Positions 1 through 35,086 of a DNA stretch of 35,086 bases are shown piece by piece. Under the pieces are notes generated by a model. The model worked only from the letters and a program-made list of their open reading frames with translations, was not told the origin of the DNA and searched no databases. The DNA lies in assembly GCA_022402525.1 (NCBI GenBank), contig JAKRSB010000109.1, forward strand, positions 109,283 to 144,368, in the 5' to 3' direction. Positions within the stretch are counted from its first letter, which is position 1. Each line of letters opens with the position of its first letter. This stretch comes from Thermosynechococcaceae cyanobacterium MS004 (GTDB lineage Bacteria; Cyanobacteriota; Cyanobacteriia; Thermosynechococcales; Thermosynechococcaceae). Both the position numbers and the translations under genes were made by a program.

Positions 1-27
1 AAGACGGGCGTAATGGAAAAGGACGAA

Positions 28-290
28 ATGATGACCAGCTACCCACCAGACTGGGTTAAGGATGCCCTCTTTCATCAAATCTTCCTCGTTCGTTCTCGGC
101 GTTCTCAAGAGCCGCAAACGAAATTATGCCCAACCCTGAACTTAGAAGGCTGGGATAGCCCTGCCATCCGTCAAGGCTATATGGATGGAAACTTATGGGG
201 CGTAATTGAGCCATTCGACTACTGGCAAGCCTAGGGATCAATCCCCTCTATCTCAACCCAATTTTTCAGGCCACCTGTAACCATCGCCAT
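28..290 (+). pseudogene. GH13 alpha-amylase N-terminal remnant, frameshifted
   Basis: The frame from ATG 28 or 31 (AAAGGA just upstream) reads PPDWVKDALFHQIF, then GWDSPAIRQGYMDGNLWGVIE, which matches the N-terminus of cyanobacterial glycoside hydrolase family 13 amylases (family form as I recall it: PDWVKDAVFYQIFPDRF, then GYxGGDLWGVIExLDYIQDLGI). The frame stops at 232. One base later, in frame 3 from 231, the homology resumes as LGINPLYLNPIFQATCNHR, the next block of the family, and then fades near 290. A single deleted base in the DYxQDLG codons explains the break. The PDRF motif is also altered (LVRS). About 90 of the roughly 490 residues of the family remain, so no catalytic residue survives. 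A live enzyme is excluded within this window. The family call rests on memory of the motif, not on a search. Confidence 0.75.
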
Positions 291-325
291 CAGAGGATGA
301 GGGGCGTTTTTTTATCGAACTCACG

Positions 326-380
326 TTAAGTAGGCTTATAAAGGTAAGCCTTTGACGACTTAGATGATAAGTCTACTTAT
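326..380. repeat. Nested inverted repeat
   Basis: Arm 326-339 (TTAAGTAGGCTTAT) pairs with 367-380 (ATAAGTCTACTTAT) at 12 of 14 positions. Inside it, 332-338 (AGGCTTA) is perfectly complementary to 345-351. The two stems share bases, so they are mutually exclusive folds. It lies between the amylase relic and the 3' end of the DUF4079 gene. It could be a transcript end or a decayed element; there is no T-tract on either side. Confidence 0.4.
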
Positions 381-422
381 GCCAAGCTTGACTGGTGAAA
401 GAATCTAGTTCAAGAAACCGAA

Positions 423-1142
423 CTAGGGCGCTTTTGGTGCGGCTGTAGGACAGGTTTTGAGTTCAAAATTGCACTGGTACACAAAGGGCTTCTGCCAACC
501 CAGTGGAATTTCCAGCAGGTCACGCGCACCCGTGAATCCTTGTCCCACAAACAAGAGTAGGGCGATACAGTTCAGCACAATGTGGACTCTTCGCCAAGTC
601 AAAGTTTTGTCTTGATAAATATCGGGCAGCATGGCAAGAGAAAAAATCATGAGGCAGGCTGCCGCAATGCCGTAATAGTAGTGCGAGATATACCATTCAT
701 TCGTGCGCCGAAAGACGCCATCCTGGAGTCCTAGAATAATGACGCCCATGCCTGTAAGGGTTGCAAAAATGGCGCGCCATTGCTTGGGCTTGGCTCGATA
801 CAGACAAACCAGAGACCCAATGGTGAGTAAAAACATCGCCACAATAAAAGCCACCTGGGTTGGCGGAACGGGCTGTTCTGCAGTCAGAATTTTAGAAAAA
901 ATGGGGTAGGCAAGTCCAATCAGGACAAGGCCAACTACAGATCCAGATAGCCATCGCCCTAGGTCGCGGTGTTCTACACCAACTTGGGGTGGAATGGTTG
1001 ATTTTTCCTTGGCCACGGTGGATAAACGGCGCGATCGCACGAGCCATGCACGATTGACGACCATTCCAATCAGGGGAAATACAACGACCACCGCTAGGAA
1101 GGGGTGGATTAATCCGAGAAAATCTGAAAAAGATAAGGTCAT
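423..1142 (-). CDS. DUF4079 family integral membrane protein
   Basis: 239 residues, ATG start, with about six to seven hydrophobic segments (roughly residues 10-30, 68-86, 95-115, 124-142, 155-172, 188-206). Sequence such as FLGLIHPFLAVVVVFPLIGMV at the N-terminus and QGFTGARDLLEIPLGWQ near the C-terminus is characteristic of the cyanobacterial and plant DUF4079 family. Family members are predicted to sit in the thylakoid or cytoplasmic membrane and have no established reaction. The short C-terminal tail holds two cysteines (YQCNFELKTCP). The gene stands alone, facing the amylase relic, with a 737-bp gene-free stretch upstream. No clear Shine-Dalgarno is visible. Confidence 0.8.
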   Translation of the reverse strand: MTLSFSDFLGLIHPFLAVVVVFPLIGMVVNRAWLVRSRRLSTVAKEKSTIPPQVGVEHRDLGRWLSGSVVGLVLIGLAYPIFSKILTAEQPVPPTQVAFIVAMFLLTIGSLVCLYRAKPKQWRAIFATLTGMGVIILGLQDGVFRRTNEWYISHYYYGIAAACLMIFSLAMLPDIYQDKTLTWRRVHIVLNCIALLLFVGQGFTGARDLLEIPLGWQKPFVYQCNFELKTCPTAAPKAP

Positions 1143-1397
1143 GGCTACTGAATCGATCCTGTTGACTTTAGCGATTAGGCGGCAAAGACATGAGTCAGAA
1201 GACCCCTACATTTTGCCATGAGTAAGCTTGGCATACCCAAAGGTGGCGCTAAATTGACGACACCAGATAACGACGGATTGAAATGCAGCCAGCCCTATAT
1301 TCCCTGGAATTTCATAGCGCTGTGCGCCTTTTATTGTCTGCAGTTTACCGAGGAGAACGTCATCATTTTCTCAAGAAAGTCCCTCGAAAATGTTCGT

Positions 1398-1436
1398 ATG
1401 GACTTAAACGTTGGACTTAACCATTGGACTTAAACG
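1398..1436. repeat. 13-bp direct tandem repeat x3
   Basis: Units 1398-1410, 1411-1423 and 1424-1436 are variants of TTGGACTTAAACG in exact 13-bp register. Confidence 0.9.
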
Positions 1437-1728
1437 TAAAGGAGACGACTGCGGCTTAGATGATTATTTCCTAATAATTGATGCAGGATGTGGTCATGGA
1501 ATTCTCAGCATTTTCTCAGGTGTTGGTGTCATGGTCAGAACCATAGGTGTCCCTACGGTAAGTTTGAGGCTATACCCTGGCCTAAGTATCTGGGAAATTT
1601 AGCTTTTGGGTCATTGGTTTAAAACTACTGGCGAGGGGTTATTCGTAGTCTTGATTAGAATGGGTTGAAATTAGGATGATTTGAAAGGATGAGTTAAATC
1701 GTGGCAAAGGCTTCAGCCAAAGAGTCCC

Positions 1729-1754
1729 ATTACAGCAACCAATTACAGCAACCA
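1729..1754. repeat. 13-bp direct tandem repeat x2
   Basis: ATTACAGCAACCA is present twice, back to back and identical, followed by a partial third copy (ATT). Confidence 0.9.
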
Positions 1755-1879
1755 ATTCACGGGGTTTAATGGCTCTAATGGCAGAAGCTCCAATGGCACA
1801 GGATAGTCATATTTTGCGTCATTCCACCGTAATTAACCCATCATTCACCTTTCGGAGTTCTTGAATAAGCGATCGCAGC

Positions 1880-4156
1880 ATGATTTCTAAGACAAAGCCA
1901 ATGTTAATGCCACCCGCCCAAAACGAGCGCGCTGGGTGGCAGCCCCGCAAAGCAACGCTGGTGATGGTCAGTATTTTGCTGATCTCTGGATTCATTGTGG
2001 CGGGCTGGTTTGCAGGAGAAGGCAGCATCACCAAGGTGGCTAGGCAGATTACAATGCTGCAGGAAAATCCGCCCCTCTGGCTGGAAGTCCCCATGGTGAC
2101 GGGTGGGTATTTGCTCGTGCCCACGGTACTGATGCTGGCTGTATTGCTGGCCGTGATGCGGTTTTCGCCCCAGCCTCGTCCGTGGTCTAGGGCGCTGGTC
2201 GTGTCCATTTTGCTGGCGCTAACCATCCGCTATGTGGCTTGGCGATCGCTCTCAACTCTGAACTTAGGCCAGCCCCTCAACGGTGTCTTTAGCGCGCTGC
2301 TGTTTTTGTTTGAAATGCTGACACTCTTGAGCGGATCCATTCAGCTTTTTCTGATGCTGCGGGTTCAGGATCGCAAAAAACAGGCTGATCAGCTTTCTCA
2401 ATCCGTACTGGACGGAAGCTATGCACCAACGGTAGATATTCTCATTCCTACCTACGATGAGCCTGTTTCGGTACTCAAGCGCACGATTTTGGGATGTCAG
2501 GCGCTCAACTATGACCATAAAACAATCTATGTCCTAGACGATACCAGACGGCCAGCGGTAGAAGCCCTCACCGCAAACCTGGGCTGTCGCTACCTCACTC
2601 GTCCGGACAACCGTCACGCCAAGGCGGGCAACCTCAATGCAGCGATCGCCCGTACCGATGGGGAACTGATTGTGGTGTTTGATGCGGACTTTGTGCCCAC
2701 CCAGAATTTTCTGGAGCGGACTTTAGGCTTTTTGCAAGATCCGCAGATCGGCTTGGTGCAGACGCCCCAAAGCTTTTATAACGCAGACCCCATCGCCCGC
2801 AACCTAGGGCTGGAAGATATTTTGACCCCTGAAGAAGAGGTTTTTTACCGACAGATTCAGCCCATTCGGGACGGCGCGGGGAGCGTGGTGTGCTCTGGAA
2901 CCTCCTTTGTGGTGCGGCGTCAGGCGCTGAAGGATGCGGGCGGGTTTGTCACCGACTCCCTGAGCGAAGACTACTTTACAGGCATTCGGCTCTCGGCCCA
3001 AGGGTACAAGCTCGTCTATCTGGACGAAAAGCTCAGCGCTGGCCTCGCTGCTGAAACCATTGCCGACCACGCTAGCCAGCGCCTCCGCTGGGCACGGGGC
3101 ACCCTGCAAGCCTTTTTTATTGAGGCCAATCCCTTGACCATTCCAGGGCTGACGCCCCTTCAGCGTCTGGCGCACCTAGAGGGGCTGCTCCACTGGTTTA
3201 CCAGCTTTTCACGGGTCAGCTTCTTAATGTTTCCGCTGGCCTACGCATTTTTGGGCGTGATTCCGCTCCGGGCCACCCTTAATGAACTGATGTATTTCTT
3301 TTTGCCCTACACAGTGGCTCAGTTTAGTACCTTTGCCTGGCTCAATGGGCGATCGCGTTCTGCCCTACTCTCCGATATTTATAGCTTGGTGCTGGCCTTT
3401 CCCTTGGCGCTGACGATCTTTCGCGTCATGCTCAATCCCTTCGGCAAAGGGTTTAACGTCACCCCCAAAGGCATCACGCGATCGCAGTATCGGTTTAACT
3501 GGAGGCTAGCGCTACCGCTGATGATTATGTTTGTCGCCACCACCTTTAGCCTCTGGCGCAACCTAGGAATGTGCATGGTCAAAGGCGTCTGGGCAACCAC
3601 CGTCACGCCAGAAGTAGCGCAGAGCATCAAGGGCGTGGGGCTGGGCTGGATTTGGAGTGCCTATAACCTGCTGCTGATCGGCATTGCTCTTCTGGTGCTG
3701 CTGGATGTGCCCAAACCAGACCCCCACGAGTGGTTTAACCTGCGCCGCACGGTCAAGCTGACCATCGGCGACGACCAACCCTTTTGGGGCAACACAACCA
3801 TGCTCTCAGAAGGTGGTGCTGAGGTGCTGCTGACACAGCGACAGTTTGACGCCTTCACGCCAGGAACACCCGTGGAGCTGACCATTTTAGAGTCCAACCT
3901 CCAGCTCAGTGGTCAAGTTACCCGCATCGACATCGAAGAAGACCTGCCAGCGCTGCGCATTAGCTTCGACCCGCTCACCATTGCGCAAGATCAGGCACTC
4001 ATTAAAATGCTGTTTTGTCGGCCGGGGCAGTGGCAAACTCGCAACACGCCTGGAGAAGCGCAGTCCATCTGGATTTTGTTGCGTACCCTCATGAAGCCTC
4101 GAATTTTCTTTGAGCGCAATATCCAGGTTCGCGCAATTTCCTTGGCCAGAGGCTAG
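1880..4156 (+). CDS. Cellulose synthase-like GT2 glycosyltransferase (BcsA/CesA type)
   Basis: 758 residues. Membrane helices at about 26-45, 76-93, 105-123 and 136-160 precede a cytosolic GT2 domain with the full processive-synthase signature: DD at 220-221, KAGNLN at 248-253, DAD at 268-270, QTPQ at 294-297, SED at 362-364 and QRLRW at 400-404. More helices follow (about 435-620). The C-terminal 130 residues look like a PilZ domain, but its arginine motif is degenerate (RRTVK, then SEGG), so c-di-GMP control is uncertain. It probably polymerises UDP-glucose into a beta-1,4 glucan and exports it. No bcsB or bcsC lies beside it, as is usual in cyanobacteria. ATG 1880 has no good RBS; ATG 1901 is an alternative start. 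The exact polymer cannot be fixed from sequence. Confidence 0.9.
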   Translation: MISKTKPMLMPPAQNERAGWQPRKATLVMVSILLISGFIVAGWFAGEGSITKVARQITMLQENPPLWLEVPMVTGGYLLVPTVLMLAVLLAVMRFSPQPRPWSRALVVSILLALTIRYVAWRSLSTLNLGQPLNGVFSALLFLFEMLTLLSGSIQLFLMLRVQDRKKQADQLSQSVLDGSYAPTVDILIPTYDEPVSVLKRTILGCQALNYDHKTIYVLDDTRRPAVEALTANLGCRYLTRPDNRHAKAGNLNAAIARTDGELIVVFDADFVPTQNFLERTLGFLQDPQIGLVQTPQSFYNADPIARNLGLEDILTPEEEVFYRQIQPIRDGAGSVVCSGTSFVVRRQALKDAGGFVTDSLSEDYFTGIRLSAQGYKLVYLDEKLSAGLAAETIADHASQRLRWARGTLQAFFIEANPLTIPGLTPLQRLAHLEGLLHWFTSFSRVSFLMFPLAYAFLGVIPLRATLNELMYFFLPYTVAQFSTFAWLNGRSRSALLSDIYSLVLAFPLALTIFRVMLNPFGKGFNVTPKGITRSQYRFNWRLALPLMIMFVATTFSLWRNLGMCMVKGVWATTVTPEVAQSIKGVGLGWIWSAYNLLLIGIALLVLLDVPKPDPHEWFNLRRTVKLTIGDDQPFWGNTTMLSEGGAEVLLTQRQFDAFTPGTPVELTILESNLQLSGQVTRIDIEEDLPALRISFDPLTIAQDQALIKMLFCRPGQWQTRNTPGEAQSIWILLRTLMKPRIFFERNIQVRAISLARG

Positions 4157-4195
4157 AGATGGGGGATGGGATGGCCATGAATTCAGACACAGAGC

Positions 4196-4244
4196 AGAGG
4201 GTTAAAGTAGAGGGTTAAAGCAAAAGATTCAAGCAAAAGAGCAG
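4196..4244. repeat. Two adjacent 13-bp tandem duplications
   Basis: AGAGGGTTAAAGT at 4196-4208 is repeated at 4209-4221 with one change. It overlaps a second pair, AGCAAAAGATTCA at 4219-4231 and AGCAAAAGAGCAG at 4232-4244. Both have a period of exactly 13. Confidence 0.85.
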
Positions 4245-4309
4245 GACAAATCGGACAAGAATCGCGGCGAAACGAGCCTCCAATTTGGGTACACTAGCCT
4301 TGGGTATAC

Positions 4310-4345
4310 GGGCCAAAGCGAATGTCGGGGCCAAAGCTAATGTCG
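4310..4345. repeat. 18-bp direct tandem repeat x2
   Basis: GGGCCAAAGCGAATGTCG at 4310-4327 recurs at 4328-4345 with one substitution. It lies in the leader of the M23 peptidase gene. Confidence 0.9.
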
Positions 4346-4445
4346 CTTACCGCATCCGTACAGCTACGGCCTGACTTGCCTGCTGCTTTTTCTTTCCTGT
4401 TGAGACTAGTCGACTCGGCCAGTCTTCAGAGGCTACAAGAGACCC

Positions 4446-5618
4446 ATGGGAAACGTTGCTCGATCACTCTTATTATTGTTCTGTCTCAGCCTGCAGCTCA
4501 TCTGGGGACTGCTGTTTTTTCCTACCCCTATCCAGGCCGCAGATCAACCGTCCCTTCCGGATCTCCAGCAAAAACAGCAGCAGATTGAGCAGTACCGCTC
4601 CAGCGTGATGCAGGCCAAGGAGCGCATTCAGCAGCAGGAGCAGCGCACCCGCGATCGCCTGAGTGGCCTTGAAGAAAAGATTGAGGCCACTGCATCCCAG
4701 GTGGAAACCCACGAGGACAAACTCAAAACTGCCACTGAAAAGCTCAAGCAAATTGAGCAGGCTCTGGCAATCTCCCAGGCTAAGTACGGTAAACAGCAGA
4801 CCAGCGCCACTTCTCGGCTGCGGTATCTGCAGCGGCAAGGTGAAGTACCGGGCTGGACTGCACTGATGCAGAGCCGCTCCCTGGAGGATCTGGTCAATCG
4901 TCAATATCGGCTGAAACAGGTCTATGGCGCAGATAATCAAGTCTTGGTTTCGCTCAAAAAAGAAAAAGACGCCATCGAGACTAAGAAATTAGAGGCCGAA
5001 ACTCAGCGCAACCAGATTGCCCTGATTAACCAGCAGCTTTTGACCCAAAAGGCATCCCTAGAAGACCAGGCGCAGTCTGAAAAAATTCTGGTCAATCGCC
5101 TCACCAGCGATCGCCAAGCCCTCCTGGCCGCAGAGCAGCAGCTTGCCCAAGAGTCCGCCGCAATCTCTCAAAATATTCAGCAGCGCCTTGCCGCCCGCAT
5201 CGCCTTTCCTGGCGCAATTTTTCTTCCCGGCAGCGGCAAAATGCTGGTGCCCGCCGATGGCCCCCTCACCAGCGTCTATGGCTGGCGAGTACATCCCATT
5301 TTTGGCAACAGTAGATTTCATAACGGCATAGATTTTGGCGCTGAATATGGCAGCCCAATCCGAGCCGCAGACAACGGCGTGGTGATTTCCGCCGACTGGC
5401 AGGGGGGTTACGGCAACACAGTCATGATTGACCACGGCAATGGACTCGTCACCCTCTATGCTCATGCCAGTGAGCTATTGGTGACGGTCGGGCAGCCTGT
5501 ACAGAAAGGGCAGGTCATTGCCACAGTTGGCTCGACGGGATTCTCCACCGGCCCTCACCTACACTTTGAAGTGCGTCAGGCTGGGGAACCGGTTGATCCG
5601 GTGCCGTTTTTGACTTAG
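4446..5618 (+). CDS. Secreted M23 family metallopeptidase with coiled coil (EnvC/NlpD-like)
   Basis: 390 residues. A signal peptide ending around ALA-like IQAADQ (about residue 31) directs export. Residues 35-255 are a Gln/Glu/Lys-rich coiled coil. The C-terminal 120 residues are a LytM/M23 domain: RVHPIFG, then HNGIDFG with the zinc ligands H292 and D296, LYAHAS, and HLHFEV with H371 and H373. All four motif positions are present, so the domain could be an active peptidoglycan endopeptidase, or an amidase activator if only the fold is used. The architecture matches EnvC-type cell-division or cell-wall-remodelling proteins of the periplasm. It follows the cellulose synthase gene at 289 bp, and a link between them is unproven. 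The RBS is weak (AAGAG). Confidence 0.88.
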   Translation: MGNVARSLLLLFCLSLQLIWGLLFFPTPIQAADQPSLPDLQQKQQQIEQYRSSVMQAKERIQQQEQRTRDRLSGLEEKIEATASQVETHEDKLKTATEKLKQIEQALAISQAKYGKQQTSATSRLRYLQRQGEVPGWTALMQSRSLEDLVNRQYRLKQVYGADNQVLVSLKKEKDAIETKKLEAETQRNQIALINQQLLTQKASLEDQAQSEKILVNRLTSDRQALLAAEQQLAQESAAISQNIQQRLAARIAFPGAIFLPGSGKMLVPADGPLTSVYGWRVHPIFGNSRFHNGIDFGAEYGSPIRAADNGVVISADWQGGYGNTVMIDHGNGLVTLYAHASELLVTVGQPVQKGQVIATVGSTGFSTGPHLHFEVRQAGEPVDPVPFLT

Positions 5619-5650
5619 GAATGAGTTAGACCAAGGAAGCCGAAAGAGCC

Positions 5651-5656
5651 TATAAT
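5651..5656 (+). promoter_or_regulatory. -10 box of the tRNA-Arg promoter
   Basis: Perfect TATAAT 29 bp before the tRNA 5' end. No good -35 is seen at 17 bp. A leader hairpin, CTGGTGGG (5664-5671) with CCCATCCAG, ends at the first tRNA base. Confidence 0.5.
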
Positions 5657-5684
5657 AATCAAGCTGGTGGGGTAAGCCCATCCA

Positions 5685-5757
5685 GGGCATGTAGCTCAGT
5701 GGATAGAGCATCAGGTTCCGGTCCTGAGGGTCGGGGGTTCGAGTCCCTCCATGCTCG
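5685..5757 (+). tRNA. tRNA-Arg(CCG)
   Basis: 73 nt with a full cloverleaf: acceptor GGGCATG/CATGCTC (one G-U), D arm GCTC...GAGC, anticodon stem TCAGG/CCTGA with loop TTCCGGT (anticodon CCG, codon CGG), and T arm GGGGG-TTCGAGT-CCCTC. The discriminator is G, and CCA is not encoded. A tandem-repeat array begins three bases after the 3' end. Confidence 0.95.
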
Positions 5758-5760
5758 TTG

Positions 5761-5803
5761 AGTTTGTGCGCATTGGTTTGTGCGCATTGAAGTTATGCGC
5801 GTT
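5761..5803. repeat. 14/15-bp tandem repeat x3 behind tRNA-Arg
   Basis: AGTTTGTGCGCATT, GGTTTGTGCGCATT and GAAGTTATGCGCGTT follow one another, then a decayed fourth unit begins GAAGTTG. Confidence 0.85.
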
Positions 5804-5844
5804 GAAGTTGATTGATGTCCGGACTTCGAAGCGGCAGGAATAAA

Positions 5845-5891
5845 TCGTTAGAAACAACCAATCCTTAGAAACAACCAATCGTTAGAAATTT
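5845..5891. repeat. 17-bp tandem repeat, 2.8 copies
   Basis: TCGTTAGAAACAACCAA at 5845-5861, one-base variant at 5862-5878, then a truncated third copy at 5879-5891 running up to the next small gene. Confidence 0.9.
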
Positions 5892-5893
5892 GA

Positions 5894-6085
5894 ATGCAGG
5901 ATTCACCATTTTCAATTTTTCTGGCCTTTGGGTTTCTTTGGATTCTGATGGGGGTTGGGGGACTCTTCTGGCTTGCTAAATCCGATAGACAGTCTTTGAG
6001 CATTGACCCTATTGCGCTGCTCGTGGCTCTTCCTATTCTGCTCGCGTTTGCCGTAGCTCTGGGAATTGGCGCGATCGCAATGTAG
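5894..6085 (+). CDS. Small two-helix membrane protein
   Basis: 63 residues with two hydrophobic helices (about 7-27 and 39-61) separated by a polar loop (AKSDRQSLSIDP), a pattern unlikely by chance in a random frame. I recognise no family. The ATG sits three bases after a 17-bp tandem repeat and lacks a clear RBS. The frame uses a HIP1 site near its end (GCGATCGCAATGTAG). It is probably a real small membrane protein of unknown function; conservation across cyanobacteria would decide. Confidence 0.45.
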   Translation: MQDSPFSIFLAFGFLWILMGVGGLFWLAKSDRQSLSIDPIALLVALPILLAFAVALGIGAIAM

Positions 6086-6114
6086 TCGTGGGTTGACATT
6101 GAGCTGATCGAATC

Positions 6115-6142
6115 TGGAGAGTCAGTGATGGAGAGTCAGTGT
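6115..6142. repeat. 14-bp direct tandem repeat x2
   Basis: TGGAGAGTCAGTGA at 6115-6128 is repeated at 6129-6142 with the last base changed. Confidence 0.85.
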
Positions 6143-6243
6143 GATTCAAATCACTGCGACCCATGACTGAAATTACTGACGACGGGAAGCCAGCATCCTA
6201 AACTAAGGGAATATTGTTCTTACAGTAGAAAAAACGAGCGATT

Positions 6244-6681
6244 ATGAAAAAACCGCTAATCGTCCTGGCTATCTCGTCCTTCTTCTTGGTGCAAGGCATT
6301 TCTCTTGTGCAGGCTCAAGTCCTTGCTCAAGTGCCCTCCGAAGTGCCCTCTAAAATCAAAAATATTATTGATGACTTTTTAGGGAAGCCCAAGCCCGCCA
6401 CGCCCAACTATGAAGGGGCTCAGTCTAGGGCCATGAATCTAGCCAGACAGGCGGCCGAGCGCACCAATGGGGGCCTCAATAACTATCGTGCTGAATCGGC
6501 AATGTACGGCCCAGCCAACAAGGCTCCGTTTAAAGACAACGGCGACGGCACCCTTACTTTTACCTTCTTAGGCGGGTTTCCAGCGGCTCCTCCCAGCATC
6601 CAGAGTGTTGTAACCGTTGCGCTTTCAGGAGATCGAGTAACGGTTGACTACAACGGGCCAATTCGCTTTACTGGCCGTTAG
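6244..6681 (+). CDS. Secreted protein of unknown function
   Basis: 145 residues. MKKPLIVLAISSFFLVQGISLVQAQ is a classic signal peptide, with likely cleavage after VQA or AQA at about 24. The mature part carries an alpha-helical segment (SRAMNLARQAAERTNGGL, about 60-80), a YRAE...MYGP motif and a C-terminal beta-rich part (DGTLTFTFLGG, then VTVALSGDRVTVDYNG). I do not recognise a characterised domain, although similar small exported proteins occur in cyanobacteria. GAG six bases before the ATG serves as a weak RBS. It is monocistronic and converges on the pentapeptide gene. Confidence 0.75.
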   Translation: MKKPLIVLAISSFFLVQGISLVQAQVLAQVPSEVPSKIKNIIDDFLGKPKPATPNYEGAQSRAMNLARQAAERTNGGLNNYRAESAMYGPANKAPFKDNGDGTLTFTFLGGFPAAPPSIQSVVTVALSGDRVTVDYNGPIRFTGR

Positions 6682-6692
6682 CCCTTAACGTA

Positions 6693-6751
6693 CAGCGCCT
6701 CAAGGACGATTCTGCCCTGTCTGAATGGGATTGAGGCAGGGCTTAGCGCTG
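6693..6751. terminator. Stem structure between convergent genes
   Basis: CAGCGCCTCAA (6693-6703) can pair with TTGAGG (6731-6736) and GCGCTG (6746-6751). GCCCTG/CAGGGC forms an alternative inner stem. There is no T-tract, so a terminator role is only inferred from its position between converging genes. Confidence 0.3.
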
Positions 6752-7804
6752 GAAAAAAAAGATTGCCAGCGCAATGATTAATCCCCAAACGACAAATCCA
6801 GCGATCGCCCAGATTTGCTGATGTTTTTTGAAGGCGGCTTGGCTATCCCAGGGTCTTGCCCTCCAGGCCCATTCATTTCCCTTTTTGCCAAAGGCGATCG
6901 CATAAACCAGCACAGCCACAGCATTCCAGCCTGGCACCAGGCTTAAAAGCCACAGCAAAATACCGCCCCACACCTGATTGGACATAAACCAAAAGTGGGG
7001 AAGTAAAAAAGCGCCCCAGTTCCAGCCCTTAATGCCTGCTGGCACATGGCTTGCCTTACCCTGTCCAGATGAATTAGAAAACAGGTCTGTCTGGGGCACA
7101 GCGGCGAGCATCCAGTCTGGGGGATGGGTGATCTGCCAGTCGCTGACGGCTGGTGAAGCGAGTTGTGAAGTGGATGCCCCTCCGCCATTAGCGCGATCGC
7201 CTTCGTCTACGAGAGACGTGGACTGATCAGGATTGACCAGTCGCGACCTATCTGGAAGTGGCTTAGGCAGGGTCTGAGCTGAGTATTGCGCAAGGTCTTC
7301 ATAGAGCGCAGCAGTCTCTACGGCGGCTTGTTCTTTCTGATCCAGGGCTTCAGGTTCCTCATCCCTTGGGGAAGGTTCAGCGCTCAGCAGTTCGGAATTT
7401 AAGGATTGATTGGTTTGGTCATTTATGGATTGGTCATTGGCTTGGGCAAGGCTACCGCTTGGAATGCCGCCCCGTGGCTTAAATCCTCTGGGAAACTGGG
7501 TCGTCTCATCATAGACCGCACCCTCTAGACTTGCGTCTTCAAGATTTGCACCCTCTAGACGAGTGCCCTTTAAGTTCGTGTTACGAAGGCTCGCTCGGCT
7601 TAAATCGGCAAAGGCAAGATTGGTCTGTTGGCTCAAATTAGATCCGCTGAGATCTGCTCCGCTTAACTTGGCGTGGCTCAAGTCTGCTCCGCGCAGATCG
7701 ACGTCTCTTAGCTCTACCCAGGCTAGATTAATTCCCGGTAGCTCAAGCCCTTGAAAGTTTCGTACTCCCGTTTTGTATTGTGACTTAAGCTGATCGCCGT
7801 CCAT
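6743..7804 (-). CDS. Pentapeptide-repeat protein with C-terminal membrane domain
   Basis: 353 residues. Residues 15-97 are pentapeptide repeats of A(D/N)LXX type (LRGADLSHAKLSGADLSGSNL and on), which form a right-handed quadrilateral beta-helix. A charged, low-complexity linker (about 115-255) follows. The C-terminus (about 260-353, WNWGAFLLPHFWFMSNQVWGG...GNEWAWRARPW...WAIAGFVVWG) is a hydrophobic domain of the DUF2628-like kind seen in many cyanobacterial proteins. It therefore probably presents a beta-helix at the membrane; no partner is known. Its first 110 residues are clearly paralogous to the protein at 8701-9819, including the shared GA-YD--T-FP-GFKP ending. Confidence 0.88.
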   Translation of the reverse strand: MDGDQLKSQYKTGVRNFQGLELPGINLAWVELRDVDLRGADLSHAKLSGADLSGSNLSQQTNLAFADLSRASLRNTNLKGTRLEGANLEDASLEGAVYDETTQFPRGFKPRGGIPSGSLAQANDQSINDQTNQSLNSELLSAEPSPRDEEPEALDQKEQAAVETAALYEDLAQYSAQTLPKPLPDRSRLVNPDQSTSLVDEGDRANGGGASTSQLASPAVSDWQITHPPDWMLAAVPQTDLFSNSSGQGKASHVPAGIKGWNWGAFLLPHFWFMSNQVWGGILLWLLSLVPGWNAVAVLVYAIAFGKKGNEWAWRARPWDSQAAFKKHQQIWAIAGFVVWGLIIALAIFFFQR

Positions 7805-7893
7805 AACATGACCATGAGTACATCGTTGCGCTAGCCGTGGATAGGCTCCTGACAGGCCGTTAGAAGTGGGTGGCGATAGAAAGCTCGGCAGCG

Positions 7894-7927
7894 CCTAGAC
7901 TTTACCGAATCCTAGACTTTAATGAAT
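7894..7927. repeat. 17-bp direct tandem repeat x2
   Basis: CCTAGACTTTACCGAAT at 7894-7910 and CCTAGACTTTAATGAAT at 7911-7927, two mismatches. Confidence 0.88.
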
Positions 7928-8000
7928 CCTAATCGATCTATCGCTCTCAAGCACCGGACATGAAGCCATTTCAATCCAGCAATAGGTCAACTTTATTCCA

Positions 8001-8033
8001 GTGCGTTGAGTTTTTTAGACAACTCAAAAACGC
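8001..8033. other. Hairpin behind AT-rich gene
   Basis: TTGAGTT (8006-8012) pairs with AACTCAA (8021-8027), and outer GCG/CGC pairs extend it. It lies 60 bp beyond the stop of the 8094-8627 gene and may end its transcript, though the T-run is in the loop rather than after the stem. Confidence 0.3.
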
Positions 8034-8093
8034 GATTATTCCGCCACTAACTTCAAACTATTTTCTGTCGATCACTCTTTAATTATAGAACCA

Positions 8094-8627
8094 TTACCAA
8101 CCGGGTATCTGAATAACTTGATCGACGTTTTTGATATAAACCTTATGTGTTTTTGAGTTGTAGCGGAGATGAATAGGATCATGTTGATAGGGAATACCAA
8201 TATGTTCTGAAGAGCTAATACAAAAAAGACCAAGAGGCTCACATCGATACAACTTATATCTGGAAGCGCCAATATATACAAACTTGATCAGATAATATTT
8301 TTGATTGTAAAAACTAGCGCTAGTGGTAACTTCATAGGTAGAAAGTGCTCCTAAAAAACTGTAACCAGAAAAGACAAATACAGATAGCCACAAAATAGCT
8401 TTATAAATCGTCTTCTTTCGAAATCTTTCTGCCAAAGCTACAAAACTAGTCGCAACTGTGAATATGGGTGCCAACAACATTAGTGGAATGGATACTGGCA
8501 GGGCTACAGCATAAAAGAAGCGCATTAGCCAGTAACTGTAATCTAAGAGCCAGAGGCTTACCAAGGTCAAGCCAGATAGGATCAACGCCCCAAAACTAAA
8601 ATAATTCCAAAAACTCAATCGTGTCAT
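8094..8627 (-). CDS. AT-rich orphan membrane protein
   Basis: 177 residues: three to four helices (about 10-30, 32-55, 75-95) and a C-terminal polar, beta-prone part of about 75 residues with Cys-Cys-containing YRCEPLGLFCISS and YNSKTHKVYIKN. I recognise no family. Composition differs sharply from its neighbours: bases 8101-8160 are 35% G+C (21 of 60), while 9301-9360 in the next gene are 72% (43 of 60). It contains no HIP1 site. It sits between two paralogous pentapeptide genes on the same strand, so it may have been inserted between tandem duplicates. An acquired immunity-type or exclusion protein is possible, but nothing in the sequence proves that. Confidence 0.65.
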   Translation of the reverse strand: MTRLSFWNYFSFGALILSGLTLVSLWLLDYSYWLMRFFYAVALPVSIPLMLLAPIFTVATSFVALAERFRKKTIYKAILWLSVFVFSGYSFLGALSTYEVTTSASFYNQKYYLIKFVYIGASRYKLYRCEPLGLFCISSSEHIGIPYQHDPIHLRYNSKTHKVYIKNVDQVIQIPGW

Positions 8628-8700
8628 TTGTTCTTAAAGAATTACATAGGTATTTTAATGGTCTGTGAATTTTTGATTGATCGGCTTCAGCTTCTTCCGT

Positions 8701-9819
8701 CTAACGATCAATTTGGGTGGGGATTCCTGTGTCACCACTGCCAACGACTTGCTGCATAAATTGGGCAAACTGCTGTGCCCGTTCTGGGGTGCGGAAAGAA
8801 GCGACCTGAATGACCAAAGCTCCTGAGTCTTTCCGATTGGTTCTAAAGGCGTCCTGGCAATATTGGGCGACAACCTGCGTGAGATTGGCGTCGGAATCGT
8901 CGATAAAAACAGGATAGACATTCACGGGAAATTCCCTGGGGTTGCTGGGCAACGGATCACCGCAGGCGGCTTGCGGATATTGAAGAGACTGAAATGGGTT
9001 AGGGTTCTGAGGGTTAAACCGTAATCCCACAGGATTCAGACCCAAAATACCCGTCATCACGGCGAGAATCATGCCGCCCAGAAACCCTAGCCCGGAAAGC
9101 GCAATCATTGAGGTACAGCCCAGTTTTGAAGATGAAGCGGGCTGAGTGGGTCTAGCGGTTGAAGGTTGGGGTGCAGAATGGGGTGCGGAATGGGATGCAG
9201 AAATGGAGGTGGATATATCCACTGAAGTGACTGTAGTATCTAGAGTGCTCGATAGGATGGAGGCGGTTTCTGGAGGCGGTGGGGCGGACAGGGTTGGAGG
9301 CGATCCTGCTGGGAGTGAGGTGGGCGGTGCGGCTGGTGCCGGTAGAGGCGCTGGCAGAGGCGCTGGTCGTGACTCAGGGGTATTGCTTCCAGCGACCTGG
9401 GTTTTGAGCAGGGCGGTTTGGTCGATGCGGTTCTGGCGATCGCGCTCTTGGCGGTGGATCATTCCGGCTGCTTCTGGCTTAAAGCCGAGGGGAAAGGTCG
9501 TGACAGCATCGTAGAGGGCACCTTGGACAATCGCCCCCTCTAAGCTGGCTCCGGCCAAATCAGCGCCGCAGAGGTCTGCCCCAGAGAGATCGGCTCCGCT
9601 GAGGTTGGCGTAGGCGAGATTGGTGCGGTCATGGTGGGGCTGGACGCTAAAGTTGGCACGATGCAGGAGCGAATCCATCAACTTTGCCCCGTAGAGGTCA
9701 GCGCCCCTAAAGTCAACGTCTCTTAAGTCCAGTCCGCTTAAGTCTGCACCGCTGAGGGCAAGCTTTTGAAAATTGCGATCGCCTTCGTCGTAGCGCTGCT
9801 TTAGCTGAAATCTGTCCAT
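8701..9819 (-). CDS. Pentapeptide-repeat protein with transmembrane anchor and SPOR-like C-terminus
   Basis: 372 residues. Pentapeptide repeats at about 18-105 (LSGADLSGLDLRDVDFRGADLYGAKL and on). A long Pro/Ala/Ser linker (about 130-235) contains in-frame micro-repeats (APLPAPLPAPA; SAPHSAPHSAPQ, coded by 12-bp units). One helix lies at about 240-263. The C-terminal domain (about 280-372) contains VNVYPVFIDDSDANLTQVVAQYCQDAF and the SPOR-like IQVASFRTPERAQQFAQFMQQ; the same module follows other domains in cyanobacterial kinases and pentapeptide proteins. It suggests a cytoplasmic beta-helix tethered to an extracytoplasmic domain that may bind cell wall. Paralogue of 6743-7804. Confidence 0.87.
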   Translation of the reverse strand: MDRFQLKQRYDEGDRNFQKLALSGADLSGLDLRDVDFRGADLYGAKLMDSLLHRANFSVQPHHDRTNLAYANLSGADLSGADLCGADLAGASLEGAIVQGALYDAVTTFPLGFKPEAAGMIHRQERDRQNRIDQTALLKTQVAGSNTPESRPAPLPAPLPAPAAPPTSLPAGSPPTLSAPPPPETASILSSTLDTTVTSVDISTSISASHSAPHSAPQPSTARPTQPASSSKLGCTSMIALSGLGFLGGMILAVMTGILGLNPVGLRFNPQNPNPFQSLQYPQAACGDPLPSNPREFPVNVYPVFIDDSDANLTQVVAQYCQDAFRTNRKDSGALVIQVASFRTPERAQQFAQFMQQVVGSGDTGIPTQIDR

Positions 9820-9960
9820 AACCTAGGATGAGTGGGGTCTCTTAACGGGGTTCTTTTACCCTTGACGCAAAAAGCTGGGGGAATCTTCTAGATTATTTTT
9901 TTAGGATGCAGCTCATCGCCCCCTCTACTGCATCAACGACCTAAGCCATCGGCTGATTGC

Positions 9961-11055
9961 TCAAATCCGCGCATATTCTGATAGTAGCGACTCGACTGAC
10001 TCTAGCAACTGCGTCTGCCCCCAGCCCTGATAGAGATGGGCGGCGATCGCGCATCCTCCAGCCCCCACTCCCTCTTTTACAAACCCCTTTTCATAGGCCT
10101 GGAGTTGGGGGTACTGGGACCCCCTAAAGCTCAGCGCTGTTGCCAAAAGCGGCACCTGCGCGATCGCCCTAGCCAGCCCCACCGTATCCCCCGTCGTGTC
10201 CTCTGCCACCCAGCGTGTGGTTCCCACGACTACCTGCTCAGGGTTCCAGTCCAGGGCATCATGCTTTGCGATCGCTCTTCCCAAGGCATAGACGGCTAAC
10301 ATTTGGGTTCCTCCAGCCAGGAGAACCCCGCCTTGGCGACTGGCCGCCAGCATCATGCCTGCCACAACGACCTGCATAGGATCACCCACTGCCGCCACTA
10401 CCGACCAAGGGCTGGGATGCTGGCTAGCATGTTGACTCAGCCGCGCCAGCCCCTCACAGACCAGGGCCCATTTTTGCCCGTGATTACAGATCGGATGGCT
10501 ACTGTTGATTTTGCCCTGAGCATCAATTCCTAGTCCCATCAGTACCGCCAAGGCCGTGCTGGTTCCTCCCACAACGCATTCAGACAAAATCAGGTAGCTC
10601 CCCTGGTGCGCCAGCCGATGGCCCCAATCCAGACCTTGCTGGAAGAGGTGTTGCACACATTCAAGCTCCTGGGCTGCACCGGTACTGAGACAGCGGGCAG
10701 GCTTCCCCCCTAAAGCGATCGCCTCGACGGCTGGCGGAATGGGCAACCCCGCATCAAACAGCCACACTGGAATGTGCTGCCCCTGCACAACAGCCCTAGA
10801 AATAAACACCGGAGATGCCCCCTGATGCAGCGGCGGCAGCGGGTAGGAAGCGTGAGCCTTTGGCCCGTTGATCAGAAATTCAGCATCGGCGATCGCGGTA
10901 TATCGCCGCGACTCCGGCGTTGCGCCGGCTGCGGAGATCCCCGGAATCAGCCCCGTCTCGGTGAACCCCAGCACGCAGCAAAATAAGGGCTGCACCCCTC
11001 GATATTGCGCAATCCATCGAGCGGCCAGCGCGTCTTGGGTATACACAGAAATCAT
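9961..11055 (-). CDS. CobT-like phosphoribosyltransferase (TIGR00303/UPF0284 family)
   Basis: 364 residues with the glycine-rich blocks of the family: CVLGFTETGLIPGISAAGATPESRRYT, LSECVVGGTSTALAVLMGLG, AAVGDPMQVVVAGMMLAAS, VLLAGGTQMLAVYAL and GFVKEGVGAGGCAIAA. The length fits the archaeal/cyanobacterial branch of nicotinate mononucleotide:dimethylbenzimidazole phosphoribosyltransferases, which activate the lower-ligand base of cobamides; many members are unproven biochemically. It follows the DUF2232 gene by only 3 bp on the same strand, so the two are co-transcribed and probably act together, as discussed for that gene. Seven or more HIP1 or near-HIP1 sites show long residence in this genome. 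Confidence 0.85.
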   Translation of the reverse strand: MISVYTQDALAARWIAQYRGVQPLFCCVLGFTETGLIPGISAAGATPESRRYTAIADAEFLINGPKAHASYPLPPLHQGASPVFISRAVVQGQHIPVWLFDAGLPIPPAVEAIALGGKPARCLSTGAAQELECVQHLFQQGLDWGHRLAHQGSYLILSECVVGGTSTALAVLMGLGIDAQGKINSSHPICNHGQKWALVCEGLARLSQHASQHPSPWSVVAAVGDPMQVVVAGMMLAASRQGGVLLAGGTQMLAVYALGRAIAKHDALDWNPEQVVVGTTRWVAEDTTGDTVGLARAIAQVPLLATALSFRGSQYPQLQAYEKGFVKEGVGAGGCAIAAHLYQGWGQTQLLESVESLLSEYARI

Positions 11056-11058
11056 GGA

Positions 11059-11718
11059 TTAGTAATCATCCAATAACGCCTGAAGCCAGCGGGGTGGATC
11101 AGGAATCGGATGGCCTAAGCGCTGCATCAGCAGCACAGCAACCAGATGCACCAAAAATAGGTAGAGCAGCGCCTGAAAGGTAATCATCCCCAAAGCCACA
11201 AGCTGCACAGCCTGAATGCTGGGGTCAATTAAAAGCCCCAGCTTCTCAAACACCCAGGCCAAAATGCCCCGCACCTGCTGGTTGACATACAGCCACAGGT
11301 TTATGCCCAGCAGCAGCGACACAAGCGTCGTCTGGAAAAATAGCCCCAGAGTGGTCAAGAGTAACCCCCATCCTAGGGAAACAGACCAAGGGCGCTTGGC
11401 CCGCCATAGACCGCCTAGCAAAACGCCTAGGCACCCGAAGGGAATAAAAAACTGAATACTGCGGGGTGGCCCCATCAAGATTCCTAGCAGGAGTGCGGCC
11501 ACAATTGCCGTCATCCAGGCTGGACGTTTGCCCCAGCGCAGGTAGGCAATGACAGTCGGCAATGGAAATAAAAGCCGAAACAGCATCCCAATCGGAAAGT
11601 AGAAATTAATAATCCACAAAAGAGCGCTGGTGCTGGCTAAAAACGCAGTCTCTACCATAATGCGCGGATGGCGGGAAGACTCAGGATTTAGCTCTCCCGG
11701 AATGGGCGATCGCGACAT
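11059..11718 (-). CDS. DUF2232 integral membrane protein
   Basis: 219 residues from ATG 11718 (M-S-R-S-P-I-P). A TTG at 11730 would only add four residues encoded in a tandem repeat. Six helices are visible (about 24-43, 47-62, 67-88, 94-105, 117-145, 175-200). Family members resemble the substrate-binding S-components of ECF transporters and YybS. Tight coupling (3-bp gap) to the CobT-like gene suggests uptake or handling of a cobamide lower-ligand precursor, which is inference. Five copies of a 12-bp unit directly abut the start codon, and each unit carries a GAG that could serve as a mini Shine-Dalgarno. Confidence 0.8.
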   Translation of the reverse strand: MSRSPIPGELNPESSRHPRIMVETAFLASTSALLWIINFYFPIGMLFRLLFPLPTVIAYLRWGKRPAWMTAIVAALLLGILMGPPRSIQFFIPFGCLGVLLGGLWRAKRPWSVSLGWGLLLTTLGLFFQTTLVSLLLGINLWLYVNQQVRGILAWVFEKLGLLIDPSIQAVQLVALGMITFQALLYLFLVHLVAVLLMQRLGHPIPDPPRWLQALLDDY

Positions 11719-11778
11719 ACAAACACTCAAACAAATACTCGAACCAATACTCGACCAAACACTCGACCAAACACTCGA
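11719..11778. repeat. 12-bp direct tandem repeat x5
   Basis: Units 11719-11730, 11731-11742, 11743-11754, 11755-11766 and 11767-11778 (consensus CCAAACACTCGA) are in exact 12-bp register, ending at the DUF2232 start codon. Confidence 0.95.
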
Positions 11779-11836
11779 ACAAGAATGCAGATAAGTTACT
11801 CAGTGATGGTCAGCAGAGACATCACGTCAGAATCAT

Positions 11837-11920
11837 GCCGTACCAATTACGCAGCACCAATCGCACAGTACCAATCACACAGTACCCATTACGCAAGGCT
11901 AGCCACGCAGTACCAATCTA
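11837..11920. repeat. 14-bp direct tandem repeat x6
   Basis: Six 14-bp units (consensus RCAGTACCAATCAC) run from 11837 to 11920. The fifth (11893-11906) has diverged most, and a seventh decayed unit follows. Confidence 0.9.
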
Positions 11921-11943
11921 GCGAACAATCCACCCCAGGGCGT

Positions 11944-11985
11944 CAAGCTCAAGCTCAGATGCAAGCTCAGGCTCAAGCTCAGAGG
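11944..11985. repeat. 6-bp repeat x7
   Basis: CAAGCT hexamers with variants CAGATG, CAGGCT and CAGAGG. With the two preceding arrays, this makes most of the 319-bp gap between genes repetitive; the 70-residue open frame here (QAQAQMQAQAQAQ) is a by-product. Confidence 0.88.
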
Positions 11986-12037
11986 GGAAGATCCTAAGGA
12001 TTCTAAGATTGAACAGAAAGACTAGCAACCAAGGCGC

Positions 12038-12550
12038 TCAGAGGCTAGCCGAGGCATCTTCAGCCGCTGCCTGCACGACCAGCACAGAGCAGGGTGCATG
12101 GTGTACCACATAATTGCTAACGCTCCCGGCCAAGGCTTCCGCCAACCCACTTAAACCACGTCGCCCCAGGACAATGAGATCAGCCTCGTGCTTTTTGGCA
12201 GTCTCACAAAGCACCAGCCCTGCCTCGCCCAACTGGCAGCTCCATCCCGCCACCAGACCTGCATCCCTTGCCAACGCCCCATAGCGCTCTAACCAGTGCT
12301 TTGCATGCTCCTTCTGGGACTGAACCTGAGTTTCCCAAAAGCTAGGGTCCGCAAAAATGGGGTAGGCGCCTAAATCCGAAAATCCACTCATTGCTCCAGC
12401 GCCCGTTATTCCCGGCCCTGGATTTTGGAGCACATGCAGAAAGTGAAGCTGCCCATGAAAAGACTTGGCGAGATCCAGTGCCTGCCTAAACACCGCCTGC
12501 CCCAGATCCGATTCATCCAAGCCCACCAAAATTCGCTGAAATTCGGCCAT
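12038..12550 (-). CDS. Universal stress protein (UspA family)
   Basis: 170 residues with a single Usp fold. The N-terminal strand is FQRILVGLDESDLGQAVFRQAL. The ATP-binding signature G-2x-G-9x-G(S) is intact in GRRGLSGLAEALAGSVSNYVV, followed by HHAPCSVLVVQ. It is therefore the nucleotide-binding type, acting as a cytosolic dimer in stress or energy sensing. An insertion of about 25 residues (GITGAGAMSGFSDLGAYPIFADPSF) sits between strand 2 and helix 2, as in other cyanobacterial members. It lies 58 bp downstream of the Crp-like gene on the same strand, so read-through from that gene is possible. Confidence 0.93.
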   Translation of the reverse strand: MAEFQRILVGLDESDLGQAVFRQALDLAKSFHGQLHFLHVLQNPGPGITGAGAMSGFSDLGAYPIFADPSFWETQVQSQKEHAKHWLERYGALARDAGLVAGWSCQLGEAGLVLCETAKKHEADLIVLGRRGLSGLAEALAGSVSNYVVHHAPCSVLVVQAAAEDASASL

Positions 12551-12608
12551 CGTTCTTAGTTCCTAAGCGCTTGTCATGCCTAATCGAGCCTTTCCCTACA
12601 GCCCTTTT

Positions 12609-13310
12609 CTACACCAGCAGATCCTCAAGGGCATCCATATCAATAATCTGAAAAGAATCCTGGGTTCTTTTAATGAGGCCCTTCTTCTCCAACTTACCTA
12701 AAACCCGCGTTACGGTTTCTCGCGCCATCCCGCTCAGGCTACTCAATTCACGATGGGGCAGGTTTGGAATCTCCATTCCCCCACTTTTGCGCGTCCCTTG
12801 CCCCTCTGCCAAAAAGAGCAGAATATCTGCCACCCGCGACATGCTGTCTGATTCCCGCAGCCTTAAACGTCGGTTGACCTGCCGCAGCCGCCGCGCCATC
12901 AGCTTTGCAAGCCGAATACCAGACTGCGGCTCTGTATTGAGCAAATGTACAAAATCAGAAGCGGGCATGTTAGCCACCAGAGTTGGGGTCAAGGTAATCA
13001 CGTCCGTAGAGCGCGGCACTTCATCCAAAGGTGCCATCTCCCCAAAGACCTCTCCTTTTCCCACAATATTGAGGGTCACTTCCTTGCCGTCCAGATTGTA
13101 GGTGCGAATTTTAACCCAGCCGCTCACAATAAAGTAAACGGAGCTACCCCAGTCATTTTCGAGCAAAACCACCCGATTTGCAGGGTGCTCACGGGTCACG
13201 ATATGGGCCAAAGAGGCACGGACAGCGTCCTGGGGCAGTCCGTCAAAGAAGGGAACTGAACGAATCAGCTCATCTAGCTTTGCGTCACGAAGATTTTGCC
13301 GATCATCCAT
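12609..13310 (-). CDS. Crp/Fnr family transcription regulator
   Basis: 233 residues from ATG 13310 (MDDRQNLRDAKLDELIRSVPFF), which matches where related cyanobacterial proteins begin as I recall them. The frame is open to 13481, but that stretch looks unlike the family. GGAG lies 12 bases upstream. The N-terminal half is a cyclic-nucleotide-type beta-barrel; its cassette FGEMAPLDEVPRSTDV keeps the phosphate-contacting Arg-Ser. The C-terminal winged helix includes HRELSSLSGMARETVTRVLGKLEKKGLI, the recognition helix. It lacks Fnr cysteines. It is not NtcA, whose effector and DNA-binding motifs differ. The ligand could be cAMP or another small molecule. Confidence 0.9.
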   Translation of the reverse strand: MDDRQNLRDAKLDELIRSVPFFDGLPQDAVRASLAHIVTREHPANRVVLLENDWGSSVYFIVSGWVKIRTYNLDGKEVTLNIVGKGEVFGEMAPLDEVPRSTDVITLTPTLVANMPASDFVHLLNTEPQSGIRLAKLMARRLRQVNRRLRLRESDSMSRVADILLFLAEGQGTRKSGGMEIPNLPHRELSSLSGMARETVTRVLGKLEKKGLIKRTQDSFQIIDMDALEDLLV

Positions 13311-13551
13311 GAGCTTTGTCATCTCCCTACGCAAGAATGCAATCTTAACCCTCGCCCTCAATTCCAAAATAGCCTGTCTACTTCGCCGAATGACACCTTG
13401 CTGCAGGATGGAGACGCTAAAGATCAGACTGTGCCACTGCGCCTCCTTAGACGTGCGATCGCCAAGCGTGGCTGCTCTCAAGCAACTATATCAACACATA
13501 TAAAACCAACAGAAGTAAACGCTATTTCCTTTCTGCAAAAATTAAGAAATA

Positions 13552-13580
13552 TTGCTAAAAAGCTAAAATTGTGTTACATT
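13552..13580 (+). promoter_or_regulatory. Sigma-70 type promoter of the candidate small RNA
   Basis: -35 TTGCTA (13552-13557), 17-bp spacer and -10 TACATT (13575-13580). It faces away from the Crp-like gene toward the terminator at 13670-13693. Confidence 0.5.
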
Positions 13581-13586
13581 CCTTAA

Positions 13587-13693
13587 CAAGTGGAAAGTAG
13601 CTGGTACTGCAAACATTTCAAGTGTCTTCATATCAGAGATTTCTCCTCCCAACACAGCAAGTTTTTTGAGCCGCATCAGTGCGGCTTTTTTTT
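13587..13693 (+). ncRNA. Candidate small RNA, about 107 nt
   Basis: A promoter-like pair ends at 13580 and a textbook intrinsic terminator closes at 13693, with no open frame of note between. The interior holds a pyrimidine-rich, probably single-stranded TTTCTCCTCCC (13650-13660), complementary to Shine-Dalgarno sequences, an arrangement like that of the trans-acting cyanobacterial RNAs Yfr1 and Yfr2. I cannot assign it to either family. An alternative is a short leader transcript ending ahead of the RRM gene. Confidence 0.45.
13670..13693 (+). terminator. Rho-independent terminator
   Basis: GCCGCA (13670-13675), TCAG loop, TGCGGC (13680-13685), then eight T. It points along the + strand, although the nearest upstream protein gene is on the other strand. 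Confidence 0.88.
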
Positions 13694-14034
13694 GTGCGAT
13701 TTTGTGCATTTTTTTGTGCGATGAGGGCTTCTTCGTCAATCTATGCCCTTAGTCTATGCCCTTAGAGCGATGGGGCTGCGACGCTTGAGCTATTTTGCCG
13801 GACGCAGGAATTACAGGGCATATTTTGGAAATCAGAAGTTTAGGGCGTCAGAGACCGTGATAGGTTATAAGGTGCTGCATCAAATCTGTAGGGATTGCTT
13901 AGGGTTTGTAGTGCATGTTTAGTTCCATGACCCCTTGTTTCATAAAGCCTTTGGATTCTGAGATAGCTGAAAGAGATTGATTCTGCGCATTCAGTCTTCT
14001 GCCTAAAGGAAGATTGCTTATATCTGTTGTAGGG
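13694..14034. other. Gene-free stretch upstream of the RRM gene
   Basis: It contains TTTTGTGCGAT-type repeats right after the terminator and a 13-bp duplication at 13740-13765. An open frame of 50 codons from 13769 has no recognisable family or RBS. I see nothing else. Confidence 0.5.
13740..13765. repeat. 13-bp direct tandem repeat x2
   Basis: TCTATGCCCTTAG occurs twice, back to back and identical. Confidence 0.9.
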
Positions 14035-14062
14035 TTGATGACGGTCTGGATGCGCTTACATA
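14035..14062 (+). promoter_or_regulatory. Possible promoter of the RRM gene
   Basis: TTGATG (14035-14040), 16-bp spacer, TACATA (14057-14062). This would give a 5' leader of about 95 nt, in line with the long leaders of cold-induced cyanobacterial rbp genes. Confidence 0.4.
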
Positions 14063-14162
14063 AAGTTCATTTTTATCGCAGGTCGCTTGAGCGTTGTGAA
14101 ACTTTAAAAATCTAGTCTCAATCAGGGTTAGGTTTTTTGATTTAAATTTGGAGGCTATCTCA

Positions 14163-14603
14163 ATGTCTATCCGTCTTTATGTGGGCAATTTGCCAAAAGA
14201 GCTTGAGCGCAAGGAATTAGAAGATCTGTTTCTGCAAGAGGTGGGCGAGTTTGCCACGTCTAAGGTGGTTACAGACCGCAAGACGGGAAAATGTCGCGGG
14301 TTTGGCTTTGTGACGGTGGAAACCGAGGAGCAAGCCGATCAGGTCATTGAGAAAATGAATGGCTATGCCTTTAAGGACAGCACCCTCAAAATTGAAAAAG
14401 CACTGCCAAAAACGAAAGAGGCTGAGCCTGAAAGCGCCCATCCGGCCCCAGGGAAACGCAGCAAGGGAAATAGTAGCGGTGGACAGGCGCGGCAGGGGGG
14501 ACAGCCTGCTGCTGGCAAGGCTGAGTCTTTCCAGCCTGACCCTCGCTGGGCACAGGATTTGGAAAAGCTTAAGGAGATGCTGCTCGCGCAGACCAATGCT
14601 TAG
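14163..14603 (+). CDS. Single-RRM RNA-binding protein (Rbp type)
   Basis: 146 residues from ATG 14163, with GGAGG eight bases upstream; an earlier TTG in frame overlaps that RBS and is rejected. One RRM spans residues 1-80: RNP2 is LYVGNL and RNP1 is KCRGFGFVTV, with the aromatic residues needed to stack on RNA. The C-terminal extension is Lys/Gly/Gln-rich and then ends in a helical DPRWAQDLEKLKEML. Cyanobacterial Rbps of about 100 residues bind mRNA, respond to cold and help localise photosynthesis transcripts; this longer form has a distinct tail. It is monocistronic, with its own terminator at 14717-14748. Confidence 0.92.
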   Translation: MSIRLYVGNLPKELERKELEDLFLQEVGEFATSKVVTDRKTGKCRGFGFVTVETEEQADQVIEKMNGYAFKDSTLKIEKALPKTKEAEPESAHPAPGKRSKGNSSGGQARQGGQPAAGKAESFQPDPRWAQDLEKLKEMLLAQTNA

Positions 14604-14716
14604 AAATTCAATTGCTTAGGGCTTAAAGCCAAGAAATGGGCGATCGCCTATCTGGTGAGACTAAGCGCTGTATTTCGGCACAAATGGCCAATGTCGATAG
14701 ACTTCAATTTTCTCAG

Positions 14717-14748
14717 CCTGCTTCCTGATGTTGGATGCAGGTTTTTTT
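14717..14748 (+). terminator. Rho-independent terminator of the RRM gene
   Basis: CCTGCTTCC (14717-14725) pairs with GGATGCAGG (14733-14741) apart from one mismatch, followed by seven T. Confidence 0.85.
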
Positions 14749-14835
14749 ATGGGAAAACGTTGATGGGGGAAGCGCGGGAAGGGCCAGATCTGCGTCCCCC
14801 TGACTCCTTGGCGACCATCTATATTCAGCGACTGC

Positions 14836-14880
14836 CTACTTAGCGGCCATCTACTTAGCGACCATCTACTTGGCGACCAT
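14836..14880. repeat. 15-bp tandem repeat x3 spanning the polA stop codon
   Basis: Read on the - strand, each unit is ATGGTCGCCAAGTAG or a close variant: the codons M-V-A-K-stop. Unit 14866-14880 is the true end of polA. The copies at 14851-14865 and 14836-14850 lie beyond it in the same phase, giving three in-frame stops. Confidence 0.95.
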
Positions 14881-17811
14881 CCAATTGGCTCCGCTATGAA
14901 CTTCGGCCAGTAAGGGCACTTTTAGGGACAAAGCGTTTTCCATAGTGGTTTGGATTGTGGCGGTTACGAGGGCTTGGTCGGCGGGGTGAACTTCAAGGAT
15001 GAGTTCGTCATGGACTTGAAGCAGCAGTCTGGCTTGATAGGGGGCGATCGCCTGATGCAGATGCACCATGGCAATTTTGATGAGGTCTGCACTGGAGCCT
15101 TGAATGGGCGCATTGGCCGCTGCCCTGAGCTGGCCGCGCTCGTAGTTGCTCATCTTGAGGCTGCTGAGGTCAAGGGCTGCCACTTCTTCAAGAGACTTGC
15201 CCTGGAGCCGCTTGAGGCTGGGGCTCTCAAACTGAAAGTAGCGCCGCCGACCCAATAGGGTTTCGACGTAGCCCTGGGCGATCGCCTGTTGTTCGGTGCG
15301 CTGTAGGTAGGCAAAGACGCCTGGGTAGCGCTCATAGAATCGCTCAATGAAGGTTTTGGCTTCGCTGTAGCTGACTCCAGCCTCGCGGGAAAAGCGCTGG
15401 GCACCCATGCCGTAGATCACGCCAAAGTTAATGATTTTGGCAAGGCGACGCTCTTCTGGAGTGATGGCGCTCGGTTCTTTTTCGAGCAGGAGCTGCGCCG
15501 TCAGGGTATGAACATCCTGGTTGTTTTGGTAGGCCTCCACCAGACGGGGTTCCCCGCTCAGGTGTGCTAGAATCCGCAGCTCAATTTGGGAGTAGTCTGC
15601 ACTCAGCAGCACCCAGTCCGGTGCTGGGATGAAAGCGGCGCGAATTTGACGACTGAAGGCAGTACGGATGGGAATGTTCTGGAGGTTGGGGTTGGAGGAA
15701 GAAAGACGTCCCGTAGCGGTGACGGCCTGGTTGAAGTCGGTGTGGACGCGGTGGGTGTCGAGACGGACGAGGGTTGGCAGGGCGTCCACGTAGGTGGACT
15801 TGAGTTTGGCGAGGGTGCGGTGCTCTAGCAGGACGTCTACGAGGGGATGGTCGCCCTGGAGTTTTTCAAGGGTGGCAGCATCAGTGGAGTAGCCGAGCTT
15901 CGTTTTGCGAGTCTTTTTAGTATCGAGTCCGAGCTTGGTAAAAAAAATCTCGCTGAGCTGTTTGGGGGAGCTGAGGTTAAAGATTTCACCCGCCAGCTCG
16001 TAGGCTTTGCCCTCTAGCTTTTGCAGGTCGGTTTCTAGCTGGACTGAAAGGGTCTTGAGGTAGGGCTGGTCGATGCGGATGCCGTGGGTTTCCATTTCGG
16101 CCAAAACTGGCTCTAGGGGCAGCTCGACATCGGTGAAAAGCGATCGCAGTTTGGGGTATTTTGCTAGTTCAGCCTGAAGGATGGCGACAAGCTGAAAGGT
16201 GGTGTAGACATCCATGCCGCAGTATTCGGCCACGCGGGGGATGGCAATATCAGCAATGGTTTTACCCTTGGGCACCAGTTCGGTGTAGCTCTGGGCCGTA
16301 AGGTTGAGGTATCTTGCCGAAAGATCCGTGAGGTTATGGCTGGTTTCTGGGTTGAGGACGTAGCTGGCAAGCATGGTGTCAAACACAACGCCCTGGAGCT
16401 GAACGCCCTGAAACTGAAGCACCAGACGATCAAATTTGGCATTCTGAAGCGCTTTGGGATAGGTAGCGCTTTCCAGGATTGGGCGCAGGGCATTCAGCAC
16501 AGTCTCTAAGGGGAGTGTCTGGCCATCCGTGTGGTGGAGAGGAATATAGGCGATCGCGGTGGGGTCGTTTTGCCAGCAGCAGCCAATGCCTACAAGCTGG
16601 GCATCTCTGGGCGAGAGGCTGGTGGTTTCCGTGTCCCAGGCCACGGGCTGGGTGGGGTCGGTGTAGTTCTGGAGCTGAGCCACGAGCTGGGCGAGCTGTT
16701 CAGGGGTGTCAATAATCTGGGGCGTAACAATAGGGGCGCGATCTCCCTCCTCGGCGCTAAAAAACCAGAGATCTTCGTCATCGGACAGGGCCTGCACCTC
16801 TGCCGTGGCCTCCACCGTGCCGCCCAACTGCTGCTGGAGGGCAGGAAGCTGCCGCAAGAAAGACTGTAGCTCCAGCTTTTCCAGCAGGGGCGTGACGCGC
16901 TGCACATCAAACCCTTGCAGATAAAAATCTTCTGGCTGCACTATTAAAGGCACATTCAGGTGAATCTGCGCCAGGTATTGCGAGTGCCGCGCTTCGTGAT
17001 GGCCTTCGGCCAGCTTTTTCTGGACGGCTCCTTTAATGCTGTCTAAAGACGCATAGATATTTTCTAGGGAGCCATACTGGGTCAAGAGCTGCACCGCTGT
17101 CTTATGGCCAATGCCTTTGACGCCTGGAATATTATCTGAGGCGTCTCCGCACAGGGCTTTATAGTCCACAACCTGATCGGGCCGTACCCCTAGTTTTGCC
17201 AGCACTTCCTGAGGGCCAAATGCTTGGGCGTTGGCGCGGGCAGCCCCAAAGGCATTGCTGAGGTACAGCACCTGCACACAGTCCGCATCATCGACAAGCT
17301 GAAATAAATCGCGATCGCCGCTGACAATTTTGACGCACCACCCCTGCTGGGCGGCCTGACGGGTGAGGGTGCCAATCACGTCATCGGCTTCGTAGCCCGG
17401 AGCGGTGACGATGGGCAGATTCAGAGCCGTTAGTAGTTCCTGAAGGTTTTGGATATCGGGGATAAAGTCTTCTGGGGTTTCCGTGCGGCCCGCTTTGTAT
17501 TGGTCATCGGCATCGTGCCGATAGGTGGGGCCACCCAAGTCAAAGGCGATCGCCAGGTATGCGGGCTGCTCGGCATTGATCACTTCAATGAGGCTTTTAA
17601 GAAACCCAAAGCACACGCTGGTAGGAATCCCCGTGGAGGTGCGCAATCCGCCATCCCGACCTTTCGCAAACGCATAGTAGGAGCGAAAGGCGAGGGAGTG
17701 TCCATCAATGAGCAGCAGTTTAGCGCGGGACTCTTTTGCGCGGGATTCTTTTGCGCGGGACTCTGGGGATGAAGCGCTGGGGGAAGAAGGGGGCGTTACG
17801 GCGGCGGTCAC
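14866..17811 (-). CDS. polA: DNA polymerase I
   Basis: 981 residues, GTG start. It has a 5'-3' exonuclease at about 31-320 (YEADD at 140-144, GDASDN at 222-227). The 3'-5' proofreading domain at about 365-560 is complete (DTE 393-395, N457 with FD 460-461, Y530-x3-D534), unlike many family A enzymes that have lost it. The polymerase domain at about 565-981 has motif A SADYSQIE (737-744), O-helix KIINFGVIYG (792-801; Phe, so it discriminates against ddNTPs as in E. coli), and motif C VHDE (933-936). It serves Okazaki processing and repair. The N-terminus carries three in-frame ESRAK repeats ahead of the conserved LLLIDGHSL, and the 3' end is duplicated past the stop. No clear RBS. Confidence 0.97.
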   Translation of the reverse strand: MTAAVTPPSSPSASSPESRAKESRAKESRAKLLLIDGHSLAFRSYYAFAKGRDGGLRTSTGIPTSVCFGFLKSLIEVINAEQPAYLAIAFDLGGPTYRHDADDQYKAGRTETPEDFIPDIQNLQELLTALNLPIVTAPGYEADDVIGTLTRQAAQQGWCVKIVSGDRDLFQLVDDADCVQVLYLSNAFGAARANAQAFGPQEVLAKLGVRPDQVVDYKALCGDASDNIPGVKGIGHKTAVQLLTQYGSLENIYASLDSIKGAVQKKLAEGHHEARHSQYLAQIHLNVPLIVQPEDFYLQGFDVQRVTPLLEKLELQSFLRQLPALQQQLGGTVEATAEVQALSDDEDLWFFSAEEGDRAPIVTPQIIDTPEQLAQLVAQLQNYTDPTQPVAWDTETTSLSPRDAQLVGIGCCWQNDPTAIAYIPLHHTDGQTLPLETVLNALRPILESATYPKALQNAKFDRLVLQFQGVQLQGVVFDTMLASYVLNPETSHNLTDLSARYLNLTAQSYTELVPKGKTIADIAIPRVAEYCGMDVYTTFQLVAILQAELAKYPKLRSLFTDVELPLEPVLAEMETHGIRIDQPYLKTLSVQLETDLQKLEGKAYELAGEIFNLSSPKQLSEIFFTKLGLDTKKTRKTKLGYSTDAATLEKLQGDHPLVDVLLEHRTLAKLKSTYVDALPTLVRLDTHRVHTDFNQAVTATGRLSSSNPNLQNIPIRTAFSRQIRAAFIPAPDWVLLSADYSQIELRILAHLSGEPRLVEAYQNNQDVHTLTAQLLLEKEPSAITPEERRLAKIINFGVIYGMGAQRFSREAGVSYSEAKTFIERFYERYPGVFAYLQRTEQQAIAQGYVETLLGRRRYFQFESPSLKRLQGKSLEEVAALDLSSLKMSNYERGQLRAAANAPIQGSSADLIKIAMVHLHQAIAPYQARLLLQVHDELILEVHPADQALVTATIQTTMENALSLKVPLLAEVHSGANWMVAK
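17723..17767. repeat. 15-bp in-frame tandem repeat x3 inside polA
   Basis: Three copies of GCGCGGGACTCTTTT (last copy varied) encode the ESRAK repeats at residues 17-31 of the polymerase, ahead of its first conserved strand. Confidence 0.95.
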
Positions 17812-18277
17812 GGGCTTACTCAGGCTTAAAACGGTGCCCCTATTGTAGAAGGGATTTGTAGAGCGGCAGAAACTTCCAACGGCGATCGCGCAAATTGGGG
17901 TGATCGCGCAAATTGGGGTGATCGCACAAGTTGGGGATTGAGGTGCGATCGTATCCGAAGCTGGGAATACCTCATCCGCTCATTGCCAATTGGGCTAGGC
18001 ATCATCCCATCGTTCCAAAAGACTCTTGAGAAGACTCTCGCCTCTTGACCGATCTAAGGGTGCAGGGCATTGTAGAGAAAAGCGCTATCACAACATTCTG
18101 GCTGAAAAGAGTCTAAATGAATGGGGCGATTAGATGAGGCAGCTTTAAAATCAAACCGTTGACCTTCCTTGACGCTTGTTTGAGCCGCTAAAGCGTTGCT
18201 TAGTGTTTCCCACTCCGTTTCCCAACTCGCGAGTTAGCCTAGTCTCCGCGAAGTCGATACACACAAAGAGGTCTGTT
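17812..18277. other. Divergent polA/flotillin intergenic region
   Basis: 466 bp with an 18-bp x3 array at 17884-17937 and a weak 12-bp duplication at 18019-18042 (AAGACTCTTGAG, then AAGACTCTCGCC). The flotillin frame is open from 18176, but the RBS-supported start is 18278. I see no RNA gene. Confidence 0.5.
17884..17937. repeat. 18-bp tandem repeat x3 containing GATCGC
   Basis: GATCGCGCAAATTGGGGT twice identical (17884-17901, 17902-17919), then GATCGCACAAGTTGGGGA. The first unit grows out of a HIP1 octamer (17882-17889). Confidence 0.95.
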
Positions 18278-19822
18278 ATGGAAAGATCTTTCATGGATGG
18301 TTCTGCCATACCTGGAGCGCTGAATACCTCTCAGTCTTTGATCATCGCTCAGGTTCCGGACAGTCAGCCCCGCCGGAGTGAGGCGCAAGATTTTGTGGCC
18401 AATATGATTGGCTTTGGCGTTTCGCTGATCTTTGTGCTGCTGCTCCTTGGGCTGGGCGTGGCGTTTCTCAAAAGCTTCCTTAAAATTTGTAACCCTAACG
18501 AAATCCTGGTGTTATCGGGGCGCAAGCATCGCACGAAGGATGGCAAAGAGGTAGGCTACCGCGTCGTTTTTGGCGGGCGGGCCATTGTAATTCCAATCCT
18601 AGAAACGGTGAAGCGCATGGACTTAACCACCATGCCCGTGCCGGTGGAAGTGACCAATGCCTACGCGAAGGGTGGTACACCGCTCAATATTCAGGCGATC
18701 GCCACGGTAAAAATCTCCGGCGACCCGCAGGTGGTGGGCAATGCCATTGAGCGCTTTTTAGACCGCGATCGCAAAGAAATTATGCGGGTGGCCAGAGAAA
18801 CCCTAGAAGGAAATTTGCGCGGCGTGGTGGCGCTGCTGACTCCAGAACAAGTCAACGAAGATCGGCTAGAGTTTGTGGAGCGCATTGCCCAGGATGTTTC
18901 GCGCGACTTGGCCAAGCTAGGACTACAGCTCGATACCCTCAAAATTCAGAGCGTGTCCGATAACGCAGACTACCTCAACTCCATTGGCCGAGGACGTATT
19001 GCCCAAATTATTCGGGATGCAGAAGTGGCCGAAGCCACCGCCCTCGGTGAGGCAGACCGTACAGAAGCCGAGTTTAAGCAGCGCTCTGAAGTTGCCAAGA
19101 ATCAGGCGCTCGCGCTCATTCAGCAAAAGCAAAACGAACTGCGCAAGATTAAAGCCGAGCTAGAGCAACAGGCCCGGTCTGAAGAAGAGCGCACCGATGC
19201 GGCGGCTAAAGAGGCCCGCGCCCGTGCTGAGCAAAAGCTCCAGACCGCACGGGTGGAGCTAGAACGCCTACGCCTTGAAGCTGACGAGGTGCTGCCCGCC
19301 GATGCCGATCGCCAAGCCCAGGAATTGCTGGCCAAAGGTGCCGCTGCGGCCATTGCCGAAAATGCCAAAGCTGCCGCCCAGGTGAATGAAATGCTGGCCC
19401 AAGTGTGGCAGGAAACCGGATCAGATGCCAGCGATGTGTTCCTGCTTCAGCAGATTGAAATGGTACTAAAACAGGCCGCAACCATTCCCCACCGCCTCAA
19501 GCTCGGAAAAATTAGCGTCATTGATAACGGCGACGGTAAGGCGATCGCCAGCCTCACCAATGTCTACCCAGAAGTTGTGAAGCAGTTCTTGGCTCAGGTG
19601 GATGAAACCACGGGCCTCAACATCCTAGACACGCTGCACCGTGCCCATCCGTCCCAAGAGAATATTCTGACCACAATTCAAAAACCTGCGGCTCAGAAAC
19701 CTGCGCCTCAGGAACCTGCACCAGAAACCATCTCAAAACCTATCTCAACCCCCACCTCAGAAACGATTCCAGAAACGATTCCAGAACCTGCCCAGGAATC
19801 CCAACCAGGAGACCCCTCATGA
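18278..19822 (+). CDS. Flotillin family protein, first of a pair
   Basis: 514 residues from ATG 18278, with AGAGG seven bases upstream; the frame extends to 18176 but without RBS or family resemblance. After a polar N-terminus, one helix (about 38-62) precedes the SPFH/band 7 domain (about 70-230: ICNPNEILVLSGRKHRTKDGKEVGYRVVFGG, ETLEGNLRGVVALLTPEQVNED). An Ala/Glu-rich coiled coil (about 240-370) follows. A flotillin C-terminal domain ends in a Pro-rich tail with in-frame 15-bp and 12-bp duplications (QKPAPQEPAPE; ETIPETIPEP). Bacterial flotillins scaffold functional membrane microdomains. It overlaps the next gene by ATGA, so translation is coupled. Confidence 0.92.
   Translation: MERSFMDGSAIPGALNTSQSLIIAQVPDSQPRRSEAQDFVANMIGFGVSLIFVLLLLGLGVAFLKSFLKICNPNEILVLSGRKHRTKDGKEVGYRVVFGGRAIVIPILETVKRMDLTTMPVPVEVTNAYAKGGTPLNIQAIATVKISGDPQVVGNAIERFLDRDRKEIMRVARETLEGNLRGVVALLTPEQVNEDRLEFVERIAQDVSRDLAKLGLQLDTLKIQSVSDNADYLNSIGRGRIAQIIRDAEVAEATALGEADRTEAEFKQRSEVAKNQALALIQQKQNELRKIKAELEQQARSEEERTDAAAKEARARAEQKLQTARVELERLRLEADEVLPADADRQAQELLAKGAAAAIAENAKAAAQVNEMLAQVWQETGSDASDVFLLQQIEMVLKQAATIPHRLKLGKISVIDNGDGKAIASLTNVYPEVVKQFLAQVDETTGLNILDTLHRAHPSQENILTTIQKPAAQKPAPQEPAPETISKPISTPTSETIPETIPEPAQESQPGDPS
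19682..19783. repeat. In-frame 15-bp and 12-bp duplications in the flotillin tail
   Basis: AAACCTGCGGCTCAG at 19682-19696 and its variant at 19697-19711, with a decayed third copy to 19726. GAAACGATTCCA appears twice at 19760-19783. Both keep the reading frame. Confidence 0.88.
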
Positions 19823-21036
19823 GCACATTTTTTGCCTTAGTCATGCTGCTGGGACTGGGTTCTGGTAGCCTCGCCCTCATCATTCGGAACCTATACTACA
19901 TCTGTCCGCCCAGTGAAGTCCTGATTTTTGCAGGCTCGCGCCGCCGCACCCAGTCCGGGCGGCAAGTGGGGTATCGCATTGTCAAGGGAGGCAGCAGCAT
20001 TCGGATTCCTCTCCTAGAGCGGGCGATGCGCATGAACCTGACCAATATGATCATTGAGCTGCGCGTCAGCAACGCCTACTCTAAGGGCGGCATTCCCCTC
20101 AAGGTGGATGGGGTGGCCAATATCAAAATTGCGGGAGAGGAACCCACGATTCACAACGCGATCGAGCGGTTGCTGGGCAAGTCCAGCAAAGAAATTGAGC
20201 AGATTGCCAAAGAAACCCTAGAGGGTAACCTGCGGGGGGTGCTGGCCAGCCTCACGCCGGAGCAGGTGAACGAAGATAAAATTGCCTTTGCCAAAAGCCT
20301 GCTGGACGAAGCGGAGGATGACTTAGAAAAGCTAGGGCTGGTCTTAGACACCCTGCAAATTCAAAATATTTCCGATGATGTGCGCTACCTCAACTCCATT
20401 GGCCGCAAGCAGCAGGCAGAACTCATCCGCAATGCCCGCATTGCTGAAGCCGAAGCCCAAGCTGATTCTGCCATTCAGACTGTTGAAAACCAAAAAATTA
20501 CCTCCCTCAAGCAAACCGACCGCGATATTGGCATTGTCCAGTCCGAGGCAGAGCGACGGATCACCGATGCCCTCACCAAGCGAGATGCGGTGGTGGCAGA
20601 AGTAGAGGCCGAGATCATTTCAGAGTTGGCGCGCATTTTAGCCGAAATTCCGGTACAGCAGGAGCGCATCAAGCAGGTGAAGCAGCAGCTCGAAGCAGAT
20701 ATCATTGCCCCCGCCGAAGCCCAAACCAAACGGGCGATCGCCAAGGCTAAGGGAGATGCTGCCCCCATCATCGAAGACGGCAAAGCAATGGCAGAAGGGA
20801 CGCGCAGACTGGCTGAATCTTGGCTGGCCGCCGGCAGTAGCGCCCGCGATATTTTTCTGCTGCAAAAGCTAGAAACCCTCCTCACCACCCTGGCTGCGAC
20901 GGTGCCGGAAATTTCTGTTGAAAGTGTGACCGTGGTGAATGCAGAGAATGGCAGCTTGATGACCAAAGCCGCCGCCCTACTGGAGCAGTTCCGGCAGACC
21001 ACCGGGATTGATCTGGGCCGCACGCTAAAAGGCTAA
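19819..21036 (+). CDS. Flotillin family protein, second of a pair
   Basis: 405 residues. N-terminal helix at 3-24, then an SPFH domain (about 28-190: ICPPSEVLIFAGSRRRTQSGRQVGYRIVKGGSSIRIP, AKETLEGNLRGVLASLTPEQVNEDK) and a long coiled coil with AE-repeats (about 205-320). The protein ends without the Pro-rich tail of its partner. It shares long stretches with the upstream protein (SNAYSKGGIPL / TNAYAKGGTPL; DYLNSIGR / RYLNSIGR), so the pair arose by duplication and probably forms a hetero-oligomer in the membrane. Its ATG lies within the stop of the first gene (ATGA). It converges on prmA, 30 bp away. Confidence 0.92.
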   Translation: MSTFFALVMLLGLGSGSLALIIRNLYYICPPSEVLIFAGSRRRTQSGRQVGYRIVKGGSSIRIPLLERAMRMNLTNMIIELRVSNAYSKGGIPLKVDGVANIKIAGEEPTIHNAIERLLGKSSKEIEQIAKETLEGNLRGVLASLTPEQVNEDKIAFAKSLLDEAEDDLEKLGLVLDTLQIQNISDDVRYLNSIGRKQQAELIRNARIAEAEAQADSAIQTVENQKITSLKQTDRDIGIVQSEAERRITDALTKRDAVVAEVEAEIISELARILAEIPVQQERIKQVKQQLEADIIAPAEAQTKRAIAKAKGDAAPIIEDGKAMAEGTRRLAESWLAAGSSARDIFLLQKLETLLTTLAATVPEISVESVTVVNAENGSLMTKAAALLEQFRQTTGIDLGRTLKG

Positions 21037-21066
21037 AGACCAGAAGATTCATCTTTTTCTGGCAAC

Positions 21067-21960
21067 TTAACCCCTGTGCTGAACCTTCAGGCAAACCCAG
21101 TCTTCTTGCTGCCAAGTTTGCTGAATTGACCAGCCGTACTGCGCTAGCGCCGCCGCTACGAGGGGAATTTGCTGCGCTAAAATTCCGCTGAGTAGCCCCC
21201 AGCCCTGGGGCTGAGTTAAGACGCTCAGGTGCGGAATAATGTAGTCAATAATGGTGTGGGCTAAGATATTGCAGCAAAAGCCGTCGATGGGTGCGCTGAT
21301 TTGGGCAATGACTTCACCAATACTGCCTTCGCTGACCGGCATCTGGCTGGCGTCAATCCCGTTCAGATCTCGACATTCTTGAGCTGACTGTACCGCTAGG
21401 GGATCGGTGTCCACCGCGTAAGCTTGGTCTGCCCCAAGCTTTAGTGCAGCGATCGCCAATATTCCGGTGCCGCAGCCAATATCGGCCAGGGTAAAGGGGT
21501 GGGATACTGAGGACGCAAGCTGGGATTCTAAGGCAATGAGGCAAAGCTGGGTGGTGGCATGAGCACCCGTCCCAAAGGCAACGCCAGGGTTGAGCCGCAG
21601 CACCAGCCGATCCGTTTCTGGCAGGGGTAGCCAATTGGGATGAATGAGAAGGCGATCGCCCACTTCGGTTGGGTGCCAGTAGTCTTTCCAGCTATTCGCC
21701 CAGTCCTCTTCTCGGATGAGTACCCAATTGACTTGAGCCATCACGCCAGCCTCGGCGGCAGAGTGCTTTAGCTGCTGCGCCATTTCAGAGAGTCTGGCTT
21801 CTGAGTACAGCGCGGTCGAGAAATAGCCCGAAATTTTCAATTGGCCGTCTACAATCTGACTGGCCGTTCCCTGGCAGCCCAGCGACTGAAGCTCCCAGGA
21901 TAACAGCTCATCCAGTGCTGGCTCACTCAAAACCCGTAATTCCCACCATTGATGACTCAT
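21067..21960 (-). CDS. prmA: Ribosomal protein L11 methyltransferase
   Basis: 297 residues from ATG 21960 (MSHQWWELRVLSEP), with GAGGAG nine bases upstream. The frame is open to 22023, but the extra residues run into the serA terminator. The N-terminal substrate-recognition domain (about 1-90) is followed by a class I SAM fold: LNPGVAFGTGAHATTQLCL, ADIGCGTGILAIAALKLGA (SAM-binding motif I) and AVDTDPLAVQSAQ. The post-I catalytic stretch NILAHTI replaces the more usual NILA(G/N)xL. It trimethylates L11 in the cytosol. It is downstream of serA, but a strong terminator separates them. Confidence 0.95.
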   Translation of the reverse strand: MSHQWWELRVLSEPALDELLSWELQSLGCQGTASQIVDGQLKISGYFSTALYSEARLSEMAQQLKHSAAEAGVMAQVNWVLIREEDWANSWKDYWHPTEVGDRLLIHPNWLPLPETDRLVLRLNPGVAFGTGAHATTQLCLIALESQLASSVSHPFTLADIGCGTGILAIAALKLGADQAYAVDTDPLAVQSAQECRDLNGIDASQMPVSEGSIGEVIAQISAPIDGFCCNILAHTIIDYIIPHLSVLTQPQGWGLLSGILAQQIPLVAAALAQYGWSIQQTWQQEDWVCLKVQHRG

Positions 21961-22006
21961 GGCGTTATTCTCCTCACGCTGATCATTCCCATTCAAAATT
22001 TTCAGA

Positions 22007-22036
22007 CAAAAGCACGGCTGCATTCTGCGGCCGTGC
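22007..22036 (-). terminator. Rho-independent terminator of serA
   Basis: On the - strand GCACGGC (22036-22030) pairs with GCCGTGC (22018-22012). The inner GCA/TGC and a wobble pair complete an 11-bp stem with a 3-nt loop, followed by TTTTGT. Confidence 0.78.
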
Positions 22037-22068
22037 GATCATAAGCGAGCGCTTCGTTAGCGCGTTTT

Positions 22069-22118
22069 CGTATCTATAGTCCGTATCTATTCCGTCTCTA
22101 TAGTCCGTGCCTATAGAT
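22069..22118. repeat. 11-13-bp tandem repeat x4 reaching the serA stop codon
   Basis: CGTATCTATAGTC, CGTATCTATTC, CGTCTCTATAGTC and CGTGCCTATAGAT follow each other. The last copy contains the serA stop codon (22111-22113). Confidence 0.88.
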
Positions 22119-23691
22119 TTACGATATAGGCATCCGTAATGCCGTTGATTTTAACGATTTCGGTCAGCACGCCCTCAGGGAGGGGGTCATCCACGCTGAG
22201 CACCATCACCGCGTCCCCACGCACCAGCTTCCGTCCCACCTGCATACTGGCAATATTGACGTTAAACTGCCCCAACAGCGACCCGATATGGCCAATAATT
22301 CCTGGCATATCTCGGTGCTGGGTAATCAGCATGTGGCGAGTAGGCGCAACGTTAATGGGAAACTCATCAATGGTGGTGATTCGCAGCTCATCATGATTGA
22401 GCAGCGCACCCGTCACTGATCGCGTCTCCACAGGGCCCTTGGCGGACAGGTGAATTGACCCTGCATAGTCCCGTGCTTCAGCATCCCGCGTCTCAATAAC
22501 CCGAATACCCCGGTCCTTGGCCTCGATCGCCGCGTTGACGTAGTTGACCCGCTCGCGGAGTGCTGGGGTCAGCAGCCCTTTCAGCGCCGCCACCACAATA
22601 GGCTGGGCGTCAAAGGCGGCAACTTCACCCTGGAGCCGCACGTCTAAAGACTCAATTCGGCCACCAGCCAGTTGTCCCACCAAATTACCCAGGGTTTCAG
22701 CCAGCATCAGCGCAGGCTTAAGCTGCTCCATCACCTCAGGCCGCAGCCCTGGGATATTGACCGCAGACCGCGCAGGAAGCCCTAACAAGACATCTCTAAT
22801 TTGCTCCGCCACATCGATCGCCACATTGGTTTGAGCTTCTTCCGTAGAAGCCCCCAGGTGCGGCGTCAGGATAATATCGGCGTCTATTTCCCGTAAAGAG
22901 GACTCACCCAGCGGCTCCGATTCAAAAACATCCAGCGCTGCCCCTGCAATGACGCCCTTAGATAGCGCCTCGGCGATCGCAGCTTCGTCAATGATGCCAC
23001 CCCTGGCACAGTTCACAATTCGAGCCGTGGGCTTCATTTTGCTGAGGGTTTCGGCATTGATCAGATGCTGGGTTTCAGGGGTCTTGGGCAGGTGGAGCGT
23101 AATATAGTCAGACTCCCGAAACAAAAAGTCTAGCTCCACCAGTCGACAGCCCAACTGCTCTGCGCGATCGTTTGACAAAAACGGGTCATAGGCCAAAAGC
23201 TTCATGCCCATAGCCCGCGCCACGGTCGCCACATGGGAACCAATCTTGCCCAGCCCCACAATACCCAGGGTTTTCTTGTACAGCTCAACCCCAGTAAACT
23301 TTTTGCGCTCCCACTTCCCAGCCTTCACAGACTGGTTCGCATCTGGAATATGGCGAGACAGCGCCATCAGCAAGGCCAAAGTATGCTCCGCAGCGGCGAT
23401 CGTATTGCCCTCTGGAGAGTTGACCACCACAATGCCTTTACGGGTAGCAGCAGGGACATCCACATTGTCCACACCCACGCCAGCCCGACCAATAATTTTG
23501 AGATTAGACCCCGCCTCAATCACCTCTTTGGTGACGCGAGTGCCGGAGCGAATCATGAGAGCGTCATACTGCGGAATCACCTGAAGGAGATCTTCAGGTG
23601 TCAGGTCTGTGCGCACATCTACCTGTGCAACCTGCTCAAGAAGCTGAATACCGACCTGATCGATGGGATCTGAAACAAGAACCTTAGGCAT
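22111..23691 (-). CDS. serA: D-3-phosphoglycerate dehydrogenase
   Basis: 526 residues, the long (type I) form. The NAD-binding domain has GLGKIGSHVA, followed by NCARGGIIDEAA and the catalytic His in ILTPHLGASTEEAQ, with the Arg and Glu partners (NCARGG; DVFESEPL). An intervening ASB domain (about 320-450) and a C-terminal ACT domain (about 452-526, HRDMPGIIGHIGSLLGQFNVNIASMQVGR), which usually mediates serine feedback, complete the protein. It catalyses the first step of the phosphorylated serine pathway in the cytosol. It is monocistronic: terminator downstream and a 428-bp gene-free region upstream. Confidence 0.97.
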   Translation of the reverse strand: MPKVLVSDPIDQVGIQLLEQVAQVDVRTDLTPEDLLQVIPQYDALMIRSGTRVTKEVIEAGSNLKIIGRAGVGVDNVDVPAATRKGIVVVNSPEGNTIAAAEHTLALLMALSRHIPDANQSVKAGKWERKKFTGVELYKKTLGIVGLGKIGSHVATVARAMGMKLLAYDPFLSNDRAEQLGCRLVELDFLFRESDYITLHLPKTPETQHLINAETLSKMKPTARIVNCARGGIIDEAAIAEALSKGVIAGAALDVFESEPLGESSLREIDADIILTPHLGASTEEAQTNVAIDVAEQIRDVLLGLPARSAVNIPGLRPEVMEQLKPALMLAETLGNLVGQLAGGRIESLDVRLQGEVAAFDAQPIVVAALKGLLTPALRERVNYVNAAIEAKDRGIRVIETRDAEARDYAGSIHLSAKGPVETRSVTGALLNHDELRITTIDEFPINVAPTRHMLITQHRDMPGIIGHIGSLLGQFNVNIASMQVGRKLVRGDAVMVLSVDDPLPEGVLTEIVKINGITDAYIVNL

Positions 23692-24119
23692 AAATTAGTG
23701 GAGCGCAGCGACAGTAGTTATGAAGGATGAGATGAGGCGTAGTGAATGACCTGGAAAGTCTAGACGGCTTAGAAGGTCTTTAGAAGATCTGAGTTCCTAA
23801 CTTAAACGAGAAGAACAGTCTAGTGGAACAATTAGCTCTGAGAGTAGGCATATGTTAATGGCCTGCTTTGGAGCTTACTGTGGTTAGGTAGAGGTCTTGA
23901 CGAATTTTATAGTCTTAGACTTTACCATCATCTCAGATTTACTGTGAAAACTGTTTAGTGACTTCAGCAATGCCGACAAACAGTGCTCACCAACCCTGTC
24001 CACAAAAATTGCTCATAAGCCGTGTTCATAAGTAGTGCTCATAAACTGCCTATCAAGCCAAACGATTTTAATGAAGCTCTAGACCCAAAATCAATAGCGT
24101 GAGGGCAGTGCATCGCCTA
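23692..24119. other. Gene-free stretch upstream of serA
   Basis: 428 bp without a credible gene. It contains the 13-bp x3 array at 24008-24046 and leads into the transposase relic. Promoters of serA must lie here, but no confident box was found. Confidence 0.5.
24008..24046. repeat. 13-bp direct tandem repeat x3
   Basis: ATTGCTCATAAGC, CGTGTTCATAAGT and AGTGCTCATAAAC in exact register. Confidence 0.85.
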
Positions 24120-24384
24120 GGAGGTGGGCGCAAATCTATCACCGAGAGCGACCTCACCATAAATGGAACAAGATTGAGCACCGTTTGTTCTCTCAAATCA
24201 CTCAAAACTGGCGAGGCAGACCCTTAAAACGACAACCACTGGGCTTAAGGTCATGACCGCACTCGATGAAGGATACTATTCCACGGGCATTGAAACCACC
24301 GATGAGCAATTCCAGTCCATCCATCTCGAAAAAGCTGATTTCCACGGTGGATGGAACGATAAAATCTTGCCTCAACCCATTTGA
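24120..24384 (+). pseudogene. ISAzo13-type transposase relic with internal deletions
   Basis: Three frames carry pieces of one protein in the right order. From 24120: GGGRKSITESDLT, resembling an N-terminal block. From 24155: HHKWNKIEHRLFSQITQNWRGRPL, a conserved block near the C-terminus. From about 24229: TTTTGLKVMTALDEGYYSTGIETTDEQ and on to HLEKADFHGGWN and the stop at 24382. Between the first two blocks most of the catalytic region is missing, and between the last two a short EVIVNLIA-type stretch is missing. It matches the ISAzo13 family as I recall it. It is dead, and no terminal inverted repeats were identified. Confidence 0.75.
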
Positions 24385-24417
24385 TAATTTTTCAACATTA
24401 TTTCTAGACTTCTAAGA

Positions 24418-25914
24418 TCAAAAGAATACAGTCGGTGCTTTTGTACCCTGTGTTTGCGGGCCTATCTTTTGCGTCACCAACTGAACCGCGCGGCGGCGGA
24501 CTTCTAAAATTTGTCCAATCTCTCGTGCAAAACTGGGCTGGCGGGCAATCATCTGGTTTACTTCATCGGCTGAAATCATCATCACCTCCAGGTCGTTGAC
24601 TGCCGTAATGGAGACAGGGCTAGGTTCGCTAGAGAACAACACCATCTCACCAAAAAACTCACCCGCATGGAGTGATAGAACTGGATGATCAACCCCTGTT
24701 TCGTCTAGGGTTGATAGGGCAGCCTGACCCGACACAATGATATAGAGGGAGTTGCTCGGATAGCCCTGACGAATGACCGTTTCACCCGTACCGAAGTGCT
24801 GTAGGGTAACCCCCGCAACGATTCCCTGAGGGCGATCGCCCGTCCCCCGATCAAGGGGCACAAAATCGGGTATGGACTCTAGGCTTTCAGCAAATTTACG
24901 ATTCGTACTGCTGGCTTGAGCCGTTGGCCCATGAAAATGGTAGAGGGTGCGAATGGGAAAGGGAATCGTAAGGTGATTACGCTGAGCCGCGTACCACACC
25001 CGACTCATAAAGCGACTACGAATATCTTCAATGTCGGCATAATCTTCAACAAAGAATTTAACTTCGTAGGCAATGGAAAAATCATCGTAGGAAAGGGTCA
25101 AGATCTGGGGTTCTGGAACGGCTAAAATTCCTTGAGTTGCCAGGGCTGTACTTTTAAGGACGTGCCGCGCCAAGTTGGGCGGGTCGTTATAGGAGAAGCC
25201 CATTTTGATCCGTTCCGCATGGAGCGGTAGGGGGCGGCTAAAGTTGCGAATAATTTCGCCACTAATCACCTTATGGGGAATAATCACCATCTCGCGGTCA
25301 AAGGTTTGAAGCCGCACTGAGCGCCAGTTAATGTCAATGACCTGCCCCGTCAAATCCCCCACCCGCAGCCAATCACCCACATTAAAGGGACGCTCAAAGA
25401 GCAGGGCAATGCCTGAGGTGACGCTGCCAAGGGTGTCTTGCAGGGCTAAACCAATCACGATGGAACTCACGCCGAGGGCCGTCGCTAACCCTGCCAAATC
25501 TGCATTCCAGACCGTGGCTAAGACAATGGCAGACCCGACCAAAATCAAAAAGAGCCGCGCGAGGTCAATCAACAGCTTCGGCATTTTGGCGCGCCAGGTA
25601 TCGGCACCCGCCTGCTCAAACAAAATCACATTGAGGAGCGATAGTGCCGTGTGGATGATGACAATCCACAGCAGGGTCTGGATGCTTTTAACGATCTGGT
25701 GGTCGGGCTGTAGCTTGAGCACATAGATCATAAAGAACAGAAAGGCCAGTATGGGTAGCAATAAATTGCGCACCACCCGGAGCGTCTCGGCCAAGGGGCG
25801 TCCCCGTCGCTTCTGACGATGAATCACCTCCCCCAGCACAATAATCAGTAGGGGAAACCCCAGCACAAGGGCGATCGCCCACACCAGTAAATCTTGAAAC
25901 GCTGCGCCATTCAT
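24418..25914 (-). CDS. MscS-type mechanosensitive channel with C-terminal cyclic-nucleotide-binding fold
   Basis: 498 residues from ATG 25914 (MNGAAFQDLLVW). Residue numbers here count from the longer frame that starts at 25938, eight residues earlier. Four helices (about 15-40, 57-73, 84-108, 124-145) precede the pore helix and beta domain (LATALGVSSIVIGLALQDTLGSV...LLFERPFNVGDW, 151-190), with the rest of the MscS domain to about 340. A Crp-fold domain fills about 375-490. This is the bacterial cyclic-nucleotide-gated (bCNG) architecture. Its phosphate-binding cassette reads GEFFGEMVLFSSEPSPVSITA, so the usual Arg is Ser or Pro, and cyclic-nucleotide affinity may be low or altered. It sits 65 bp downstream of the cyclase gene on the same strand. 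The start codon lies inside a 14-bp tandem repeat that carries extra out-of-frame ATGs. Confidence 0.92.
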   Translation of the reverse strand: MNGAAFQDLLVWAIALVLGFPLLIIVLGEVIHRQKRRGRPLAETLRVVRNLLLPILAFLFFMIYVLKLQPDHQIVKSIQTLLWIVIIHTALSLLNVILFEQAGADTWRAKMPKLLIDLARLFLILVGSAIVLATVWNADLAGLATALGVSSIVIGLALQDTLGSVTSGIALLFERPFNVGDWLRVGDLTGQVIDINWRSVRLQTFDREMVIIPHKVISGEIIRNFSRPLPLHAERIKMGFSYNDPPNLARHVLKSTALATQGILAVPEPQILTLSYDDFSIAYEVKFFVEDYADIEDIRSRFMSRVWYAAQRNHLTIPFPIRTLYHFHGPTAQASSTNRKFAESLESIPDFVPLDRGTGDRPQGIVAGVTLQHFGTGETVIRQGYPSNSLYIIVSGQAALSTLDETGVDHPVLSLHAGEFFGEMVLFSSEPSPVSITAVNDLEVMMISADEVNQMIARQPSFAREIGQILEVRRRAVQLVTQKIGPQTQGTKAPTVFF

Positions 25915-25947
25915 ACTGTGCCATTCATACTGTGCCATTCATACTGT
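25906..25947. repeat. 14-bp tandem repeat x3 over the MscS start codon
   Basis: GCCATTCATACTGT three times, identical (25906-25919, 25920-25933, 25934-25947). On the coding strand each unit holds overlapping ATGs; because 14 is not a multiple of three, copies fall in different frames. Confidence 0.97.
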
Positions 25948-25979
25948 ACTATCGCTGTTCTGTGAGGATTTAACTGCAA

Positions 25980-28103
25980 TTATCGGGCTGTGGGCTGCGG
26001 GGCTTTCAGCCGCCATGCCTGGGCAATGTCCTGCCCCAGATCTTCAGAATCGAGCCAAGGTTCAAAATCATAGAGATCGTGTAGGCGCTGATAAACCGAC
26101 TCAGACACTAAAATGGTGCCAGCAGGGCACACATCTCGGAGATTACTAGCAATGTTGATGGTATCGCCCCATACGTCGTAGATAAACTTATTGCGACCCA
26201 CAATGCCTGCTACCACGTCTCCAGCACTAATGCCGACCTGGATATCGAGGTGAAAGCCGCGCTCGAAGTTGAACCGCCGCATCACAGCCTGTAGCTCTTG
26301 GGCAAACCCGATCGCCCGCTTGTCGTGGTCGAGGTAGGGCACCGATAGTCCACACAAGGCCATGTAGCTATCGCCGATGGTTTTGATTTTTTCCATACCA
26401 AAGCGTTCGGCGGCTTCATCAAAGGCGGCAAATAAATCATTGAGCAAATGGACGATATCGTAGGCGGTCATCGTCTCAGAGAGTTTAGAGAAGCCCGTTA
26501 AATCGGCAAAGATCACCGAAACGTTCGAGATATCCTCGGCAATGTCTTTTTCGCCCTGCTTCAGCCGTTTGGCGATCGCCGCCGGAAAAATGCTCAGCAA
26601 CAACTGCTCGTTTTCGCGGTTCTTTTCGGCCACCAAATCGGTTTGGGTATGCAGGCTTTGAAGCATGGCGTTAAAGGACTGCGCCAGTTCACCAAATTCA
26701 TCTTGGGGGTTGAGGGGGACGATCGCATCCATCTCTCCTGCCTCCACCCGACGGGCACTATCGATCAGGTGCTGAATCGGCTTCACAAACAGATAGGCCA
26801 GCCCCATGGCAATGATCGTCAGCAACAGCATCAGCAGCGTTGCAGACACCAACACCTGGCGGGTAAAGGCATAGACAGGTTCGTAGGCTTCGGCAAGATC
26901 CATCTCGGCGATAATCACCCAGTCTAGGCCATTGATCTTGAGGGGTGCGTAGGCACTCAGCACCGGAGTCCCGCGATAGTCGTCAATAATTTGCGTCCCT
27001 TGGCGACCTCTCAGCGCCTGCACCGTCCCTTGGGTTTGCACCCGCTGCTGCAAAATCGAGGTTTTGTATTGAGTAATCCGGCGGATGACACTTTCATTCA
27101 TTCCCCCCACCCGCAGGGATTCAATATAGCCCTGCTGATCCTCCACTAAAAAACGCGAAATGGAGCGCATGAGGTAATCTCGCCCCACCAGGTAAGTTTC
27201 CCCCGTTTTGCCCAGGCCGCTGCGCTTCCACTGTTGGTTGTCAGTCATGACCTTGTTGATTTCATCCACAGGCATCTGGAAGGCCAGCACCCCCATCAGT
27301 TTAGATCCCTTAAAAATAGGGGCAGCAATAAAGGCAGCAGGGGCACCGTAGGAAGGGCCATACCCTTCAAAATCAATAATCTGCGAATAGTTTTTTTCTT
27401 TCGCCTGCTGTACCTGATTCACGAGACGGGCCAAGTTGGTGGGTTTATAGGGCCCAGTCGAGAGGTTGGAGGTAAAGTCGGTTTCTTTAAATACGGTGTA
27501 CACGATCGTGCCCTGGGGGTTAATCAGGAACATATCGTAGTAGCCAAATTTTTCAATAATTTTCCGAAAAATGGGGTGGTAGCGCCCATGAATGCGGCTA
27601 TAGGCACTCCCATCCTTGGCCGCATTCAGTAGATGTTTTTTGCCCACAGGATTGGGGTTGCGGGCAATATACTCATACTGTAGGTAGCGAGACGCCGCAG
27701 ACTGCGGCAGGTAAGACTCCAAAACCGGCGATCCAGATTCGGTCTTGGCCAGTCGGGGCAAAAATTCGGTGCGGTAGTAGGCGGCGATCGCCGGATCGGC
27801 CTCGGTGGGCACCTTAACATTACTCAGCCCTCGATAGGCAGCATCAAATTCCTCCATCGCGGCCACAATGGCTAGGTCTTCGCTCAGGGTTTCGGTGTGG
27901 TTTTGAATGGTGGTGAAGTAGGATTCAACTTGATAGGCCTTAGTGGTTCTCAGGCTGGTGAGCTGGCTAAAAACGCGGCTGGTGAGGTTAGAGCGTCCGC
28001 TCTGATAGCCAATATAGGCCGTGACCAGAATTGAAAAGCCGCTCACTGCAAGCAGCATGGTAATTAACTTAGACTTAATGCTCAGATGATCGAGCGATCG
28101 CAT
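25980..28103 (-). CDS. Membrane-bound class III adenylate cyclase with Cache sensor and HAMP
   Basis: 707 residues. TM1 about 12-33, an extracytoplasmic double-Cache domain about 40-405 (GKTGETYLVGRDYLMRSISRF at 298-317, typical of ligand-binding Cache), TM2 about 416-440, HAMP 441-490, and a class III catalytic domain about 522-690. Metal aspartates D534 (FADLTGF) and D578 (IGDSY) are present. Substrate-defining residues are K574 and D643, the ATP-specific pair, so it is probably an adenylate rather than guanylate cyclase. The Asn of the transition-state pair is N650, but the position of the usual Arg (four later) is N654, with R656 nearby. It would turn an external signal into cAMP for the channel encoded next. 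Confidence 0.93.
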   Translation of the reverse strand: MRSLDHLSIKSKLITMLLAVSGFSILVTAYIGYQSGRSNLTSRVFSQLTSLRTTKAYQVESYFTTIQNHTETLSEDLAIVAAMEEFDAAYRGLSNVKVPTEADPAIAAYYRTEFLPRLAKTESGSPVLESYLPQSAASRYLQYEYIARNPNPVGKKHLLNAAKDGSAYSRIHGRYHPIFRKIIEKFGYYDMFLINPQGTIVYTVFKETDFTSNLSTGPYKPTNLARLVNQVQQAKEKNYSQIIDFEGYGPSYGAPAAFIAAPIFKGSKLMGVLAFQMPVDEINKVMTDNQQWKRSGLGKTGETYLVGRDYLMRSISRFLVEDQQGYIESLRVGGMNESVIRRITQYKTSILQQRVQTQGTVQALRGRQGTQIIDDYRGTPVLSAYAPLKINGLDWVIIAEMDLAEAYEPVYAFTRQVLVSATLLMLLLTIIAMGLAYLFVKPIQHLIDSARRVEAGEMDAIVPLNPQDEFGELAQSFNAMLQSLHTQTDLVAEKNRENEQLLLSIFPAAIAKRLKQGEKDIAEDISNVSVIFADLTGFSKLSETMTAYDIVHLLNDLFAAFDEAAERFGMEKIKTIGDSYMALCGLSVPYLDHDKRAIGFAQELQAVMRRFNFERGFHLDIQVGISAGDVVAGIVGRNKFIYDVWGDTINIASNLRDVCPAGTILVSESVYQRLHDLYDFEPWLDSEDLGQDIAQAWRLKAPQPTAR

Positions 28104-28134
28104 GGTGTTTCTTTATGCACAATAGTCAGTTCTG

Positions 28135-28182
28135 TGACTGAGCAACCCATTAACTGAGCAGCCCATTGACTGAGCAGCCCAT
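28135..28182. repeat. 16-bp direct tandem repeat x3
   Basis: TGACTGAGCAACCCAT, TAACTGAGCAGCCCAT and TGACTGAGCAGCCCAT, 32 bp upstream of the cyclase start codon. Confidence 0.95.
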
Positions 28183-28417
28183 CGACAGGAACGCTTCGCT
28201 GGAGAAGATGTGCCTTAGCTTACAGAGTTGACGGCAAAAAAGACTGTATTGCTTAAGTCAGTATCGAGTCGCTCTGCTCAAAAACCTTGCCGCCAGCAGA
28301 CAGTTCTTGGATCGGGTTCATCGTTTAGGCCAGATTTTAGTCCAGCGTCTAGGCCAAAGAATATTTAGGTTAGGGCCACCAGGCATTGCTCGTGGGTTTA
28401 CACCAGGCCCAGAGGCC

Positions 28418-28437
28418 GCTCATACATGCTCATACAT
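28418..28437. repeat. 10-bp direct tandem repeat x2
   Basis: GCTCATACAT occurs twice, back to back. Confidence 0.8.
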
Positions 28438-28456
28438 TTATTGCTGCGATCGCCTG

Positions 28457-28485
28457 TTGACAAGCACACCCACTTTAGACATACT
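28457..28485 (+). promoter_or_regulatory. Sigma-70 promoter of tRNA-Gly
   Basis: Perfect -35 TTGACA (28457-28462), 17-bp spacer, -10 CATACT (28480-28485), 20 bp before the tRNA. A HIP1 octamer ends four bases before the -35. Confidence 0.78.
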
Positions 28486-28504
28486 AGAAAAGCGCTCAAG
28501 TAGT

Positions 28505-28576
28505 GCGGGCATAGCTCAGTGGTAGAGCGTCACCTTGCCAAGGTGAATGTCGCGCGTTCGAATCGCGTTGCCCGCT
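28505..28576 (+). tRNA. tRNA-Gly(GCC)
   Basis: 72 nt: acceptor GCGGGCA/TGCCCGC, D arm GCTC...GAGC, anticodon stem TCACC/GGTGA with loop TTGCCAA (anticodon GCC), T loop TTCGAAT. The discriminator is T, and CCA is not encoded. Confidence 0.96.
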
Positions 28577-28685
28577 TTAAAAGTTATGCTCACAGGGCAT
28601 AGAGTATCCAAGGGTCATCCTTTCACTAGAGAGGGGTATCTTGGGAATCGTTCACTAGGCCGTCGTGTTTGCGGAGTGATGCACT

Positions 28686-29477
28686 ATGGCGGTTTCTATT
28701 CACCACTTACAGCAGTGGAAGCAAAATGGTCGCCCCATTGTGGCGCTGACGGCCTGGGATTTTTTGATTGCTCAGGTACTGGATCGAGCGGGTATTGACG
28801 TTATTTTGGTCGGCGATTCTTTGGCAATGGTGGCCTTGGGCTACGACACAACGCTGCCTCTGACCCTCGATGAAATTTTGCATCACGCAAAGGCTGTGAG
28901 TCGCGGGGTGTCTCAGGCGCTGGTGGTCTGCGATCTGCCTTTCTTGAGCTATCAGGAGAGCCCACAGCAGGCGCTTCAGGTGGCGGGGCGCATCCTTAAG
29001 GAGTCTGGCGTGAAGGCCGTGAAAATTGAGGGTGGATACCCGGCAATGGCGGAGACGGTACAGTTTTTAACCCAGCGCGGGATCCCGGTAATGGGCCATG
29101 TGGGGTTGACACCCCAGTCTGTGCATCAGTTTGGTGGATTTCGGCAGCAGGGGCGTGATGAGACCAGCGCTGAAAGTATTTTAGCCGAGGCGATCGCCCT
29201 GGAAGCTGCGGGTGCCTTTGCGGTGGTGCTGGAGCATATCCCGGACACCCTGGCGGCCAGCATTACCCAAAAGCTCAACATTCCCACCATTGGCATTGGC
29301 GCAGGGGAAGGCTGCGATGGCCAGATTTTAGTCACGGCGGATGTGCTGGGACTATCGGAATGGCGGCCTAAGTTTGCCAAACCCTATACCGACCTCAGAC
29401 AAGCCATTACCGATGCGGTGCAGGCTTTTAGTCAAGCGGTGCGATCGCACGACAGCATTTCCTCCGGAACCGACTAA
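28686..29477 (+). CDS. panB: 3-methyl-2-oxobutanoate hydroxymethyltransferase
   Basis: 263 residues, the normal family length. Motifs in order: [39 protein letters not shown] (metal-binding D in VGDS), [29 protein letters not shown] and [18 protein letters not shown]. It transfers a hydroxymethyl group from methylene-THF to ketoisovalerate, the first committed step to pantothenate and CoA. ATG 28686 has GGAG about eight bases upstream and 109 bp separates it from tRNA-Gly. panC is not nearby. The repeat array behind its stop codon separates it from hisH. Confidence 0.96.
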
Positions 29478-29494
29478 GCTAGATCGCAACAGCT

Positions 29495-29542
29495 CCAGAC
29501 TCAAATAAATCTAGACTCAAATAAGTCTAGACTCAAATCAAG
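29495..29542. repeat. 16-bp direct tandem repeat x3
   Basis: CCAGACTCAAATAAAT, CTAGACTCAAATAAGT and CTAGACTCAAATCAAG in exact register, filling the panB-hisH gap. Confidence 0.95.
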
Positions 29543-29580
29543 TAATCCATTTGCCGGAGCAGCAGAAAGGAACGCCCACA

Positions 29581-30228
29581 ATGCCGAATATTGCCGTTAT
29601 CGACTACGACATGGGAAACCTCCACTCTGCCTGTAAAGGGCTACAGGAAGCAGGCGCTACCACCCAAATTACTGACCAAGCAGCAGTGCTGCATCAGGCT
29701 GACGGTGTTGTGCTGCCTGGGGTAGGGGCATTTGACCCAGCGATGCAGCACCTAAATGACCGTGGCCTAGCGCCTGTGATTCGTGACCTCATTGACAGCG
29801 GCAAGCCCTTTTTAGGCATTTGCTTGGGGCTACAAATTTTGTTTGAGCGGGGAGAAGAAGGCCAAGAGGCTGGACTGGGCATTTTCCCAGGCGTGGTCAA
29901 ACGGTTCCAGTCTGAACCCAACCTGACGATTCCCCACATGGGCTGGAATCAATTAACCCTCACCCAGCCGGACTTGCCCCTCTGGAAGCACCTCCCCCCT
30001 GGCGCTTGGGTTTACTTTGTGCATTCTTACTACGTGGAGCCTGCAGAGGCTAGCCTCACCGCCGCAACCGTGACCCACGGTAGCCAAAGTGTGACAGCGG
30101 CGATCGCCCGTGACAACGTGATGGCGGTACAGTTCCACCCGGAAAAATCCTCAACCCTGGGGCTGCAAATTCTGGCGAACTTTGTAGAGTTTGTCCAGCA
30201 GCGTCAGCTTGTGGGCGTTGGCTTGTGA
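29581..30228 (+). CDS. hisH: Imidazole glycerol phosphate synthase, glutamine amidotransferase subunit
   Basis: 215 residues from ATG 29581 (MPNIAVIDYDMGNLHS), with AAAGGA nine bases upstream; the earlier TTG in frame is rejected. It is a class I amidotransferase: oxyanion strand GVVLPGVGAFDPAM, nucleophile Cys in GKPFLGICLGLQILF, and catalytic His-Glu in VQFHPEKSSTLGLQIL. It supplies ammonia to HisF in histidine biosynthesis; hisF is not in this window. It ends next to rsmD, whose frame opens within it, so the two are probably co-transcribed. Confidence 0.96.
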   Translation: MPNIAVIDYDMGNLHSACKGLQEAGATTQITDQAAVLHQADGVVLPGVGAFDPAMQHLNDRGLAPVIRDLIDSGKPFLGICLGLQILFERGEEGQEAGLGIFPGVVKRFQSEPNLTIPHMGWNQLTLTQPDLPLWKHLPPGAWVYFVHSYYVEPAEASLTAATVTHGSQSVTAAIARDNVMAVQFHPEKSSTLGLQILANFVEFVQQRQLVGVGL

Positions 30229-30256
30229 GCATCAGCTAAAGGCATGGGCTAACCCT

Positions 30257-30817
30257 TTGAGACTTCGAGGCAAACAGCAGATTTTATCTGTACCAGGGCA
30301 GTCTACTCGCCCCACGGCTTCCCGTGTGCGGGAGGCAGTGTTTAATATTTGGCAGTTTGAGATTCAGGACTGCCGCTGGCTAGATTTATGCGCTGGCACC
30401 GGGGCGATGGGGGCAGAAGCCCTCTGTCGGGGGGCGGCTGTCGTCGTTGGCGTTGAGCATGACCGCCGCGCCTGCGGGATTATCCGGCAGAACTGGCAGA
30501 AGCTCGCTCAGCCCTCCCAGCAGTTTAGGGTACTGCAAATAGACGCCCTTAAGGGGGTAGAAAGCCTCAGAGGGCAGCAGTTTGACCGCATCTATCTAGA
30601 CCCGCCCTACGCGAGTGAGCTGTACTTGCCGCTGCTAGACGCGATCACCACGCATAGCCTTCTCAGCCCCGAAGGACAGCTTGCGGTTGAATCTAAAAAG
30701 CATAAGCGTTTACCGTCCCAGGTTGGGTCGATGCAGGTGACTCAGATTCGGAGCTACGGCAGGACAGAAATCACCTTCTACCAGCCCTTCCAGAACACCC
30801 AAGGTGCTGCACTTTAG
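30257..30817 (+). CDS. rsmD: 16S rRNA (guanine966-N2)-methyltransferase, RsmD
   Basis: About 186 residues if it starts at TTG 30257 (M-R-L-R-G-K-Q-Q), where cyanobacterial homologues begin as I recall them (MxLRIYGNRxLKT). The frame is open to TTG 30191, overlapping hisH by 38 bp, which is the alternative. Signature blocks: PGQSTRPTASRVREAVFNIWQ, SAM motif LDLCAGTGAMGAEALCRGA, GVEHDRRAC and the catalytic DPPY in RIYLDPPYA. It modifies G966 during small-subunit assembly. No ATG exists in range and the RBS is poor (AAAGG 14 bases away), so translation is likely weak or coupled to hisH. Confidence 0.9.
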   Translation: MRLRGKQQILSVPGQSTRPTASRVREAVFNIWQFEIQDCRWLDLCAGTGAMGAEALCRGAAVVVGVEHDRRACGIIRQNWQKLAQPSQQFRVLQIDALKGVESLRGQQFDRIYLDPPYASELYLPLLDAITTHSLLSPEGQLAVESKKHKRLPSQVGSMQVTQIRSYGRTEITFYQPFQNTQGAAL

Positions 30818-30839
30818 GGGGATGGGTCTATCTCCCCCT
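30816..30839. terminator. Hairpin between convergent rsmD and E2 genes
   Basis: AGGGGGA (30816-30822) pairs with TCCCCCT (30833-30839) around a 10-nt loop. It starts inside the rsmD stop codon. No T-tract follows, so termination is inferred. Confidence 0.45.
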
Positions 30840-30861
30840 GAGGCCTCTACGGTTGCAAAAT

Positions 30862-32211
30862 CTACAGAGTCAAAGATTGGGGGTTGGTTTCAATCAGCTT
30901 TGCCAAATCTTGCAAGAAAGCGGCCGCGTCTGCCCCGTAAATAATGCGGTGATCGGCGGTGATATTGACCTGCATCTGACGCTTAACGCCGAGTAACCCA
31001 TCAGCCGTCGCGACAACCTGGGGCTGAGAAGCACCGATCGCCAAAATTGCGCCCTGGCCCGGCGGCAAAATCGCGTCAAACTGATTGACCCCAAACATGC
31101 CTAGGTTGGAAAGCGTAAAAGTGCCGGTGCTGTATTCATCGGGCTGAAGCTGCTTGGCACGGGCGCGGTCTACCAAGTCTTTCCACGATCGCGATAGGGA
31201 ATAGAGGTCGGTCTGGTCGGCATTGCGCAACACGGGCGTAATGAGTCCCCCACCGGGCATGGCCACCGCGATCGCCACATTAATTTGGCTGCGATACTGA
31301 ATCCCCTGCTCTGCAAAGGCCGCATTGACCACCGGATGCTTCTTGAGCGTGACCGCGACAGCCTTCGCCAAGAGCGCAGTCATGGTGACGCCTTTGCTCT
31401 TGACCTGCTTGTAGAGGGCATCCAGGGCATCCGTCGTGATGGTGTAGCCCACATGGAACGTCGGCACCTGAAGGCTTGCCACCATATTACGAATGACCGC
31501 CTGCTGCAGCGTATTGAAGGGCGCAAGTTCTCCTGCTGCCGCCGCTGCGGAAGGGGCGGCAACGGAGGGTGAAGCGGAAGGTGTCGATGGAGCCGTGGAT
31601 TGGACGGCTGACGGCGCAGTAATCGTCTGGACGGCTGGCGTTGGTGTCTTACCAGCGGCGAGTTCCACATCTGAGGCGACAATGCGGCCAAAGGGGCCAC
31701 TCCCCTGTAGGGCGTCTAAGTCAACCTTAAATTCTTTTGCCAGCTTTTTGGCTCTGGGTGACGCCACAATGCGGCCACCAGACGATGCGGGAGCAGCCTT
31801 GGCAACCTCTCCCCCACCGTTGAGCACGGCTGGAGACGCAACTGGGGCTGCAACAGGAACTGCAACTGGGGCTGCCGCTGCAGGAGCGGGGGCAGGAGCG
31901 GCTGGGGCAGCGCTAGGGGCAGGAGCAGCACCAGATCCCTTTAACTTTTCTTGAGCCTGAGCGATTTCAGCTTCCGTTTCGGCAATGTAGCCAATCATTG
32001 CGCCCACGGGTGCGGCATCCCCTGCTGGAATGGCGATCGCGGCTAGGTAGCCCTCATAAAACGACTCCACATCCATATCCGCTTTGTCCGACTCAACCAC
32101 CAGGACGGTTTCGCCTTTTTCGACCTTATCTCCAGGGGATTTTGCCCAGGAGACAATTTTGCCTTCCGTCATAGTTGAGCTGAGAGCAGGCATGAAAACT
32201 TCACGAATCAT
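30862..32211 (-). CDS. Dihydrolipoamide acetyltransferase, E2 of pyruvate dehydrogenase
   Basis: 449 residues. One lipoyl domain (1-80) with the lipoylated K43 in VESDKADMDVES; an Ala/Pro-rich flexible linker (about 92-140); the E1/E3-binding domain (about 144-185, ASPRAKKLAKEFKVDLDALQG); a second Ala/Pro/Ser linker; and the catalytic domain (about 230-449). The active-site His is H421 in ITADHRIIYGADAAAFLQDL. The family usually has DG where this has YG; as I recall, cyanobacterial and plastid E2 proteins share the Tyr. It transfers acetyl from E1 to CoA, feeding fatty acid synthesis. It is co-oriented with ylqD and the acyl-ACP synthetase, 178 bp downstream. Confidence 0.95.
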   Translation of the reverse strand: MIREVFMPALSSTMTEGKIVSWAKSPGDKVEKGETVLVVESDKADMDVESFYEGYLAAIAIPAGDAAPVGAMIGYIAETEAEIAQAQEKLKGSGAAPAPSAAPAAPAPAPAAAAPVAVPVAAPVASPAVLNGGGEVAKAAPASSGGRIVASPRAKKLAKEFKVDLDALQGSGPFGRIVASDVELAAGKTPTPAVQTITAPSAVQSTAPSTPSASPSVAAPSAAAAAGELAPFNTLQQAVIRNMVASLQVPTFHVGYTITTDALDALYKQVKSKGVTMTALLAKAVAVTLKKHPVVNAAFAEQGIQYRSQINVAIAVAMPGGGLITPVLRNADQTDLYSLSRSWKDLVDRARAKQLQPDEYSTGTFTLSNLGMFGVNQFDAILPPGQGAILAIGASQPQVVATADGLLGVKRQMQVNITADHRIIYGADAAAFLQDLAKLIETNPQSLTL

Positions 32212-32250
32212 GGGGCGGCGTTCCGAATCAAGGGTTTACAGTAAATGAAT

Positions 32251-32276
32251 GGGAGTGAGTGAAGGGAGTAAGCAAG
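32251..32276. repeat. 13-bp tandem duplication, imperfect
   Basis: GGGAGTGAGTGAA (32251-32263) and GGGAGTAAGCAAG (32264-32276), three mismatches, in the leader of the E2 gene. Confidence 0.7.
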
Positions 32277-32389
32277 CGCCTCTCAGCCATTGCGAGGCAC
32301 CCTCCGAGGCTCCCGATACAGCAGGAGCTAATGTCAAGTGGGGCTAGTGTCACTTAAGCATTCTACCGTGAAGGGAATGGTCAAGCCCC

Positions 32390-32839
32390 CTACAGTTCTC
32401 CGCGAATATCTTCGACGACGCCGTCTCGAATCACAATTTCAACCTGCATCCGCTGAATTAAATGGTCGCCCTTTTTGATGTAGAAAAAGTTATCGATTTG
32501 CCCCTGCTCAACTTCTTGTTCAAACTCTAAAACCTGAACTTGGTTCAACTGCTGGAGGATCTGATTTTTTTGCTCAAGTAGCTCACTTTTCTTGGCATTG
32601 GCCTGCGCCTGAAGATCTTGAATTTGAGCATTCAAATTGTCTGAAGGCTGACCGATAAGCTGCCGCTTCAGCTCGCTCATCATTTGCTGTACCTGAAGCT
32701 CTAGCTGCTGAAGCTGAGTATCAAACTGGTTGATCTGAGCCTGGAGTTGCTGCTGGGCTTCTTCTTTCCACAGGGGCGTCACAATGGCCTTCACCGGAAC
32801 GGCGCGGCGCAGCAGCAATTGATCGTTCAAAATATCCAT
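32390..32839 (-). CDS. YlqD family protein
   Basis: 149 residues. The N-terminus (LLLRRAVPVKAIVTPLWKEEAQQQLQ) and C-terminus (FFYIKKGDHLIQRMQVEIVIRDGVVEDIRGE) fit the YlqD family, with a Gln/Leu-rich coiled coil at about 27-105 between them. No function is established; it is likely a cytosolic structural or adaptor protein. It follows the acyl-ACP synthetase by 41 bp and is probably in the same transcript. Confidence 0.82.
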   Translation of the reverse strand: MDILNDQLLLRRAVPVKAIVTPLWKEEAQQQLQAQINQFDTQLQQLELQVQQMMSELKRQLIGQPSDNLNAQIQDLQAQANAKKSELLEQKNQILQQLNQVQVLEFEQEVEQGQIDNFFYIKKGDHLIQRMQVEIVIRDGVVEDIRGEL

Positions 32840-32880
32840 AGGGTAGTATCTAAATTTTCAGAAGACGAATTAACAGAAGA

Positions 32881-34908
32881 CTAGGAAAACATCTCGTCGA
32901 TCATATCGCGGTAGCGTTCCACTACAACGGGACGCTTGACCTTCAAGGTTTGGGTGAGCAGGCCGTTTTCCATGGAAAATGGTTCGACAACGAATCGAAA
33001 GACCCCAATCCGATCGTCAGGACGAACTCCAGGCCGATTTTGAACCTCCCGAATCAGCTCTTGGCGGTACAGATCCTGGATAATTTTGCCGTCTAAAATA
33101 ACCGTTGGCTGGCCGTCGGGGTTAAGCACTTTGACCCCCGATGGGTCTTGGGTTGCAAACCATTGTTTTAGGGCATCTGGCAGGACGGTACTGTCGGGCG
33201 AAGTGTCGATGGTGCCCGTAAGCTTTGGAATGACCCACTGCTGTAGGGCATCTAAGTTGGGCACAATCAGCGCGCCAAGCGATCGCTGGTCTTGACCCAC
33301 GAGGATAATTTGGTCGATATAGGGACTACGGACACAGGCATCTTCAATGGGCTGGGGTTCAATATTTTCGCCATTGGAGAGCACGATGGTATCCTTGGCG
33401 CGCCCGGTCAAAATCAAGTCTGACTGGGGCGTGAGCAAGCCTAAGTCTCCCGTATCAAACCAGCCCGCTTCGTCAATGGCCTTGGCAGTGGCGGCGGGGT
33501 TATTGTAGTAGCCCTGCATCACCTGAGGGCCTCGACAAAGCACCAGCCCCTTCTGACCCAGGGGTAAAACCTGGCGGGTTTCAGGATCCACAATCCGCAG
33601 CTCGGTTTGGAGGAGGGGCTGCCCAGCGGAGCGCCGCAGGTTGCGCCAGGGACGACGCACGGTGAGCACCGGAGAGGTTTCCGTGAGTCCATAGCCCACC
33701 AGCAGGCTAATCCCCACAATTTCATAGAAATTTTCGATGTGCATGGCCAGGGATCCCCCTCCACTCACGGACACCTTAAACTGACCGCCGAGGGCGTCCC
33801 GCACTTTTTTATAGACAATGCGATCGCCAAGGGCATGGAGGGGCGCTAAAAGCCAGCTCTGAAGCTGGGCAATGAGGACTTGCCCAAAAGAGGGGGTTAG
33901 GTTTTGCACATCCAGGCGCTGGGCAATTCGCCTTGCTCTGATGTAGCGATCGCTCAGGTCAAAAAAGCGCTGAATGAGTTTTTGCTTCCCTGCGGGCTGC
34001 TCCCGAAACTGCTTTTGAATTCCTTCGTAGAGAGACTCCCAGATTCTAGGCACACTCGCCATGATAGTAGGCGGGTAGGTCTGCATATCTTTTTTGATAT
34101 GGCGAATGGCGGTATAGGTCTGGGTGACGCCGTGGGAGAGTAGATAATACTCCACCGTCCGGCCAAAGCTGTGCCAGGTCGGCAAAATACTGAGGACGCG
34201 ACTGCCAGGGCTAGGCTGAAGCACCTCGGCAAAGGTATTGATCTGGTGCATGATGTTGCGATGGCAAAGCCGCACGCCCTTGGGCTGTCCGGTGGTGCCA
34301 GAGGTATAAATCAGTGTTGCGAGCTGCTCAGACTGAAAGGTAACCGGAGCTAAGTCTTGGGTCGCACCTAAGGCTAAAATTTGAGGGAAGGTCAGGATGG
34401 CAGTCCCTTCTGATGTCGATTCATCGGAAAGCAGGCCAATGAAGCGCACAGCATCTTCACCCAGCAGCGGCTTGAGCTTGTTGTAGGTTGCCAGGTCTTC
34501 AACGATTAGTCCTGATGACTCGCTATTTTGCAGGATATAAATCAGCTCGGCAGGATCAGCGGTGGCGCTGCGCACCACATCCACGCCGCCAGCAGTCATA
34601 ATTCCTTGGTCTGCAATAAACCAGCGATGGGAATTGTCAGCAAAGAGGCTGACGCGATCGCCAGGGTTTACCCCTAACTTCTGCATGGCGGAGGCAAACT
34701 GCTGAATCTGCTGCCACAGTTCAGTGTAGGTAAGCTGTGCCGCTGGCTTATAGTGGGGGTCATTCAGCGCCGTGATTTGCCCAAACTGATGGGCAGCGAT
34801 CGGCCAGATTTCCGGTAGCGCCGTGAGGGCTGCATACTGCGCCTCTAGGGACTTAGAAGAATAAGTCCCAGATGCAACAACGGATTGATTATTGATTGCA
34901 TTAGACAT
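32881..34908 (-). CDS. aas: Long-chain acyl-ACP (acyl-CoA) synthetase, AMP-forming
   Basis: 675 residues. ANL-superfamily P-loop IYTSGTTGQPKGV (200-212), GYGLTETSPVL (A5, near 412), GWFDTGDLG (A7) and RAKDTIVLSNGENIEP (A8 region). The length and the N-terminal TYTELWQQIQQFASAMQKLGVNPGDRVSLFADNSHRW fit the cyanobacterial Slr1609 group, which activates free fatty acids to acyl-ACP for recycling membrane lipids and for alkane biosynthesis; acyl-CoA ligase activity is the alternative. It heads a co-oriented group with ylqD and the PDH E2 gene. The last 178 bp of the window are its upstream region, with no certain promoter. Confidence 0.93.
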   Translation of the reverse strand: MSNAINNQSVVASGTYSSKSLEAQYAALTALPEIWPIAAHQFGQITALNDPHYKPAAQLTYTELWQQIQQFASAMQKLGVNPGDRVSLFADNSHRWFIADQGIMTAGGVDVVRSATADPAELIYILQNSESSGLIVEDLATYNKLKPLLGEDAVRFIGLLSDESTSEGTAILTFPQILALGATQDLAPVTFQSEQLATLIYTSGTTGQPKGVRLCHRNIMHQINTFAEVLQPSPGSRVLSILPTWHSFGRTVEYYLLSHGVTQTYTAIRHIKKDMQTYPPTIMASVPRIWESLYEGIQKQFREQPAGKQKLIQRFFDLSDRYIRARRIAQRLDVQNLTPSFGQVLIAQLQSWLLAPLHALGDRIVYKKVRDALGGQFKVSVSGGGSLAMHIENFYEIVGISLLVGYGLTETSPVLTVRRPWRNLRRSAGQPLLQTELRIVDPETRQVLPLGQKGLVLCRGPQVMQGYYNNPAATAKAIDEAGWFDTGDLGLLTPQSDLILTGRAKDTIVLSNGENIEPQPIEDACVRSPYIDQIILVGQDQRSLGALIVPNLDALQQWVIPKLTGTIDTSPDSTVLPDALKQWFATQDPSGVKVLNPDGQPTVILDGKIIQDLYRQELIREVQNRPGVRPDDRIGVFRFVVEPFSMENGLLTQTLKVKRPVVVERYRDMIDEMFS

Positions 34909-35086
34909 CTAAAAACGCCCCCGCAGAACGCAATGCTTCTATAGCATCCTACGCGAAGGGGTGTCTTCTGTTCCAGCTCAAGCCGATCTGCCGGAAGCAA
35001 AATTTTAAAGTTCCATTCCCTTAAGCCCCATTCGATTGTGCATCAAAGAATAGTGGGGTAAATCGCAATATCATGCCAACTCCAGG

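Follow-up and report, generated by a model that had tools for sequence, protein, structure and literature searches.

Organization of the two-gene locus

The window analyzed here is a 35,086-nucleotide stretch of Thermosynechococcaceae cyanobacterium MS004 DNA. Reading of its open reading frames placed a cyclase-homology gene and an MscS-superfamily channel gene head to tail, in that order, both on the minus strand. This confirmed the initial annotation, which had described two co-oriented genes with the cyclase upstream but had named no strand. The features of the two genes are as follows.

25980..28103, minus strand: cyclase-homology gene, 707 aa (ORF, Pfam, AlphaFold2, Foldseek)
26907..27545, minus strand: extracytoplasmic dCache_1-like sensor, residues 187-399 matched (dCache_1 40.0 bits, sub-threshold)
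26649..26801, minus strand: HAMP domain, residues 435-485 (Pfam)
26064..26537, minus strand: cyclase-homology domain, residues 523-680 (PF00211, 140.5 bits)
25915..25979, minus strand: intergenic spacer, 65 bp (assumes channel start 25914)
24418..25938, minus strand: MscS-superfamily channel gene with C-terminal cyclic-nucleotide-binding domain (CNBD) (ORF, Pfam, AlphaFold2, Foldseek)
25393..25908, minus strand: five long helices of membrane type, residues 11-182, of which the fifth is the MscS pore helix TM3 (predicted model)
25234..25434, minus strand: MscS beta domain, residues 169-235 (Pfam)
24970..25203, minus strand: MscS C-terminal domain, residues 246-323 (Pfam)
24541..24801, minus strand: cyclic-nucleotide-binding-domain fold, residues 380-466 (Pfam)

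The channel ORF encodes 506 aa from its first ATG (25938) and 498 aa from the start at 25914. The latter was favored because, in the congeneric relative L004, the matching sequence begins with MNT at this point. The spacing of 65 bp given previously holds for this start; with the first ATG the gap shrinks to 41 bp. A consensus scan, which carried little information, yielded seven promoter-like sites (4.4 expected) and ten terminator-like sites (4.7 expected), and no terminator-like site was found in the 25915-25979 spacer on the minus strand.

In Pfam searches, the first protein, referred to below as the receptor, matched Guanylate_cyc (PF00211) at 140.5 bits, HAMP at 48.5 bits, and dCache_1 at 40.0 bits, the last being below the Pfam cut-off of 45 bits. 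Among the family cyclases, dCache_1 was detected in 36 of 39 at E<=0.001, and its score exceeded 45 bits in relatives L134, L140, and L151. The single-chain AlphaFold2 model of the receptor (mean pLDDT 84.8) contained a mixed alpha/beta region after the long N-terminal helix and ahead of the helix entering HAMP. Given these family matches and the modeled fold, the region is taken as a probable Cache domain. The structural neighbors of the cyclase domain in Foldseek were the cyclase domains of Rv1625c, sGC, and AC9 (including 7yzk and 5o5k), a likeness to Rv1625c and to mammalian cyclases.

The channel matched MS_channel_2nd (PF00924; 74.4 bits), MS_channel_3rd (30.9 bits), and, over residues 380-466, cNMP_binding (PF00027; 71.7 bits). 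PF00924 and cNMP_binding were each matched in 41/41 family channels, and the TM3/beta motif was kept across the family. Its single-chain AlphaFold2 model (mean pLDDT 83.5) had MscS, MscK, and YnaI as Foldseek neighbors. The domains named in the initial annotation were thus recovered, with the Cache sensor supported through the family and the model. Their architectures place the channel among MscS-CNBD proteins and the receptor among class III cyclase homologues.

Conservation and co-divergence of the pair

A contig search by identity gave four relatives only and was replaced by whole-genome searches. Among 58 relatives, those in which the channel match was long and at least 36% identical also had the cyclase, which was nearly always located directly upstream of the channel on the same strand. 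We then surveyed 390 genomes sampled evenly from the cyanobacterial class, using cut-offs of E<=1e-50 for the channel and E<=1e-70 for the cyclase, and detected the channel in 82 and the cyclase in 81. Both genes occurred in 76/390 genomes versus 16 expected by chance, an expectation that ignores the kinship of the genomes; this count leaves aside three channels that matched only distantly, at E about 1e-52, and one match confined to the sensor. Each of the three channel-only genomes carried a cyclase fragment in the channel's locus. In at least two of the four cyclase-only genomes, a contig start was found about 260 bp or less from the match, on the side expected to hold the channel.

The cyclase came first in 82 of the 84 same-strand pairs and the channel in two. 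Cyclase-first gaps had a median of 41 bp and were no longer than 150 bp in 73/81, with a 4-bp overlap in twelve. Other genes stood between the two in G034 and G160, and both genes were retained though separated in G184, G248, G214, G202, G260, and G294. The distance matrices of channels and cyclases were correlated (r 0.97), and 12/12 paralog comparisons, drawn from ten genomes with several pairs, favored the actual neighbors, indicating that the pair duplicates and diverges as a unit. A third conserved partner was considered and rejected: at a cut-off of 1e-15, none of the window's flanking genes was matched next to the other pairs across the flanks searched, most of which were short.

The adjacency is far beyond chance and the pair is no local accident. 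The gene-neighborhood survey proposed at the outset thus showed that cyclase-channel adjacency is widespread in cyanobacteria, and the idea that it might be unique to this strain fails, since the pair is both widespread and co-evolving. Conserved adjacency, co-occurrence, and co-divergence support the two genes as a functional unit, and we consider it very probable that they work together.

Catalytic residues of the receptor

The catalytic hexad of class III cyclases comprises two metal-binding Asp, the substrate-specifying Lys and Asp, and the transition-state Asn and Arg. The corresponding positions in the window receptor are listed below.

26502..26504, minus strand: Asp534, first metal-binding Asp, present (alignment)
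26388..26390, minus strand: Lys572, ATP-specifying Lys, present (alignment)
26370..26372, minus strand: Asp578, second metal-binding Asp, present (alignment)
26175..26177, minus strand: Asp643, ATP-specifying Asp, present (alignment)
26154..26156, minus strand: Asn650, transition-state Asn, present (alignment)
26142..26144, minus strand: Asn654 where the transition-state Arg is expected (Arg kept in 15/15 control cyclases)

The hexad of the window receptor therefore reads DDKDNN. The full hexad was kept in 3/91 paired cyclases, namely L006 and L007 (Microcoleus, Oscillatoriales) and L129, and at least one catalytic residue was missing in the other 88. In the large clade that includes the window, DDKDN was mostly retained and the Arg was gone; its position in DDKDN-type paired cyclases was occupied by A, N, H, S, T, F, or I. 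Overall, DDKDN was retained in 38/87 pairs. The metal-binding Asp residues were missing in many paired relatives: the second was gone in a second clade, and deep members of the family had lost nearly the whole hexad. Degenerate hexads in other subclades read SDTHAQ, ENKAKD, and RGPKEH. As a control, the best non-family cyclase match was inspected in 15 genomes, and DDKDNR was complete in 15/15. When the cyclase tree was rooted with these 15 controls, a branch with full support set the paired family apart. The minimum numbers of changes on this tree (first metal Asp, 10; second metal Asp, 4; Lys, 3; specifying Asp, 4; Asn, 9; Arg, 6) suggest that each hexad position was lost several times independently. 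Sequencing error was rejected as the source of the missing residues, because the same kinds of change recur across many independent assemblies.

The Asn-Arg pair is highly conserved in cyclases (PMC4215837), and an essential role has been ascribed to the Arg (Yan 1997, as cited in PMC4215837). Ma1120 carries Ala at the transition-state Asn position and is still active (PMC4215837), so cyclase activity remains conceivable. Since five of its six catalytic residues (DDKDN) remain, the window receptor might have weak or altered activity. Residue 656 was frequently Lys or Arg in the paired cyclases, and such a residue could in principle substitute for the missing transition-state Arg.

In one subclade, the paired cyclases L137, L140, and L151 had a globin domain at the C terminus (49 to 53 bits; cut-off 22), and their hexads read NVRSYR, HTRGYS, and NTRKYS, respectively. 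The LGR[RS]H segment of these globins aligned with its counterpart in solved haem globins, and its His is presumably the proximal haem ligand. With such hexads, catalysis by the globin-bearing cyclases appears implausible. Sensors have been retained on a domain without plausible catalysis, and a signaling rather than an enzymatic role is therefore indicated.

Phosphate-binding cassette of the channel

The PKA-type cassette follows the consensus F-G-E-[LIV]-A-L-[LIMV]-x3-[PV]-R-[ANQV]-A, in which the Arg holds the phosphate and the Glu holds the ribose (PMC10354285). The equivalent positions in the window channel are as follows.

24607..24654, minus strand: phosphate-binding cassette position FGEMVLFSSEPSPVSI, residues 429-444 (alignment)
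24619..24621, minus strand: Ser440 where the phosphate-binding Arg is expected (HMMER alignment to solved CNBDs)

The Arg position could be read in 90 channels and was occupied by Ser in 85, Thr in four, and Met in one; Arg was found in none, including the channels of the three pairs with a complete cyclase hexad. In the L124 channel, an Arg was located one position later than this site. Because the absent Arg is replaced by a nearly invariant Ser, the CNBD site looks re-set rather than decaying. The cassette Glu (Glu431 in the window) was kept in 73/91 channels, so a nucleotide-like ligand is conceivable.

A second MscS-CNBD channel of the same genome (G000:C97, 599 aa) carries the canonical cassette FFGEISLFTGSPRSATV; a canonical receptor of this type therefore exists in this genome. 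No class III cyclase was found on the contig of this second channel. A Thermosynechococcus-type MscS-CNBD was rejected as a further intact control, since it likewise lacks the Arg (HFGELPLMLGVACPTT); loss of the cassette Arg is consequently not unique to the paired-channel family. An association of a lost five-residue cyclase core with a lost CNBD Glu was also examined and discarded (raw Fisher p 0.003; only 5 independent contrasts, median p 1).

Discussion

Several known systems resemble parts of this pair. bCNG channels, as summarized in PMC4560390 (Caldwell 2010; Malcolm 2012), are MscS-superfamily proteins with a C-terminal CNBD, and the present channel likewise has a CNBD fold after its MscS pore and beta domain. 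It may differ from them in the cassette Arg, which is absent throughout the family sequences compared, and it has a Cache-HAMP cyclase-like gene as its stable partner. The C97 channel and the relatives L035 and L036 also combine MscS with a CNBD, but C97 keeps the canonical cassette and its contig holds no class III cyclase. With membrane class III adenylyl cyclases (the Rv1625c type and cyanobacterial HAMP-linked enzymes), the window receptor shares a fold, the link to HAMP, both metal Asps, and the Lys/Asp specifiers; in contrast to these, its clade lacks the transition-state Arg, other clades have lost one metal Asp or the bulk of the hexad, and the receptor is paired with a channel. Because each protein lacks one of the defining features examined, we class neither the channel as cAMP-gated nor the receptor as a working adenylyl cyclase.

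From the observed parts, their pairing, their co-divergence, and the residue changes, we infer that the receptor may control the channel. In our preferred reading, which we hold with modest confidence, the two genes form a receptor-channel module conserved in cyanobacteria in which a cyclase-like dimer would control the channel by a route other than canonical cAMP. The Cache domain would sense a putative extracytoplasmic ligand, and the signal would pass via HAMP to a dimer of cyclase-homology domains acting mainly as a signaling pseudo-enzyme, possibly nucleotide-bound, or at most as a weak cyclase. The cytoplasmic CNBD fold of the channel would receive this signal, either by being contacted directly or via some ligand that is not canonical cAMP. 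That the link is something other than canonical cAMP is probable. Direct protein contact falls slightly short of an even chance; the dimer would have to meet a presumably heptameric channel, which counts against it. More tentative still is the specific version in which a class III cyclase retired from catalysis would take its input from Cache sensors, joined in one subclade by globin sensors, and would gate the MscS-like channel through contact with a CNBD-homology domain no longer able to bind cyclic nucleotides. In that version, a cAMP enzyme and its receptor would have been converted into a direct protein relay. A works-like parallel is found in the KCNH (EAG/ERG/ELK) channels, whose CNBD-homology domain shows no cyclic-nucleotide gating and interacts with PAS domains (PMC7515569), so that a CNBD fold on a channel is controlled by contact with another domain. 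The likeness does not extend to structure: the KCNH channel fold is unrelated, and the PAS domain belongs to the same channel rather than to a separate receptor.

Among the alternatives, a cyclase dimer could bind ATP without turnover or make another product, with the re-set Ser pocket binding another small ligand. Retention of DDKDN in 38/87 pairs while the Arg position varies is consistent with this, as is the near-invariance of Ser440, but the nucleotide-binding residues are also gone in the SDTHAQ, ENKAKD, and RGPKEH subclades. For that reason nucleotide binding could not be the whole family's common mechanism, and we regard this version as unlikely.

The circuit originally proposed, in which a ligand-sensing cyclase raises cAMP and cAMP gates the adjacent bCNG-type channel, would have to operate despite the changed residues. 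The domains and conserved adjacency fit it, bCNG channels have been described, the window receptor keeps its ATP-specifying and metal-binding residues, and at least one class III cyclase tolerates a non-canonical transition-state residue (Ma1120, PMC4215837). Against it stand the cassette, in which Arg is missing in 90/90 channels even beside three intact cyclases, the 88/91 incomplete hexads set against intact controls, and the canonical-cassette C97 channel, whose contig carries no class III cyclase. Canonical cAMP signaling by the pair is, on these residues, also unlikely. Mere co-expression, with both proteins serving one response (e.g., osmotic) and neither acting on the other, is the least probable reading. 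Operon-like spacing, which by itself shows co-expression at most, fits it; against it, paralog co-divergence in 12/12 comparisons and the joint persistence of unlinked genes go further than shared regulation would require.

We found no published description of this signal-to-ion-flux module in the open-licence literature searched. The non-canonical receptor-channel module favored here illustrates that domain labels alone mislead: a cyclase beside a CNBD channel suggests cAMP, but the key residues disagree. The survey points to a signal-to-ion-flux module that is widespread in cyanobacteria. If the proposed control is confirmed, the module would parallel the KCNH channels in prokaryotes and would offer a clean system in which to study signaling by a cyclase scaffold that does not catalyze.

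Start region and surroundings of the paired channel gene

A 14-bp unit is repeated in 3.3 copies at window positions 25902-25947, spanning the start region of the paired channel gene. The alternative ATG codons found there, which lie in differing frames, arise from this repeat. A change in its copy number would move the upstream channel ATG and leave the ATG at 25914 unaffected. The stretch that separates the channel gene from the dehydrogenase gene downstream of it contains, at about 24100-24370 of the window, transposase-like remnants with frameshifts, HHKWNKIEHRLFSQITQNWRGRPL, which we take to be ISAzo13-like. In two genomes (loci L154 and L158), the pairing was present in inverted order, with the channel gene first and the cyclase gene second.

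Other CNBD proteins

Further CNBD genes were detected in the genome of MS004:

12609-13481 of the window, minus strand: second CNBD gene of the window; its cassette, FGEMAPLDEVPRSTDV, contains an Arg
G000:C97:30900-32060: L179, a further channel of the MscS-CNBD type, whose cassette is canonical

Contig C97, which carries L179, yielded no class III cyclase. A distinct MscS-CNBD type, roughly 485 aa long (HFGELPLMLGVACPTT), was observed in several genomes of the same family (loci L023-L032); the phosphate-binding Arg of the cassette, replaced by Ser440 in the window channel, is also missing from this type.

Relatives of the paired cyclase

The heavily degenerate paired cyclases L137, L140, and L151 carry a C-terminal globin domain, and the conserved His of their LGR[RS]H segment is present; in L163, a further such cyclase, the globin match is weak and this His is absent. 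Residues 1-460 of the cyclase, its sensor part, were also matched at 45% identity at G219:C1:162793-164178, inside an 822-aa frame, and no channel match was found in genome G219. Because the sensor part occurs there without a channel match, the sensor of the paired cyclase may be used for other outputs besides the channel.
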